DNA from: Billgrantia bachuensis
GTDB lineage: Bacteria > Pseudomonadota > Gammaproteobacteria > Pseudomonadales > Halomonadaceae
DNA: 64,000 nucleotides
Reading direction: 5' to 3'
NCBI RefSeq assembly: GCF_011742165.1
Contig: NZ_JAAQTO010000003.1
Coordinates: 1 to 64,000 of the forward strand
Of the stretch, positions 1 to 64,000 are shown piece after piece. Numbering within the stretch: position 1 is the stretch's first letter; every line of letters starts with the position of its first letter. A program made the position numbers and the translations under genes. The notes under the pieces are model-generated. The model worked only from the letters and a program-made list of their open reading frames with translations, searched no databases and had not been told where the DNA came from.

Positions 1-234
1 CAGGTGGCCAACGCCATCATCTCCGAGGCGGCACTCTCCTTCCTGGGGCTGGGCATGCCGGAGACCCACCCATCGCTGGGCTCGCTGATCAAGTCGGGCT
101 TCGACTACCTACAGTCGGGCTCCTGGTGGATCACTCTGATGCCCGGGGCGGTGCTGGTGCTGCTGGTATTGGTGATCAATCTGCTCGGCGACTGGCTGCG
201 CGACGTGCTCAACCCGCGCCTGTACAAGGGCTGA
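1..234 (+). CDS. Dipeptide/oligopeptide ABC transporter permease, C-terminal part (cut by window start)
   Basis: This is the last 77 codons of an inner-membrane permease of the DppC/OppC type, open at the left edge. The fragment carries the end of the binding-protein-dependent transport domain: the stretch EAALSFLGLG is the conserved cytoplasmic loop that docks on the ATPases, followed by one hydrophobic segment (roughly PGAVLVLLVLVINLLGDWL) and the usual C-terminal signature DWLRDVLNPRL. It ends 21 bp before the first ATPase gene, so it belongs to the same operon. DppC and OppC cannot be told apart from this fragment; the two following ATPases favour a peptide substrate. Confidence 0.9.
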   Translation, partial: QVANAIISEAALSFLGLGMPETHPSLGSLIKSGFDYLQSGSWWITLMPGAVLVLLVLVINLLGDWLRDVLNPRLYKG

Positions 235-255
235 CGAAGGATTCTGGAGACTCCC

Positions 256-1278
256 ATGTCACTTCTCGAAGTCAACAACCTCGACGTGCGCTTCGCCCTG
301 CGCCGCGGCGACGTCCAGGCGCTGCGCGACGTCTGCTTCAGCCTGGATCGCGGCGAGCGGCTGGGTATCGTTGGCGAATCCGGCGCCGGCAAGTCGGTGG
401 CGGCGTTCAGTCTGCTCAACCTGATTTCCAAGCCCGGCTACATCGCCGGCGGCAGCATTCGCTTCGACGGTCAGGAACTCACCGGACTCAGCGATCGTGC
501 GCTACGCCGGATCCGTGGGCACCGCATCTCGATGATCTTTCAAGATCCGATGATGACGCTCAATCCGGTACTTACCATCGGCGAGCAGATGATCGAATGC
601 CTCAAGGCGCATCGCCGCATCGCTCGGCGCGAGGCGCGGGCCATCGCCCTGCGCAAGCTCGAGCAGGTGCAGATCCCCTCGCCCGAGGCACGCCTCGACC
701 AGTACCCCCACGAACTCTCCGGCGGCATGCGGCAGCGGGTGATCATTGCCATCGCCTTGCTCCTCGATCCGGACATCATCGTCGCCGACGAGCCCACCAC
801 GGCGCTCGACGTCACCATCCAGGCCGAGATCATGGCGCTTCTGCTGGAGCTATGCGAGAAGCACAACGTCGGCCTGATCCTGATCACACACGACTTGGGA
901 GTCGTCAGCCAGGTGACCCAGCGTATGCTGGTGATGTACGCCGGCCGGGTGATCGAGCAGGGCCCGACCCGTGAGATCATCAACGACCCTCAGCATCCCT
1001 ACACGCAGGGGCTGATGAACGCGCTGCCGCAGATGGCCACGCCGGGCGAGCGGCTCAACCAGATTCCCGGCAGCATGCCCTCGCTCGACAACTTGCCGAG
1101 CGGCTGCGCCTTTCATCCACGTTGCGCCTTCACTCGGCGCCCCGACGGCAGCGAGCGTCCCAGTTGCCGCTCCCAAGTGCCCGAGTTCGTCGCCTCCGGC
1201 AACTGCCAAGTGGCCTGCCACATGGTCGCCGAGATGATCGAACGCGAACGCATACCGGCCGAGGAGACAACCCGATGA
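256..1278 (+). CDS. dppD: Dipeptide/oligopeptide ABC transporter ATP-binding protein (DppD/OppD type)
   Basis: This 340-residue ATPase supplies energy for peptide import at the cytoplasmic face. Visible motifs are Walker A GESGAGKS near residue 40, the Q-loop MIFQDPMMTLNP, the ABC signature LSGGMRQR near residue 155, Walker B IIVADEPTTALD and the switch His in LITHDLG. The C-terminal oligopeptide extension has the cysteine cluster (CAFHPRCAF and later CQVACH) expected to bind a Fe-S cluster in this family. The start follows a GGAG ribosome site. Its stop codon overlaps the start of the partner ATPase by 4 bp (ATGA), which implies translational coupling. The exact peptide preference cannot be read from sequence. 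Confidence 0.93.
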   Translation: MSLLEVNNLDVRFALRRGDVQALRDVCFSLDRGERLGIVGESGAGKSVAAFSLLNLISKPGYIAGGSIRFDGQELTGLSDRALRRIRGHRISMIFQDPMMTLNPVLTIGEQMIECLKAHRRIARREARAIALRKLEQVQIPSPEARLDQYPHELSGGMRQRVIIAIALLLDPDIIVADEPTTALDVTIQAEIMALLLELCEKHNVGLILITHDLGVVSQVTQRMLVMYAGRVIEQGPTREIINDPQHPYTQGLMNALPQMATPGERLNQIPGSMPSLDNLPSGCAFHPRCAFTRRPDGSERPSCRSQVPEFVASGNCQVACHMVAEMIERERIPAEETTR

Positions 1279-2336
1279 CAGCGACAGCAATCGCACCCTC
1301 TCACGAGGCGCCGGCCACCGACGCCGATCGCTCTTTGCTGGAGATACGCGGCCTGGAGAAGCGCTTCTCGCTCTCCGGCGACTTCCTCGAGCAGCTCAAG
1401 TTCAAGGGCGGCAGGCTGGTGCGCGAGCAGAAATTCGTGCACGCCATCAACGGCATCGACCTGGACATCCGCCGCGGCGAGGCACTTTGCGTGGTTGGCG
1501 AATCCGGGTGTGGCAAGTCCACCGTGGCACGCATCGTGATGGGCCTGATTCACCCTTCCGGTGGCGAGATCCACTACGACGGCACGCGCATCGACGACCT
1601 GTCGACCAAGTCGTTGATGCCTTACCGCCGACGTATGCAGATGATCTTTCAGAACCCCTATGCATCGCTCAATCCGCGCATGACCATTCAACAGACGCTG
1701 GAGGAGCCGATCCGCCTGCACCATCCCGACTGGAATCGTCAGCAGGTGGCTGACAAGGTCGCCGAGGTGATGCATTCGGTAGGCATCGCGCCCGACTGGG
1801 GCAAACGCTACGGCCACGAGTTCTCCGGCGGCCAGCGGCAGCGCATCGCCATCGCCCGGGCGCTGGCCGTGGACCCGGAATTCATCGTCGCCGACGAGCC
1901 GATCTCGGCGCTCGATGTATCCATCCAGGCCCAGGTGCTCAACCTGCTGATGGATGCGCAGCAGCAACGCAACCTGACCTATCTGTTCATCACTCACGAC
2001 CTCGCCGTGGTGGAGCACTTCGGTACCCGCGTAGCCGTGATGTACCTGGGTCGGGTGTGCGAGGTGGCGCCCACGGCGACGCTGTTCGCCACGCCGCGCC
2101 ATCCCTACACCCGTGCGCTGCTCTCGGCGATTCCACGGCTCGAGGATGACCGCCCCCAGCACATCCGTCTCAAGGGGGAAGTGCCCACGCCGGTCAACCT
2201 GCCCTCGGGGTGCGTCTTTCACGCCCGCTGCCCGCATGCCAACGCGCGCTGCCGCGAAGAGGTGCCGGCGCTGATCGCCCGCGATGGCGGCGGCCGCGTG
2301 GCCTGCCACGCCATCGAAGAGGGACGTCTCGTCTGA
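1275..2336 (+). CDS. dppF: Dipeptide/oligopeptide ABC transporter ATP-binding protein (DppF/OppF type)
   Basis: This is the second ATPase of the peptide importer, 353 residues. I chose the ATG at 1275, which overlaps the dppD stop; the frame is open further upstream, but that part only shadows dppD. It has Walker A GESGCGKST, Q-loop MIFQNPYASLNP, signature FSGGQRQR, Walker B FIVADEPISALD and H-loop LFITHDLA. The C-terminal cysteines (CVFHARCP, CREEV, ACHAIEEG) are the family's Fe-S type motif. An insertion near the N-terminus (FLEQLKFKGGRLVREQKFVHA) is common in DppF/OppF. It pairs with the upstream ATPase as a heterodimer under the two permeases. Confidence 0.93.
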   Translation: MTATAIAPSHEAPATDADRSLLEIRGLEKRFSLSGDFLEQLKFKGGRLVREQKFVHAINGIDLDIRRGEALCVVGESGCGKSTVARIVMGLIHPSGGEIHYDGTRIDDLSTKSLMPYRRRMQMIFQNPYASLNPRMTIQQTLEEPIRLHHPDWNRQQVADKVAEVMHSVGIAPDWGKRYGHEFSGGQRQRIAIARALAVDPEFIVADEPISALDVSIQAQVLNLLMDAQQQRNLTYLFITHDLAVVEHFGTRVAVMYLGRVCEVAPTATLFATPRHPYTRALLSAIPRLEDDRPQHIRLKGEVPTPVNLPSGCVFHARCPHANARCREEVPALIARDGGGRVACHAIEEGRLV

Positions 2337-2400
2337 GACGATGCGATGATGCCTCTGGCTACAATGTGAGTGTGGTACTCGTCCTGTCTCGGGAGACAAC

Positions 2401-3309
2401 ATGGAACTACGCTGGCTGGAAGACTTCATCGCCCTGGCCCGCACACGTCATTTTTCACGTGCCGCCGAGCAACAGAACGTCACCCAGCCGACCTTCTCGC
2501 GACGCATCAAACTGCTTGAGGAGGAGATGGGCACGACGCTGATCAACCGTCAGACGCTGCCGCTGTCACTGACACCCGCCGGTGAGGAGTTCCTGGGGCT
2601 TTGCCACGATATCACGCAGCGGATCGCCGAGAGCCGTCGGCGCCTGATCCAGCTCGCTGAACAGCAGGCCGGGCGTATTCGCCTGGCGGCACCACAGAGC
2701 CTGCTCGCCCACTTCGTGCCAGAGTGGCTCGGCCAGTGGCCGGTACCGCCATCGGTGACGCCCTACCTGCGCGCCACCAGTTGGCTGGTCGACGACTACT
2801 TTCGGGCGTTATCGCGCGAGGAGTGCGACCTGGTGCTGTGCTACTGGCCGCGCACGCCTTGTGGCATCGAGCCCGACACGGAAGGGTTCGTCTCCTGTCG
2901 GCTCGGGGAGGAGCGCCTGATTCCCGTCTCGCTGCCGGAAGCGGATGGGCGGCCGCGCTTTTCACTGGACGATGGCGCCCGGCTGCCGCTGATCGCCTAT
3001 CACCCGCGCGGCTTGTTCGACGCCATGATTCGCAGCCACCTGGCCCATCTCGGCGAAACGCCAGATTTCAGCATCCTCAACGAAAGCATCCAGAGCAATA
3101 ACATTCGCGAACTGGTCAGCCTGGGTTATGGCCTGGGCTGGCTACCCGGGCGCAGCGTGCGCGAGGCGCTCGCCGCAGGCACCCTGGTCGCGGCCGGTGG
3201 CGAACGCTGGCAGGTCCCGTTGGAAATCCGCCTCTACCGCCGCGCCGAAAGCAGGCACTCAGCGGTGGCCACCTTCTGGGAGAGCCTCTCGCCGGGCGTG
3301 TCCGCCTGA
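2401..3309 (+). CDS. LysR-family transcriptional regulator, HypT-like
   Basis: A 302-residue LysR protein. The N-terminal winged helix-turn-helix (residues 3-60) contains WLEDFIALARTRHFSRAAE and NVTQPTFSRRIKLLE. The rest fits the periplasmic-binding-like effector domain (residues about 90-295). The N-terminus and the WLPGRSVREAL stretch late in the protein resemble E. coli HypT (YjiE), a hypochlorite-responsive regulator, and it is clearly a paralogue of the LysR gene at 35420-36337. It starts after GGGAGACAAC. It lies in the same direction between the peptide transporter and a Xaa-Pro dipeptidase with short gaps, so it may control or be co-transcribed with peptide uptake. The effector is unknown. 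Confidence 0.9.
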   Translation: MELRWLEDFIALARTRHFSRAAEQQNVTQPTFSRRIKLLEEEMGTTLINRQTLPLSLTPAGEEFLGLCHDITQRIAESRRRLIQLAEQQAGRIRLAAPQSLLAHFVPEWLGQWPVPPSVTPYLRATSWLVDDYFRALSREECDLVLCYWPRTPCGIEPDTEGFVSCRLGEERLIPVSLPEADGRPRFSLDDGARLPLIAYHPRGLFDAMIRSHLAHLGETPDFSILNESIQSNNIRELVSLGYGLGWLPGRSVREALAAGTLVAAGGERWQVPLEIRLYRRAESRHSAVATFWESLSPGVSA

Positions 3310-3331
3310 TCTTCCGAACCGGAGTTAAATC

Positions 3332-4642
3332 ATGACCCTCGACCTCGATGCCCTGCAGACGCGTCACTTCGACGCGCTCGAGAATCGCTACGCCGAAGTG
3401 CTCGCTGCCCAGGGCTACGACCGGCTATTGATCTACAGCGGTCGACCCGCCCGTCACTTCGGTGACGACCAGGACGCCAGCTTCCAGAGCTACGGCCACT
3501 TCCAGCACTGGACGGGACAGGCCGAACTGACGCACTGCTGGCTGCTGGTACACCCCGGCCGGCGGCCCGTCTGTTACCTGCATACTCCCGACGACTTCTG
3601 GCATTTGCCGGCGCAGCTTCCCGACGAGGCCTGGACCGAAAGGCTCGAGGTGATTCCGGGACGCTACGACGAGGCGCCACCCAGTGTCGCAGGCGGTCGC
3701 CTTGCCGTGATCGGCGATGTCTCCGCCGCGACGTCTGCCGCGCTCGGTGCGGAACTCAACCCGCCCGCCCTGCTCACCGCGCTGGACGAAGGCCGCGTAC
3801 GCAAGTCAGAGTATGAGATCGCCTGTCTGAGCGAGGCCAATCGCATGGCCATTCTCGGCCATCGGGCCGCTCGGGAAGCCTTTCTGGCCGGAGGAAGCGA
3901 ACTCGACATTCACCTGGCCTATCTCCAGGCCTCGCGTCAGCGTGAAAGCGAACTGCCTTACGGCAACATCGTCGGCATCGGTTCGCATGCCGCGGTTCTG
4001 CATTATCAGCATTACGACACGCAAGCGCCCCGCGAGCGATACAGCGTGCTGGTGGATGCGGGCCATCGTTATCGCGGCTACTGCGCCGACATCACCCGTA
4101 CCTGGCCGGGAGCCGAAGCCGACCCGCTCTTCGCCGACCTGGTCGCCCGTATGCACGACATCAAGCAGCGCCTGATCGCGGCGGTCGCTCCCGGCGTTTC
4201 CTTCGTCGAGCTGCATGAGCGTATGCATCGCCTGCTCGGCGAGCTGCTGGTGGAGAGCGAACTGGTCAGCGGCTCCGCGGAGGCCGCCGTCGAAAGCGGC
4301 ATCACGCGCGCCTTCTGCCCCCATGGTCTCGGTCACCTGCTCGGCGTTCAGGTTCACGACGTGGCCGGCCGCAACGCACGCGATGGCACTCCCCTGCCAC
4401 CGCCTGTCGAGCATCCGGCACTGCGGCTGACACGGGAACTGGAAGCGGGAATGGCGGTCACCATAGAACCTGGGCTGTACGTCATTCCCATGCTGCTCGA
4501 GCCGCTAGAGACAGCTCCCGCAGGGCGATACCTGGACTGGGCCTTGATCGAACGCCTGGCTCCCCATGGTGGCATTCGCATCGAGGATAACGTGAGCGTC
4601 ACGGCCAACGCAGCCCGGAATCTGACCGCAGACATCGAGTGA
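3332..4642 (+). CDS. pepQ: Xaa-Pro dipeptidase (M24B metallopeptidase)
   Basis: A cytoplasmic dipeptidase that releases the residue before proline, 436 residues, close to E. coli PepQ (443). The pita-bread fold C-terminal domain has all five expected dimetal ligands: the two Asp in DAGHRYRGYCADITRTWPG (about 245-260), His in HGLGH (about 333), Glu in TIEPGLY and Glu in RIEDNVSV. The start follows GGAG at about 8 nt. Its place after a peptide importer and a LysR gene supports a role in degrading imported dipeptides. M24B enzymes of this group sometimes also hydrolyse organophosphate diesters, but nothing here tests that. Confidence 0.92.
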   Translation: MTLDLDALQTRHFDALENRYAEVLAAQGYDRLLIYSGRPARHFGDDQDASFQSYGHFQHWTGQAELTHCWLLVHPGRRPVCYLHTPDDFWHLPAQLPDEAWTERLEVIPGRYDEAPPSVAGGRLAVIGDVSAATSAALGAELNPPALLTALDEGRVRKSEYEIACLSEANRMAILGHRAAREAFLAGGSELDIHLAYLQASRQRESELPYGNIVGIGSHAAVLHYQHYDTQAPRERYSVLVDAGHRYRGYCADITRTWPGAEADPLFADLVARMHDIKQRLIAAVAPGVSFVELHERMHRLLGELLVESELVSGSAEAAVESGITRAFCPHGLGHLLGVQVHDVAGRNARDGTPLPPPVEHPALRLTRELEAGMAVTIEPGLYVIPMLLEPLETAPAGRYLDWALIERLAPHGGIRIEDNVSVTANAARNLTADIE

Positions 4643-4646
4643 CCCC

Positions 4647-5687
4647 ATGCGCGAACGGCGGCAGCAGACCGGCTTCATTCCCCCGCGCGGGCTGACCAGC
4701 CCGCACGTACAGACGCTGTTGCCTCGCCTGCTGCCTCGGCCCCGAATTGCGCGCGTTGGCGAGATTCTCGAGCTACCCGACGGCGATTTCGTGGAGCTCA
4801 ACTGGATCCGACCGGCCCCTGCGAAGCCGGAAGCGCCCATCTTCGTCCTGTTCCATGGTCTCGAAGGCTCGTTTCAGTCACCCTATGCCCGCTGGCTGCT
4901 GGCAACGGCCAGCGGCATGGGTTGGAGGACGCTGCTGATGCACTTCCGCGGCTGCGGCAAGCGACCGAACCGCCTGCCCCGCGCCTACCACAGCGGCGAC
5001 ACTGCCGATGCCTACTGGCTGATAAGCGAACTATCGCGGCGCTACCCCAAGGCGCTGAAAGTGGCTGCCGGTGTCTCGCTGGGCGGCAACATGTTGCTCA
5101 AGCTCGTCGCCGAACAGGGCGGCGGCGGCCTCGACCTGGCTGGCGCGATCGTGATCAGCGCACCGCTCGATCTCGCCACCAGTGCCGAGAGGCTGCATCG
5201 AGGCTTCTCACGGATCTATGAACGCCACCTGCTGAATGCATTGAAACGCAAGGTCGCGCCTCGGCTCGCACGTGGCGAGCTGCCTCTGGCGCTGGATAAT
5301 CACGGGTTGGCGCGAATCGACAGCCTGCGCGGCTACGACGATGCGGTAACTGCGCCGCTGCATGGTTTCTGCGATGCCGCCGATTATTACCGTCGTGCCT
5401 CTGCCGGGCGCCTACTTGGCGAGGTCGAGTTACCCACCCTGATCGTGCACGCCGACGATGACCCTTTCATGCCCGCCGGCCTGTTCGAAAGGTTACCCGA
5501 GCCAGCCGATGCGGTGCGGGTGGAGATCACCCACCACGGCGGCCATGTCGGCTTCATGGAGTGGCGCAACCGGCGCCTGCAACCGTGGCTGACGCGACGC
5601 CTGGCTCACGAGCTCGCCTGCTGGGCCGATACCGGTGCTTCCTGGCAATCGGCCATGGAGCGCCACCTCAGCCGAACGGACAACTGA
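4647..5687 (+). CDS. YheT-type alpha/beta hydrolase
   Basis: A 346-residue alpha/beta-fold hydrolase of the YheT/AB-hydrolase 4 group. The nucleophile elbow is GVSLGGN (Ser near residue 147); an oxyanion-type HGLEGS is at about 69; the acid is probably in VHADDDPF and the catalytic His in [10 protein letters not shown] near residue 295. The substrate is unknown for this family; carboxylester activity is inferred only. The start lies 4 bp after the pepQ stop, implying co-transcription. The 3' end overlaps the convergent msrA gene by 20 bp. Confidence 0.85.
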
Positions 5688-6282
5688 CCCCGGTTCCCCG
5701 CAGGCCGCAGTAGCCACCCGGATTCTTGTGCAGGTACTGCTGGTGGTACTCCTCCGCCAGGTAGAAATTCTCGAGCGGCGCGATTTCCGTGGTGATACGC
5801 CCCCGCCCGGCCTGGGCCAGCGAGTATTGGTAGGCATCGCGGCTGCGCTGCGCTGCGGCGAGCTGTGCATCGCTGGTGGTATAGATCGCCGAACGATACT
5901 GGCTGCCGACATCGTTGCCCTGACGCATGCCCTGGGTCGGGTCATGCGCCTCCCAGAACACCCTGAGCAACGTCTCGACATCCACCTCCCCCGGATCGAA
6001 GATCACCCGAACCACTTCGGCATGGCCGGTGCGCCCGGTGCAGGTCTCCTCGTAGGTGGGGTTGGGCGTCACGCCGCCGGCGTAGCCCACCGCCGTAACG
6101 TATACACCAGGCAGTTGCCAGAACAGGCGCTCGGCGCCCCAGAAACAGCCGAGCCCGAAGACGATCGTCTCGCACCCCTCGGGAAAAGGCGGCAGCATCG
6201 AGCGGCCGTTGACGGCATGCACGCCCGAGACACGCACTGGCGTATCGCGACCCGGCAAGGCATGAGAAGGCTCGATGGTCAT
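5668..6282 (-). CDS. msrA: Peptide methionine (S)-S-oxide reductase
   Basis: Repairs S-epimer methionine sulfoxide in proteins and free amino acid. The 204-residue protein has the catalytic GCFWGAER (nucleophilic Cys near residue 46) and the conserved [16 protein letters not shown] block, plus [13 protein letters not shown] near the C-terminus. The Cys in GGYCGLRG and the one in GVSCPFG are candidates for resolving cysteines. The N-terminal 35 residues precede the catalytic domain as in E. coli MsrA. It is a single gene, convergent with the YheT-type gene (20-bp overlap) and 61 bp from the end of tamB. No MsrB domain is fused. Confidence 0.95.
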
Positions 6283-6343
6283 GACGATTCTCCTGTGAAC
6301 GGGTACGGTTGGGCCCCCGCGATATCGGTCGTCGGGCGGTCGA

Positions 6344-9300
6344 TCATGGCGCCTCGTCGAGCTGCGGCGGATTGCCCGGCCGGGTGAAGATATACACCAG
6401 GTCGACGGCCTGGGCAGCGCCTGAGACAGCCTGCACGTACAGGTTGCGCCACAGCGTATAGCGCAGCGTCAGTTCGGCGATCGGCGAGAAGATACCGACA
6501 CCATAGCTGATGCGCAGATCCTCTGTCAGGTAGCCGCTGACCACCACTTGGCTGTCGTCACCGGCCCCCGCGGTCTCCAGCGCCAGATCGTCGATGCCGA
6601 ACGCTTGCCCGATCGCCCCCACGGCGCCACCCGTGCGTCCCAGGGTGAGGCCGACCAGCGCGGAGGTCAGCGCACCATCGGCATCGCCGTCCCGAGGGGC
6701 GCGGCCCCGCAGCAGGTAGGAGAGCGCCCGCGCCTCGTCCATGGCTGGTTCGGAGAAGATCGTCAGGGTCGGCTCGGCCGCAAAGCCGGTCACGCGCAGC
6801 CCCGCCACCACGCCATCTTCGGTGGCATCGGGGTTGCGAATCGCCTCGAAGTCAAGCAGCGGCTGGTCGGGAGGGCCGCTGAACAACAGCTCCCCCTGGC
6901 GGATCAGCAGATCCTGGCCGAAGGCTCTGAAGCGTCCGTCGGCCAGGCTGACGTCACCGAACAGCTGCACCGGTCCATCCTGCTGGCGTACCTGCAGGGT
7001 GCCAAGCAGATCGGTCTCGAGCCCCATCGCTTCCAATTTCATGTCGGGCCCCAGCGAGAGGTCGATTCGCACGTCGAGGCGCATCCCCGCCTCGCGCAGG
7101 GCCACAGCAGCCGCTTCGTCGGTACCGGCAGTCGCCTCGAGCTCATCGCGCTGTTGGGCACGCTCCTCGTCACGGCGGGTGATGATGATCTCGTCGGGGC
7201 TGGGGCTGACGGCCGCCGGCGGGGCTTCGCCGATTTCCAGTCGGGCCCAGGGAACCTGGACGTCGCCACGAACCCGAAGCTCCTGCGGATTGATCCGCAC
7301 GGCGATCTCGGGAGCGACGCGCAGGCGGCCGAACTGAGGCAGGCTTACCAGCAACGGGCGCCGGGTGCCGTCCAGATCCACGGCGATGCGCCACTCGTCG
7401 AGAGATGGCCAGCTGGCATTGCCATCGATGACCAGGCGTCCCTCATCACTGGCAACATAACCCATGAGCCGCGCGCTATCGCCATTGAACTCGACGCGTA
7501 TGCGGCCATCCTCGACGATCAACGGAACATCGAGGCCCGAAGCCCGTAGGCCGGTGAGCTCAAGCGCACCGTCCAGGCTCGGGTTGTCCCGCGTACCCGA
7601 AATTCCGACCCGGCCGGCGACGACCCCTTCGAGCATGTCGAGTCCCTCGGTGAGAGTGCGATAGCGCGACAGGTCCAGGCCATCGAGGACCAGCACGCCA
7701 CTCAGTTCACCGGCTCCCAGCGGGTCGTCCAGGCCGATATCGAGGTCGAGGCGGCCGGCGTCGCCGAGCTCCAGCTCGAGTTCGAGCGCCGTACGCGCCT
7801 GGCTGGCGTCCACCCGGGCGTTCAGGCGCGTGTCGGGCATCGACCATGGCTGGCCGTAGATGTCGACACCCTCCAGGTTCAGCTCGCTGCCCAGGTCCGC
7901 CTCGAGATTCCATTGGCTTCCACCCTGCCGCCAGCGTGCCTGAAGATCCAGCTCGGTCGCTCCGCTGGCCCGCCAATCCTCGGGGAGCCATTCAGCGAGC
8001 AGCTCCATGGGCAGCTCGCGCACCGTCAGGGCCACCTGTCCTTGTTCGGCGCTGGCCTGCAGCGGCTCCTCCAGGCACACACGGCCGCCCTGCTCGCGGC
8101 GCAGGCAGAACGGCTGTACCTGAGCCTGACCGCTCGCCAGGTCGGCATTGAAGGCGATCGGCTCGTCAAGTCGCAGCTCACCGTAATCGCTATCGACCTC
8201 CAGTGGATCGATACGCCCCGTGTAGCGCTGCTGCTCGGTGGCAAGCTCCCCCTCGAGCACCAGCGACGCTCTCGACAGCGGCATGCCTCGCCCGGCAATG
8301 ACGGTGAGTTCGGCCCGATGCGACGACAAGCGCCCCGTCAGATCCAGCGACACATCGCTGAAGCGCTGCCCTCCCGCGACCAGGCGTTCAATCTCGAGAT
8401 TCACGTCGAGCTCGGGATCGTCCAGGCCCTGCACGCTGCCGCTGAGCTGAAGCGTCTCGAGACGGTTGTCGGCAAAAGCCAGTTCGCGGCCTTCGAGATC
8501 GAGTTCCAATCGCGGCCTCTCGGGAGAGCCTTCGGTACGGAAACGCCCTGTCAGACTGCCGGTCAGTTCCTCGTGCAGGCTGCCAAGTTCGGTGAGCGAG
8601 ATGTCTCCGCCAAGGTCCATTTGGCTGTCGGAAATTGCACCGCTCGCCGTGATGCGGTTGTTGCCCTGGCGAAAATCGAATTCCTCGACCTGCCACTGCA
8701 TGTCGCTGTTCCCTGTCAGGCGCGCGCGCAACGATAGCGGCAGCTCCTGCAGTTCACCGTCGACGGCCAGCCGCGGCACGCGCAACTGCCAACCCTGGGG
8801 GGTCTGGCTGAAGGCGATGTCCAGGTTGCCGTCGAGGCGACCTTCCATGGCATCGGTAAATAGCCCCGGATCGACATTGTCGAGCCGCGCCGTGGCCTCG
8901 ACGTCGAGCCCATCCCGCCACTCGACCCGACCGCGGCTGACTACCGAGGCATTGCCGAGACTCAGCGACAGCGGCGTCCAGGCGAAATGCTCGAAGTCGC
9001 CGCTCCCCGATAAGGCGACCCGGGTCAAGGGAATGTCGGGGCCTTCCAGACGCATCGACAGCGCCGCGCTGTAGTCGACCAGGCTACCCGACAAGCGCAG
9101 GTCCAGATCCTCGATCACGTAAGGCTCGGCGAGCGCCTCCTCCTGCACCGGTTCCGCGGCCATCGGCAGCGGCCAGCGCAGGAACTCGCTCTGCAGTGAG
9201 GCATTGAATGGCACACTGGGGTCCAGTACATCGGCCTGGGCCGACAGGCTCGCATCCACAGGCCCGTGAGCGTCGAGTTGCGCACTCAGCTCGCCCAGGC

Positions 9301-10588
9301 TGCCGTCCAGCCTCAGATCGAGGCGCTGTCCGGCAAGCCCGGGCATCAGCTCGGGCAGCCACAGGGCGGCTTCGAGCCGCGCCTCGAGCGGATAGTCATC
9401 GCGCAGTTCGATCCGAGCGGTCAACCTGGCATCGGCATCCAGGCTGGCGACATCCAGCGCGGTGATCTCGAGCTGCTGGCCGCTCGCCTCGAAGGCGAGA
9501 GTAAGATGGCGCAGGTCGTAATCCACCGGGCCACGCACTTCGATACCGTCGAGGTGAACGCGTGGCGCCGACACGGTCAGCGGCAGCACGACCTCGGGCA
9601 GCGCGATGCGTTCGCGCTCCTCGAAGGGCAGCGCAGGCTCGGTTGCCGGAGCCTGCACGGCTTCAGCGGCAGCGAGAGCCTGCTCGCTCAGAACGGCGGC
9701 GCCTGACGGTGCCTCCAAGGCCAGCCGAGCCGCTCCGGGTGGCGGAATGGCGACTTGCAGTTGAGTGAGCCGAGTAGGCAGCAGGGACAGTTTCTCCCCC
9801 TCCGCCTCGATGCCGGTATGCAGGATGTCCCAGGCAATACGCGTGCCGTCGGCGAGCCGCAGCTCGACATCCTCAACGTCGAGCTCCGGCGCTGAAATGT
9901 CGAGTGGAAAGCGGAACGACGGGGCCAATTCCTGCGGTGCTTCGTCGAGTGCTTCCAGCACGGGGCGAGAAAGCGGCTCTTCCGTTTCTCGCGTCTTTTC
10001 CGTCACCTCAGGCGCTGCCGTGGCGCCGGCCGGCAGAACCACGCGCAAGCCCTCGGCGCGTGAAGCTTCCAACTGCAGCCGGGAGCTCTCCGCCTGGGCC
10101 GCCGTAGCCAGTTGGGCAAGCTCGATACGAGTACCGTCAGCCAGGCGTAGCCGGGTATCTTCCAGCACTAGTTCACGAACTTCCATGGGAAACGGCAGGC
10201 TAAAGGGATCACTGGCTTGCGCCGGTTCGGCTGCCGGCTCGGCCGGTCCCTCTGCCTCTTGCAACAGGACTCGCCCACCCTGCATGGCCAGGCGCTCGAC
10301 ACATAGTCGGCCACGCAGCAGACAATCGTCCGACCAGGTCAGCTCGAGTCGTTCGGCAGCAATCTCGGCGGGGCCTGCCTCGATTTGGAAGCCATGCAGC
10401 ACCAGGCGATCCAGGGGCGCCCCTTCAACGCGTTCCAGCTGATAGAAGCCGCGCTTGGCTCCCTCCTCGAGCAACAGGCTGGCGCCCCAGGGGGACAATG
10501 CGAGGCCGAGCCCTAGGATCACGACGCCGAACGTCAGCACGGGTAGCACGATCAGCAGCTTCAGGATGGCAAGGGTCAGACGCCGCAT
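6344..10588 (-). CDS. tamB: Translocation and assembly module inner-membrane component TamB
   Basis: A 1414-residue AsmA-like bridge protein. With TamA it supports outer-membrane protein insertion and phospholipid transport between membranes. I chose the ATG at 10588 ([12 protein letters not shown]), 2 bp after the tamA stop, instead of the longer open frame that extends into tamA. An N-terminal membrane anchor (about residues 8-28) is followed by a very long beta-rich periplasmic region with repeated short strands, and the C-terminal DUF490 domain ends in an aromatic-rich tail ([14 protein letters not shown]). Low-complexity acidic, Ala/Glu/Pro stretches near residues 105-125 and 280-330 are typical of halophile proteins. 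It is translationally coupled to tamA. Confidence 0.93.
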
Positions 10589-10590
10589 AC

Positions 10591-12480
10591 TCAGAATTCC
10601 GGGCCGATGGCGAAATGCAGGCGCCACGAGTTCTCCTCGTCATCGAAGGGGTGGGCGATGTCGAAACGCACCGGCCCGACGGGAGAAATCCAACGTACGC
10701 CAAGTCCGGCACCGGTATTGAGAGCTTCCGGCCACCAGTTGTCGAAGGCGTCTCCGCTGTCGACGAATGCCGCTCCCCACCAGTCGCCGGTCACGCGCCG
10801 CTGGATCTCGATGCTGCCGGCCAGCATCTGCTGTCCACCACGCAGCAATCCCTCCTCGTTACGCGGCGCCAAGGTTTCGTAGCCGTATCCTCGGACCGAA
10901 CGATCGCCACCGGCGAAGAAGCGCAGCGAAGGCGGCACCTGGGAGAAATCGTTGGTCTCGATGATGCCCAGGCCCAGCCGGGTGACGAAACGCAGGTCGT
11001 CACCCAACATGCGTATCCATTCAGTGTTGCCCGTCATGCGCAGGAAGTCGGCGTCAGAGCCCCATACCGTATCGGAGTACTCCAGGGTGATGCGCTGGCG
11101 GTCACCCCAGGTGGGAAAACGGGGATCGCGGGTGCGCGTTCGTGACCAGCTCACCCCCGGGTAGTAGAGGAAAACGCTCTCGTCCTCCCCGCCCTGGGTG
11201 AAGTCTTCGTAGGTGGCGCGCAGGAACAGGGTCTGCACCCAGCGGTTGTCGAACTCCCAGCGTCGTGCCAGCTCGACGGTCGCCTCGTCGGATTGCGTAT
11301 CCTCGTTGTCGCGATGACGCAGGCCATACTGAAAGCGATACTGGTCGCGCAACGGGTTATCCAGTGGCATCAGGTAGGTGCCGGTCAGGTGTTGCTCCGG
11401 CTGGGAAATGAAGAAGTCGTGCTCGAGACTGTGTCCGTAGCGATTGATCCACGGCTGGTTCCAGCCGAAGTGCAGGCGCGGCCCCACATCGGTGGCGTAG
11501 CCGATACCTGTCTCGAACTGGTGGCGGTCGGCCGGGGCCAGCACCACGTCGATCGGCATGTCGGGCCGCTCGGGCACATTCAGGCTGGCGACGGCAGACA
11601 GCGCCGTCGCCGACAGCCGGGGCCCGGTGAGCCTTGCAGTTCGTGAAGACGGCGCCTGTGGAAGCGTGGCTTCGCCTTGGGTTTCAATCTGGTTCCACCA
11701 GCCCAGCGTGGGGGGCGCCAGGGCCAGTTCACGGCGGGCATCGAGACGGGGGCGCACGCTGACCGAACTGAACCAGTTGGTCTGGCCCAGGCGCTGCGCA
11801 TAGAGCGCCACCTGACCGGCCCGGTAAGGCTCTCCTGGCTCGAACGGGGCCATGTTGCGCAACCGGTCCTTGACGATATGGCTACCGCGAATCGCGATAT
11901 CGCCGAAATCGTAGCGTTGGCCACTATCGAGGGTGAGGTAGAGCCTGGCACTCTCGTCGAAGGGCCGCACCTCCATGCGCCGGTCGGTGAAGGACCAATC
12001 GAAATAGCCGCGCTCGAGGGCGAGATTGGCCAGCCGGCTGCGCATGCGATCCCAGGGTGCATGCACCAGGGGGTCGCCCTCCGCCAAGGGAAAGGCGTCG
12101 ACGGTATCGCGAAAGGGCTCATCACTGGCAGCCTCGCCTTCGAGCCGGACATCGAGGGTCTCGATGATCACCTGCGGGCCGGGATCGATGTCGAGGCTGA
12201 CGTAGCGCGGCGGATCCTGCTCATCGAGGCGTGAACGTATGCGCGGTTCATAATAGCCATACACCCGCACGGCTTCGCGCGTGCGACGTACCGCCTCGCC
12301 TTCCAGGCGACGGCGGTCGTACTGGGCAGCGTCCAGGTCGCCCAGGTAGTAGCGGACGTTGTCAGCAACATCGCCTTCCAGTCCGTCGATACGTGCCTCC
12401 AGTGCCAGCGCTCCATGCGCCATGCCGAGACACAGGGCCGCCGCCCCCATGCGTGAGATCACGCCTCTTCCCATATTCAC
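10591..12480 (-). CDS. tamA: Outer-membrane assembly protein TamA (Omp85 family)
   Basis: Outer-membrane partner of TamB, 629 residues. It has an N-terminal signal peptide (cleavage probably near ALA-LEA at residue 27), about three POTRA domains (about 28-270) and a C-terminal 16-strand barrel. The barrel contains the Omp85 hallmark VRGYGYETLAPR (lid-lock motif) and ends in Phe, as needed for BAM recognition. The first codon is GTG preceded by GGGAAG; a second in-frame ATG lies two codons later. It is the upstream gene of the tamA-tamB pair and lies 48 bp after a coiled-coil membrane protein gene. Confidence 0.93.
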   Translation of the reverse strand: MNMGRGVISRMGAAALCLGMAHGALALEARIDGLEGDVADNVRYYLGDLDAAQYDRRRLEGEAVRRTREAVRVYGYYEPRIRSRLDEQDPPRYVSLDIDPGPQVIIETLDVRLEGEAASDEPFRDTVDAFPLAEGDPLVHAPWDRMRSRLANLALERGYFDWSFTDRRMEVRPFDESARLYLTLDSGQRYDFGDIAIRGSHIVKDRLRNMAPFEPGEPYRAGQVALYAQRLGQTNWFSSVSVRPRLDARRELALAPPTLGWWNQIETQGEATLPQAPSSRTARLTGPRLSATALSAVASLNVPERPDMPIDVVLAPADRHQFETGIGYATDVGPRLHFGWNQPWINRYGHSLEHDFFISQPEQHLTGTYLMPLDNPLRDQYRFQYGLRHRDNEDTQSDEATVELARRWEFDNRWVQTLFLRATYEDFTQGGEDESVFLYYPGVSWSRTRTRDPRFPTWGDRQRITLEYSDTVWGSDADFLRMTGNTEWIRMLGDDLRFVTRLGLGIIETNDFSQVPPSLRFFAGGDRSVRGYGYETLAPRNEEGLLRGGQQMLAGSIEIQRRVTGDWWGAAFVDSGDAFDNWWPEALNTGAGLGVRWISPVGPVRFDIAHPFDDEENSWRLHFAIGPEF

Positions 12481-12528
12481 GGCTTCCCGACTTGACTCTT
12501 GCTCGGCCCTCGGCAGGGCCAGGCAACA

Positions 12529-13443
12529 TTACCGCAGGGCTTCCAGTCCTGCGCTGAGCGAAAGCTGCTCCTGACGCAGCTCGCGCAACTCGGCTTCCAT
12601 CGACGACAAGCGCCCCCTAAGGCTGTCCACGGCCTGTGAGGCATCGTCGCGTTCGGCGGTTGCCTCGACCTCGGCGGACAGAGCCTCAAGGCGCTCCTCC
12701 AGTGCCGCTTCACGTGCTTCCATGCTCTCCTCCAAGGCTGCGAGCTCCTGCTCCATGAGCTGCTGGAGGCGCTGGTCCATGGCCTCGAGTCGCTCGTCGA
12801 ACGATGCTCTCACGCTCTGCTGCCGTTGTGCCACTTCATCTTGTTGCGATTGCCATTCGGCAAGCCGCTGTCCCTGGCGCTCGTTGGCCTCGGCCAGCGT
12901 CTCGATTCTTGCGGCCAGGGCTTCGCGACCCTCGTCGCCGGCGCGTTCCAACGAGTCGAGGGAAGTGCGTATCGCTGCGAGCAGAGCGTCCCGATTCTCG
13001 GCCTCCTGCATGAGCCGCTCGAGTCTTGCCGACACGTCGTCGACACGCTCATCGAGCGCCTCGAACCGGGAGGCATCCCCTTCCCCGACCTGCTGCACCT
13101 CGACCTCCAGGCCCGCCATACGCGCCACGATCGATTCGGTATGCTCCTCCGTGGAGGTGAGGCGCGACTCGATGTTCTCGAGGCGATCGCCACGCCCCTC
13201 TTCCGCATCGAAGCGGGCATGCACGTTGGACATCTCGGCAGAGATCTGTTGCACCTGGGTCATCAAGCGGGCACGCTCCTGCCAGCCCAGCCACGATACC
13301 GCTAGCAGCATGGCCAGAAGCAGCAGCACGGCAAACTTGAGGGGCCACAGGCGGGGCTGAGGTGGTGGGCGGCGCGGCCTTGTCAGGCTGGAATCCGGAT
13401 CGGGCACGATGGGACGTCGCTCGGAGGGACGCGCTTCGGGCAT
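12529..13443 (-). CDS. Single-pass membrane protein with long periplasmic coiled coil, unknown function
   Basis: A 304-residue protein I do not recognise by name. It has a Pro/Arg-rich cytoplasmic N-terminus (about 1-32), one transmembrane helix (about 33-52, FAVLLLLAMLLAVSWLG), then roughly 230 residues of heptad-like sequence rich in Glu, Arg, Gln, Leu and Ala with repeated DERVDDVSARLERLM-type segments, strongly predicting a parallel coiled coil. The start follows AGAAGGAG. It sits between the Ugd-like gene and tamA on the same strand, in an envelope-assembly context, so a structural or spacer role in the periplasm is plausible. Coiled-coil sequences resemble each other for trivial reasons, so homology claims from composition should be avoided. 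Confidence 0.7.
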   Translation of the reverse strand: MPEARPSERRPIVPDPDSSLTRPRRPPPQPRLWPLKFAVLLLLAMLLAVSWLGWQERARLMTQVQQISAEMSNVHARFDAEEGRGDRLENIESRLTSTEEHTESIVARMAGLEVEVQQVGEGDASRFEALDERVDDVSARLERLMQEAENRDALLAAIRTSLDSLERAGDEGREALAARIETLAEANERQGQRLAEWQSQQDEVAQRQQSVRASFDERLEAMDQRLQQLMEQELAALEESMEAREAALEERLEALSAEVEATAERDDASQAVDSLRGRLSSMEAELRELRQEQLSLSAGLEALR

Positions 13444-13536
13444 GTCAAACTCCTTCTAGGCAGATGCGGCAGGCGCCGGTCCATTGTAAGCAGGTCAAGC
13501 ACCTGCGCGCACACTGCTGCCTCAACGCGTCGCCAG

Positions 13537-14835
13537 TCACGCTTGCGCGTCAGCGCGGCGACCGATACCACGATAGGTCAATCCCCAACTGGCCACGTGG
13601 CCGGGGTCGTAGATATTGCGACCATCCAGCAACAGGCGTTCACGCAGCAGTTCGGCCAGGCGTGGCCAGTCCGGGTTCCAGTAGTGCTTCCACTCGGTGA
13701 CCAGCATCAGGGCATCGGCCCCATCGCAGGCGGCATAGGGATCGCCGTCGAACAGCGCCAGAAGCGGATGGTCGCCCACCGCGGCGCGCAGTGCCGGTGT
13801 CGCTGCCGGATCGTGCAGTCTCACCTGCACGCCCTGGGCCCACAGCGCCTCGAGCAGGGTAAGCACCGGCGCGTGATCGATGCGCGCCGAGCCCGGTTTG
13901 AAGGCAGCCCCCCAGATCGCCAGGGTGCGCCCCTCAAGCTGCCCATGAAAATGGGTCCAGAGCTTGCGGAAGAGCGTCTCCTTCTTCTGTTCGTTGATAT
14001 CCAGCACTTGTTCGAGCAGTGCGGAATGGCGCCCGCTGGCCTCTTGCACATCGGCTAGGCGCATCAGGTCGCGGGAGAAGTGAGGCCCGCCGAAGCCACA
14101 GCCGGGATAGAGGTATTCGTAGCCGATTCGCGAATCCGCCCCCATCCCCTGGCGCACGAACTCTACGTCGACGCCCAGGCTGTCGGCAAGCCCGGCAATC
14201 TCGTTCATGTAGCTGATCCGCGTAGCGAGCATGCCGATCGTTGCCAGCTTGGTCAATTCGGCGGCCCGACGCGGCATCAGCTGGATCACGTCGCGGCGTC
14301 GGTTGAACGCCCGTAGCAGCTCGCGCACCTGGGCCTCAGCCCGTTCGTCATCGCAACCCAGCAGCCAGCGGCCCGGACGGGTGAAGCTGGCCCAGGCCCG
14401 CCCCTCCTCGATCATGTCGACCAAGGCGACCGCACGCCGCCCGTTTCCGCCGAGCCGCGCTTCCAGCCGCTCGGTTTCACCGACGGGAAAGGTGGAATTG
14501 TTGACCAGGATCAACGGACCTTGTTGCCGGGTGGCGATCTCGGCGACCAGGTCGTCGGCCTCATCGCGCTGCTCCGGCGATAGCGCAAGCCAGAGGATGT
14601 CGATTCGCTCACCAGGATTGGACCCTTCGCCGTTGGCCAGGCTCAGAGTGCCCTGCTCGAACCCCTCCTCGAGACGCTCGAGCAGATCCGGCTCCCGCCG
14701 CAACCAGTCGGCAGCCTGCAGCGCCGGCCAACGCATGCTGGCATGGGGGACCCAGCGGACCTGATGTCCGACCCAGGAGAGTGCGGCGGCGGCCGTAGCC
14801 GCCGCCAGCTCGCTGCCATGTATCTGTATCCGCAT
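13537..14835 (-). CDS. UDP-glucose 6-dehydrogenase family protein, catalytically degenerate
   Basis: A 432-residue protein that aligns over its whole length with UDP-glucose/GDP-mannose dehydrogenases but lacks key residues. The dinucleotide Gly motif is replaced by HGSELAAATAAAA. At the active site, Lys196 and Asp256 remain, but the conserved Asn is Ile200 (KLATIGMLATRIS) and the nucleophilic Cys of GFGGSCFPKD is His252 (GFGGPHFSRD). The spacing to S. pyogenes UDPGDH Lys204, Asn208, Cys260 and Asp264 is exactly 8 at each site, so the alignment is firm. The substrate-binding Arg of the FKP(N)TDDMR block also appears changed (FKPGSARIDHAP). It starts 5 bp after galU, so the two are probably co-transcribed. 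A conserved pseudoenzyme or a changed activity is more likely than a working Ugd. Confidence 0.85.
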   Translation of the reverse strand: MRIQIHGSELAAATAAAALSWVGHQVRWVPHASMRWPALQAADWLRREPDLLERLEEGFEQGTLSLANGEGSNPGERIDILWLALSPEQRDEADDLVAEIATRQQGPLILVNNSTFPVGETERLEARLGGNGRRAVALVDMIEEGRAWASFTRPGRWLLGCDDERAEAQVRELLRAFNRRRDVIQLMPRRAAELTKLATIGMLATRISYMNEIAGLADSLGVDVEFVRQGMGADSRIGYEYLYPGCGFGGPHFSRDLMRLADVQEASGRHSALLEQVLDINEQKKETLFRKLWTHFHGQLEGRTLAIWGAAFKPGSARIDHAPVLTLLEALWAQGVQVRLHDPAATPALRAAVGDHPLLALFDGDPYAACDGADALMLVTEWKHYWNPDWPRLAELLRERLLLDGRNIYDPGHVASWGLTYRGIGRRADAQA

Positions 14836-14840
14836 GGTAT

Positions 14841-15731
14841 TTACTCCGCCTGGCTATAACGGGCGAGCAACTCGCGGAAACCCTCGCCGAAACGAGGATG
14901 GCGACGGCCATAGACCAGGGTAGCCTCGAGATAGCCCAGTTGGTGGCCGCAATCGTAGGTCTTGCCGCGCATGCGCCAGGCATCGACACCGTCACGCTGG
15001 CGCAGGGTCTCGATGGCATCGGTGAGCTGAATCTCATCACCTGCGCCCGGGCGCGTTTCAGCCAGTAGCGGGAATATACTGCCCGGCAGCACGTAACGAC
15101 CGATCACGGCCAGATTGGAAGGTGCCTCCTCGCGAGCGGGTTTCTCCACCACCCCAGCCAGAGCACAGGAATTGCCTGCGGTCGGACTCTCGCCTTCGGG
15201 ACTCACGATGCCGTACTTGTGCACCTGCTCCCAGGGCACCTCCTCGACCATCAACTGCGAACGCCCGGTCGTCTCGTAGGCCTCGAGCATGCCGGCCAGG
15301 TCATTGCGCGGAAGGTCCTCGTCGTCCACCAGCACGTCGGGCAGCAGCACGGCAAAGGGCTCGTTATCGCCAATGACGGGGCGGGCACAGAGCACCGCAT
15401 GACCTAACCCCAGCGGCTCGTGCTGGCGCACGCTGATAATGTTGACATCGGCAGGCACGATGGCACGCAGTTCATCGAGCAGTTCCTGCTTGTTCTTGGC
15501 CTCGAGGGTTGATTCGAGCTCGTAGTGGGTGTCGAAGTGATTCTCGATGGCGCTCTTGCTGGCATGGGTTACCAGCACGATGTCACGGATACCCGCCTTT
15601 ACTGCCTCATTGACCACGTACTGGATCACGGGACGGTCGACGATGGTGATCATTTCCTTGGGAATAGCCTTCGAAGCCGGCAGACAACGGGTGCCGAATC
15701 CGGCCACGGGCAGTACGGCCTTGCGAATCAT
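14841..15731 (-). CDS. galU: UTP-glucose-1-phosphate uridylyltransferase
   Basis: Makes UDP-glucose from UTP and glucose 1-phosphate for cell-surface glycans. It has 296 residues, normal for GalU. The start is the ATG at 15731, giving MIRKAVLPVAGFGTRCLPAS, the nucleotide-binding loop G-x-G-T-R. Other landmarks are KAIPKEMITIVDRPVIQY, the LPDVLVDDED Asp-containing stretch and GVVEKPAREEAPSNLAVIGRY. The open frame continues upstream antisense to ubiG but is not coding. It is first in a minus-strand run galU, Ugd-like, coiled coil, tamA, tamB, and divergent from ubiG. Confidence 0.95.
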   Translation of the reverse strand: MIRKAVLPVAGFGTRCLPASKAIPKEMITIVDRPVIQYVVNEAVKAGIRDIVLVTHASKSAIENHFDTHYELESTLEAKNKQELLDELRAIVPADVNIISVRQHEPLGLGHAVLCARPVIGDNEPFAVLLPDVLVDDEDLPRNDLAGMLEAYETTGRSQLMVEEVPWEQVHKYGIVSPEGESPTAGNSCALAGVVEKPAREEAPSNLAVIGRYVLPGSIFPLLAETRPGAGDEIQLTDAIETLRQRDGVDAWRMRGKTYDCGHQLGYLEATLVYGRRHPRFGEGFRELLARYSQAE

Positions 15732-15899
15732 GGTGCCTTCCTTGTCGGTTGGTGAACGATCGGTCGGTGAATGATACTCCCCGGGCCTGTCCTTAGATTC
15801 CGTCATGGGAAAGCCCGGGCAGCTACGGGTACAATATGCATGATACCGAAGGTAAAGAATGTTGCCAGGGTGCCAGACCAATTGCCACGGAGAGACCAC
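15732..15899. promoter_or_regulatory. Divergent galU/ubiG promoter region with a 15-bp tandem repeat
   Basis: A 168-bp divergent intergenic region. Two adjacent 15-bp copies at 15746-15760 and 15761-15775 (CGGTTGGTGAACGAT and CGGTCGGTGAATGAT) differ at two positions and lie just upstream of the galU start. A TACAAT hexamer at 15830-15835 is a candidate -10 for ubiG, about 65 bp before its ATG, but I see no good -35. The repeat could be a regulator site or chance. Confidence 0.35.
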
Positions 15900-16619
15900 A
15901 TGAGCGCAACCCTCCACCACAACGTCGACCAGGGTGAGATCGCCAAGTTCGAGGCCCTGGCCAGCCGCTGGTGGGACCCGCACAGCGAATTCAAGCCGCT
16001 GCATGACATCAACCCGCTGCGCCTCGACTTCATCGATGCCCGCTGTGGACTGGCCGGCCGCAGGGTGCTCGACGTCGGGTGTGGCGGTGGCATCCTGGCC
16101 GAGGCCATGGCGCATCGCGGCGCCCGGGTCACCGGCATCGACATGGGCGAGGCACCGCTCGGTGTTGCGCGCCTGCATGCCCTGGAGAGCGGGGTGGAAG
16201 TGGAGTATCGCCAGGCCAGCGCCGAGGCCTTGGCCGTCGAGCAGCCCGGCGAGTACGATGTGGTGACCTGCCTCGAGATGCTCGAGCACGTACCCGATCC
16301 CGGCTCGGTCATCCAGGCCTGCGCCACGCTGGTCAAGCCGGGGGGGCACCTGTTCTTCTCGACCATCAACCGCAACCCCAAGGCCTATGCCCTGGCCATC
16401 GTCGGTGCCGAATACCTGCTGCGGATGCTGCCCCGCGGCACCCACGAGTTCCGCAAGTTCATCCGCCCCGCCGAACTGGCCGGCTGGTGTCGCGAACATG
16501 GGCTCTCCGTGCGCGAGCAGAGCGGCTTGGTCTACAACCCGCTGACGCGCCGCTATCGACTCTCGACGCGAGACGTCTCGGTCAACTATCTGATGCATTG
16601 CCGCCGAGAGACGGAGTGA
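15900..16619 (+). CDS. ubiG: Ubiquinone biosynthesis O-methyltransferase
   Basis: SAM-dependent enzyme carrying out both O-methylations of ubiquinone synthesis. It has 239 residues with start ATG at 15900 ([20 protein letters not shown]); the frame is open upstream but starts with the divergent promoter. It shows the family N-terminal block [22 protein letters not shown] motif [16 protein letters not shown] near residue 62 and the LEHVPDP motif. The 3' end overlaps mupP by 1 bp (TGATG), so the two are co-translated. The order ubiG-mupP-yciK matches Pseudomonas, though yciK is inverted here. Confidence 0.95.
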
Positions 16620-17278
16620 TGACTCAACCCCAAGCACTACTGTTCGATCTCGACGGCACGCTGGTCGACACCGCGCCGGACCTGGCGCGGGCGACCAATG
16701 CCTTGCGCGCCTACCATGGGCTCGAACCGCTCCCCTACTCGATGATCCGCGCGCAAGTCTCGAACGGCGGCAGCGCCCTGGTCGCCCTGGCGCTGGGGAT
16801 CGATCAAGCGCACCAGGACCATGACGAGGCGCGCCAGTATCTGCTCGATGCCTATGGTAAGGCGCTGGCCGTGGAGAGCTGCCTGTTCCCTCATCTCGAT
16901 CGTCTGCTGGGCAGTTGGGAAGCCAGGGACCGTCCTTGGGGAATCGTCACCAACAAGCCACGCGCCTATGCGGCACCTCTTGTCGAAGCGCTCGGGCTGA
17001 CCCCGGGAGCGTTGTTGTGCGCCGACGACCTGCCGCAGCGCAAACCGGCGCCGGAGCCGCTATGGGCCGCCGCCGAGCAATTGGCTGTACTGCCCGCGCA
17101 GTGCTGGTACATCGGCGATCATCTGCGCGACATGCAGGCGGCCCGTGCCGCCGGCATGATCGCCGTGGCCGTCGGCTACGGCTATATCGAGGAAGGCGAA
17201 GACTACCGGGAGTGGCCGGCCGACCTCTGGTTCGAGACCTGCGAAGCGCTGGTGGAAGCACTGCTGCAGCCCGCCTAA
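16619..17278 (+). CDS. mupP: N-acetylmuramic acid 6-phosphate phosphatase (HAD family)
   Basis: A 219-residue HAD phosphatase with motif I LLFDLDGTLVDT (Asp nucleophile near residue 10), a helical cap, motif II IVTNK, motif III Lys in LPQRKPAPEP and motif IV IGDHLRDMQAARAAG. By sequence alone it could be called phosphoglycolate phosphatase (gph). The position directly after ubiG and next to yciK is that of MupP in Pseudomonas, which acts in peptidoglycan recycling, so I favour mupP. The start overlaps the ubiG stop. Transcription would run into the structured intergenic element that follows. Confidence 0.8.
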   Translation: MTQPQALLFDLDGTLVDTAPDLARATNALRAYHGLEPLPYSMIRAQVSNGGSALVALALGIDQAHQDHDEARQYLLDAYGKALAVESCLFPHLDRLLGSWEARDRPWGIVTNKPRAYAAPLVEALGLTPGALLCADDLPQRKPAPEPLWAAAEQLAVLPAQCWYIGDHLRDMQAARAAGMIAVAVGYGYIEEGEDYREWPADLWFETCEALVEALLQPA

Positions 17279-17333
17279 GCCGACTCAGGCAGGCTGAAGC
17301 AAACCAGACCAACAGCCAAGCTAGCGCAAATTG

Positions 17334-17557
17334 GCGAGCGGGATGAAGCGCCAGGCGCCCGGAGCACAGCAATCCGAGCGTATGGGGTTATACGTGAGGA
17401 ATGCGAGCATTCGGGCACCAATTCGCCGGGAGCGAATTGGAACAGCCGAAGGCTGGCCCGAAGGGTAGCCGCAGGGATGGCGGCTATAGCACAGCGATTC
17501 GTCGGGGACGCCTAGTTCGCGCAGCCATTTGTTATTTAGGCTGGGCGTCGAATCGCT
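17334..17557 (+). repeat. Structured intergenic element, copy A: chain of perfect hairpins between mupP and yciK
   Basis: A run of separate perfect inverted repeats: CGTAT/ATACG (17379-17383 with 17390-17394), GAATGC/GCATTC (17399-17412), CCAATTCGC/GCGAATTGG (17418-17426 with 17432-17440), CAGCC/GGCTG (17443-17455), TAGCCGC/GCGGCTA (17466-17472 with 17480-17486). A final compound hairpin has AGCGATTCG and ACGCC (17493-17501, 17508-17512) pairing with 17544-17557, and CAGCC/GGCTG (17522-17526 with 17539-17543) inside. The last arm lies in the 3' end of yciK, whose stop codon falls in the terminal loop. The segment 17334-17408 shares order and spacing with copy B at 35299-35371. Probably a dispersed structured repeat or RNA element; a terminator role for the convergent pair is possible. 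Confidence 0.7.
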
Positions 17558-18287
17558 CGCCGTTCCGCCCCCTGCTATCAGGTCCCATCAGCCACAGGTA
17601 GGTGGGCATGATCTCTTCCGACGTGCGCAGGGTGTTCGGATCTTCCCCCGGATAGGCGTTGACGCGCATCGCCGTACGTGTCGCCCCGGGGTTGAGCGAG
17701 TTGACGCGCAGCGTGCCCAGGTGCTCGACCTCGTCGGCCAGGACTTCCATGAAGCCCTCGGTGGCGAACTTGGACACGGCATAGGCGCCCCAGAACGCGC
17801 GCCCCTTGCGCCCGACGCTGGATGAGGTGAAAACGATCGACGCATCGGGCGAAGCCTGCAAAAGCGGCAGCAGAGCCTGCGTCATCCAGATCGGCCCGTT
17901 GATGTTGACCTGCATCACCTGATCCCACAACTCCGGGTTGTACTGCTCGAAAGGCGTGATGCGCCCCAACAACCCGGCGTTATGCAGAACTCCATCGAGA
18001 CGACCGAACTCCCTGTCCAGGGTCTCGGCCATGTCGTGGTAATCCTTGTGCGTAGCGCCTTCGAAATTGAGCGGAAAAATGGCCGGTTGCGGTCCACCGG
18101 CAGCCTCGATCTCGTCATAGACCTTTTCCAGCTTGGTGATCGTGCGGCCCAGCAGAATCACCGTGGCGCCATGGCGAGCAAAGGCCAGGGCGGCCGCACG
18201 GCCGATGCCATCACCGGCCCCCGTCACGAGGACGATGCGATCGGAAAGCAGATCGGCGGGCGCCACGTAGTCGATCTTGCAGGTCAT
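17532..18287 (-). CDS. yciK: YciK-type short-chain dehydrogenase
   Basis: A 251-residue Rossmann-fold oxidoreductase. It has the cofactor loop VTGAGDGIGRAAALAFARHG, an NAG-type motif HNAGLLG, catalytic Ser in FTSSSVGRKG and YxxxK in YAVSKFA. The tail NGERFDAQPK ends in the FDAQP motif seen in E. coli YciK. The physiological substrate of the family is not established. The last codons form one arm of the hairpin element described at 17334-17557, which is odd for coding sequence. It lies downstream of cpoB on the same strand with a 27-bp gap, so it may be the last gene of the Tol-Pal transcript. Confidence 0.88.
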   Translation of the reverse strand: MTCKIDYVAPADLLSDRIVLVTGAGDGIGRAAALAFARHGATVILLGRTITKLEKVYDEIEAAGGPQPAIFPLNFEGATHKDYHDMAETLDREFGRLDGVLHNAGLLGRITPFEQYNPELWDQVMQVNINGPIWMTQALLPLLQASPDASIVFTSSSVGRKGRAFWGAYAVSKFATEGFMEVLADEVEHLGTLRVNSLNPGATRTAMRVNAYPGEDPNTLRTSEEIMPTYLWLMGPDSRGRNGERFDAQPK

Positions 18288-18314
18288 CTTGACTCCTTTG
18301 ACGATACCAGCCCC

Positions 18315-19085
18315 CTACAGGGACTGGCGCAGGAAATCGTTGGCAAGCCCGGCAGCACTACTGTCGGGGTAATCATCACGCACGCGCTCGAGTAGCCCGC
18401 GACTCTCTTCAATTTCGCCCTGCCGCGCCTTGATCAAGCCGAGCTTGTACAGGGCATCGGGCACCTTGCTGCTCTGGGGGAAATTGTCGATGACCTGACG
18501 AAAGGCAGTTTCCGCCTGGTCCAGGCTGGCTTCCGCCGAGTGCAGCTCGCCCAGCCAATAATAGCCGTTGGCGGTCAGGCTGGTATCGGGGTAGTCCTGC
18601 ACGAAGGCGTTGAAAGCCGCGATTGCCTCATCGAACTGGCGCGCCTGCACCTTGGCGAAGGCAGCCTGGTAGGCACTTTGGGCATCGGGGCTATTGCCGC
18701 TCGGCGAAGGAGTCTGCGCTACCTGCCGGGCCGACTCCTCATCGACCGACGGATTGGCCTCGATCCCGGCATTACCGGCCATCAGCCGTTCGTCGAGGTC
18801 GAGATACTGCTGGCGGGTCTGATTGCGCAGCTGCTCCAACTGATGACGCAACTCCTCGATCTGACCACGCAGCTGCTGAATCTCGCGCTGATGCTCCTGC
18901 AACTGGTTGTACATCACCAAGCTGCCACCGGCTTCTTCACGCACTTCGGCCTGATCGAGGAAACCCCGCGGCTGTGCGGTACGGTCTTCGACGATCGGAC
19001 GTTGCTGTGCTTCTACAAGGCTCATCACGGACAGCGGGAGCACCAGGGCTCCCGCGCCGCACAGCCTTTTCAGACTGTGTCTCAT
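18315..19085 (-). CDS. cpoB: Cell division coordinator CpoB (YbgF)
   Basis: Periplasmic protein that links Tol-Pal with PBP1B during envelope constriction. The 256-residue protein has a signal peptide (about 1-26, ending LVEA), an N-terminal coiled coil rich in Gln/Glu/Leu (about 50-95, trimerisation in the family), a low-complexity linker, then TPR repeats from about 135 to the end (SAYQAAFAKVQARQFDEAI, ANGYYWLGELHSA, KVPDALYKLGLIKARQG). It is the last tol-pal gene in the usual order and lies 36 bp after pal. Confidence 0.93.
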   Translation of the reverse strand: MRHSLKRLCGAGALVLPLSVMSLVEAQQRPIVEDRTAQPRGFLDQAEVREEAGGSLVMYNQLQEHQREIQQLRGQIEELRHQLEQLRNQTRQQYLDLDERLMAGNAGIEANPSVDEESARQVAQTPSPSGNSPDAQSAYQAAFAKVQARQFDEAIAAFNAFVQDYPDTSLTANGYYWLGELHSAEASLDQAETAFRQVIDNFPQSSKVPDALYKLGLIKARQGEIEESRGLLERVRDDYPDSSAAGLANDFLRQSL

Positions 19086-19121
19086 GCTTCACTCCATTGG
19101 CGCGCGATTGCGCCAGTTCGC

Positions 19122-19658
19122 TCAGTAGGCAAACACAACGCGGCGATTCTGGGCACCGGCATCATCGCTGCTGCCACGCACCGCCGGACGCTCTTCGCCA
19201 TAGCTGACCACCTCGAGCTGTGACGGAGAAACGCCCTGCACCTCGAGGAAGCGCTTCACCGAGTTGGCACGACGCTCACCCAAGGCCATGTTGTACTCGC
19301 GCGTGCCGCGCTCGTCGGTATGTCCCTGCAGGACAACGCGAGCATTGCCGTTGGAGCGCAGGAAGCGGGCATGGGCTACCAGTACCGACTCGAATTCCGG
19401 GCGGATACTGTCGCGGTCGAAATCGAAATAGATGGTGCGAACATCGGGGATGCGTCCATCGGTTTGCTGGCCGGCGCGATCACCGCTGACACCGGAGCCA
19501 CTGACCTGGCCCGAGCCAGCGGTACCGGTACCGGCACCGCCATTGGCGCCTGTGCCATCCATGGATCCGTCACGGCTTCCCCCAGTGCTCGAACAGCCGG
19601 CAACCAGAGCCAGGGACAGGGCAATTGCCAGGGTTCTGGCATGCGACTTGAATTGCAT
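19122..19658 (-). CDS. pal: Peptidoglycan-associated lipoprotein
   Basis: Outer-membrane lipoprotein that anchors the Tol system to peptidoglycan. I chose the ATG at 19658 (MQFKSHART), preceded by GAGGAG at about 8 nt, over the earlier in-frame codon. The lipobox LVAGC puts the lipidated Cys near residue 22. A Gly/Ser/Thr-rich linker (about 25-70) precedes the OmpA-like domain with YFDFDRDSIRPEF and LQGHTDERGTREYNMALGERRA, the Asp and Arg that bind diaminopimelate. The glycine-rich linker is longer than in E. coli Pal. Confidence 0.96.
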   Translation of the reverse strand: MQFKSHARTLAIALSLALVAGCSSTGGSRDGSMDGTGANGGAGTGTAGSGQVSGSGVSGDRAGQQTDGRIPDVRTIYFDFDRDSIRPEFESVLVAHARFLRSNGNARVVLQGHTDERGTREYNMALGERRANSVKRFLEVQGVSPSQLEVVSYGEERPAVRGSSDDAGAQNRRVVFAY

Positions 19659-19695
19659 CGTCAAACTCCTCACAGGATTCGAGTGACACGTACCG

Positions 19696-20991
19696 TTAGT
19701 TCAAGAATGGTGACCATGCAGGTTCGCGCACGTCACCCCGCGCCGAAGGCAACCGATAGGACGCTCGTCCATCGGCCGAAACGGCCCCCAACACCCCGCT
19801 GTTACCTTGCTGGGTGGCGAAGATTACCATGGTCCCGTTGGGCGCAACACTAGGGGATTCGTCGCCACGAGAGTCGCTGAGCACGACCAGGCGACCGGAA
19901 TCCAGATCCTGTCGCGCCACCTGGTAGCCATTGTTGCTGCGGTGGATCAGGAACAGCGTCTCACCATCCGGGGAAATGCGCCCACGCGCATTGTAATTGC
20001 CCGTGAATGTCAAACGCTCGGCCTCGCCGCCACCGAAGCTGTAGCGATAGATTTGCGGCCCACCGCTGCGATCCGAGGTAAAGACAAGGCTGCGCCCATC
20101 AGGCGCCCAGGAGGGCTCGGTGTCGATGCTCGAGCTGTTGGTGATACGCTCGAGATTGCGTGACCCCACGTCCATGATATAGATGTCCGGCTGCCCATCC
20201 TTCGACAGGGTCATGGCCAGGCGACGCCCATCGGGTGACCAGGCCGGAGCCCCATTGATTCCGTCGAACGAAGTCAGCCTGGTCCGCTGCCCGGTGTTCA
20301 CGTCCTGCACGTAGATTGCCGGCCGCTCGGTCTCGAAGGAGACGTAGGCCAGCCGACGGCCATCCGGCGACCAGGCCGGAGACAGGATCGGCTCGCGCGA
20401 ATTAAGCACTTGCTGGCTGTTGTGGCCATCGGCATCGGCAACGTAGAGAGCGAACTGGGCGTCGTCACCGGTACCCTGCGCAGTGACATAGGCAATGCGG
20501 GTCGAGAAGGCCCCGCGGATGCCGGTGATGGCCTCGAAGATCTGGTCGCTGACGAAGTGAGCGACGGCGCGAAGCTCGTTGGCGCCACCAGTAACGTTCT
20601 CGCCGATCATGCGGCGCTGGCCACTGACGTCCATCAGCTCATAGCGGATGCGGTAACCGTCGTTCCCACGGCTGACCTGGCCCACCACCAGATAGCGCAC
20701 GTCTAGCGCACTCCACTGGCCGTAGCGCACCTCGTCGCCGGAACTGGGGCGGTCGTACATGGCGTCGCGCGGCAGCGGCTCGAAGTATCCGCTGCGCTGC
20801 AGATCGTCACTGATGATCTGGGCCACGTCCTCGGGTAGTTCCCCGCCGTCAGCCGCGAACGGCACGATGGCGATGGGGGTCGCACGATCGCTGCCGCGGG
20901 TGATCTCGATGGTCAGGTCGTCCTGGGCGTGAGCGAGCGCACCGAACATCAGCAGCACGGCACTCAGCCAGGTAGTCATCAGGGCTTTCAT
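19696..20991 (-). CDS. tolB: Tol-Pal system protein TolB
   Basis: Periplasmic beta-propeller that binds Pal and receives the TolA signal. It has 431 residues: a signal peptide (cleavage after ALAHA near residue 22), an N-terminal alpha/beta domain (about 25-160), and six propeller blades marked by repeats such as [31 protein letters not shown] and [16 protein letters not shown]. The TolA stop overlaps its start by 1 bp, so it is coupled. The length and blade number match the family. Confidence 0.96.
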
Positions 20992-22313
20992 CAGCGTACA
21001 TCTCCCGGTGTGAATCGCAGATTGAACTGGCGGAAATCACGTTGCGCCATTGGCGGCAATTGACGCAGCTCGTTGAACGGTGCAGCAGCCTCCACAGCCT
21101 GAATGGCGGAGCGATCGAAGCTGCTGTCTCCGCTGCTCTGGGTAATGGTAGCGCCAAACAACTCGCCCGAGGGGCCCAGCCGCACCTGAACCGTAGCACT
21201 CAAGCCATTGCTGGCCCCGGGCGGGATTACCCAGGCCTGTTCCACCGCGCGGCGGACCAGGTTTATGAAACTGTTGGCCGCCTCCTGGCCCTGCTGGGCA
21301 TTGGCGACGCTATCCGACTCGCCCTCGATGGCCCGGTCGAGCCCCTGGGACGCGGCCTCAGCCGCACGCCGCGCTTCTTCTTCGCGCTGACGCTGGGCCT
21401 CCTCCTCGCGGCGGCGCTGTTCTTCGGCCTCACGCTGGCGTTGGGCCTCGGCTTCAGCCTCACGCTGGCGTTGGGCCTCGGCTTCGGCCTCGCGCTGACG
21501 TTGGGCCTCGGCTTCGGCCTCGCGCTGACGTTGGGCCTCGGCTTCGGCCTCGCGCTGACGTTGAGCCTCGGCTTCGGCCTCGCGCTGACGTTGAGCCTCC
21601 GCTTCAGCCTCGCGTTGGCGTTGAGCCTCCGCTTCAGCCTCGCGTTGGCGTTGGGCCTCGGCTTCGGCCTCGCGCTGGCGTTGGGCCTCGGCTTCGGCCT
21701 CGCGCTGACGTTGAGCCTCGGCTTCGGCCTCGCGTTGGCGGCGTGCTTCTTCTTCGGCACGCTGCTGCGCCTCGAGCTGGCGCTGACGCTCGGCTTCCTC
21801 GGCAGCTTCTTGCTGACGCTGGCGCTCGGCTTCTTGTTCTTCACGCAGTTGGGCCTGGCGCTCGGCTTCTTCGGCACGCCGCTGCGCTTCCGCCTCGGCC
21901 TCCTGCCTGGCTTCCTGCAGGCGCCGCGCCTCCTCCTCACGCTCGGCCTGCTCCTGCTCGGCCTGGCGCGCCTGTTCCTCGGCCTCGGCCTGCCGGGCCT
22001 CTTCTTCCTGACGCGCTTCTTCCTCGGCCTGGCGTGCCTCTTCTGCCTGACGCGCCTCCTCCTCGGCCTGACGAGCCGCAGCACGCGCCCGGGCCTCCTC
22101 GGCGCGCTGGGCCTGGTCGGTGGTGGTCTCGGTGCTAACCAGCGTAGCCTGAACGATCGAGCTCGTCTCGGGCTCAGGCTGACGCTGGGGCAGGCTGACC
22201 ACGCTGATCACCACGACCAGCACATGCAGGCCAACGGCCAGCAGCACAGGCACGCCATAGCCAACACGTCCGTTCTTCCGGGGGGCGGAGGAGCCCCGCT
22301 GACGTCGGGCCAT
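20991..22313 (-). CDS. tolA: Tol-Pal system protein TolA
   Basis: Inner-membrane protein spanning the periplasm to contact TolB and Pal. I chose the ATG at 22313 with GGAG upstream; an in-frame GTG at 22352 overlapping tolR is less likely. The 440 residues comprise a basic N-terminus, one membrane helix (about 18-40), a very long charged helical domain II (about 50-320) and a C-terminal domain III with TonB-like fold (about 345-440). Domain II contains about ten copies of a ten-residue repeat ([10 protein letters not shown]), encoded by a 30-bp DNA tandem array. The opposite strand carries a long open frame that only mirrors this repeat. Confidence 0.95.
21421..21740 (-). repeat. 30-bp tandem repeat array inside tolA
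   Basis: Nine full 30-bp units run from 21451 to 21720, with partial units on both sides. Units differ at only a few positions (for example gcttcGgcct/gcttcAgcct, ttgGgcctc/ttgAgcctc). Each encodes the ten-residue block [10 protein letters not shown] on the minus strand, so loss or gain of whole units keeps the frame. The near identity of the DNA, not just the protein, indicates recent expansion by slippage or unequal recombination. Confidence 0.95.
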
Positions 22314-22344
22314 CACGTCTCCTACCTTCCTGATCAAGGGGCTC

Positions 22345-22782
22345 CTAATCACGCGGCGGCGGCTCGGAAATCAGTCCGACATTGGCCACACCGGCCACTT
22401 GCAGGGTGCTCATCAGGGTCACGATTTCGCCATAGGGCACGAAACGGTCGCCGCGCACCATGACCGGCGTGCCGGGCTGACGCTCGAGCAGGATGATCAC
22501 CCGTTCGCCAAGCTCATCGAGTTCCACGTTCATCTCTTCTCCGCCGATCGACAGGAAATATCCCCCTTCACGATCCACCGACACGATGATCGGCTCACGG
22601 TCTTCCTCGGTTTCGATCGGCTCTGACGTGACCTGGGGCAGCTCGACCTGCACGCCCTGGGTCAGCATCGGCGCCGTGATCATGAAAATGACCAACAGCA
22701 CAAGCATGACGTCGATGAAAGGGACGACATTGATCTCCCCCATCGGCTTGCGGCGCCCGCCGCGATTGAACGGTCCATGCAT
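22345..22782 (-). CDS. tolR: Tol-Pal system protein TolR
   Basis: Part of the TolQR proton channel. It has 145 residues: a short cytoplasmic N-terminus, one membrane helix with VPFIDVMLVLLVIFMITAPM in which Asp24 is the proton-carrying residue of the TolR/ExbD family, then a periplasmic domain. It lies 12 bp after tolQ and before tolA in the standard order. Confidence 0.95.
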   Translation of the reverse strand: MHGPFNRGGRRKPMGEINVVPFIDVMLVLLVIFMITAPMLTQGVQVELPQVTSEPIETEEDREPIIVSVDREGGYFLSIGGEEMNVELDELGERVIILLERQPGTPVMVRGDRFVPYGEIVTLMSTLQVAGVANVGLISEPPPRD

Positions 22783-22794
22783 GTCGCGACTCCC

Positions 22795-23484
22795 TCAGGC
22801 GGCGCCGGCTTCGCTGCGGCCCTGCAGATTGCGGTGCAGGATGGAGTGGAACTCCTCGGCGAAGTCCTCGTACTTGCCCAGCATGCGATCGGACTCGGAC
22901 GACAGGCGGTTGTAGAAGATGACAGCGGGAATGGCGGCGAACAGCCCCATGGCGGTAGCGATGAGCGCCTCGGCAATCCATGGCGCCACGGTAGCCAGAG
23001 TGGCCTGCTGGGCCATAGAGAGCGACTGGAACGAACCCATGATGCCCCACACGGTACCGAACAGCCCGATGTAGGGACTCGCCGAGGCCACCGTAGCCAG
23101 GAATACCAGGTGCAGGGTCAGGCGCTCTTCTTCCCGCGACCAGGCCACCCGCATGCTGCGCTGAACGCCATCGAGAATGGCATCGGCGCTCTTGGTCTTG
23201 GCCATCAGGCGATTGAATTCACGAAAGCCGGCACGAAAGACGTGTTCGGCACCCAGGGTCTCCTGCTCCGACGGCGTTTCGCGGTAGAGTTCATTGAGAT
23301 CGACCCCCGACCAGAAGCGCTCTTCGAAGGATTGGTGTGCCCGGCGTGCCCGACGCAGCACGAAGGTACGTTGAAAAATCACTACCCAGGAGAGAATAGA
23401 GCCTATCACCAGGATCAGCATGACCAGCTGCACCACGGTGCTGGCGCTCATGATCAGGTGCGGTATTGACATGGAGTCGTTCAC
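22795..23484 (-). CDS. tolQ: Tol-Pal system protein TolQ
   Basis: MotA/ExbB-family inner-membrane channel subunit that powers TolA with TolR. I chose the GTG at 23484 (read MNDSMSIPHLIMSAS), preceded by GAGGAAGCCC, giving 229 residues, the normal size; an ATG at 23472 is the alternative and the longer frame upstream shadows ybgC. Three hydrophobic segments lie at about 18-40, 135-160 and 170-195, with the conserved GLFGTVWGIMGSFQ and IAEALIATAMGLFAAIPA motifs. It lies 23 bp after ybgC. Confidence 0.95.
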   Translation of the reverse strand: MNDSMSIPHLIMSASTVVQLVMLILVIGSILSWVVIFQRTFVLRRARRAHQSFEERFWSGVDLNELYRETPSEQETLGAEHVFRAGFREFNRLMAKTKSADAILDGVQRSMRVAWSREEERLTLHLVFLATVASASPYIGLFGTVWGIMGSFQSLSMAQQATLATVAPWIAEALIATAMGLFAAIPAVIFYNRLSSESDRMLGKYEDFAEEFHSILHRNLQGRSEAGAA

Positions 23485-23507
23485 GGGCTTCCTCGCTGAT
23501 CTTGCAG

Positions 23508-23903
23508 TTAACCGTTGAGAACCGCGGCCAGTGCCGGCGGCCAAGGTATGGGTTTGAGACGCTGGGCATCCACACAGGCGATGTCGACCCGCGCCTCGCA
23601 TAAGGGTTCCCCGCTACGCATCACCGACTGAGCGAATCTCAGCCGGCAGCGACCGCTCGATTCGACGGCCGCCGTGACCGAGAGATCGTCGTCGAGACGG
23701 GCGGGCTTGGCATAGCGACAATCCAATCGATGCACCACCAACTGGATGCCGGCGTCGAGCAGTTCGCGCTGGGTCAGGCCATGATGGCGCAGCCATTCAC
23801 TGCGCGCCCGCTCCATGAACTTGAGGTAGTTGACGTAATAGACGATGCCACCGGCATCGGTATCCTCGATGTAGACCCTCAACGGCAGGCGGAACTCACT
23901 CAC
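23508..23903 (-). CDS. ybgC: Acyl-CoA thioesterase YbgC (hot-dog fold)
   Basis: A 131-residue cytoplasmic thioesterase of the tol-pal associated type. The N-terminal block has [19 protein letters not shown] with the catalytic Asp near residue 17, then RARSEWLR, typical of YbgC/4-hydroxybenzoyl-CoA thioesterases. Its start overlaps the ruvB stop by 4 bp, joining the ruv and tol operons. In E. coli the protein interacts with phospholipid synthesis enzymes; that link is known for the family and not shown here. Confidence 0.93.
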
Positions 23904-24937
23904 TGACGCACCTCGCCGGACGCATCCAGGGCCTGCTCGTGCGGCACCAGGCCGAAATGCTGCCAGGCCTGGCGGGTAACCACCCGGCCGCGAGCGGTAC
24001 GCATCATCAGGCCCTGCTGGATCAGGTAGGGTTCGATCACGTCCTCGATGGTGTCGCGCTCCTCGCCGATTGCCGCCGCCAGCGAATCGATGCCGACCGG
24101 TCCGCCGTCGAACTTCTCGATCATCGCCAACAGCAGGCGGCGATCCATGTGGTCGAGGCCATGATGATCGACGTGCAGCATGTTCAGCGCCTGATCGGCT
24201 ATGGCGGCATCCACCTTGCCGCTGGCGCGTACCTGAGCGTAGTCGCGCACCCGCCGCAACAGGCGGTTGGCGATACGCGGCGTACCCCGAGAACGTCGCG
24301 CCACCTCACGGGCTCCGTCGCGGTCCGCCTCGACGCCGAGTAGCCTGGCCGAGCGCGTCACGATCTCGGTGAGTTCCTCGATATCGTAGAACTCGAGGCG
24401 CTGGACGATACCGAAACGGTCACGTAGCGGCGAAGTGAGCAGGCCCGCACGGGTGGTAGCTCCCACCAGGGTAAAGGGAGGCAGGTCGAGCTTGATGGAA
24501 CGCGCCGCCGGGCCTTCGCCGATGACGATGTCGAGCTGGAAGTCCTCCATGGCGGGATAGAGAATCTCTTCCACCACCGGCGAGAGGCGATGGATCTCGT
24601 CGATGAACAGCACGTCGCCCGGCTGCAGGTTGGTGAGCATGGCGGCTAGGTCGCCGGCGCGCTCGAGCACCGGACCCGAAGTGGACTTGAGTCCAACTCC
24701 CATCTCGGCGGCGATGATATTGGCCAAGGTGGTCTTGCCCAGCCCCGGCGGGCCGAACACCAGGGTATGATCGAGGCTCTCGTCGCGCCCTCTCGCAGCA
24801 GAGATGAAGATATCCAGTTGCTCGCGCACGCGCGGCTGACCGATGTACTCGGCTAGACGCTTGGGGCGAATCGCATAGTCGACGCGACTCTCGCCCTCGC
24901 GCTCGTCGGCGGCGATCAAGCGATCATCGTGCATCAT
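23900..24937 (-). CDS. ruvB: Holliday junction branch migration ATPase RuvB
   Basis: AAA+ motor that drives branch migration with RuvA. It has Walker [10 protein letters not shown] near residue 60, Walker [11 protein letters not shown], sensor ATTRAGLL and arginine-finger region SPLRDRFG, and a C-terminal winged helix. The frame also opens with GTG at 24946; ATG codons at 24937 and 24934 are equally possible, and none has a strong ribosome site, so the first residues are uncertain. No LexA-type SOS box is evident upstream. Confidence 0.95.
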
Positions 24938-25040
24938 GTCGAACACCCGTGACGCTCATGGAAATTTTGGATGGCCATCCCTCTATCACCGTTCAGACGA
25001 CTCATAAAAGCAGGCGGAAGATCGTGCGCCATGTCGTACC

Positions 25041-25655
25041 CTAGCCGGCCATACGCTTGGTCAGGGCCGCCTTGATCATGGCCTCGGTCGAGAGGTTCTC
25101 GTCCAGCCCCGAGAGCATCTTGGCCGCCTCGGTGGGCTTGTAGCCCAGACTGACCAGCGCAGCTTCGGCATCGGCCAGCGGATCCTGACGCTCCTGGCCC
25201 GCGCTGGGAGCCGTCGCGGCACCGGCCAGGTCGGTCGCCCCCGGGTGCTCCCAGTGAGGAAAACGGTCGCGCATCTCGATGATCAGACGCTCGGCAGTCT
25301 TCTTGCCGACCCCGGGCAGGCGCGTCAACGACTTGGCGTCGTCCTCCATCACGCAGCGGATGAACGCCGTCTCGTCCATGCCCGAGAGAATGACCAGGGC
25401 CAGCTTGGGGCCGATACCGTTGACGCGAATCAGCGCGCGGAACAGCGCCCGCTCCTGTTCGCGAGCAAAGCCGAACAGCAGGTGGGCGTCCTCGCGCACG
25501 GTGAGATGCGTATAAAGTGAAACGGATTCCCCCACCCCGGGCAAGGCCACCAGAGTCGTCATCGAGGCTTCGAGTTCATAGCCGACCCCGGCCACGTCCA
25601 CGACCAACCAGGGCGGTTGCTTATCGAGCAGGGTGCCACGCAGGCGTCCGATCAT
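25041..25655 (-). CDS. ruvA: Holliday junction DNA helicase subunit RuvA
   Basis: Junction-binding tetramer that loads RuvB. I chose ATG 25655 (MIGRLRGTL), the family's usual N-terminus; a TTG three codons earlier would add MNS. The 204 residues comprise an OB-fold (about 1-64), two helix-hairpin-helix motifs ([15 protein letters not shown] and [16 protein letters not shown]), and a C-terminal domain III (about 155-204) joined by a linker. It is separated from ruvB by about 100 bp that holds no gene. Confidence 0.95.
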
Positions 25656-25789
25656 GGAGTTCAATATCCCGATCCGAAAACATCCAGGCTCAAGGCCTTC
25701 CTGGCGCCACTATACTGGTCGCTCAAGCGGCTGACCAGTCTATGGTAAACGGTGTTCGAGAATTAATCCGCCGAAGCTACGATGCGCAT

Positions 25790-26329
25790 TCAGGGTTGGA
25801 AATCGCGCCACGAGCCTCCACGACGGCGGGAGCGATGCCCACCGAAACTGCCCTGGTTGAGCAAACCGAGCCTGGCGTGAGCGTGGGTCAGGGCAATGGC
25901 GAGCGCATCAGCGGCGTCGGCCTGGGGAGTTCCGTCGAGCCCCAGGATGGCGACTACCATGTGCTGCACCTGGATCTTCGTCGCCCCGCCGCTACCGGTC
26001 ACCGCCTGCTTGATCTGGCGCGGCCCGTACTCGTTCACCGCCAGGCCGTGATTGGCGGCACAAACGATCGCCGTGCCGCGCGCCTGGCCCAGCTTGAGTG
26101 CGGAATCGGGGTTCTTGGACATGAACACTTGCTCGATGGCCATCTCCCCCGGGCGATACTGCGCAATCAGCTCGGCGATTCCGGCGTAGATGCGGGCCAG
26201 TCGTTGCGGCAGATCGACTTCCTGAAGGCGGATACAACCGCTGGCCACGTAGCGCGGATTGGGGGTGGCGACGTCGAGCACACCGTAGCCGGTAATGCGC
26301 GAACCGGGGTCGATGCCGAGGATCAGCAT
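25790..26329 (-). CDS. ruvC: Holliday junction resolvase RuvC
   Basis: Endonuclease that cuts Holliday junctions. The 179-residue protein has the acidic active site: Asp in [13 protein letters not shown] (near 7), Glu in [22 protein letters not shown] (near 66) and the Asp pair in [15 protein letters not shown] (about 138-141). In E. coli yebC lies between aspS and ruvC; here the interval holds only a hairpin, so yebC is elsewhere or missing. Confidence 0.95.
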
Positions 26330-26395
26330 GACACGCGTTTCGGCGCAGAGGAAACTAGCAGAGACATGGCATGGTGTCCTTGGCTGCGTCGTAAC

Positions 26396-26418
26396 ACCGG
26401 CGCCACACGGGCGCCGGT
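26396..26418 (-). terminator. Hairpin after aspS
   Basis: ACCGGCGCC at 26396-26404 pairs perfectly with GGCGCCGGT at 26410-26418 (9 bp, 5-nt loop), flanked by A/T. It lies between the aspS stop and ruvC start on the minus strand. The T tract is weak on either strand, so it could be an attenuating terminator or only a processing hairpin. Confidence 0.55.
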
Positions 26419-26447
26419 TTCGTACATCGTTCTGCAGGCTGTCGTGC

Positions 26448-28226
26448 TCACTCCTGCCCTTCCACTTTGGCCTTCTGGCGCAGGCGGATATTGAGTTCGC
26501 GCAACTGCTCGCCGCTCACCTCGCCCGGTGCGTCGGTCATCAGGCAGGCCGCGCTCTGGGTCTTGGGGAAGGCGATCACCTCGCGGATGGTGCGTGAACC
26601 CGCCATCAGCATGACCAGGCGGTCGAGGCCGAAGGCCAGGCCACCATGGGGCGGCGCACCGTAGTGCAGGGCGTCGAGCAGGAAGCCGAACTTCTCGCGA
26701 GCCTCCTCTTCACCGATGCCGAGAATCTCGAACACGGTGCTCTGCATCTGCTGGTCGTGAATACGGATCGAGCCACCGCCGAGCTCGGTGCCGTTGAGCA
26801 CCATGTCGTAGGCCCGCGAGAGCGCTGCGGCCGGGTTGGCCTTGAGCTCCTCGGGGCTGCACGAAGGCGAAGTGAACGGATGGTGCAGCGGGCTCAGGCG
26901 GCCATTGTCGTCGCTCTCGAACATGGGAAAGTCGACCACCCACAGCGGCGCCCAGTCACGGGTATAGAGGTTGAGGTCCTCGCCCAGCTTGACCCGCAAT
27001 GCACCGAGGGCCTCGTTGACGACGTTGGTCTTGTCGGCACCGAAGAAGACGATATCGCCATCCTCGGCGCCGATGCGGTCGAGCAGCTCCTCGATCACGT
27101 TTTCCATGAATTTGACGATCGGCGACTGCAGTCCCTCGAGACCTTTGGCGCGCTCGTTGACCTTGATCCAGGCCAGACCCTTGGCACCGTAGATACCGAC
27201 GAACTTGGTGTAGTCGTCGATCACCTTGCGCGACATGCTGGCCCCGCCCGGCACCTTGAGTGCCGCCACGCGGCCGTCGGCGGCGTTGGCTGGGCCGGAG
27301 AAGACCTGGAAATCTACCTGCTTCATCAGGTCGTCGACGTCGGCCAGCATCAGCGGAATGCGCAGGTCGGGCTTGTCGGAGCCGTAGCGATCCATGGCGT
27401 CGGCCCAGGTCATGCGCGGGAACTCGGGCAGTTCGACGTCGAGCACGTCCTGGAACAGCTCGCGAATCATGGTCTCGGTGACGCCCATGATGTCGCCTTC
27501 CTCGACGAAGGAGGCCTCGATGTCGATCTGGGTGAACTCCGGCTGACGGTCGGCGCGCAGGTCCTCGTCGCGGAAGCACTTGGCGATCTGGTAGTAGCGA
27601 TCGAAGCCCGCCACCATCAATAGCTGCTTGAACAGCTGCGGCGACTGCGGCAGGGCGAAGAAGCTACCCGGATGGGTGCGGCTCGGCACCAGGTAATCGC
27701 GAGCACCCTCGGGCGTGGCGCGGGTCAGGATCGGCGTCTCGATGTCGAGAAACCCCTGCCCCTCCAGGAAGGCACGCACATGGTGCGAGATGCGCGAGCG
27801 CAGGCGCAGCTTCTCGATCATCTCGGGGCGGCGCAAATCGATGTAGCGGTGCTTGAGGCGCACCTCCTCGCCGACCTTGCCATGCTCGTCGAGCTGGAAC
27901 GGCGGCGTGGCCGCCGTGTTCAGCACTTCGACGTCCTTGGCCAGCACTTCGATCATCCCGGTGGGCATCTTGGGGTTCTGTGTGCCCTCGGGGCGCAGCC
28001 GCACACGGCCGGAGACGCGCAGCACGAATTCGCTGCGAGCGCGGTCGGCAGTGGCAAAGGCCTCGGCGGTATCGGGGTCGACCACGACCTGGGCGATGCC
28101 GTCGCGATCGCGCATGTCGAGGAAGATCACGCCCCCGTGGTCACGGCGACGGTGAACCCAGCCGCACAGGGTGACCGTCTGGTCCACCAGGGTCTCGTTG
28201 AGCTGGCCGCAATAATGGCTGCGCAT
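26448..28226 (-). CDS. aspS: Aspartyl-tRNA synthetase
   Basis: Class II aminoacyl-tRNA synthetase, 592 residues, bacterial type. It has an N-terminal OB-fold anticodon-binding domain (about 1-105), motif 2 [16 protein letters not shown] near residue 220, the bacterial GAD insertion domain in the middle, and motif 3 GLDRLVMLM near residue 535. Whether it is discriminating or also makes Asp-tRNA(Asn) cannot be settled here. It is the upstream gene of the ruv-tol run. Confidence 0.97.
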
Positions 28227-28280
28227 GTCGTATCCTGTTTCGTTAAGCGTTGTCAGTAAAAGTGTCGGTATCGGTCACGG

Positions 28281-28544
28281 TCAGGCCGCGGCGCCATCCT
28301 TCGCCGGCGCCTTGCTATCTCCGCCGCCGCTTCCCGAGTCGCCGGCCAGGTTCTTCTTGCTGCCGGACTTGAAGTCTGTTTCGTACCAGCCGCCACCGGC
28401 CAGACGGAAGCCCGCGGCGGAAACCAGGCGCCCGAGCGCCGGTGCTTCGCAGGCGGGACAGTCGGTCAGGGGGGCGGCGCTGAGCTTCTGGAGTTTCTCC
28501 AGGTGATGGCCGCAGGCCTTGCACTGATATTCATAGATGGGCAT
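28281..28544 (-). CDS. FmdB-family zinc ribbon protein
   Basis: An 87-residue putative regulatory protein. The FmdB zinc ribbon is at the N-terminus: MPIYEYQCKACGHHLEK and later DCPACEAPALGRL give two CxxC pairs (about residues 9-12 and 33-36). The rest is Gly/Ser/Lys-rich and disordered. Members often lie directly upstream of aspS in gammaproteobacteria, as here (55-bp gap). Function is not known. Confidence 0.85.
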   Translation of the reverse strand: MPIYEYQCKACGHHLEKLQKLSAAPLTDCPACEAPALGRLVSAAGFRLAGGGWYETDFKSGSKKNLAGDSGSGGGDSKAPAKDGAAA

Positions 28545-28699
28545 GGTTCAATTCACTCCTGATTCGACAGCGCGCAACCAACGGCGATATAGGGTCGAGC
28601 GGCGTACTTTCCAAGCCTGCCGTGAAAGCCCGATAGTATAACGTGCCTGACAAGGCCTGTCCCAGCCTTGCCGCGGCGAACCAACACAAGGAATCCAGC

Positions 28700-29647
28700 A
28701 TGAAAGCCGTGATACTCGATGCCGCCAGCCTGGGCCCTGACGTCGATCTTGCTCCCATCCGCAGCCAGGTCGACACCCTCGAGGTCCATCAGGCCAGCAC
28801 CACCGAGCAGAGTCGAGAACGCCTGGCGGGCGCCGAGGTCGCCATCGTCAACAAGGTGGTGCTGGACGCCGCCACCCTCGAATCCCTGCCCGAGCTCGAG
28901 CTGATCTGCGTGCTGGCCACGGGCACCAACAACATCGACATGGCAACGGCCGAGCGCCTGAACATTCCGGTACGCAACGTCACGGCCTACGGCACCGCCA
29001 GCGTGGCCCAGCACACGCTGATGCTGATCCTGGCCCTGGCCAACCGCTTGCCACTCTACCAGCGTGACGTGGCCGCCGGGCGCTGGAACGAAAGCCCCTT
29101 CTTCTGCCTGATGGACCACGCCACCCTGCAGCTCGAGGACAAGCACCTCGTCATCGTCGGCCAGGGCGAGCTGGGCAGCCGCGTGGCGGCCCTGGCCGAG
29201 GCCTTCGGCATGCGCGTGACTTTCGCTGCTCGCCCCGGCAACAAGGGCAACGACCGCCGCCCCGGCATCGCCGAGCTCGCCCCCGAGGCCGACGTGATCA
29301 GCCTGCACTGCCCGCTCACCGAGGCTACCCGCCACCTGGTCGACGCCGACCTGCTCGCCACGCTGAAGCCCGGCGCCCTGCTGGTGAACTGCGCCCGCGG
29401 CGGCATCATCGACGAGCAAGCGGCGCTTCTGGCCCTGCATGAAGGAAGGCTCGGCGGCCTGGGCGTCGACGTGCTGCCGGTGGAACCGCCGCGCGACGGC
29501 CATCCGCTGCTCGATGCCTTGTCCGAGCCGCTGAACCTGATCGTCACGCCGCACAGTGCCTGGATCACTCCCGAAGCGCGTCAGCGCATCGTCGCGCTCA
29601 CTGCCGACAACCTGAGCGACTGGAAAGCCCAACGGACCGGAACCTGA
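28700..29647 (+). CDS. D-isomer specific 2-hydroxyacid dehydrogenase (glycerate/hydroxypyruvate type)
   Basis: A 315-residue NAD(P)-dependent dehydrogenase. I chose ATG 28700 (MKAVILDAASL) after an AAGGA site; the open frame starts 57 nt earlier. It has the cofactor loop VIVGQGELGSRVAALAEAFG (about 147-166), catalytic Arg in VNCARGGIIDEQA near 233, Glu in VDVLPVEPPRDGHPL and His in IVTPHSAWIT near 286. The nearest named relatives are glycerate dehydrogenases (HprA). It is first in a likely operon with a PfkB kinase (2-bp gap). A short inverted repeat CAAGGC/GCCTTG (28651-28670) lies in its leader. Confidence 0.88.
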   Translation: MKAVILDAASLGPDVDLAPIRSQVDTLEVHQASTTEQSRERLAGAEVAIVNKVVLDAATLESLPELELICVLATGTNNIDMATAERLNIPVRNVTAYGTASVAQHTLMLILALANRLPLYQRDVAAGRWNESPFFCLMDHATLQLEDKHLVIVGQGELGSRVAALAEAFGMRVTFAARPGNKGNDRRPGIAELAPEADVISLHCPLTEATRHLVDADLLATLKPGALLVNCARGGIIDEQAALLALHEGRLGGLGVDVLPVEPPRDGHPLLDALSEPLNLIVTPHSAWITPEARQRIVALTADNLSDWKAQRTGT

Positions 29648-29649
29648 CC

Positions 29650-30555
29650 ATGCTGCATAACCTGGGCTCGATCAATCTCGACCACTTCTATCGCGTGCCG
29701 CATCTGGTGCACCCCGGCGAGACGCTGGCCAGCCGCAGCTACCATGTCGGCCTTGGCGGCAAGGGCGCCAATCAATCATTGGCCATGGCCATGGCGGGCG
29801 GTCAGGTGTGCCACTGGGGCCGACTGGGCCGACAGGACGGCTGGGCCCGTGATCGACTGGCGCGCGCCGGTGTCGACGTCACCCATGTCGAGCTTGTCGA
29901 CGAAGCCAGTGGACATGCCATCATCCAGGTGGATGATCGCGGCGAGAACGCCATCATCCTGCATCCCGGCGCCAACCACGGTTTCATCCGACGGCACCGC
30001 GAAGCCCTGTGCGATGCCGCCCGGCCCGGCGACTGGCTGCTGGTACAGAACGAGTGCAACGGCCTGCCCGAACTGCTCGAATGTGCGCGCAGCCAGGGCC
30101 TCGCCGTCGCCTTCAACCCCGCCCCGATGAGCGACACGGTCCTCGAGCTGCCGCTCGATGCCTGCGAGCTGCTGTTCGTCAACCGCGGCGAGGCCGCCTG
30201 GCTCACCGGCCTGCCCGAGGAGAGCGATGCCCAGGTGCTGCTCGAGGGTCTGCGCGAACGACGGCCGCAAACGGCGACAGTACTCACCCTGGGTAGTGAA
30301 GGAGCCTGGTACCAGTCGGGCGACGAGCGGCACTTCCAGCCTGCCCTGCCCGTCGAGCCGGCGGACACCACAGGGGCCGGTGACACCTTCATCGGCTACT
30401 TCATGGCAGCGGTGCAGGAGCAGCGCACCATTCACGACTGCCTGGCGCTTGCCGCCCATGCCGCGGCACTGGGCGTACAACGCCCCGGTGCCGCCGATAG
30501 CATTCCATCGCGCGACGAGGTCGAGCGGTATCTCACCCGACAATCCAGCACCTGA
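29650..30555 (+). CDS. PfkB-family carbohydrate kinase, ribokinase-like
   Basis: A 301-residue sugar or nucleoside kinase. Family signatures are HVGLGGKGANQSLAMAMAGG near residue 35 (substrate binding) and the C-terminal DTTGAGDTFIGYFMAA with catalytic Asp near 242. Ribokinase is the best guess because the next gene is a nucleoside hydrolase that would release ribose. The start is 2 bp after the preceding stop. The N-terminal half lacks nothing obvious. Confidence 0.85.
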   Translation: MLHNLGSINLDHFYRVPHLVHPGETLASRSYHVGLGGKGANQSLAMAMAGGQVCHWGRLGRQDGWARDRLARAGVDVTHVELVDEASGHAIIQVDDRGENAIILHPGANHGFIRRHREALCDAARPGDWLLVQNECNGLPELLECARSQGLAVAFNPAPMSDTVLELPLDACELLFVNRGEAAWLTGLPEESDAQVLLEGLRERRPQTATVLTLGSEGAWYQSGDERHFQPALPVEPADTTGAGDTFIGYFMAAVQEQRTIHDCLALAAHAAALGVQRPGAADSIPSRDEVERYLTRQSST

Positions 30556-30571
30556 CACACGAGGAGGCAAC

Positions 30572-31513
30572 GTGTCGCATCCGATCATCTTCGATACCGA
30601 CCCTGGCGTCGACGACGCCCAGGCCATCGCCATCGCCCTGCGCCACCCCGAGATCGAACTGCTGGGGCTGACCACCACCTACGGCAACGTCGACATCGAG
30701 ACCGCTACTCACAACGCCCTGCTGCTGAGCGAGCTGGCCAGCCGTGACATACCGGTCGCTCAGGGCGCCGCCGGCCCCATGGTCAAGCCGCGTCATCCTG
30801 CACCCGCCCATATCCATGGCGCCAACGGACTGGGCAACATCGAGCTGCCCGATGTGAGAGGCAAGAAAGACCTGCGCAGCGCCGCGCAATTCATCGTCGA
30901 TACGGTCAATGAACGCCCCGGCGAGATCACCCTGGTGGCGGTGGGGCCGGTAGGCAACCTGGCGGCTGCTCTGCAACTCGACCCTGGGCTCACCGAGAAG
31001 GTCAAGCGTGTGGTGATCATGGGTGGCTCGATACGTGAGGGCGGCAACGTGACGCCGGTGGCCGAGGCCAACATGTTCAACGACCCCCATGCCGCCCAGC
31101 GCGTACTCACCGCCGGCTGGCCGCTGGTCCTGGTAGGCCTCGACGTGACGCATCGCTGCGTACTGACACAAGAGCACATGCAGCGCATCGAAGCGGGCCA
31201 GGGCGAGCTGGGCAAGATCCTGGCCGGCAGTTACGCCTTCTACCGCGACTTCTACCGTGAATTCCTCGGCATCGACGGCTGCTGCCCCCACGACAGCTGC
31301 GCGCTGGCCTGGCTGCTACGCCCGGAGCTGTTCACCACCGCCCCGGGGCATCTATCGGTCGTCACCGACGGCATCGCCGAAGGCCAGACCCTGTTCGCTC
31401 CCGAGGGACGCGGCTTCATCCAGGAGCGCTGGTCGCAAACACCTCTGGCGGAGGTGTGCCTCGAAGTGGACGGAGAGGCCGTGGTGGAGTGGATCGCCGA
31501 CACCCTGAGCTAA
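30572..31513 (+). CDS. Inosine-uridine preferring nucleoside hydrolase
   Basis: Cleaves N-glycosidic bonds of ribonucleosides to base and ribose. It starts at GTG 30572 behind a very strong GAGGAGG site (30561-30567); the long open frame upstream is antisense-like shadow of the kinase gene. The 313 residues include the Ca-binding DTDPGVDDAQAIAIAL near residue 8, the GANGLG loop and the C-terminal CCPHDSCALAWLL motif with the conserved His/Asp. Together with the upstream kinase this suggests nucleoside salvage. Rih subtype is not assigned. Confidence 0.92.
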   Translation: MSHPIIFDTDPGVDDAQAIAIALRHPEIELLGLTTTYGNVDIETATHNALLLSELASRDIPVAQGAAGPMVKPRHPAPAHIHGANGLGNIELPDVRGKKDLRSAAQFIVDTVNERPGEITLVAVGPVGNLAAALQLDPGLTEKVKRVVIMGGSIREGGNVTPVAEANMFNDPHAAQRVLTAGWPLVLVGLDVTHRCVLTQEHMQRIEAGQGELGKILAGSYAFYRDFYREFLGIDGCCPHDSCALAWLLRPELFTTAPGHLSVVTDGIAEGQTLFAPEGRGFIQERWSQTPLAEVCLEVDGEAVVEWIADTLS

Positions 31514-31528
31514 GGGGCTTCCCCGGCA

Positions 31529-31801
31529 CTACAGGCAGACGAAACAATCCGGGTCGCGGCACTCGATCGATTCCAATTCGACGTGGGTGACCCGGGCATT
31601 GGGCGGGCCCTGCCACAGCCACGACGCCACCTGGTTGACCGCCTCGCCATTGCCACACAACAGCACCTCGACCTGACCGTCGGGCCGGTTCTTGGCGTGG
31701 CCGGTCAAGCCATGCTGGAGTGCCTGCTCCTGAACCGCCCGGCGATACCACACGCCCTGCACCTTGCCGGCCACCAGGGCCTTCACGCAGCGCTTGCTCA
31801 T
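31529..31801 (-). CDS. acyP: Acylphosphatase
   Basis: A 90-residue enzyme that hydrolyses acyl phosphates. It has the signature GKVQGVWYRR (phosphate-binding loop with Arg near residue 20) and KNRPDGQVEVLLCG (Asn near 38). The C-terminus ECRDPDCFVCL is cysteine-rich, which is unusual compared with the common aromatic/basic ending. It is convergent with the nucleoside hydrolase gene (15-bp gap). Confidence 0.93.
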   Translation of the reverse strand: MSKRCVKALVAGKVQGVWYRRAVQEQALQHGLTGHAKNRPDGQVEVLLCGNGEAVNQVASWLWQGPPNARVTHVELESIECRDPDCFVCL

Positions 31802-32044
31802 TCTTCCCTCCTCGCTCCGTCAGTTCGTGCTTGTCCTTTCAAGTCTGGCTTCTTACGTCAAACCTGGATAGTGCGCCGTATCAACGCACAAGACCATAAG
31901 CGGGATTCCAGCCGGCTGCCCATATGCTCTAATCTTGATAATAGGGATGCGGACTTGCCACAAGCAAAGATCGCCCCGGCGGACGCGGTGCCAACCACTG
32001 CGTTCCAGACCACAACAATGGATCCTCACGAGGGAGATAACGCC

Positions 32045-33082
32045 ATGCGGGTCTACGACCACCCCGAGTTCGAGCATCACCAGCAGATCGTCTTCGGCAG
32101 CGATGAAGCCAGCGGGCTGCACGCCATCATTGCCATCCACGACACACGCCGGGGCCCCGCCCTGGGCGGCTTGCGCATCTATCCCTATGCCAGCGAAGAC
32201 GATGCCCTGACCGACGTGTTGCGTCTTTCGCGCGGCATGACCTACAAGTCGGCCCTGGCCGACCTGCCCCTCGGCGGTGGCAAGGCGGTGATCATCGCCG
32301 ATCCCCGGCGTGACAAGACACCCGCCATGCTGCGCGCAATGGGCCGGCTGGTGGAGTCGCTGGGTGGGCGCTACATCACCGCCGAGGACTCCGGCAGCGG
32401 CGAAGAGGACATGCGCCTCATTCGCCAGGAGACTCGTCACGTCAGCGGCCTGAGCCGCGGGGATGACTCCGGCGATCCCTCGCCTTTCACCGCCCATGGT
32501 GTGTTCTGTGCACTGAAGAGCGCCGTACGCCATCGCTTCGGTCGCGACGGGCTCGAGGGGCTGCGCGTGGCCATCCAGGGCGTTGGGCATGTCGGCGCAC
32601 ACCTGGCCCGCGAGCTACACGAGGCGGGCGCCAATCTGGTGCTGACCGACGTCGACCGCGACAGCCTGGGCATGCTGGTCGAGGAACTGGGGGCGCAGAG
32701 CGTGGCGCCCGAGGCAATTTTCGAGGCCGAGGTAGACGTCTTCTCGCCCTGCGCCATGGGCGCAGTGCTGACCGCGCAGGTGGCCGACCGGCTCAGGGCC
32801 AAGGTGATCTGCGGGGCGGCCAACAACCAATTGGCCACGCCCGACGTTGCGGCCCTGCTGCATGACCGCGGCATCCTCTATGCACCCGACTATGTGGCCA
32901 ACGCCGGGGGCGTCATCGAAGTGGAAGCTCAACGCCACGACCGCTACGACCGCGATGCCGTGATGCGCCACGTGGAGCGAATCACGGCTACCATGGACGA
33001 GATCCTCACCCGTGCCAGAATCGAAGACAGGAACCCCGCGGAAATTGCCGACCAATTGGCCCGCGAGCGCCTTGCCATTTGA
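32045..33082 (+). CDS. Leucine/valine-type amino-acid dehydrogenase (Glu/Leu/Phe/Val family)
   Basis: Oxidative deaminase of branched-chain or related amino acids, 345 residues, the usual size of leucine dehydrogenases. I chose ATG 32045 behind GAGGGAGA; the open frame before it has no family sequence. It has the substrate-binding GGLRIYP, catalytic Lys in LADLPLGGGKAVI near residue 79, and the NAD loop IQGVGHVGAHLARELHEAG near 180. The downstream NQLATPDVAALLHDRGILYAPDYVANAGG block is characteristic. The 243-bp region upstream holds no gene; a TTGATAATAG stretch at 31934-31943 might be part of a promoter. Confidence 0.9.
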   Translation: MRVYDHPEFEHHQQIVFGSDEASGLHAIIAIHDTRRGPALGGLRIYPYASEDDALTDVLRLSRGMTYKSALADLPLGGGKAVIIADPRRDKTPAMLRAMGRLVESLGGRYITAEDSGSGEEDMRLIRQETRHVSGLSRGDDSGDPSPFTAHGVFCALKSAVRHRFGRDGLEGLRVAIQGVGHVGAHLARELHEAGANLVLTDVDRDSLGMLVEELGAQSVAPEAIFEAEVDVFSPCAMGAVLTAQVADRLRAKVICGAANNQLATPDVAALLHDRGILYAPDYVANAGGVIEVEAQRHDRYDRDAVMRHVERITATMDEILTRARIEDRNPAEIADQLARERLAI

Positions 33083-33089
33083 AGTGTGC

Positions 33090-33115
33090 CGTACCGGGCG
33101 CTAGCGCCCGGTACG
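33090..33115. terminator. 26-bp perfect palindrome between convergent genes
   Basis: The sequence from 33090 to 33115 reads the same on both strands (CGTACCGGGCGC followed by TA and its complement). It lies 7 bp after the amino-acid dehydrogenase stop and 6 bp before the end of the convergent yihY gene. There is no T tract on either side, so it is best read as a bidirectional, atypical terminator or transcript-end stabiliser. Confidence 0.6.
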
Positions 33116-33121
33116 ATGCGA

Positions 33122-34027
33122 TCACTCGGTGACCAGTTCGCGTTTGACGATGACGGCGCTGTTGCGTGGCACGATCTCCCGGCCCATCCCGACCAGGTAG
33201 CTGCGGGTGAAGGCGGCACCGAACAGCAGGATCAGGGAGCTGTAGTAGACCCACAACAGGATCATCACCACCGAGCCGGCGGCGCCATAGGTCGACGCGG
33301 TGGCGGTATAGGCCAGATAGGAGGCGATGGCACTGCGACCGATGGCAAACAGCAGTGCCGTGACCAGCGCTCCCAGCAACACGTCCCGCCAGCTCAGCAC
33401 CACGTCGGGCAGTACTTTGAAGATGGTGGCGAACAAGGCTGCGATCACCGCCAAGGAAATCAGGAATTCTGCCCCGGCCGTCAATGGACCGACCAGCGGC
33501 GTGGCATCGCCGATGGCCTGCAGCATGGCACGCACCATCACGCCGACCAGTAACGACACGAGCAGAATGAAGCCGATGGCGAGCACCACCGCGAGCGACA
33601 ACAGCCGCTGCTTGAGAAAGACCAGGATACTGTTGCGGCTGGGCTTGGCCGTTACACCCCAGATCATGTTGAGCGAGTACTGCATCTGGGCGAACACCGT
33701 GGTGGCCCCCACCAGCAGACCTCCAAACCCGAGCAGGGTCGGCACGAGGCCCGATTCCTCGATGCGCGACTGCGACACGGCCTGCTCGACTGCCTGCGCG
33801 GCATCCGTGCCCAGGGTGCCCTCGAGCTGCTCGACGATCTGGCCCTGGGCGGCATCCGCGCCGAATACCACGCCGATCACGGCGACGGCAATGATGACCG
33901 TCGGCGCAAGAGAGAAGAGGGTATAAAAAGCCAACGAGCCGGCATAACTGAAGGCATTCCTCTCCAACCACAGGCTGAACGCCTGCTGAACCGTATTCCA
34001 CCAGAATTTCAGCGAGAGACTGCGCAC
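33122..34027 (-). CDS. YihY/virulence factor BrkB family membrane protein
   Basis: An integral inner-membrane protein once misnamed ribonuclease BN. I chose GTG 34027 behind GGAGGAGG, giving 301 residues; upstream in-frame ATGs lack such a site. There are about six hydrophobic segments, with family motifs RNAFSYAGSLAFYTLFSLAP near the N-terminus, TTVFAQMQYSLNMIWGV in the middle and GAAGSVVMILLWVYYSSLIL near the C-terminus. Function is not established. It is convergent with the amino-acid dehydrogenase and divergent from the NadM-Nudix gene. Confidence 0.88.
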   Translation of the reverse strand: MRSLSLKFWWNTVQQAFSLWLERNAFSYAGSLAFYTLFSLAPTVIIAVAVIGVVFGADAAQGQIVEQLEGTLGTDAAQAVEQAVSQSRIEESGLVPTLLGFGGLLVGATTVFAQMQYSLNMIWGVTAKPSRNSILVFLKQRLLSLAVVLAIGFILLVSLLVGVMVRAMLQAIGDATPLVGPLTAGAEFLISLAVIAALFATIFKVLPDVVLSWRDVLLGALVTALLFAIGRSAIASYLAYTATASTYGAAGSVVMILLWVYYSSLILLFGAAFTRSYLVGMGREIVPRNSAVIVKRELVTE

Positions 34028-34166
34028 GACACCTCCTCCATGGCAAGTTGCCTCCATTTTCAGCATACCCAATCGCAGTGCTTCTGTCGGCCAGCGGCTT
34101 GCATTGCAGCCCTGAACCGACCACGCCCATAATAGGCCCCCCGAGCCACCAGCGAAGGATGTGCCG

Positions 34167-35243
34167 ATGAGCGATACCGATCATGATTTCGACTGTCTCG
34201 TATTCATCGGTCGTTTCCAGCCCCCGCACCTGGGGCACTTGGCTGTAATCAACGAGGCCCTGCGCCATGCGCGTCAGGTAATCGTGCTGGTGGGCTCGGC
34301 CTGGCAGGCGCGCTCGCTGCGTAATCCGTGGCGTTTCGATGAGCGCCAGGAACTGCTGCGCAGTTGCTTCGATGAGGAGGAGAACGCGCGGCTGGAGATC
34401 GTGCCGCTACTGGATGCGCTCTACAACGACGACGTCTGGGTACGTGACGTGCAGCGCAAGGTGCGGCAGATCGCCGGGCATCACCACGCCCGGCTACCAC
34501 GCATCGGCCTGATCGGAGCCAGCCGCGGCCAGTCGAGCTACTACCTGTCGCTGTTTCCTCAATGGGAGTCCGTCAGCGTGCCGCTGGTCGACGGCATTTC
34601 GGCTAGCCAGATCCGCGAGCGGCTGTTTCGCTCCCCCTCCTCCACCGAGGATTACCTCAGTACCGGGGCAACCCACGACTTGCCCCCCGGCGTGTGCGAG
34701 GCGCTGCGTCGCTTCGCCGGCAGCGATGCCCACCAGCAACTGATGGAGGAGCAGAAGCTGCTCGAGCAGTATCGCCAGGCCTGGGTCAACGCGCCCTACC
34801 CGCCTATCTTCGTCACCGTCAACGCCGTGGTGGTGCAATCCGGCCACGTGCTGTTGGTACGCCGCACCGCAGCTCCCGGCAAGGGCCTGCTGGCACTGCC
34901 CGGCGGCTTCATCAACCCCCACGAGCGTCTGCTCGACGCCTGCTTGCGCGAATTGCGTGAACGGGTGCGGCTCAAGGTACCGGAACCGGTGCTGAAGGGC
35001 TCGCTGCGTGGCCAGCGACTATTCGACGAGCCCCACCGCAGCTGGCGCGGCCGCACCCTCGCGGAAGCCTTCTACTTCGCCCTGCGACCCGACCAGCAAC
35101 TCCCCCAGCTCAAGCCCGTCAAGGGCGGCGATCATGCACGCTGGGTACCGCTGGCCGAACTCGAACCGGACAGCCTGTTCGAGGACCACTTCTTCATCAT
35201 CCAGAATTTTCTCGGCCTGCCGGCCGATTTCGGCGGGATCTGA
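34167..35243 (+). CDS. Bifunctional nicotinamide-mononucleotide adenylyltransferase / Nudix hydrolase
   Basis: A 358-residue fusion. The N-terminal domain (about 1-180) is a NadM-type NMN adenylyltransferase with [20 protein letters not shown] and [10 protein letters not shown]. The C-terminal domain (about 205-345) is Nudix, likely acting on ADP-ribose or related NAD metabolites. The Nudix box [20 protein letters not shown] departs from consensus: the second Glu of the EE pair and the following Gly are Arg. The start is ATG 34167, 7 nt after GAAGGA; a GTG at 34161 also fits the frame. It ends at the structured element, copy B. Confidence 0.9.
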
Positions 35244-35298
35244 TATCCAAGCCAGGGATCGATAAAACTTTTGTTTGGAAAAGAACGGGATTTCCGTC

Positions 35299-35427
35299 GC
35301 GAGCGAAGGCAGGCCGGTCACCGCCGGAGCGGAGCTACCGGAGTGTAGTGGCCTACATGAGGATAGCGACGAACCGCCGGGGGCCGGCCTGTCGAGCGCA
35401 GCAGGAAAGCCATACTTTTTCAGGCTT
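35299..35427 (+). repeat. Structured intergenic element, copy B, between the NadM-Nudix gene and a LysR gene
   Basis: The order is GCGAGCG (35299-35305), 19 nt, CGGAGC (35325-35330), GGAGCTACCGGAG, hairpin TGTAG-TGGC-CTACA (35344-35357), TGAGGA (35358-35363), then GCGACG. Copy A at 17334-17408 has the same blocks with the same 19-nt spacing and a hairpin of different sequence. Further inverted repeats are CAGGCCGG/CCGGCCTG (35310-35317 with 35384-35391), CGTCGC/GCGACG (35295-35300 with 35366-35371) and AAGCC/GGCTT (35407-35411 with 35423-35427). The first two cross, so they would be alternatives or a pseudoknot. There is no coding potential. Confidence 0.65.
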
Positions 35428-36337
35428 GGAGGAAGTCGCGCGGTAACTTCATCATCTGCCGCCACAGCTTCTCGACGCCCGGCTTGTGCACCAGCGAGCA
35501 GCGATAGAGACGGATCTCCAGCGGCACATCCCACTTCTCGCCGCCGGCTCGCACCAGCCTGCCGCTCTTGAGCTCTTCACGCACGCAGAAATCGGGAATC
35601 CAGGCCAGTCCGACTCCTTGCAGCACCATGCCCTTGAGCCCTTCGGCCATGGCGGTTTCATAGACGGTGCGCAAGCGCAACCGCAGCGGGTCGTTCTTGA
35701 GCAGCATGCGTACGCTGCGCCCGAGAAAGGCGCCCTGGGTATAGGACAGGTAGGGTATGGTGTCCTTGCTCTCGAGGCTGAAGCGCGGCTTGCCCTTGGG
35801 GTCGGGAAGGCTGACCGGCAGCATCTTGACCTGGCCGATGGAGAACGAGGGAAACACTTCGGCGTCCAACTGCATGGTGGCGTACGGGTCGTGGTAGGCC
35901 AGCATCAAGTCACAGTTGCCCTCGCGCAGCACGTGGATCGCCTCACCCACGTTCATGGCCACCAGGCGCGTCGGCAGCTCGCCCAACCCTTCCTGAAGCC
36001 GCGAGATCCACTCGGGGTAGAAGCTCAGCGCCAGAGAATGGGCGGCAACGATGTCCAGCGCCTCACGTGCCATGGACACGCCGCGCAGGTGGCCCAGACA
36101 CTCGTTGAGCTGCTCCACCAGATTACGCGCCGTGATCAGAAAGAGCTGCCCTTCGGGCGTGAGATTGATCGGTGTCGTGGAACGATCGACGAGGGTCACT
36201 CCCACCGCTTGTTCGAGCGCCCGAATACGACGACTGAAGGCGGGCTGGGTGACATGACGCTGCCGGGCGGAGGCAGAGAAGCTGCGGGTATTGGCCAGGG
36301 CCACGAAATCTTCCAGCCACTTTGTCTCGAGGTTCAC
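35420..36337 (-). CDS. LysR-family transcriptional regulator, HypT-like
   Basis: A 305-residue LysR protein. The start is GTG 36337 (MNLETKWLEDFVALANT) behind GGGAG. The DNA-binding domain contains HVTQPAFSRRIRALEQAVG, nearly identical in style to E. coli HypT, followed by VAAHSLALSFYPEWI, also HypT-like. The C-terminal AWIPDFCVREEL matches the other paralogue at 2401-3309. HypT uses methionine oxidation to sense HOCl; conservation of those methionines here is not checked. It is convergent with the NadM-Nudix gene across element copy B, and 77 bp downstream of nothing on its own strand but next to cls. Confidence 0.88.
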   Translation of the reverse strand: MNLETKWLEDFVALANTRSFSASARQRHVTQPAFSRRIRALEQAVGVTLVDRSTTPINLTPEGQLFLITARNLVEQLNECLGHLRGVSMAREALDIVAAHSLALSFYPEWISRLQEGLGELPTRLVAMNVGEAIHVLREGNCDLMLAYHDPYATMQLDAEVFPSFSIGQVKMLPVSLPDPKGKPRFSLESKDTIPYLSYTQGAFLGRSVRMLLKNDPLRLRLRTVYETAMAEGLKGMVLQGVGLAWIPDFCVREELKSGRLVRAGGEKWDVPLEIRLYRCSLVHKPGVEKLWRQMMKLPRDFLQA

Positions 36338-36435
36338 CGGGACTCCCGCTGACAGCAATAGAGCGAATAAAAAAGCGTTCTTTGGCGTTGCCTAATTTAC
36401 CCCAGCTGCCCGTCGAACCCAAGTGACTTCGCCGC

Positions 36436-37854
36436 CTACTGGATCGGTGCAGTGAGATAGGCGGCACGCGACACGAGCTTTCGCCATAGCGGACGACGCT
36501 GCAGCTCGTCATAGCTGATCTGGCGACAGACGGCGAAGTCGCGCTCGAGCATCTGGCATACCTCTGCCGCAAAGTGCCGATCGGGAATGAAGGCGGTGAT
36601 CTCGAAGTTGAGGCGGAACGAGCGGTTGTCGAGGTTGACCGTGCCGACGGCCGCTGCGCTATCGTCGATCAGGATCACCTTCTGGTGCAGGAAACCCGGC
36701 TGGTAACGATAGACCTTGATACCTGCCCGCACCATGTCGGGCAGGAACGAAAAGGCCGAGATATAGATCAGCAGATGATCGGGATGTTCGGGCATCATGA
36801 TCCGTACGTCGACCCCGCGCATGGCGGCCAGGCGCAGGGCGTCCTGCACACCCTGATCGGGAACGAAATACGGGCTGGTGACCCACAACCGTTCGCGGGC
36901 GCTGTGGATGGCCTGTTGCACCATCAGGCTGGCAGTCTCCTGTCGATCCGCGGGCCCCGACGGCACGATGACCACATTCTGGCACTCTTCGCAGGTCACC
37001 TGCGGCTCCCAGCACAGATTGATGACTTCGCCGGTAGCCCAATGCCAATCCTCCCAGAAGGCCTCCTGCAACCCCAACACACTGGGACCGGTGAGTTTCA
37101 GATGGGTATCGCGCCACGGGCCATGGCGGGGGTGCTGCCCAAGGTACTCGACCCCGACGTTGAAGCCGCCGAGCCAACCTTCACAACCGTCGACCACCAG
37201 GATCTTGCGGTGGTTGCGAAAGTTGAGCTGGAAGCGGTGCTTGAACCCTCGGGACGAACGAAACGGGTTCACCTCTACCCCGGCGTCGGCGAGCTCGCGC
37301 AGATAGCCCTCGGCAAGCTTGCGACTGCCGACCTCGTCGAACAGGAAGTAGACCCGTACGCCACGCCGCACGGCACGCAGCAGATGCTCCTTCAATTGCT
37401 GACCCAGAGCATCGTGGCGCACGATGAAGAACTGCACCAGCACGTACTCGCGCGCAGCATCGATGCCGGCGAAGATACTGTCGAACGTGGCTTTGCCATC
37501 GATCAGCAACTCCGCATGATTGCCGCTGGTCAGCGGCATCATGGCCAGCCGCTCCACCGCCTTCACGTCGGGATTGTGGGCATCGGCCAGGTAGGGCTCG
37601 AGACGGACACGGTAGTCGGAGAGAATACGCCGCAGCACGGAGTCGCGTTCGCCACGAGCCGAGACATAACCGTAAAAGCGCGGCCGTCCGAAAATCCAGT
37701 ACGCAGGGACCGCCAGGTAGGGAATGGCAACCAAAGAGATGATCCAGGCCACGGCCCCCTGTGAGGTCCGGCTGGAGAGCAGCGCCAGGATCGCCGAGAG
37801 AAAGCCCAACAGATGAACCACGAAGATGGCCAAGCCGAACAGCCAGGATGCCAT
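36436..37854 (-). CDS. cls: Cardiolipin synthase (ClsA type, phospholipase D superfamily)
   Basis: Makes cardiolipin from phosphatidylglycerol in the inner membrane. I chose ATG 37854 behind GGGAGAGATC, giving 472 residues. Two membrane helices occupy about residues 3-55, then two PLD domains: HRKILVVDG near 213 and HQKVILIDDSAAAVGTVNLD near 392, the two HKD motifs. The order and length match ClsA. It is a single gene, not obviously in an operon. Cardiolipin is relevant to osmotic adaptation in halophiles, an inference only. Confidence 0.94.
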   Translation of the reverse strand: MASWLFGLAIFVVHLLGFLSAILALLSSRTSQGAVAWIISLVAIPYLAVPAYWIFGRPRFYGYVSARGERDSVLRRILSDYRVRLEPYLADAHNPDVKAVERLAMMPLTSGNHAELLIDGKATFDSIFAGIDAAREYVLVQFFIVRHDALGQQLKEHLLRAVRRGVRVYFLFDEVGSRKLAEGYLRELADAGVEVNPFRSSRGFKHRFQLNFRNHRKILVVDGCEGWLGGFNVGVEYLGQHPRHGPWRDTHLKLTGPSVLGLQEAFWEDWHWATGEVINLCWEPQVTCEECQNVVIVPSGPADRQETASLMVQQAIHSARERLWVTSPYFVPDQGVQDALRLAAMRGVDVRIMMPEHPDHLLIYISAFSFLPDMVRAGIKVYRYQPGFLHQKVILIDDSAAAVGTVNLDNRSFRLNFEITAFIPDRHFAAEVCQMLERDFAVCRQISYDELQRRPLWRKLVSRAAYLTAPIQ

Positions 37855-37953
37855 GATCTCTCCCTGAAAAAACAGCAAGCTGCAGCATACCCCAGACGAG
37901 AGCGACCCCGCCAGAAGGCGAGGCCGCGGGTATCGAGATCAGGCGAGGAGAGA

Positions 37954-39459
37954 TCAGGCGCGCTCGGCGATGATCTCCTTCCACTTGGCCGGGCCGGTCT
38001 GGTGCACCGAGGTGCCTTGGCTGTCGACCGCTACGGTGACCGGCATGTCCTCCACTTCGAACTCGTAGATCGCTTCCATGCCCAGGTCGGCGAAGCCCAC
38101 CACGCGTGACTTCTTGATTGCCTGCGCCACCAGGTAGGCCGAGCCGCCCACCGCCATCAGGTAGACCGCCTTGTTGTCGCGGATTGCCTCGATGGCCGCC
38201 GGGCCCCGCTCGGCCTTGCCCACCATGCCCAGCAGACCGGTCTCTTCCAGCATGGTGCGCGTGAACTTGTCCATGCGCGTAGCGGTGGTCGGGCCAGCCG
38301 GGCCAACCACCTCGTCGCGCACGGGATCCACCGGCCCCACGTAGTAAATGAAGCGGCCCTTCAGATCGACCGGCAGCTGCTCGCCCTTGGCGATCATGTC
38401 GACCATGCGCTTGTGGGCGGCATCACGGCCGGTGAGCAGCTTGCCGTTGAGCAGCAGGGTGTCGCCCGGCTGCCATGTCTGCACTTCCGCCGGTGTTACG
38501 CTATCGAGATCGACGCGCTTGACGTTGTCACCCATCTCGCGAGTGATTTCCGGCCAATCCTCGAGCTTGGGTGCCGGCAACGCCGCAGGGCCGGAGCCGT
38601 CCAGGGTGAAGTGGGCATGCCGCGTGGCGGCGCAGTTGGGGATGATCGCCACCGGCTTGTTGGCGGCGTGGGTCGGGTAATCCTTGACCTTGATGTCGAG
38701 CACGGTGGTCAAGCCACCCAGGCCCTGGGCACCGATCCCGCTCTTGTTGACCCTGTCGAACAGCTCCAGGCGCAGCTCCTCGGCACGATTCGAGGCCCCA
38801 CGGGCTTGCAACTCCTGAATGTCGATGGGATCGAGCAGTGCCTCCTTGGCGATCTCCATGGCCTTTTCGGCAGTACCGCCGATGCCGATGCCGAGCATTC
38901 CGGGCGGGCACCAACCGGCCCCCATCTTGGGCAGTTGCTCCATCACCCAGTCGGCAACGCTATCGGAGGGGTTGAGCATGGCGAACTTGCTCTTGGCCTC
39001 GCTGCCGCCGCCCTTGGCCGCCACATGCACCTCGACGGTATCGCCCGGTACCAACTTGTGGTGGATCACCGCCGGCGTGTTGTCACCGGTATTCTTGCGC
39101 TTGCCGTCCGGGTCGGCCAGCACCGAGGCCCGCAGTATGTTGTCCGGCAATTGGTAGGCACGGCGCACGCCCTCGTTGATCATGTCATCGAGGCTCATGT
39201 CGGCTTCGAAGCGTACGTTCATGCCCACATGCACGAAGACGGTGACGATGCCGGTATCCTGGCAGATGGGACGATGCCCCATGGCACACATGCGCGAATT
39301 GATCAGGATCTGGGCGATGGCATCCTTTGCCGCCGGGTTCTCCTCCCGCTCGTACGCCGCCGCCATGGCGTCGATGAAATCCTTGGGGTGGTAATAAGAG
39401 ATGTACTGCAGGGCGTCGGCGACGCTCTGGATCAGATCGTCCTGGCGGATCACGGTCAT
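37954..39459 (-). CDS. Fumarate hydratase, class I (iron-sulfur, single chain)
   Basis: Converts fumarate and malate in the TCA cycle with an oxygen-sensitive [4Fe-4S] cluster. The start is ATG 39459 (MTVIRQDDLIQ) behind GAGGAG, giving 501 residues, close to single-chain FumA/FumB/FumD-type enzymes. Candidate cluster cysteines are in RMCAMGHRPICQDTG (about 57-66), GAGWCPPGMLG (about 182) and PNCAATRH (about 275). The C-terminal beta domain contains GPTTATRMDKFTR. A minus-strand TATAAT lies 80 bp upstream. Confidence 0.94.
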   Translation of the reverse strand: MTVIRQDDLIQSVADALQYISYYHPKDFIDAMAAAYEREENPAAKDAIAQILINSRMCAMGHRPICQDTGIVTVFVHVGMNVRFEADMSLDDMINEGVRRAYQLPDNILRASVLADPDGKRKNTGDNTPAVIHHKLVPGDTVEVHVAAKGGGSEAKSKFAMLNPSDSVADWVMEQLPKMGAGWCPPGMLGIGIGGTAEKAMEIAKEALLDPIDIQELQARGASNRAEELRLELFDRVNKSGIGAQGLGGLTTVLDIKVKDYPTHAANKPVAIIPNCAATRHAHFTLDGSGPAALPAPKLEDWPEITREMGDNVKRVDLDSVTPAEVQTWQPGDTLLLNGKLLTGRDAAHKRMVDMIAKGEQLPVDLKGRFIYYVGPVDPVRDEVVGPAGPTTATRMDKFTRTMLEETGLLGMVGKAERGPAAIEAIRDNKAVYLMAVGGSAYLVAQAIKKSRVVGFADLGMEAIYEFEVEDMPVTVAVDSQGTSVHQTGPAKWKEIIAERA

Positions 39460-39538
39460 GTGCAAGGAACTCCTCGGCAGTGTCGGCATGCCCGCTTCTG
39501 GATTCGCAGAGCGAAGCGGCGGGCTCGAACGGTGGCGA

Positions 39539-39544
39539 ATTATA
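39539..39544 (-). promoter_or_regulatory. Candidate -10 box for the fumarase gene
   Basis: On the minus strand the hexamer is a perfect TATAAT, 80 bp upstream of the fumarase start. The region 17 bp before it (around CTGTCG) is only a weak -35. The stretch from 39460 to 39636 otherwise holds no gene. Confidence 0.45.
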
Positions 39545-39636
39545 CCGTATCGGGTCCTGCCCGACAGGGTTGTGCCGCCAAGGTCGAATGAGTGGTAGTG
39601 CGGGCACGAAAGATAACGGTATAAACTCACCCAACA

Positions 39637-40442
39637 TCAACCTGCCTGGCAGCACGGACAACGATACAGCCGGCGCGAGGCGACGTTCTCCCGCGTTATC
39701 AAACTGCCGCAATCATGGCACGGCAAGCCATCGCGCTCGTAAACGGCGAAGCGACACAATCGACGGCTTTCGCCTCGCCGGCGCGCGGCTGCAGCCCACT
39801 CGTCGCGATTGGTCACGCCCGCCGGGTCACGTCGAGAATTGCACGCGCCAGCAGCGCCAGGCGCTCCTCCCCCAGCTCTGCGGGCTTAACGCTGGGTGAG
39901 GCACCGGCGAAGAACAGGATCTCGGATCGCAGGTAATTACCGATGCCGGCGAAGAGTGCCTGATCGAGCAATAGCCCGCCTAGGCGGCGACGCGCGAAAC
40001 GCGGCTCGGCCAGGCGCGCCATGACCTGCTCCGGCGTGACCCCATGGGTCAACAGATCGGGGCCGAGCCGGGAAAGGAATGGATGCTCATCGAGCCTGTC
40101 GGCCGGCCACAGCGAGACATCCGAGGCGCTGTAGAGACTGGCCGAGCGCCCTTCCGCGGTGAGTCGCACCCGCAGCGAACGTTGGGTGTCCGGCTCACGC
40201 TCGGCGTCATGTAGCTTCCAGATGCCGTAGAGCTGATTATGAGAGTAGAGCACGCGACCGTCGTCGAAGCGGGTCAGCATTGCCTTGCCCCAGCTGTCGA
40301 CCGCCGTGACCTCACGCCCCACCAGCGAAACGGCCTCGGCGGCCAGCTCGGGGAAGGCGAACCACACGGCTTCCAGCCGCCTGCCGGCGAGTTGCTCGTG
40401 CAGGCGGTCGGCGGCACGGCGAATCTCGGGGCCTTCAGGCAT
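39637..40442 (-). pseudogene. nei: Endonuclease VIII (Nei) with a frameshift before the zinc finger
   Basis: DNA glycosylase/AP lyase for oxidised pyrimidines. Frame one (40442 to 39813, 209 residues) carries the N-terminal catalytic PEGPEIRR (Pro2, Glu3), the Lys in WGKAMLTRF and the helix-two-turn-helix LLLDQALFAGIGNYLRSEIL, then stops after ILDVTRRA. A different minus-strand frame then continues with GVTNRDEWAAAARR and a C-terminal zinc finger (CHDCGSLITRENV, then YRCPCCQAG) to a stop at 39637-39639. Both halves look intact, so a small indel near 39815-39830 breaks the gene. A direct repeat CGTGACC flanks the site. Without the zinc finger, DNA binding should be lost. A sequencing error is the main alternative. 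Confidence 0.82.
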
Positions 40443-40454
40443 GCAGGGTTCCTT

Positions 40455-42476
40455 CTACCCCAGCGCCAACTGACGCTCCTTGAGTTCATGCAACCGGTCG
40501 CGCAGTCGCGCCGCTTCCTCGAACTCCAGGTTCTGGGCCGCCTCGAACATGGCGTCCTCGACCCGCGAGACCTCCTTGACCAGGTCCATCGGCGACAACT
40601 CGGAGAGGTCGTAGATCGCTGCCCCTTCGGCCACCTTGCGCTCGCCGCGCCGACCCTTGCCCTTGCGCCCCGGCGCCTGGGCCGCCTCCATGATGTCGGC
40701 CACCGAGCGGGTGACGGTGGTCGGCGTGATGCCGTGCTTCTCGTTGTGAGCGACCTGCTTGGCCCGGCGCCGCTCGGTCTCGTCGATGGCGCGGCGCATG
40801 GAGTCGGTGACCCGGTCGGCGTAGAGAATCGCCTTGCCGTGGGCGTTGCGCGCCGCCCGGCCGATGGTCTGGATCAGCGAGCGCTCGTTGCGCAGGAAGC
40901 CCTCCTTGTCGGCATCGAGAATCGCCACCAGCGAAACCTCGGGAATGTCGAGGCCCTCGCGCAGCAGGTTGATGCCCACCAGCACGTCGAACTTGCCCAG
41001 GCGCAGGTCGCGAATGATCTCCACCCGCTCCACGGTGTCGATATCGGAGTGCAGGTAGCGCACCCGCACGTCGTGCTCGTCGAAGTATTCGGTAAGGTCC
41101 TCCGCCATGCGCTTGGTCAGGGTGGTGACGAGCACTCGCTCCCCCACCCCGGCACGCAGGCGAATCTCGGAGAGCAGGTCGTCGACCTGGGTCGAGGCCG
41201 GACGCACCTCGATCTCGGGATCGACCAGCCCCGTGGGCCGTACCACCTGCTCTACCACCTGCCCGGCGTGCGCGGCCTCGTAGGGGCCGGGCGTCGCCGA
41301 GACGAATATCGTCTGAGGACAGATACTTTCCCACTCCTCGAAGGTCATCGGGCGGTTGTCCAATGCCGATGGCAGGCGGAAGCCGTACTCGACCAGCGTC
41401 TCCTTGCGCGAACGGTCGCCCTTGTACATACCGCCCACCTGGGGAACGCTGACGTGGGACTCGTCGATGAACAGCAGGGCATCGTCGGGCAGGTAATCGA
41501 AGAATGTGGGCGGCGGTTCACCGGGGTTGCGCCCGGAGAGGTAGCGCGAGTAGTTCTCGATACCGTTGCAGTAGCCCAGTTCGTTCATCATTTCGAGATC
41601 GTAGAGAGTGCGCTGCTCGAGCCGCTGGGCCTCCACCAGCCGATCGTTCCTGCGTAGCCACTCCAGGCGCTCGACCAGCTCGGCCTTGATCCGCTCGGCA
41701 GCCGAGATGATCGTCTCCCGCGGCGTCACGTAGTGACTCTTGGGGTAGATGGTCATGCGCGGCACGTGGCCGCGCACCTCGCCGGTGAGCGGATCGAACA
41801 AGCGGATCGAGTCGATCTCGTCGCCGAACAACTCGACCCGCACCGCCTCCTCGTCGGAATCCGCCGGGTAGATGTCGATCACGTCGCCGCGCACGCGGTA
41901 GGTACCACGCTTGAAGTCCATGTCGTTGCGCGTGTACTGCAATTCCGCCAGGCGGCGCAGGAACGAGCGCTGGTCGATCAGCTCGCCGCGGGTGAAGTGC
42001 AGGCGCATCTTCAGGTACTGGTCGGGATCGCCGAGACCGTAGATCGCCGAGACCGAGACCACGATCAGCGCATCGCGCCTCTCGAGTAGCGCCTTGGTCG
42101 CCGACAGCCGCATCTGCTCGATGTGGTCATTGATCGAAGCATCCTTCTCGATGAAGGTGTCCGACGAAGGTACGTAGGCTTCCGGCTGGTAGTAGTCGTA
42201 GTAGGAGACAAAATATTCGATGGCGTTATCGGGAAAGAACGACTTGAACTCGCCGTAGAGCTGCGCTGCCAGCGTCTTGTTGGGCGCCATGACGATGGTC
42301 GGCCGCTGCAGCCGCTCGACCACGTTGGCCATGGTGAAGGTCTTGCCCGACCCGGTCACGCCGAGCAGCGTCTGGTGGGCCAGCCCGGACTCGAGCCCGC
42401 TGATCAGGCTCTCTATCGCGGCAGGCTGGTCACCGGCGGGCTCGAAATTGGCATTGAGGCGAAACGGCTTGCTCAT
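40455..42476 (-). CDS. uvrB: Excinuclease ABC subunit B
   Basis: Damage-verification helicase of nucleotide excision repair, 673 residues. It has Walker [15 protein letters not shown] near residue 38, the beta-hairpin region [20 protein letters not shown] (about 92-111), helicase motifs FIDESHV and [19 protein letters not shown], and the C-terminal UVR motif [20 protein letters not shown] that contacts UvrC. The ribosome site is CTGGAG. A perfect hairpin lies 20 bp upstream of the start; I see no clear LexA box in the preceding 90 bp. Confidence 0.97.
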
Positions 42477-42495
42477 GGCGACTCCAGACGAGCTA

Positions 42496-42515
42496 CAGGC
42501 GCCATACGGCGCCTG
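42496..42515 (-). terminator. GC-rich hairpin between the OsmC-family gene and uvrB
   Basis: CAGGCGCC (42496-42503) pairs perfectly with GGCGCCTG (42508-42515) across a 4-nt loop. On the minus strand it follows the OsmC-family gene and precedes the uvrB ribosome site by about 10 nt. No T tract follows, so it may affect uvrB translation or be a weak terminator. Confidence 0.4.
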
Positions 42516-42563
42516 GGCGGAACGTACCGATAGCGGAAAAATAGTATAAGACCGATTCCCGGC

Positions 42564-42986
42564 CTACGCTTCGGCAACAGTGGCGGTACGCGTGGTGACC
42601 TCCACGGTGGCGCTGGTCATCAGGCGGTGAATGGGACACTTGTGGCTGATCTCCTCGAGCCGGGCCCGCTGCGCCTCGTCCTCGATGCCGTGGAAAGTCA
42701 TCACCACTTCGAGTCGGTAAGTGCCCTTGCGTTCCTCGCTGTCGTCGCGATTGACCCTGACGCTGATTCCCTCGAGCGGCCACTGCTTGCGCTGGGCGTA
42801 CATCTGCGCGGTGATGGCCTTGCAGGCGCCGAGGGAAAGATCGAAGTAGTCGTGCGGGTCCGGTGCACTGCCCTCACCGCCGAAGGTCTTGGGCACGTCG
42901 ACGTGAAGATCCTCGAAGCCCGCTATCCGGACCCGCTGACGAAAGACACTGCTGCGCTCGCTGACGATCTCGATGGTCTTGTTCAT
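42564..42986 (-). CDS. OsmC/Ohr-family peroxiredoxin-like protein
   Basis: A 140-residue OsmC-fold protein. The two redox cysteines expected for hydroperoxide reduction are in LGACKAITAQMYAQRK (near 55) and SHKCPIHRLM (near 117). It is closer to the YhfA-like/OsmC group than to Ohr by its GGEGSAPDPHDYFDLSLGAC segment. It starts behind a GGAATCC stretch and follows a small HMA-fold gene by 15 bp on the same strand, so they are probably co-transcribed. Substrate unknown. Confidence 0.87.
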   Translation of the reverse strand: MNKTIEIVSERSSVFRQRVRIAGFEDLHVDVPKTFGGEGSAPDPHDYFDLSLGACKAITAQMYAQRKQWPLEGISVRVNRDDSEERKGTYRLEVVMTFHGIEDEAQRARLEEISHKCPIHRLMTSATVEVTTRTATVAEA

Positions 42987-43001
42987 GAGGATTCCGCTGG
43001 T

Positions 43002-43199
43002 TTACTTGACGTCGATGGGGAGCTTGAGGGCCTGGACGGCACGAATCAGCGCCTCGCGGCTGACTCGCCCCTCCACGTCCGCCCCATGGCGACCCACTTC
43101 GGCGCTCTCCACGCCATCCACCATCATCAGGGCCGTGGTGATGCGGTTGACCTGATCGGCGCTTTCCACGCCGCTGAAACTGAGCGACTGCTGTGGCAT
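43002..43199 (-). CDS. Small heavy-metal-associated-fold protein without the CxxC metal site
   Basis: A 65-residue protein. I chose ATG 43199 (MPQQSLSFSGVESADQ) behind AGGGAG; the longer open frame upstream has no family character. The pattern of VNRITTALMMVDGVESAEVGRHGADVEGRVSREALIRAVQAL fits the beta-alpha-beta fold of CopZ-type copper chaperones, including the conserved VDGV turn. The metal-binding loop, normally GMTCxxC, is GVESADQ, with no cysteines in the whole protein. It therefore probably does not bind copper in the usual way. It sits upstream of the OsmC-family gene. Confidence 0.6.
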   Translation of the reverse strand: MPQQSLSFSGVESADQVNRITTALMMVDGVESAEVGRHGADVEGRVSREALIRAVQALKLPIDVK

Positions 43200-43337
43200 G
43201 CATGACTCCCTGGGCATGGAACAAGGAAAAACCAAGTCTAGCATGGCCCTGTGGGGGCGACACCGCTTGCAATCGGTCGCTTGCGCCCGCATACCTGACT
43301 ACAGTATTTCCCCACGACGACCCGGAGCCAGACAGGC

Positions 43338-44378
43338 ATGAGCGATTGGACAACCGCCCTGGGAGGGCGACGCGTGAGCGATGAACGGGTGGCATTCGAT
43401 ACGCCCGAGCCCGCCCGTCAGGCCAAGGAGCGCACCGTAGTCACTCCTCTCGTTCACTTTGGCGTACTCGACGTGACCGGGCCCGGTGCCAGCAAGCTGC
43501 TGCAAGGCCAGACCAGTGCCCAGGTCGATCTCGCCGATGGCGACTACGCCCCGTTGACCTGCTTCTGCAGCGCCAAGGGGCGCATGCTGGCCAACGCCCA
43601 GCTATTGCGAATCGACACTGAGCGTTACCGCTTGATCCTGCATCGCGGCCTGCTGGAGCCGCTGCGTGACCACCTCAAGAAGTTTGCTCCATTCTACAAG
43701 AGCGAGCTTTCCATTCGGGACGACCTGGCGCTGCTGGGGCTGACCGGCAAGGAAGCCCACGCTCTGGCAGAGGTACACTTCGACGTTACGCCGCCCGCGC
43801 TGTGGCATCAGGTCGGCGACGAAGAGTTTCAGCTACTGGCCCATCCCGGCCCGCAGCAACGGCTGCTGGCCTGCCTGCCGCTGACCCGGGCCGAAGCGAT
43901 TGCCAGCCGGCTCGCCGAGCAGGCACTCCTGGTCGGCAATGCCGTGTGGTGCCTGCAGGACATTCAAGCCGGGCTCGCCTGGCTCACCCCCGCCCATCAG
44001 GATGCCCTGCTGCCGCAGATGATCAATTGGGAGGCGCTGGGCGGTGTCAGTTTCAAGAAGGGCTGCTACACCGGCCAGGAAGTCGTGGCACGTGCGCACT
44101 TTCGCGGCCAGGTGAAGAAGCGCCTGGCGCGGGCCCAGCTCGAAGGCGACCGCCTGCCCGAGCTGGGTACGGCGGTGGTCGACGAGAACGGCAAGAGCCA
44201 AGGCGAGGTCGTGGCTGCGGAACTCGACGCCTATGGCCAGGTCGAGGTGCTGGCCGTACTCTCCACCAAGGAGGAAATCGGACCGCTGAGCGTAGACGGC
44301 CAGGCCGTCAAGCTATTGAAGCTGCCCTACCCCATCGAACGCCTCGATCCGGAGAGCCTGGCGCAGGCGGCCGGCTGA
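43338..44378 (+). CDS. ygfZ: Folate-binding iron-sulfur cluster assembly/repair protein YgfZ
   Basis: A GcvT-like tetrahydrofolate-binding protein that helps maintain some Fe-S enzymes. The 346 residues include the diagnostic KGCYTGQEVVARAHFRG (conserved Cys near residue 239). Upstream segments TGPGASKLLQGQTSAQVD and LTCFCSAKGRMLANAQL are typical. It is a single gene, divergent from the HMA-fold gene and convergent with yjjV. Confidence 0.93.
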   Translation: MSDWTTALGGRRVSDERVAFDTPEPARQAKERTVVTPLVHFGVLDVTGPGASKLLQGQTSAQVDLADGDYAPLTCFCSAKGRMLANAQLLRIDTERYRLILHRGLLEPLRDHLKKFAPFYKSELSIRDDLALLGLTGKEAHALAEVHFDVTPPALWHQVGDEEFQLLAHPGPQQRLLACLPLTRAEAIASRLAEQALLVGNAVWCLQDIQAGLAWLTPAHQDALLPQMINWEALGGVSFKKGCYTGQEVVARAHFRGQVKKRLARAQLEGDRLPELGTAVVDENGKSQGEVVAAELDAYGQVEVLAVLSTKEEIGPLSVDGQAVKLLKLPYPIERLDPESLAQAAG

Positions 44379-44393
44379 AGCGGCTCGAAGCCC

Positions 44394-45155
44394 TTAGTCG
44401 ATGCCGAACACGCGTTTCGCGGTCGCCGTGCTCTGTGCGGCGATCGCCTCGGAGCTCTCCCCCCGCAGTTTCGCCACCGTCTCGCATACCTGGGCGATAC
44501 GTGCCGGCTCGTTGCGCTGCCCCTGGTGGCCACACAGTGGCATATCGGGGCTATCGGTCTCCAGCACGAAGCCGTCCTCGGGCAGGCTTTTCACCGCGCG
44601 CCATAGACGCTGGGCGCGCTCGTAGGTGACCGCGCCGCCCAGCCCCACTACGAAACCGAGGTCGAGGAACTTCCACGCCTGGTCCGGCGAACCGGCGAAG
44701 GCGTGAATCAGCCCTCCCGCCGGCAGGTCGAGCTGACGCAGTCGCTGGGAGACCTTGTCGTTGGCGTGCACGCAATGGATCACCACCGGCAGCCGGCGCG
44801 ACTTGGCCAGACGCAGTTGAGCGTTGAAAAGCTCCCACTGGTCGTCCAAGGTCTCCTCGAAGCGAGCGTCGATGCCGCACTCGCCCAGCGCCTTCACCTC
44901 GTCGTGCTCGTCGAGCATGCGGGCCAAGGCCTCGACATCGCCGCGGCCGTGCTCATGCATGAAATAGGGGTGCAGGCCGAGGCTGACGTGAACGTCGCTA
45001 CGCTCGCCCAGCGCCAGCACCGCCGGCCAGCGCTCGCGGGTGGTGCCAGGCACCATGAACAGGTCTACGCCGGCTGCCCGGGCGCGCTCGAACATCGCCC
45101 CGCGGTCGTCGTCGAAGGCTTCGAAATCCAGGTGGCAGTGAGCGTCTATCAACAT
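44394..45155 (-). CDS. yjjV: TatD-family metal-dependent hydrolase, YjjV type
   Basis: A 253-residue TIM-barrel metallohydrolase, putative DNase or amidohydrolase. I chose ATG 45155 (MLIDAHCHLDFEAF) behind AAGGGAG. Metal ligands expected for TatD are present: HCH near 6-8, Glu in ALGECGIDARF, His in VVIHCVHANDK, His in IHAFAGSP and Asp in LETDSPDMPLCGHQGQ. The DSPDMPLxGxQGxxN stretch specifically resembles E. coli YjjV. The physiological substrate is unknown. Confidence 0.9.
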   Translation of the reverse strand: MLIDAHCHLDFEAFDDDRGAMFERARAAGVDLFMVPGTTRERWPAVLALGERSDVHVSLGLHPYFMHEHGRGDVEALARMLDEHDEVKALGECGIDARFEETLDDQWELFNAQLRLAKSRRLPVVIHCVHANDKVSQRLRQLDLPAGGLIHAFAGSPDQAWKFLDLGFVVGLGGAVTYERAQRLWRAVKSLPEDGFVLETDSPDMPLCGHQGQRNEPARIAQVCETVAKLRGESSEAIAAQSTATAKRVFGID

Positions 45156-45197
45156 CCGTGTCGTGCTCCCTTGCGTGGCAGCGGCCACGCCGTCGAA

Positions 45198-45686
45198 TCA
45201 CTCGGCTTCGGGCTGGGGTGCAGGCAACTGCGAGGTACAGGCCGGACAGCGGGTGGCCGGGATGGGAATCTTGCTAAGACAGTACGGGCAATCCTTGACC
45301 GTGGGCGCCGCTGCCGGCTCGGGGCGATAGGCAAGGTTCTTGAGCCGGTTGATATTGCGAATCAGCAGGAAAGTGGCGAAGGCCACGATCACGAACGACA
45401 GCAGCGCATTGAGGAACAGACCGTAATTGAGAGTCACCGCCCCGGCCGCCTGGGCCTGTTCCAGGGTGTGGTAGATCTCGTCGCCAGGGCCGTCGCGCAG
45501 TACAAGAAACTGGTTGGTGAAGTTCATTCCGCCCGTCGCCAGACCGATCAACGGAGTAAAGACATCCTTCACCAGGCTGTTGACGATGGAGGTGAAAGCG
45601 GCACCGATGATAATGCCCACCGCCATATCGACGACATTGCCCTTGACCGCGAATTCGCGGAACTCCTTCAGCATCTTCGATGCCAT
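45198..45686 (-). CDS. mscL: Large-conductance mechanosensitive channel with C-terminal zinc-ribbon tail
   Basis: Releases solutes on hypo-osmotic shock, important in a halotolerant cell. The 162 residues exceed the usual 136. Residues 1-120 are standard MscL: EFREFAVKGNVVDMAVGIIIG, TM1 (about 16-45), periplasmic loop, TM2 (about 88-112). In place of the usual helical bundle the C-terminus has CPYCLSKIPIPATRCPAC (Cys 133, 136, 147, 150), a probable zinc ribbon in the cytoplasm. A subset of MscL proteins carries this tail. The start follows GGGGGAG. Confidence 0.95.
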   Translation of the reverse strand: MASKMLKEFREFAVKGNVVDMAVGIIIGAAFTSIVNSLVKDVFTPLIGLATGGMNFTNQFLVLRDGPGDEIYHTLEQAQAAGAVTLNYGLFLNALLSFVIVAFATFLLIRNINRLKNLAYRPEPAAAPTVKDCPYCLSKIPIPATRCPACTSQLPAPQPEAE

Positions 45687-45732
45687 CTCCCCCCTCCTCC
45701 TTCAACTCCGCAACATGCCCGGCGTGCCCGCG

Positions 45733-47322
45733 TCAGTGCTCGCGAGTGGCGGCGAAGCGAATCTCCGGCCAGCGCTCCTGGGTCATCTGCAGGTTGACCC
45801 TCGTGGGAGCAATGTAGGTCAGGTAGCCGCCGCCATCCAGCGCCAGGTTGGCGCTCGCCTTGCGCTTGAACTCATCGAGCTTCTTGGCATCGTCGCAATA
45901 GATCCAGCGCGCGGTCTGCACGTTGACCGGCTCATAGACGCAGTCGACCTTGTACTCTTCCTTGAGGCGATGGGCGACCAGATCGAACTGCAGCGTGCCC
46001 ACGGCACCAAGGATCAGGTCGTTGTTGTCCAGCGGCTGGAACAGCTGCGTGGCGCCCTCCTCGGAGAGCTGCTGCAAGCCCTTCTGCAGCGCCTTGAGCT
46101 TGAGCGGGTCCTTCAGTTGCACGCGCTTGAACAGCTCCGGGGCGAAGTGCGGGATACCGGTGAAGCGCATGTCCTCACCCATGGTGAAGGTATCGCCGAT
46201 CTGGATGGTGCCGTGGTTGTGCAGGCCGATGATATCGCCGGGCCAGGCCTCCTCGACGTGAGCCCGGTCGGAGGCCATGAAGGTCAGGGCATCGGCAATC
46301 TTGACGTCCTTGCCGAGGCGCACGTGGCGCATCTTCATGTTCTTCTCGTACTTGCCCGAGCAGACCCGCAGGAAGGCAATACGATCGCGATGCTTGGGGT
46401 CCATGTTGGCCTGGATCTTGAACACGAAACCGGTGAAGCGCGAATCCTCGGCCTCGACGCTGCGCGCATCGGTCTCCCGCGGCTGGGGCGGCGGCGCATA
46501 CTCGACGAATCCGTCGAGCATCTCGCGCACGCCGAAGTTACCCATGGCGGTACCGAAGTAGACTGGAGTCAGTTCGCCGCGAAGATAGGCGTCGAGGTCG
46601 AACTCATGCGAGGCGCCACGCACCAGTTCCACCTCCATGCGCAACTCCTCGGCCTGCTCCGCACCGAGCACCTTGTCGACCTCGGGATTGTCGAGCCCCT
46701 CGATGCGCTTGTCGTCGGGGATGCGGCTGCCCTGGCCCTGGGTATAGAGGTGGATCACGTCGTTGTAGAGGTGATACACCCCCTTGAAGTGGCGCCCCAT
46801 GCCGATCGGCCAGGTCATCGGCGCACACTCGATGTTCAGCACCGTCTCGACCTCGTCCATCACCTCGATGGGATCGCGAATGTCGCGGTCCATCTTGTTG
46901 ATGAAGGTGAGGATCGGCGTGGTGCGCAGGCGGCACACTTCCATCAGCTTGATCGTGCGCGCCTCGACGCCCTTGGCACCGTCGATCACCATCAATGCCG
47001 AGTCCACCGCCGTCAGCGTGCGGTAGGTATCCTCGGAGAAGTCCTCGTGCCCCGGAGTGTCGAGCAGGTTGACGATACGCCCGCCGTAGGGGAACTGCAT
47101 CACCGAGGTGGTCACCGAGATGCCCCGTTCCTGCTCCATCTTCATCCAGTCGGAGGTGGCGTGGCGGTCGTTACGCTTGCTCTTCACCGAGCCGGCGAGC
47201 TGGATGGCGTTTCCGAACAGCAGCATCTTCTCGGTGATGGTGGTCTTGCCCGCATCGGGGTGCGAGATAATGGCAAAGGTTCTGCGCAGCCCGACTTCCC
47301 GGGCCAGATCGGCATCAGACAT
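45733..47322 (-). CDS. prfC: Peptide chain release factor 3
   Basis: GTPase that recycles RF1 and RF2 after termination. The 529 residues include G1 SHPDAGKTT near residue 20, the switch region [15 protein letters not shown]3 DTPGHEDF near 89 and G4 NKMDRD near 143, with typical RF3 domains II and III to the C-terminus. It is divergent from the RegB-type kinase gene and 46 bp upstream of mscL on the same strand. Confidence 0.97.
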
Positions 47323-47470
47323 CAGTCTCGAATTCGTCGTATGGCACCCATGCGGGTGCGTGAGTGTGGAATGGCACGCATTCTACGGCTTTGCCCCGCA
47401 CAGTTGTAGGGCAGCGGCGAGAAAGGGCACGAGACGGTATCATGGCGACACGCTCGCTCCTGGAGATGTC

Positions 47471-48736
47471 ATGCCTACCGCCCTTCCTCTGCCGCTATCG
47501 ACCCCCAGCCGCAACCTGGTTCGCCTGACCATCGTGCGTGGCATCACCTGGACCGGTTTCCTGGCGGCGGTCATCGTCGGGATCGAACTGCTTCACTTCG
47601 AACTCGAGGTTACCGCGGTAATCGGCGTCATCGTCGGCATGGGGCTGGTCAATCTCTTCACCTGGTGGCGGCTCGGCCGCCAATGGGCGGTCAACCATAT
47701 CGAATACGTGATTCACCTGCTCGTCGACGTGTTCGGCCTGACGCTACTCTTCTACCTCACCGGCGGCGCCACCAACCCGTTCATCAACTACTACCTGGTA
47801 CCGGTCACCATTGCCGCCGCCACCCTGCCCTGGCGCTACGCCTGGATCGTTGCCGTCTCCGCCATGGCGTCCTACACCTTGTTGATGGGGGACTACCATC
47901 CGGTCCCGCAGTTGACCCACGATCAAGGCAACGAGGTGCTCAACCTGCATGTGCTGGGCATGTGGATCAACTTCGGCCTCTCGGCCGGGCTGGTGACCTT
48001 CTTCATCTACAAGATGGCCCATGCCCTGCGCAGCCGGGAGCGAGCCCTTTCCCAGACCCGCGAGTCGGCGCTGCGTAACGAGCAGATCGTCGCCGTGGCC
48101 ACCCAGGCCGCCGGTACTGCACATGAACTGGGCACGCCCCTGTCGACCATGGCGGTCCTGCTCAGCGAAATGCGCCAGGACGCTCGCAACAATCCCGAGC
48201 TGCTCGAGGACATCGAACTGCTGCGGCGCCAGGTCGACATATGCAAGTCGCGGCTGCGTAACCTGGTCGAGAGTGCCGACCGGCGGCGCATGGCCGAGCC
48301 GGAAGTCCGCGATGCCCGCGACTGGCTGCAGGGCGTGGTGCAGCGCTGGCTGGTGCTGCGCCCCGACGTCAGCCATCGCCTCGAGATCGCCAATCAGCGC
48401 GGCACCCCCTGGCTCAAGGTCGACACGACCCTCGATCAGGCAATTACCAACCTGCTCAACAACGCAGCCGATGCCAACCCCGACGACATCAATATCGGCC
48501 TGGACTGGAACGCTCAGGATGTGGTGATCGACATCCGCGATCACGGCCCCGGGGTCACCCTGGACATCGCCGACCAACTGGGCGAAACCTTCGTCTCGAC
48601 CAAAAGCAAGGGGCTCGGCATCGGGCTGTTCCTGACCCATGCCACGATCAACCGCTTCGGCGGCGGCGTGAGCCTGTATAATCATCCGGACGGGGGGACG
48701 CTGACCGAAGTGATCCTGCCGCACAGTGAGCCCTGA
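47471..48736 (+). CDS. Redox-sensing histidine kinase, RegB/PrrB/ActS type
   Basis: A 421-residue membrane sensor kinase. I chose ATG 47471 behind TGGAGAT. About six membrane helices cover residues 20-185. The motif GGATNPF (98-104) matches the GGxxNPF quinone-binding signature of RegB. The H-box AAGTAHELGTPLSTMAVL has the phospho-His at 218. A Cys at 258 (RRQVDICKSRLRNL) sits where RegB has its redox-active cysteine. The ATPase domain has NLLNNAADA and DHGPGV, GLGIGLFL. It forms a pair with the regulator that follows by 19 bp. It likely tunes respiration or redox-dependent metabolism. Confidence 0.88.
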   Translation: MPTALPLPLSTPSRNLVRLTIVRGITWTGFLAAVIVGIELLHFELEVTAVIGVIVGMGLVNLFTWWRLGRQWAVNHIEYVIHLLVDVFGLTLLFYLTGGATNPFINYYLVPVTIAAATLPWRYAWIVAVSAMASYTLLMGDYHPVPQLTHDQGNEVLNLHVLGMWINFGLSAGLVTFFIYKMAHALRSRERALSQTRESALRNEQIVAVATQAAGTAHELGTPLSTMAVLLSEMRQDARNNPELLEDIELLRRQVDICKSRLRNLVESADRRRMAEPEVRDARDWLQGVVQRWLVLRPDVSHRLEIANQRGTPWLKVDTTLDQAITNLLNNAADANPDDINIGLDWNAQDVVIDIRDHGPGVTLDIADQLGETFVSTKSKGLGIGLFLTHATINRFGGGVSLYNHPDGGTLTEVILPHSEP

Positions 48737-48755
48737 GCGACGCGACGAGGTTGCC

Positions 48756-49295
48756 ATGCAAGACGCCGATACCCGCCTGTTGATCATCGATGACGACGAA
48801 ATGTTCTGCCATGTGCTTTCTCGCGCCATGGCCAGACGCGGCTACGAAGTGCTGGTGGCGAATGACGCGGAGCAGGCTCTGTCGCTGGCTCGACGTCACC
48901 GACCGGAACTGGCCACTCTCGATCTCAAGCTGGAGCACAGCTCGGGGCTGAAGCTGCTGCCGGAGCTGCTCGAGGTGGTACCGAACTGTCGCATCGTGGT
49001 GCTGACCGGCTACTCGAGCATTGCCACCGCCGTCGAAGCGATCAAGCTCGGTGCCGTCAATTACCTGTGCAAGCCCGCCGACGCGGAGGAGATCCTGGTG
49101 GCGCTGGGCCGCGAAGAGGGCAATCCGGAAGCCGAGGTGGCCGACAACCCACCGTCGATCAACCGCATCGCCTGGGAGCATATCCAGAAGGTGCTACAGG
49201 AGCACGACGGCAACATCTCCGCCACCGCCCGTGCCCTGGGCATGCATCGCCGCACCCTTCAGCGCAAGCTGCAGAAGCGACCGGTGCGGCGCTGA
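48756..49295 (+). CDS. Response regulator, RegA/PrrA/ActR type
   Basis: A 179-residue cytoplasmic transcription factor. I chose ATG 48756 behind CGAGG; a GTG at 48726 overlapping the kinase stop is possible. The receiver domain has acidic pair IIDDDE near 11-14, phospho-acceptor Asp56 (LATLDLKLEHSSG), Thr in VVLTGYSSIATAV and Lys in YLCKPA. The C-terminal Fis-type helix-turn-helix reads GNISATARALGMHRRTLQRKLQKRP, the well conserved RegA DNA-binding end. Short length and domain order match RegA. Confidence 0.9.
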   Translation: MQDADTRLLIIDDDEMFCHVLSRAMARRGYEVLVANDAEQALSLARRHRPELATLDLKLEHSSGLKLLPELLEVVPNCRIVVLTGYSSIATAVEAIKLGAVNYLCKPADAEEILVALGREEGNPEAEVADNPPSINRIAWEHIQKVLQEHDGNISATARALGMHRRTLQRKLQKRPVRR

Positions 49296-49318
49296 TCAGA
49301 GACGCAAGAAGGAAGATT

Positions 49319-49394
49319 GAAGAGAGAAGAAGGGATGGAGTTCTTTCTTCCCTCTTCCAGGTGCGTAGCGCCGCTCTGCCCTCTTCGAGCGGCG
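49319..49394. terminator. Two strong hairpins between convergent regA-type and bdhA genes
   Basis: The first hairpin pairs an almost pure purine arm (49319-49335) with a pyrimidine arm (49341-49357): 17 positions, one mismatch, two G-U pairs, loop TGGAG. The second is CGCCGCTC (49369-49376) with GAGCGGCG (49387-49394), loop of 10. They lie in the 109 bp between convergent genes, so a bidirectional terminator is likely. The purine/pyrimidine asymmetry is unusual. Confidence 0.6.
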
Positions 49395-49404
49395 TAGCCG
49401 CGTC

Positions 49405-50178
49405 TTATTGTGCCGTCCAGCCCAAGTCTATATTCCAGCTCGAGCCGGTGACCGCTCCCGCCGCATCGGACGCCAGGTAGGCCACCAGCCCCGACACCTC
49501 CTCAGGGTCGATCAGTCGCTTGACCGCGGCGTTCTTGAGCATGATCTGCTCCACCACGTCCTGTTCGTTCATGCCGTGCAGCCGGGCCTGGTCGGCGATC
49601 TGGTTCTCCACCAGCGGTGTCTTGACGTAGGCCGGACAGATGGCATTGGCGGTGATTCCCTGGGGGCCGCCCTCCAGCGCCGCCGTCTTGGTCAGCCCGA
49701 TCATGCCGTGCTTGGCGCTGATGTAGGCCGACTTACCCGGCGAGGCGACCTGGGCGTGCACCGAGGCGATGTTGACGATCCGCCCCCAGCCATTCTGGCG
49801 CATCGAGGGCCACGCCGCCTGGGTCAGAAGGAAAGGCGCCGTCAGCATCAGCTCGATGATCTGGCGCCATTTGGCCTCGGGAAAATCCTCGATCGGCGAC
49901 ACGTGCTGGATGCCGGCATTGTTGACCAGGATATCGACCCGGCCAAAGCGTTTGATGGCCTCCGCCACGGCGGCCTTGCATGCCTCTCCGTCGGTGAGAT
50001 CGGCCTGGAAGAACGCCGCGCCGACGTCATCGGCCTTCTCCTTGGCCTGGGCGTTGAAATCGACGGCCAGCACCTGATGACCGAGTTCGCGAAACTGGCG
50101 TACCACCGCCTCACCGATACCGCTGGCGGTTCCCGTCACCAGGGCGACACGTGGCACGGGGGTCGTTGCGTTGGGCAT
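49405..50178 (-). CDS. bdhA: 3-hydroxybutyrate dehydrogenase
   Basis: NAD-dependent short-chain dehydrogenase interconverting 3-hydroxybutyrate and acetoacetate. The 257 residues have cofactor loop VTGTASGIGEAVVRQFRELG, NNAG in VNNAGIQHVSPIEDFP, catalytic Ser in NIASVHAQVASPGKSAY and YxxxK in YISAKHG. The IQHVSPIEDFP and KHGMIGLTKTAALE blocks are characteristic of this enzyme. The 3-oxoacid CoA-transferase genes 3.7 kb away could take the acetoacetate further, a link with ketone bodies or polyhydroxybutyrate. Confidence 0.9.
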   Translation of the reverse strand: MPNATTPVPRVALVTGTASGIGEAVVRQFRELGHQVLAVDFNAQAKEKADDVGAAFFQADLTDGEACKAAVAEAIKRFGRVDILVNNAGIQHVSPIEDFPEAKWRQIIELMLTAPFLLTQAAWPSMRQNGWGRIVNIASVHAQVASPGKSAYISAKHGMIGLTKTAALEGGPQGITANAICPAYVKTPLVENQIADQARLHGMNEQDVVEQIMLKNAAVKRLIDPEEVSGLVAYLASDAAGAVTGSSWNIDLGWTAQ

Positions 50179-50263
50179 GGGTAAATCCTTCTACACGACG
50201 TTGGGAAAAGAGTGCTTCCAGCATAAGCCCGAGGTGGCAATCAGAGCCAGCCGGGACAAGGCA

Positions 50264-50701
50264 TCACGCCGGCGCCATTACCCTGTCCATCAGGCGCTGG
50301 GCCAGGCGACTTCCCTCCTCTCGGTTTTCAAGATCGGAAAGGTCGTCGAGCAACTCGCAGCGCCACAGCCAAATGTCCTCTTCCAGGATTTCGGCCACGA
50401 AGGGATAACGGCCCGAGGGTAGCTCGAAAGCTCGACGCTCACCCTCGGCTGGTGCCGTCATACTGCCAAAAATCGGGAACAGCACCAGCGACAGCGAGAC
50501 TGGGCTGATCAGCGCACCGACCAGGTAGTCACGCCCCGTCGATGCCACGCCAGCGTCGGGACAGGCTTGAAAACACAAGGCGTCGACATCGAGATGAGGG
50601 TTACGTTCGGGTGCTGCCTCGAGTGCGCCGGCCTGGCGGCGTTTCCAGGCCTGGGCCATCTCGTTCAGGCGCCGGTACTGCTCGGGCGTCGGGGCCAGCA
50701 T
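50264..50701 (-). CDS. HybE/HupJ-like [NiFe]-hydrogenase assembly family protein
   Basis: A 145-residue cytoplasmic protein starting behind AAGGAGA. Segments FQACPDAG, YLVGALISPVSLSLVLFP and AFELPSGRYPFVAEILEE resemble the HybE/HupJ chaperone family that acts in maturation of hydrogenase large or small subunits. No hydrogenase gene is in the window. Non-hydrogenase bacteria can carry such homologues, so function should not be taken from the family name. Confidence 0.55.
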   Translation of the reverse strand: MLAPTPEQYRRLNEMAQAWKRRQAGALEAAPERNPHLDVDALCFQACPDAGVASTGRDYLVGALISPVSLSLVLFPIFGSMTAPAEGERRAFELPSGRYPFVAEILEEDIWLWRCELLDDLSDLENREEGSRLAQRLMDRVMAPA

Positions 50702-50797
50702 GGCACACTCTCCTTTTACGAAAATGATCGGGGTCCCGTTCGGCAGGATGCCTCGCGGCTGCTATTCTGGCAGTTCCATGCGCGACGAGGAATGCCC

Positions 50798-51619
50798 ATG
50801 CTTCCCCAGCAACGCCTAGAGCTGGCCGTCTCCATCGCCCGGGAGGCAGGCGAACGGATCGTGGCGGCCAGGCACAGCCAGACTTTCAATCAGCAGCTCA
50901 AGCACGGTCAGGAACTGGTCACCGATGTGGACGTGGCCGTCGATACCCTGATCAGCGAACGCCTGGATGCCGGCCTGCCGGGCGAGCAGCGGCTCAGCGA
51001 AGAGCTCGCACCGGACCGCGAGGTAATGCGTACGGCCGATGCCCTATGGGTCATCGACCCCATCGACGGCACCGTCAATTTCGCCCACGGCCTGTATCAT
51101 GTCGCGGTTTCCATCGCCTGGGTCAGCGAGGGCAAGACCCGCCTGGGTGTCGTCCATGCCCCCTTCCTCGGCGAGACTTTTACCGCGCTTTGCGGCCAGG
51201 GCGCCTGGTGCAACGGCAAGCCGATTCACGCCAGTCGCACTACCAACCTGCAGCGCTGCCTGGTGGGCACCGGATTTCCCTACCGGCGCGACAGCCGCCC
51301 TCCGCTCATGCGCCGCCTGCTGGCCATCCTGGAGCACTGCCAGGACGTGCGCCGCAACGGCTCTGCCGCTCTCGATCTATGCGACGTGGCCTGCGGTCGC
51401 CTGGATGCCTACTACGAGAGCGTATCGCCTTGGGACTTCGCCGCCGGAGTGCTGATCGCTCGTGAGGCCGGTGCCCGCACCGGACACCTTTATCCCTGTC
51501 CAGAGGGCATTCCCGAAGATCTCTACGGCGAAAACCTGCTGGTCAGTACCCCCGAGATTCATGCCGAGCTCGGCGACCTGCTGCGCGCAGCCGATGCCAA
51601 CGAACTCAGGACGTACTGA
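50798..51619 (+). CDS. Inositol monophosphatase-family protein
   Basis: A Mg-dependent sugar-phosphate phosphatase of the IMPase/FBPase/CysQ superfamily, 273 residues from ATG 50798 (7 nt after GAGG; ATG 50792 is an alternative). Metal-binding motifs are present: EELAPDR near 65, WVIDPIDGTVNFAHG near 84 (DPIDGT) and the C-terminal SPWDFAAGVLIAREAGA near 210. It could act on inositol phosphate, fructose bisphosphate or 3'-phosphoadenosine phosphate; the sequence does not decide. The following gene is grxA. Confidence 0.87.
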   Translation: MLPQQRLELAVSIAREAGERIVAARHSQTFNQQLKHGQELVTDVDVAVDTLISERLDAGLPGEQRLSEELAPDREVMRTADALWVIDPIDGTVNFAHGLYHVAVSIAWVSEGKTRLGVVHAPFLGETFTALCGQGAWCNGKPIHASRTTNLQRCLVGTGFPYRRDSRPPLMRRLLAILEHCQDVRRNGSAALDLCDVACGRLDAYYESVSPWDFAAGVLIAREAGARTGHLYPCPEGIPEDLYGENLLVSTPEIHAELGDLLRAADANELRTY

Positions 51620-51741
51620 GGATTTCACCCGCAACAGTGCGATAGCATCCTCCAATCGGGCCCCTAGCAGCCTGCTATTGGCCCCCTGTCCTTCCATCCG
51701 TCACAATGCCACCCAGGAAATTATCTTCAGGAGAGCTTTTT

Positions 51742-52002
51742 ATGTTCGTGGTCATCTTCGGTCGTCCCGGTTGCCCCTTCTGCGTTCGTGCTCAGCAGCT
51801 CGCCCAGAGCCTGGAAAGTGCCAATGTGATAGAAGGGCATCGCTACGTGGATATTTGGGCCGAAGGCATCAGCAAGGCCGATCTGGAGAAGACCATCGGC
51901 AAGCCGGTCTCGACCGTACCACAGGTGTTCATCGACCAGACCCACGTCGGCGGCTTCACCGAGTTCGACCGATACGTGCGCGAAAATGCCCTGATGGCAT
52001 GA
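51742..52002 (+). CDS. grxA: Glutaredoxin 1-type protein
   Basis: Glutathione-dependent dithiol oxidoreductase, 86 residues, the size of E. coli Grx1 and very similar in order. I chose ATG 51742 behind GGAGAGC. The active site is GRPGCPFCVRA (CPFC near residues 11-14); glutathione contacts expected in KPVSTVPQVFIDQTHVGGFTEF are present. Putative roles are ribonucleotide reductase and arsenate or PAPS reductase support. It is followed by a GC hairpin. Confidence 0.94.
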   Translation: MFVVIFGRPGCPFCVRAQQLAQSLESANVIEGHRYVDIWAEGISKADLEKTIGKPVSTVPQVFIDQTHVGGFTEFDRYVRENALMA

Positions 52003-52010
52003 CGGCCAGC

Positions 52011-52029
52011 GCCGGGACAGTGTCCCGGC
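52011..52029 (+). terminator. Hairpin after grxA
   Basis: GCCGGGAC (52011-52018) pairs with GTCCCGGC (52022-52029) over a 3-nt loop, 9 bp after the grxA stop. The downstream sequence is only modestly T-rich, so this is a moderate terminator call. Confidence 0.55.
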
Positions 52030-52144
52030 CTGCCTTCTGCGTTCAATTCACGTTTAACGTTCTTCCCGCGTTGAAAGCCGTTCCTGACCAGCCCCTATAC
52101 TGAGGTCTAATGCGCAAGCGCATCTGGACAATAGGAACGGCACG

Positions 52145-52912
52145 ATGCAAAGGGAAGAATTCCTCCAGCAGCTCTGGCTCGACTACATTCATCATCATCC
52201 GGATGTGGGGATGCTGCGTCTGTGGCCAACGGATGCGCCGGTCGAGTACTTGACGCTTCTCACCCTCAACCAACCTCCCTTCGCTGCCGATGACTTGCTG
52301 CCGACGCTGGGTCATCTCGGCTATCGTCCCGTGCATCGCTACGCCATGGCGGATCGTGGCCTGCTGGTGTCCCTGCTGGCACCGCCGGACAACGGCACCT
52401 GGCTGGTGCTGGCAGAATTCCAGCTCAGCAGCCTATCGCGTGTGCCGCGTGACGAGCTTGCCGGATTGGTCAGCCACGCGCATCCTCAGGATACCCGCGG
52501 CAAGAATCTGCTGAGCCGGGGCCGCCCCTGGGCCATGCCCAGTTGGGATATGTATCGAACGCTGCACGACGCACACCCCCTGGCAGCCTGGATTGCCGCC
52601 ATGGGGCCGAGCGTGCATCACGCCGGCTTCGATTGCGAACGTCTCGGCAGCAGTTTTGAAGCCCTCGACGCCGCCTTGTTCGAGGCTGGCCTCTCGGGAA
52701 GTGAAGATCGCCACCATGGTGTCTTCCCCGTATCACCGCTGCTCCAGTATCGCTTCTACCCCACCTGCTCGCGGCGCCTTGCCTTCGCCGAGGGTGACGA
52801 GCATCGCATCTGCCTGGGTGGCTTGGCCCTGATCCAGAAACGTCTGAGCAGCGACCATGAGCGCAGCGTGGAATTGCTGCTACCCCACCACACGCGTTGC
52901 GAGCTTACCTGA
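52145..52912 (+). CDS. DUF1338 (2-oxoadipate dioxygenase-like) family protein with altered metal site
   Basis: A 255-residue protein starting behind AGGAA. It resembles DUF1338/HglS-type proteins along its length: FLQQLWLDYIHHHP at the start, WLVLAEFQLSSLSRVPRDELAGLV (compare the SELL...LSPE...I block), PSWDMYRTLHDAHPLAAWI and SVHHAGFD. It is shorter than HglS. The N-terminal metal motif NDHxAFRTF is VEYLTLLTL, so the usual His is Tyr35 and the usual Arg is Leu39. The second metal His (NHFT) is probably kept in the HHAG segment. Catalysis like HglS is therefore doubtful. It ends next to a DnaA-box palindrome. Confidence 0.55.
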   Translation: MQREEFLQQLWLDYIHHHPDVGMLRLWPTDAPVEYLTLLTLNQPPFAADDLLPTLGHLGYRPVHRYAMADRGLLVSLLAPPDNGTWLVLAEFQLSSLSRVPRDELAGLVSHAHPQDTRGKNLLSRGRPWAMPSWDMYRTLHDAHPLAAWIAAMGPSVHHAGFDCERLGSSFEALDAALFEAGLSGSEDRHHGVFPVSPLLQYRFYPTCSRRLAFAEGDEHRICLGGLALIQKRLSSDHERSVELLLPHHTRCELT

Positions 52913-52925
52913 GCCAGTGACCGTC

Positions 52926-52954
52926 GCGTTATCCACAGAATCTGTGGATAACGC
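52926..52954. promoter_or_regulatory. Perfect inverted pair of DnaA boxes
   Basis: Two 14-bp arms GCGTTATCCACAGA and its reverse complement are separated by a single A at 52940. Each arm contains a consensus 9-mer TTATCCACA (52929-52937 and 52943-52951). The site lies 13 bp after the DUF1338-like gene stop. It might bind DnaA or act as a hairpin terminator. No other DnaA boxes or AT-rich unwinding region are beside it, so it is not oriC. Confidence 0.6.
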
Positions 52955-53041
52955 TGTGCAAGACGCTGTGACAAGCACCCGCGGCCCAAGAATGACGCGT
53001 GTCGCTCACACTGATCATAAAATCATCACGTATTGAAACGA

Positions 53042-53070
53042 AAAGGCCCAGGCAAATTGCCCAGGCCTTT
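53042..53070 (-). terminator. Rho-independent terminator of scoAB
   Basis: AAAGGCC (53042-53048) pairs with GGCCTTT (53064-53070), with an inner GGC/GCC stem and a symmetric CA/CA internal loop. On the minus strand it lies just past the scoB stop (53088) and is followed by a T run. The symmetric form could also terminate transcription from the other side. Confidence 0.8.
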
Positions 53071-53087
53071 GCGCTACCGCTCATGCC

Positions 53088-53747
53088 TCAATCGAAGGTC
53101 ATTTCCGGCACGTGATCGGGCACGATCAGCTTGCCGGCGGTCTTCTCGACAATCTCCTCGACGCTGACGCCGGGAGCGCGCTCCTTGAGGATGAAGCTGC
53201 CGTTCTCGATCTCCAGATAGGCGAGGTCGGTGAGTACCCGGTTGATGCAGCCGGCGCCGGTCAGCGGCAGTGTGCACTTCTCGAGCAGCTTGGATTCGCC
53301 ATGCTTGGAAGCATGGGTCATGGTGCAGATGATGTTCTCGGCGCCAGCCACCAGGTCCATGGCGCCGCCCATGCCCTTGATCAGCTTGCCGGGAACCATC
53401 CAGGAGGCGATGTTGCCTTCCTGGTCGACCTCGAAGGCGCCAAGCACGGTCAGGTCGACATGGCCGCCGCGGATCATGGCGAAGGATTCCGCCGAATCGA
53501 AGATTGCCGCCCCGGGCCGGGCCGTCACGGTCTGCTTGCCGGCATTGATCATGTCGGGGTCGACTTCGTCCTCGGTGGGGAAGCGTCCCATACCGAGCAG
53601 GCCATTCTCCGACTGCAGCATTACGTCGATACCCTCCGGGACATAGTTGGCCACCAGAGTCGGGATGCCGATTCCCAGGTTGACGTAGAAGCCGTCCTTC
53701 AATTCTTGCGCCACGCGCTGTGCCATCTGTTCACGAGTCAGTGCCAT
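53088..53747 (-). CDS. scoB: 3-oxoacid CoA-transferase subunit B
   Basis: Beta subunit that transfers CoA from succinyl-CoA to acetoacetate, 219 residues. It has the catalytic Glu in SENGLLGMG (family glutamate near residue 48), the NLGIGIPTLVANYVPEGI block and VDLTVLGAFEVDQEGNIASWM. Its partner is directly upstream on the same strand (68-bp gap). It allows use of ketone bodies or of acetoacetate from PHB breakdown, consistent with bdhA nearby. Confidence 0.93.
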   Translation of the reverse strand: MALTREQMAQRVAQELKDGFYVNLGIGIPTLVANYVPEGIDVMLQSENGLLGMGRFPTEDEVDPDMINAGKQTVTARPGAAIFDSAESFAMIRGGHVDLTVLGAFEVDQEGNIASWMVPGKLIKGMGGAMDLVAGAENIICTMTHASKHGESKLLEKCTLPLTGAGCINRVLTDLAYLEIENGSFILKERAPGVSVEEIVEKTAGKLIVPDHVPEMTFD

Positions 53748-53815
53748 CTTGTTTGCCTCTTGTGTTCGGTGGAGAAGCGATACCGGCCGCAGCCGGCCTG
53801 GAAGCGGTGGCGGGC

Positions 53816-54517
53816 TCAGCCCTCGCGCACGGTGCGCTTCTCGATGCGCTTCTCGAAGGTGCCCTGAATGATACGGTCGACGTAGATACCCGGCGTATGG
53901 ATCTGGTCGGGGCGCAGCTCACCCGGCTCGACGATCTCCTCAACCTCCACCACGGTGACCTTGCCGCAGGTGGCGGCCAGCGGGTTGAAGTTCTGGGCGG
54001 TGTCGCGGTACACCACGTTGCCGTAACGGTCGGCCTTCCAGCCCTTGACGATGGCAAAATCGGCGTGGAATGCCTCTTCGAGGATGTAATGCCGCCCATT
54101 GAATTCGCGCACTTCCTTGCCCTCGCCGATCGGTGTGCCGTAGCCCGTGGCGGTATAGAAGGCAGGAATGCCCGCACCGCCGGCACGCATCTTCTCGGCC
54201 AGGGTACCCTGCGGAGTCAGGATCACCTCGATCTCTTCGTTGAGCATCTGCTGTTCGAACAGGGCATTTTCGCCCACATAGGAAGCATAGAAACGCTTGA
54301 TCTGTTTATCTTCCAGCAACACGCCCAAGCCGAAGCCATCGACGCCACAATTGTTGGAGATGACGGTCAGGTCCTTGACCCCGCGGCGCTTGACCTCGGC
54401 GATCAGGTTTTCGGGGATCCCGCACAGGCCGAAGCCCCCGGCAACCAGTGTCATGCCACTTTCGATGCCTGCCATTGCCTCTTCGTAGGAGTACACTCGC
54501 TTATCGAATCCGGACAT
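53816..54517 (-). CDS. scoA: 3-oxoacid CoA-transferase subunit A
   Basis: Alpha subunit, 233 residues. It starts behind ACGAGG. It shows [18 protein letters not shown] (the GGFGxCGIPE motif near residues 27-38), [14 protein letters not shown] and [15 protein letters not shown]. With ScoB it forms the heteromeric succinyl-CoA:3-ketoacid transferase. It is first in the operon and divergent from a LysR gene, its probable regulator. Confidence 0.93.
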
Positions 54518-54652
54518 CGCAAAGCCTCGTCTTGTTGTGAAATGGAATACAGAAATGACGGTACATGATCAGTGTTGATCCGCCCAATATATTTGTTAAG
54601 TTTGTTTTTTTTATCAATTGATATGAATTATTTATAAAATGGGCCATCCGTC
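54518..54652. promoter_or_regulatory. AT-rich divergent scoA/LysR regulatory region with a 12-bp palindrome
   Basis: This 135-bp region is markedly A/T-rich compared with the rest of the window. A perfect palindrome TATCAATTGATA lies at 54612-54623 and an extended TATAAAAT at 54633-54640. LysR proteins bind imperfect dyads between divergent genes, so this palindrome is a candidate site for the adjacent regulator. The position near the LysR start would suit autoregulation. Confidence 0.5.
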
Positions 54653-55546
54653 ATGACCGTCAAGCAGCTTCGCGCCTTTCTCGCCGTCGCCCAGACCCTC
54701 AGCTTCACTCAAGCCTGCGAGCGGTTGCACCTGTCGCAACCGGCGCTGAGCCTTGCCATCAAGGGGCTCGAGGAAACTTTGGGCGGCGCACTGCTGATTC
54801 GCAGCACACGCAGCGTCCGTCTCACACCGGAAGGCGAAGTACTGGTACCACTGGCCAAGCGCTTGTTGGCCGACTGGGACAATACCGAGGAGCTGCTGCG
54901 GCAACGCTTCACTCTCCAGCTCGGCCGCGTGGCTCTGGCCGCCATGCCCTCCATCGCCTGCAACCGGTTGCCTCGTGCGCTGAGACGTTTTCGCGAGCGT
55001 TTTCCCCGGGTCAACGTAACGGTGCACGACGTGATCAACGAGCAAGTGATCGACATGGTGCGCCATCAGCAGGTCGAGCTAGGCATCGCCTTCGAGCCGG
55101 AAACCCGTGAAGGCATCGATTTTCTGCCGCTGTTCGACGATACCTTCGTTGCCGTGCTGCCCCCCGATTCGCCCCTCGTCGAGGCCGAATCGATCGACTG
55201 GAAGGCTCTGCTCAGACACGACTTCATCACCCTGCAGCGCCCATCCATGGTGCGCATCCTGCTGGAACAGGCGCTGGCGCGCCAACAAACGGAGCTTCCG
55301 GTGGCTTTCGAGAGCCATCAGCTCGCCACCGTCGGGCGTATGGTGGCTAGCGGCCTGGGCGCCAGCGCCGTACCTTCGCTGTGTCGCGAACAGATGCATG
55401 AACTCGGCGCACGCTGCGTACCGCTCTACGCTCCACAGATCCGCCGTACCGTGGGTGTGGTGCTCGGTGCGGGCCAGGAGCTGTCAACCGCAGCGCGAGC
55501 GCTTCGCGAGGTGCTGCAGACGACCCTGTGCGAACCGCCTGCGTGA
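54653..55546 (+). CDS. LysR-family transcriptional regulator, divergent from scoAB
   Basis: A 297-residue LysR protein. The N-terminal winged helix (residues 1-60) has VKQLRAFLAVAQTLSFTQACE and LSQPALSLAIKGLEETLGG; the substrate domain follows from about 90. It differs from the two HypT-like paralogues in the window. Its head-to-head location with scoA suggests control of CoA-transferase genes by a short-chain acid or ketone body signal, an inference from gene order. No clear ribosome site precedes the ATG. Confidence 0.9.
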   Translation: MTVKQLRAFLAVAQTLSFTQACERLHLSQPALSLAIKGLEETLGGALLIRSTRSVRLTPEGEVLVPLAKRLLADWDNTEELLRQRFTLQLGRVALAAMPSIACNRLPRALRRFRERFPRVNVTVHDVINEQVIDMVRHQQVELGIAFEPETREGIDFLPLFDDTFVAVLPPDSPLVEAESIDWKALLRHDFITLQRPSMVRILLEQALARQQTELPVAFESHQLATVGRMVASGLGASAVPSLCREQMHELGARCVPLYAPQIRRTVGVVLGAGQELSTAARALREVLQTTLCEPPA

Positions 55547-55635
55547 AACGAGGTGCTGGGCAGCCTGAGCCCGATCCATTAGCATGTGCGGCTATCGCCC
55601 AAAAGAGCAAAGGCGCAACGATTAAGGAGTCAGGC

Positions 55636-56505
55636 ATGTCGACCCTGAAAGGGCTCGTCAGCGTTCTGCTATTGGTGGTCAATACCCTGTTCTGGACGGT
55701 TCCCCTGATCCTGTTGACGGCGCTCAAGCTGGTCACCCCGACGCGTCGGCTGCGCCTGATCGTGCTCCGTGGTCTGAACGGCGTGGCACTGAACTGGATA
55801 GGGTGCAACCTGTGGTGGATGCGCCACTGGTTGAAACCCCAGCTCAACGCAAGCCTGCCCGACGGGCTGACGCCCGAGCAGCGCTGGCTGGTGGTCTCCA
55901 ATCACCGCAGTTGGACCGACATTTTCATGCTGCTCATGGTCCTGCATCGGCGCATACCGATGCCGCGTTTCTTCCTCAAGCAACAACTCATCTGGATACC
56001 CATCGTGGGACTTGCCTGGTGGGCACTCGAATACCCCTTCATGCGCCGCTACAGCCGCGAGCAGATCGAACGCAACCCGCAGTTGGCGCACGTCGACCGC
56101 AAGGCGACCGAGCGCATGTGCGAACGTGCCCGCGAAATGCCGCTGGCTATCTTCAACTTCGTTGAAGGCACACGATTTACCCCAGCCAAGCGCGACGCGC
56201 AGAATAGCCCCTTCCGCCACCTGCTTCGGCCCAAGGCCGGCGGTGTCGCCCAGGTACTGAGCCTGCTAGGCGAGCAACTCGACGGCATCCTCGACGTCAC
56301 CCTGCACTATGCAAACCCGGACCCGACCTTCTGGGGCTTCTTGTGCGGACTCGAGGGGCCGATAACGCTCCAGGCTCGCCGTCTCGAGGTACCGGGCTGG
56401 ATGCTCGACAGTCGCTACCATGACGATCCGCACTACAAGGAACGCTTCCACTCATGGCTCAACGCCCTGTGGCAGGAAAAAGACCAGGCACTCGAATCGC
56501 GCTGA
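55636..56505 (+). CDS. 1-acyl-glycerol-3-phosphate acyltransferase-like protein (YihG/PlsC family)
   Basis: A 289-residue inner-membrane acyltransferase. I chose ATG 55636 behind AAGGAGT. An N-terminal hydrophobic segment (about 8-34) anchors it. The HX4D motif is SNHRSWTD near residue 93 and the FVEGTR motif is near 175, both of the PlsC superfamily. The RFFLKQQLIWIPIVGLAWW block resembles E. coli YihG, which influences fatty acid composition of phospholipids. The 3' end overlaps the next gene by 52 bp. Confidence 0.87.
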   Translation: MSTLKGLVSVLLLVVNTLFWTVPLILLTALKLVTPTRRLRLIVLRGLNGVALNWIGCNLWWMRHWLKPQLNASLPDGLTPEQRWLVVSNHRSWTDIFMLLMVLHRRIPMPRFFLKQQLIWIPIVGLAWWALEYPFMRRYSREQIERNPQLAHVDRKATERMCERAREMPLAIFNFVEGTRFTPAKRDAQNSPFRHLLRPKAGGVAQVLSLLGEQLDGILDVTLHYANPDPTFWGFLCGLEGPITLQARRLEVPGWMLDSRYHDDPHYKERFHSWLNALWQEKDQALESR

Positions 56506-57419
56506 TACTGCTTTGCGTACTTTCACTGCTGTCGCTCGCCGGCTGCGCCTCGCCGGGCGGTAGCGTCCAGCGCAGCGAACAAATGCAACGCGGCGGCGAT
56601 TCCGGCATTGCCGGCAATTGGGTCGTGGTACAGCGCGGCGACACCCTCGGCAACATCGCTGCCCGCGCCAACGTGCCGCTGGCTCGGCTGCAGCGTTTCA
56701 ACCCGGATGCCAATCCCAACCGGCTGGCGGTCGGCCAGCGCTTGCTGATACCGACCCAGCAGGAACGCGCCCCCTCTGGCGGCCCCTACCGCTACCAGAT
56801 TCGCCCCGGCGATACTTTCTCGGCGGTCGCACGGCGCTTCAATACCACGCCGACGCGGATCCAATCGGCCAATCCCGGTGTCGCACCGACACGACTGCGC
56901 GTGGGCCAGATTATTCAGGTGCCCCTGCGCGGCTCGACCGGTGCGGTGGCGGCAAGGCCCTCGAGCAACCGTTCGAGCGGCGGTTCGACCAGCGCCCCGG
57001 CGCGCTCCGCCACGCCGTCCGCCGCGCCGAGCTCGGTGCCGAGCTCGGCACGCAACTGGCCCTGGCCGCTGGAGGACTACCGCATCGTTCGCCCCTATGG
57101 CACCGACAGTCATGGCACACTGCAGCCGATGCTGCTCGCCACCAGCCGCGGCGCCCGAGCCAAGGCAGTCGCCGACGGCGACGTGCGCTTCGCCGGCAGC
57201 ATGCGCCAGCTCGGTCGCGTAGTGATCGTGCACCATGCCGACAACCTGCAGAGCGTCTACGCCCTATGCGACAGCCTGCTGGTAGACGACGGCGCGCGTG
57301 TCACCCGCGGCACGCCGCTCTGTGAAGTCGGCTTCAGCAATGCCGCGGAGCGTTTCGACCTGCTGTTCGACATGCGGCTCGGCGGCAAGCCGATCGATCC
57401 CCGCCGAGTGCTGCGTTAG
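56454..57419 (+). CDS. LysM lipoprotein with degenerate LytM (M23) domain
   Basis: A 321-residue envelope lipoprotein. The lipobox LSLAGC puts the lipidated Cys near 31. Two LysM domains bind peptidoglycan: residues about 57-100 (VVVQRGDTLGNIAARANV) and about 113-157. After a Ser/Pro/Ala linker comes an M23-like domain (about 200-320). The catalytic histidines of active LytM proteins are missing: the HxxxD position is HGTLQPM, the middle YAH is YALC and the final HFE is LFD. Such proteins (NlpD, EnvC) activate amidases rather than cut themselves. The start at 56454 overlaps the acyltransferase gene. Confidence 0.85.
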   Translation: MAQRPVAGKRPGTRIALILLCVLSLLSLAGCASPGGSVQRSEQMQRGGDSGIAGNWVVVQRGDTLGNIAARANVPLARLQRFNPDANPNRLAVGQRLLIPTQQERAPSGGPYRYQIRPGDTFSAVARRFNTTPTRIQSANPGVAPTRLRVGQIIQVPLRGSTGAVAARPSSNRSSGGSTSAPARSATPSAAPSSVPSSARNWPWPLEDYRIVRPYGTDSHGTLQPMLLATSRGARAKAVADGDVRFAGSMRQLGRVVIVHHADNLQSVYALCDSLLVDDGARVTRGTPLCEVGFSNAAERFDLLFDMRLGGKPIDPRRVLR

Positions 57420-57423
57420 CGCC

Positions 57424-58044
57424 ATGGCGACGGCGGCTTGGGAACGTCTGCTGGTGACGCCGGCGCTGTATCGCTACCGCGGCGTGCTGGGCGAGCCCGA
57501 GGCCAGCGAGGCCCTGGCCAGGCTGGAAGCGGAGCTGGATTGGCAACGTCCCAGTCTGCGCCTGTATGGTCGTGAGCATCCGATTCCCCGCCATCAAGTG
57601 TGGATGGGCGAGCCCGAGGCGCGTTACCGCTACTCGGGACGTGACTTTCATCCGCTGGCCTGGCATCCGGCTGTCGCCGCCATACGTGAGCGAATCAACC
57701 ACCTGCTGACGTCTCGAGGTATCGAAACCGGCTTCAACAGCGTCCTGCTCAACCGTTATGCCGACGGGCATGAACGCATGGGCTGGCACAGCGACGACGA
57801 GCCGGAGCTCGGCGAGGACCCCGTCATCGCCGCCGTTACGCTGGGCAGCGAACGGCCGTTGCGGTTCCGCTGGAAACATGGGAGTGGCGAGGCTTTCAAC
57901 GTCTGGCTGCCGCATGACAGCCTGCTCCTGATGGGATCCGGCTGCCAGTCGAGCCTGCAGCACGCCCTGCTGCCACGACGCATCCCCGGGCTACGCATCA
58001 GCCTCACATTTCGCCGTGTCCTGTCGCATGCCGAGCGTCACTGA
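57424..58044 (+). CDS. alkB: AlkB-type 2-oxoglutarate and Fe(II)-dependent dioxygenase
   Basis: A 206-residue dealkylase-type protein, starting at ATG 57424, 4 bp after the LysM gene stop. It has the NRYADGHERMGWHSDDEPELG block with iron ligands His and Asp near 120-122, a second His near SSLQHALL and the C-terminal 2OG-binding RISLTFR. The order resembles ALKBH2/3-like bacterial AlkB, which reverse 1-methyladenine and 3-methylcytosine damage. Its 3' end overlaps the open frame of the convergent O-antigen ligase by 41 bp, probably because that frame is shifted. Confidence 0.9.
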   Translation: MATAAWERLLVTPALYRYRGVLGEPEASEALARLEAELDWQRPSLRLYGREHPIPRHQVWMGEPEARYRYSGRDFHPLAWHPAVAAIRERINHLLTSRGIETGFNSVLLNRYADGHERMGWHSDDEPELGEDPVIAAVTLGSERPLRFRWKHGSGEAFNVWLPHDSLLLMGSGCQSSLQHALLPRRIPGLRISLTFRRVLSHAERH

Positions 58045-59302
58045 GGCGCAGGGTCAGCGCGCCTGGCGATAGAGACCCCACAGGGTCGTGATCAGGGTAC
58101 GCAAGAAAGCTGTAGGTCAGGCCGAAGTCGATGAAGGCGACCGGCACCAAGGTACCCGCCACCGCCAGTGCCCGCTGTTCGCCCGAGCCTGCACCGACAC
58201 CGCGGGCGAACAGCCACAGCGGAGCGAAATAGAGCGCCAGTAAGGCCAGCAGCCCCGGCAGCCCGCGCTTGACCCAGGCATCGAGAATGTCGTTGTGAGC
58301 GTGCCAGAAACGCCCCAGTGCAGGGTCCTGCTCCCCTTCCGCGCCGCGCTCGCGCATGGCGGCCTGGTAACCGCTGCTACCCCAGCCCAGCAGTGGGCGC
58401 TCCAGTATCAGCTGTGAAGAGCCTCGCCACATTTCCAGCCTGGCACTGACCGAGGTCATCTCGTCATCGCCGGCCACATACTGGCGAACACTGTTGACCG
58501 CGTTGTCGACTCGCGTCGCCACGCCGGTCTGCGGCATCGCATACAGGCTGCCCAGCAGCGCCATCAATGCCGCCACCAGCGTCACCCGCCAGCCCAACGA
58601 CAGGCGGCGACCATGACCCCGATAGAGCACCCAGATGGCCAATGGCAAGCCGATCCAGCCCCCACGTGAACCGGACAACGCCGAAGTGAGCAGGCCCGCC
58701 AGGCCACCGGCTATCAATAGCAGCGACCACGCCCAGCGATCGCGACGGGCAAACGACCAACTCAAGCCTGCGAAGCACAACAGCCCCATCAACAGCCCCA
58801 GGTTGCCGAACAGGATGGCGTGCAGCGGCTCGTGACCGTTGGCACGCGCCGTCCCCTCGATCACGCGCTGCCAGAGGGCCCAGGCACTTGCCGCCAAACT
58901 GCCCAAGGCCAGGCCCGCCCACAGCCAGGTGGCGGGAACCCTGGCTCTGGCGAAGGCCAACAGGGCAACCGCGACGAGCGCGAAGGGCCAGGCTTCGGTC
59001 AGGCCAGCGGTGCCTTCGCCATGCACCAGGAGCATGCCGACCCAGGTCAGGCCTTGCAGCACCATTGCGGCCACGAGCAGCAGGTCCTCGCGTCGCGGAA
59101 ACGCATCGATCTGCCCCTCTTCGCCAAGCCAGGCTGCCGCCAGCAACAGCAGTGGCACGAGGATGAGTACTCCCCACGGCAGCGCCAACGTCGCCGCCCC
59201 CAAGGTGAGCATGGCCAAAGCCGACAAGCTGGCCCCGCACTGCTCTTTCACACTACGCGACATGGCTCTGGGGAGCGGCCGACAGGAATTTTCTTCGATC
59301 AT
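58004..59302 (-). CDS. O-antigen ligase family membrane protein, probable C-terminal frameshift
   Basis: An integral inner-membrane protein of the Wzy/WaaL O-antigen polymerase/ligase family. It has about eleven hydrophobic segments and a large periplasmic loop containing MWRGSSQLILERPLLGWGSSGY and FWHAHNDILDAWVKRG, the conserved region with Arg and His needed in WaaL. After GLTYSFL the frame continues with a polar tail (AYPDHDPVGSLSPG...) that ends inside alkB. Dropping one base in the AAA run at 58106-58108 would give FLRTLITTLWGLYRQAR and a stop at 58054, before the alkB end. A frameshift or a sequencing error is therefore likely. Confidence 0.72.
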   Translation of the reverse strand: MIEENSCRPLPRAMSRSVKEQCGASLSALAMLTLGAATLALPWGVLILVPLLLLAAAWLGEEGQIDAFPRREDLLLVAAMVLQGLTWVGMLLVHGEGTAGLTEAWPFALVAVALLAFARARVPATWLWAGLALGSLAASAWALWQRVIEGTARANGHEPLHAILFGNLGLLMGLLCFAGLSWSFARRDRWAWSLLLIAGGLAGLLTSALSGSRGGWIGLPLAIWVLYRGHGRRLSLGWRVTLVAALMALLGSLYAMPQTGVATRVDNAVNSVRQYVAGDDEMTSVSARLEMWRGSSQLILERPLLGWGSSGYQAAMRERGAEGEQDPALGRFWHAHNDILDAWVKRGLPGLLALLALYFAPLWLFARGVGAGSGEQRALAVAGTLVPVAFIDFGLTYSFLAYPDHDPVGSLSPGALTLRLSDARHATGHGEM

Positions 59303-59441
59303 GGCAATGGCTCATCCGTTGATACGCTGCCGTCAACGACGCCCGGAGGAACTGCCCTCCTGGCTCCCCTGGCGCCGTACTGGAAAATTACCTCTCAAAG
59401 AATAGTGGAGTCGCCCGCATCCGAACGGTTCCCTGACTTGT

Positions 59442-61292
<1,851 letters not shown>

Positions 61293-61426
61293 GTTCTCTT
61301 CTCCATGATCGGTGCCACGACCTCGTGCCGTGAGCACTAGGCAATGAATTCGCGGTGCGATGCGCCGGCTGCGATGAGACCGGCTGGCAGCCATCCCAGG
61401 CCGACAGTTTTTTCAGAAGGTGCGCC

Positions 61427-63394
61427 CTACCTGTGCCGCTCCAGAACCGGCCGCAACGGCGTCACGGTCATCTTCGCGCTCACCGCCTGGGCTTCGCGAC
61501 GACGCTTTTCCAGCCATACCAGATCGACGATCTCCCCCTCGGGCCGGTAGGCCGTCGGAGCCTCCAGCAGCAGGCTGCGAATACCGTCGTGATGAAAGTT
61601 GCGGCATGCCTCGAACAGCCGGTCGAGATAGCCCTCGAGGCGCGGCCACTCCCAGAACACCTCCTGGGCCGTCATGATGCGCGGGTGCGAGGTGGCTGCG
61701 ACGTCATTGCCCACCAACAGCTCCTCGTAGAGCTTCTCTCCCGGACGCAGGCCGCTGTAAGCGATGGCGATATCGCCATCGGGACTATGCTCGTCGCGCA
61801 CCTTCAGCCCCGATAGCCGCACCATCTGGCGCGCCAGGTCGGCGATACGTACCGGTTCGCCCATGTCGAGCACGAAGACGTCGCCACCCCGTGCCATGGC
61901 GCCGGCCTGGATCACCAGTTGAGCCGCCTCGGGAATGGTCATGAAGAAACGGGTAATGTCCGGGTGGGTCACGGTAATCGGACCACCCGCCTGGATCTGT
62001 TCGCGAAACAGCGGTACCACCGAGCCGCTGGAACCCAGCACGTTGCCGAAGCGCACCATGCAGAAGCGAGTGGCATCCTGATGCTTGGCAAACGCCTGAC
62101 AGATGAGTTCGGCCAGGCGTTTGGTGGTACCCATCACGTTGGTCGGTCGTACCGCCTTGTCGGTGGACACCAGCACGAAGGTCTCGACCCCGGCCTCCAT
62201 CGCCGCCCGGGCGGCAGAGAGCGTGCCGAAGACGTTGTTCTGCACCCCCTCGACCACGTTGTGCTCGACCATCGGCACATGCTTGTAAGCGGCCGCATGG
62301 TAGACGGTCTGCACTTCGTAGGCCTTCATCACCGCAGTCAAGCGCTTGCGGTGCTGCACCGAGCCGAGTAGCGCTTCGATGCTTACCTCGAGCCCTTCAG
62401 CCTTGGCGATGCGGCGCAGCTCCTGTTCGATGCGGTAGAGCGAATATTCGGAGAGATCGAGCAGCAGCAGCCGCTTGGGGCCGTGGCGCAGGAGCTGACG
62501 GCAGAGTTCGGAACCGATGGATCCCCCCGCCCCGGTCACCAGCACTTCCTTGTCGCGAATGTTGGCGTCCATCAGGGTGGGATTGGGCGGCACCGGATCG
62601 CGCCCGAGCAGGTCCTCGACCGCCACGTCACGGACCTCGCTGATTCTGGCGCGCCCGGTCACCATATCGGCCACGCCGGGAATCGTCTGTACCGGAAAGC
62701 CCTGAGGCTCGAGCTCGGCGAGGATCTCACGGCGGCGTTCGCGGCTCACGCTGGGCATCGCCAGCAGCACCCGTTCGGCACCGTAGGTATCGGACAGGTA
62801 CCCCAGCTGGCGCGGCGGGTAGACCTTGAGACCCTCGATGTAAGTATTCTGCAGGCTCACGGCGTCGTCGACGAAGGCGATCGGCAGATACTCCTGGCCA
62901 TGGCTGAGCGATACGGCCAGTTGACGCCCTGCGGAACCGGCACCGTAGATCACCACGCGCGGCTTGTGGCGGATCTGGCTGCGCAGGTAGATGGCACGCA
63001 GCCCGAAGCGCACCCCACCGATGGTCAGCAGCGCCAGCATGGCATAGATGAAGGGCACACTGCGGGGGATGCCGAGAGCGAAGAGATAGCTTGCCAGCGG
63101 CAGCGACAGCGCCGACACCACTACCCCGATCACCACGGCGCGGATCGCCTTGGGGCCCAGATAGCGGATCACCGCACGATAGAAGCCAAGCCTCACGTAG
63201 ATCGCCAGGCTCAGTGGGATCATGATCAGCAGCGCCATCCAGGTGCGTACCTCCACCAATGGCGCCCAGTCCTCCAGGCGCAGCAGCATGGCCAGCAGAA
63301 AGCTCGCCGCGATCAGCACGCAATCGACCACTAGTTGAATGGTGCGCTTCTGCCGTCTGGGCAGGCGGAACAGGGATTGCAGTAGATTTCGCAT
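61427..63394 (-). CDS. Nucleoside-diphosphate sugar 4,6-dehydratase, membrane type (CapD/FlaA1/WbpM family)
   Basis: A 655-residue membrane-bound dehydratase that would start synthesis of a diamino- or deoxy-sugar from UDP-GlcNAc. It starts behind GGAGAGACGAT. Membrane helices lie at about 18-120. A first Rossmann fold (VVIYGAGSAGRQLAVSLSHG) is followed by the SDR catalytic domain with VLVTGAGGSIGSELCRQLL, DLSEYSLY and LVSTDKAVRPTNVMGTTKR (MxxxK replacing YxxxK, as in this family). It is upstream of a DegT aminotransferase in reverse order, so sugar amination next is consistent. Confidence 0.93.
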   Translation of the reverse strand: MRNLLQSLFRLPRRQKRTIQLVVDCVLIAASFLLAMLLRLEDWAPLVEVRTWMALLIMIPLSLAIYVRLGFYRAVIRYLGPKAIRAVVIGVVVSALSLPLASYLFALGIPRSVPFIYAMLALLTIGGVRFGLRAIYLRSQIRHKPRVVIYGAGSAGRQLAVSLSHGQEYLPIAFVDDAVSLQNTYIEGLKVYPPRQLGYLSDTYGAERVLLAMPSVSRERRREILAELEPQGFPVQTIPGVADMVTGRARISEVRDVAVEDLLGRDPVPPNPTLMDANIRDKEVLVTGAGGSIGSELCRQLLRHGPKRLLLLDLSEYSLYRIEQELRRIAKAEGLEVSIEALLGSVQHRKRLTAVMKAYEVQTVYHAAAYKHVPMVEHNVVEGVQNNVFGTLSAARAAMEAGVETFVLVSTDKAVRPTNVMGTTKRLAELICQAFAKHQDATRFCMVRFGNVLGSSGSVVPLFREQIQAGGPITVTHPDITRFFMTIPEAAQLVIQAGAMARGGDVFVLDMGEPVRIADLARQMVRLSGLKVRDEHSPDGDIAIAYSGLRPGEKLYEELLVGNDVAATSHPRIMTAQEVFWEWPRLEGYLDRLFEACRNFHHDGIRSLLLEAPTAYRPEGEIVDLVWLEKRRREAQAVSAKMTVTPLRPVLERHR

Positions 63395-63441
63395 ATCGTC
63401 TCTCCATGACCGAGCGCCAGGACGCTCGCCTCACTCCGGCA

Positions 63442-64000
63442 TCAGGTGCAGGCCTGCGCCATGATCTCTTCGAGCACCGCGCAGGTCCGCGCGAGCTCGT
63501 CCTCGGTCAGCGTCGGATGACAGAGGAACATCAGGCTTGTCTCGCCCAGTTCATGGGCAACGGGTAGCGGTCGATCTGGCCGCCAGCCGGTGCCCTCGAA
63601 GGCTTTTTCGCGATATACCTCCGAACAGGAACCCGAAAAGCACGGCACCCCGGCGGCATTGATCTCGGCCATGACGCGATCGCGATCCCAGCCCGGCCCC
63701 AGCCGGTCGGGTTCGACGAAGACGTAACACTTGTATGCTGCGTGGTCGCAGTGGGACGGCACCTCGGGCACACGCAGGCCGGGGCTCCTGGCCGCTGTCT
63801 GCCAGATGCGCCGCGCATTGGCCTGCCGGGCGGGTTTCCATTGCGGCATGCGGTCCAGTTGGATACGACCGATGGCGGCCTGCATCTCGGTGAGCCGCCA
63901 GTTGGTGCCGAAACTCTCGTGCAGCCAGCGGAAGCCGGGCGGGTGCTTGCGCCGATACACCGCCTCCCAGCTCTTGCCGTGGTCCTTGAAGGCCCACATG
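63442..64000 (-). CDS. DegT/DnrJ/EryC1/StrS-type sugar aminotransferase, C-terminal part (cut by window end)
   Basis: The last 185 codons of a PLP-dependent nucleotide-sugar aminotransferase, running off the right edge. The family segment FGTNWRLTEMQAAIGRIQLDRM is present near the start of the fragment and YEVYREKAF-type terminal motifs (SEVYREKAFEGTG) follow. The PLP-binding Lys would lie in the missing part. It is 47 bp upstream of the dehydratase gene on the same strand and probably aminates the keto-sugar made by it. Confidence 0.9.
   Translation of the reverse strand, partial: MWAFKDHGKSWEAVYRRKHPPGFRWLHESFGTNWRLTEMQAAIGRIQLDRMPQWKPARQANARRIWQTAARSPGLRVPEVPSHCDHAAYKCYVFVEPDRLGPGWDRDRVMAEINAAGVPCFSGSCSEVYREKAFEGTGWRPDRPLPVAHELGETSLMFLCHPTLTEDELARTCAVLEEIMAQACT

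Follow-up and report, generated by a model that had tools for sequence, protein, structure and literature searches.

Two intergenic sequences of Billgrantia bachuensis, copies A and B, raise the question of what kind of genetic element keeps a hairpin paired while the sequence of its stem changes. Both lie in the window analysed here, which is the whole stretch of 64,000 nt at the start of contig NZ_JAAQTO010000003.1. A preliminary description, made from the sequence of this window, had regarded them as members of a structured intergenic family that matches no feature type known by name. Their building blocks were located as described. In copy A, GCGAGCG (17334–17340) and CGGAGC (17360–17365) are 19 nt apart, and the stem CGTAT (17379–17383)/ATACG (17390–17394) is followed by TGAGGA (17395–17400); copy B has GCGAGCG (35299–35305) and CGGAGC (35325–35330), again 19 nt apart, the stem TGTAG (35344–35348)/CTACA (35353–35357) and TGAGGA (35358–35363). 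The likeness of the two copies is above chance: a relaxed pattern of the ordered blocks, composed after both copies had been seen, occurs twice in the window and in none of 300 dinucleotide shuffles. For wider searches two covariance models were used, R1 from six type-B copies with copy A excluded and R2 from the related type C. Both elements exceed the 75 nt originally named, and the outer end of copy A on the 3′ side is degenerate. The features at the two sites are as follows (plus-strand elements are given in the orientation of the preliminary description).

16079 to 17278, plus strand: open reading frame upstream of copy A; its C-terminal part is an HAD-type phosphatase and its start position is provisional.
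About 17321 to 17539, plus strand: copy A, a type-A element; R1 match at 17323–17444; loci L295 and L314 carry a full type-A element at this gene end.
17321 to 17324 (CTAG) and 17536 to 17539 (TTAG): possible remains of a target duplication at copy A.
17379 to 17394, plus strand: apical hairpin of copy A (CGTAT/ATACG).
17416 to 17489, plus strand: a stretch of about 74 nt inserted into copy A, which L295 and L314 lack; delimited by eye by comparing L288, the own locus, with these two.
17532 to 17534, minus strand: stop codon TAA of a YciK-family oxidoreductase gene (17532–18287), inside the 3′ edge of copy A.
34161 to 35243, plus strand: NMN adenylyltransferase/Nudix gene (NF003786, 562 bits), the convergent neighbour of copy B.
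35283 to 35416, plus strand: copy B, a type-B element (R1 125.1 bits, B itself being among the six building sequences of R1).
35344 to 35357, plus strand: apical hairpin of copy B (TGTAG/CTACA).
35420 to 35422, minus strand: stop codon TGA of a LysR-family regulator gene (35420–36358), just outside the 3′ edge of copy B.

The existence of a structured intergenic family, as had been claimed from the two copies, was borne out over dozens of copies. In the same genome, R1 gave 30 matches at 26 places at E values up to 1, which excludes that the family consists of these two loci; 25 of the places, copy A included, have E 6e-4 or less. Relatives of A and B were also recovered there by DNA and pattern searches. 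R1 recognized copy A with 28.8 bits (E 4.6e-4 at genome scale) and type-A copies elsewhere at E values down to 2.4e-11, while R2 found at least 11 places in this genome, at least seven of which were new relative to R1. Among 38 related genomes, the own genome counted, R1 matches are present in at least 26, comprising at least 24 of the 25 genomes of the genus and at least two of the 13 others of the order. In the whole class, R2 matched at least 93 of 274 genomes (own included) in at least 81 of 222 genera, with at most 11 scored per genome and stricter filters. R2 also matched all 14 named genomes, which had been picked for a pattern match, and the matches listed at E up to 1e-5 range from 3 in Vreelandella neptunia to 72 in P. 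oryzihabitans. Scanning the genome collection with a pattern yielded 77 stretches from Halomonas, Billgrantia, Salinicola, Kushneria, Modicisalibacter, Chromohalobacter, Vreelandella, Litchfieldella, Pseudomonas, Marinobacterium and Rudaea; one of the 77, in a Ktedonobacterales bin, is probably a chance match. A type-C query matched 25 of 72,556 plasmid records, 23 of these from Pseudomonas, and no annotated feature lies under the match in the best 20 of the 25 according to a gene table that is itself incomplete. A type-B query gave no match in the plasmid collection, and one type-C query gave none in phage records. The simple core motif is absent from 6 of the 15 distant-copy loci examined. 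Two distant copies from other families of the class (L386 and L389) keep the GGAG...TGAG core, the paired ends and a TTAG on either side and are without the outer GCGAGCGA motif.

The element is a single long hairpin of 135–160 nt. From the outside inward it consists of an outer stem, an internal loop (GCGAGCGA.. / ..CGAGCGCAG), a second stem, a short stem that varies by copy (GCAA/TTGC, GGAA/TTCC, AAAA/TTTT or GCTA/TAGC), a further internal loop (CCGGAG/TGAGGA) and the apical hairpin. Conservation of the unpaired internal loops extends to all three types, A, B and C. For the analysis of covariation, type-B copies more than 93% alike were merged, leaving 69, of which 28 with long inserts (copies of >150 nt, many of them with an extra small stem-loop by eye) were removed, and the remaining 41 were aligned with MAFFT without the use of structure. 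The compensatory change noticed between the apical stems of A and B was found in every stem: double changes occur in 35 of 46 pairs compared with 22 (sd 2) in shuffles, and in 244 cells compared with 67 (sd 7). Pairing holds in 95% of the cells, in 82% after shuffling and in 30–44% when the partners are slid by 1–3 columns, the last comparison being favourable to the real pairing because the structure was predicted from the same alignment. None of 500 shuffles equalled any of the observed values. In folding calculations, each strand of two copies gave a better fold than shuffled sequences (z from −3.1 to −5.5), and the RNA of copy B reaches −69.5 kcal/mol (z −5.5). Selection on structure, which had been suggested earlier, is well supported. 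An RNA, a single-stranded DNA and a template-switch correction of inverted repeats are all compatible with the data; the last could yield the covariation, yet it leaves the conserved unpaired loops unexplained. The wobble counts (GT:AC 43:21, 4:2 and 15:8) lean slightly to the strand opposite the gene, an asymmetry too small to indicate which strand is functional.

Conservation ends sharply about 18 nt beyond the conserved anchors of the element. When exact flank duplications were sought at fixed offsets, none was convincing, and a test for the consensus YTAR took the place of this search. It was applied to 124 elements, which are regular-expression matches from retrieved loci, most of them of Halomonadaceae, and belong to type B and in some cases to type C. 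YTAR lies no more than 1 nt from the expected edge in 24 of the 124 copies on the 5′ side and in 45 on the 3′ side, against a background of 0.27% and 0.13% per flank position, respectively; 15 copies have it near both edges. The type-C set comprises 59 of the 77 stretches, from which L158 was dropped as a likely chance match. Among the 52 with anchor and flanks, the offset of YTAR is exactly the same in 26 copies on one side and in 27 on the other, and 29 copies have YTAR near both edges. Transposases of the DDE_Tnp_1 type occur in at least 63 of 90 genomes of the genus. The window's own genome (80 contigs) gave no match to DDE_Tnp_1, therefore no partner is present there now. Among 30 transposase loci, L322, L323, L324 and L328 have the transposase gene enclosed by facing repeats of the GGAARCRCTG kind that are flush with YTAR, and with more mismatches such repeats are also found in L326. 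Repeats of the GYTYTGTACGAAAAGTC kind bound the gene in L338, L339, L340, L344 and L346, with YTAR flush on at least one side. Shuffled end patterns gave 0.0 occurrences on average at the same 30 loci. The transposase of L323 is NF033581, whereas the two open reading frames of L346 match NF033580 with DUF4096 and DDE_Tnp_1, and these are two IS5 subgroups. Types A and B bear ends of the GGAARCRCTG kind and many type-C copies bear ends of the GYTYTGTACGAAAAGTC kind; thus one core is joined to ends from at least two IS5 subgroups. For a further type-C end, GAGGGTGTTTACAAA, and a third tested end, AGGGTGTTTACAAA, no partner was found among the 30 transposase loci. The loci L341 and L347, which bear insertion sequences, have paired ends CAGTCTGTCGGGTTTTCG beside CTAG, possibly another family with such a target.

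The history of the two sites was followed through orthologous loci. The LysR gene end, where copy B resides, carries type B, pieces of B, type A or nothing in 61 genomes of the genus. The automatic classes are 5 B, 5 B fragment, 5 A and 46 none, with the gene end misplaced in L379; inspection by eye assigns L260 to type A, with an insert, and reveals additional remnants in L287, L355, L357 and L361, so that the number of 46 for "none" is too high. LysR proteins 96–99% identical to the query were found with all three site states. At the empty sites L259, L264, L271, L273 and L274 the convergent stop codons have one YTAR in common, and this single YTAR is, in our reading, what an insertion would duplicate. 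The LysR protein ends with RDFLQA in 45 of 61 loci whether or not the element is present, and the LysR stop was therefore not made by insertion there. At the site of copy A, a full type-A element is present in 3 of 30 loci (L288, which is the own locus and has the insert, L295 and L314), and a short remnant in several. Type-B copies of one genome are at most 92% identical and have unrelated flanks, and they are still paired; the observed insertions are thus not recent.

The preliminary description had placed both copies between convergent genes. This holds for copies A and B, but not as a family rule: of 122 copies (the 124 minus two without a gene on one side; gene predictions from a codon-usage script), 77 lie between tandem, 41 between convergent and 4 between divergent genes. 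The rule is instead a stop codon at the 3′ edge, in one orientation. With abutting defined as a stop no deeper than 14 nt inside the edge and no farther than 3 nt outside it, the 3′ edge abuts the stop codon of an opposite-strand gene in 101 of the 122 copies and the 5′ edge in 6; 78 of the 101 stops are 1–3 nt inside the 3′ edge. Because orthologous insertions are counted several times in these numbers, we recounted by distinct site, defined as clusters by shared 9-mers in the flanks, and obtained 71 of 87 at the 3′ edge and 5 of 87 at the 5′ edge. For type C, the same limits gave 24 and 4, respectively, of the 42 copies with genes on both sides. The abutting stops are TGA in 47 cases, TAG in 32 and TAA in 22, and the stops of all predicted genes longer than 450 nt are TGA in 234, TAG in 61 and TAA in 51.

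Inverted terminal repeats as in the IS5 elements of the genus, YTAR target sites at the edges, a length too short for a transposase and presence/absence at the orthologous LysR site together characterize a miniature inverted-repeat transposable element (MITE) of the IS5 type, and the statement that no known feature type applies is thereby superseded. We consider it probable that the copies are IS5-type MITEs mobilized in trans whose hairpin, placed after a stop codon, protects or defines the 3′ end of the mRNA and is kept by survival. An IS5-family transposase acting in trans would insert the element at YTAR and duplicate this site. Copies would persist best behind a stop codon in one orientation, where the element would be transcribed as part of the mRNA of the abutting gene and would form a stable hairpin directly after the stop that could protect or define the mRNA end. 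With such a putative role, the hairpin structure would be kept after the insertion ages. The 47 TGA among the 101 abutting stops count against this explanation, as they are not directly supplied by YTAR, and the wobble lean counts slightly against an RNA of the gene strand. Further points against it are the lack of a DDE_Tnp_1 match in the own genome, the negative search for exact flank duplications and the small number of copies, 15 of 124, with YTAR near both edges. MITEs are usually viewed as decaying scraps of transposons; here a precise hairpin with invariant loops is kept through compensatory changes. If the 3′-end role is true, a mobile family has furnished mRNA ends across much of the class.

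The strongest competitor, to which we give a chance of somewhat over one third, is a MITE without any function, which pairs through template-switch correction, survives at gene ends where it does no harm, and finds its YTAR in TAA and TAG stops. It accounts for the YTAR ends and for ordinary decay, visible as fragments and empty sites at the LysR gene end, and agrees with the high share of TAA or TAG among abutting stops (54 of 101 vs. 112 of 346 in predicted genes >450 nt). However, in the 96-kb contig of the window only 8 of 93 YTAR sites are at stops, while 40 are coding, 44 are intergenic away from stops and one is straddling. From this distribution, target choice combined with loss of coding insertions predicts about 15% of the copies at stops, in either orientation, against the 71 of 87 occupied sites in one orientation. 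Moreover, the conservation of unpaired loops in types A, B and C finds no explanation in a correction of stems.

A further reading takes the core as a portable structured module, folding as RNA or single-stranded DNA, that resides within several IS5-subgroup transposons across Gammaproteobacteria and, placed or retained behind stops, acts as a mobile 3′-UTR. We regard this as possible but rather unlikely; the invariant internal loops would perhaps be recognized by a protein or by the terminating ribosome. Clearly less likely is a trans-acting or cis-regulatory RNA family with a function of its own, for which transposon spread would be secondary. The covariation, the conserved loops and a weak match to the Rfam family sX9 agree with such an RNA, but the turnover between close species speaks against an essential regulator, and an Rfam search of the window gave no family at threshold. 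At 15 loci, where a known RNA family was likewise sought, matches were sub-threshold only.

Stable long hairpins at the ends of genes also recall bidirectional intrinsic transcription terminators dispersed between gene ends, an identity that we hold to be improbable. Of 124 copies, 29 have a run of at least 4 T at one end of the element and 28 at the other, compared with 14 of 248 flank controls, but runs of at least 5 T are found in only 3 and 9, and the 77 tandem settings do not fit a bidirectional terminator. A terminator scan of copies A and B themselves revealed no site with hairpin and T-run at either. A REP/BIME-type repeat moved by a REP-associated tyrosine transposase (RAYT) can be practically dismissed: many-copy intergenic palindromes with a GGAG next to the apical hairpin resemble REPs, and tetranucleotides such as GGAG are linked to RAYT, but YTAR-flush ends and IS5 terminal repeats were found instead. 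A search for the RAYT domain Y1_Tnp gave 0 matches in the own genome, with 5 of 14 control genomes positive.

By target and IS family, the nearest described element is MITEPsy1 of Pseudomonas syringae pv. phaseolicola, which we compared via its published ends and the available part of its description. MITEPsy1 is a non-autonomous element of 100 nt, assigned as "IS5?", whose insertion into CTAG or YTAA duplicates 4 nt and for which transposition in vivo was reported (PMC3189936). The YTAR sites of the present family agree with this CTAG/YTAA target, whereas the terminal repeats of MITEPsy1, GGAAGGTCTGAAAAAGCC, differ from the ends of types A, B and C, and the available part of the description mentions no stop-codon rule (PMC3189936). 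A query built from the published MITEPsy1 ends had no match in the plasmid collection. A sequence of pRSB105 with MITEPsy1 ends and CTAA/TTAG flanks is without the structured core. In P. fluorescens, dispersed intergenic repeat families, some proposed to be MITEs, are described, in the part of the report available, as enriched between convergent genes; these R families may include a relative of our Pseudomonas copies, namely R178 with 101 bp, which is present in all three strains and is likened here by description (PMC2718517). ERIC, NEMIS, Correia and QMITE elements are mobile intergenic palindromes that fold into hairpins, several being cotranscribed with the neighbouring gene (PMC1590033, PMC10969869). 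Compared by description, they are alike in mobility and hairpin folding, but the available parts of these descriptions report neither a stop-codon placement nor a core common to two IS5 end types (PMC1590033, PMC10969869). In the main texts of the open-access papers searched, no description of the present family was found by sequence words or by topic.

In a type-A element, the half on the gene strand aligns with all 76 positions of sX9 (RF02228), a small RNA of Xanthomonas. The scores of 30.6 bits for type A (L074, 2852–2926, minus strand) and 26.4 bits for a type-B half (L054, 1558–1628, plus strand) are below the family threshold of 44. The alignment on the gene strand is a hint that would fit a transcribed half-element, although it is sub-threshold, and half an element may have been domesticated as the sX9 small RNA. 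At the LysR gene end of L276, a different palindrome (GAACCTGTCGGATTTGAC ... GTCAAATCCGACAGG) with TAG/CTAG flanks directly follows the LysR stop codon and is perhaps a third mobile element at this stop. Internal inserts are present in the type-A copies of the window (17416–17489), L260, L268 and L004; those of copy A, L260 and L268 are alike by eye, have a similar position and perhaps represent a smaller nested repeat.
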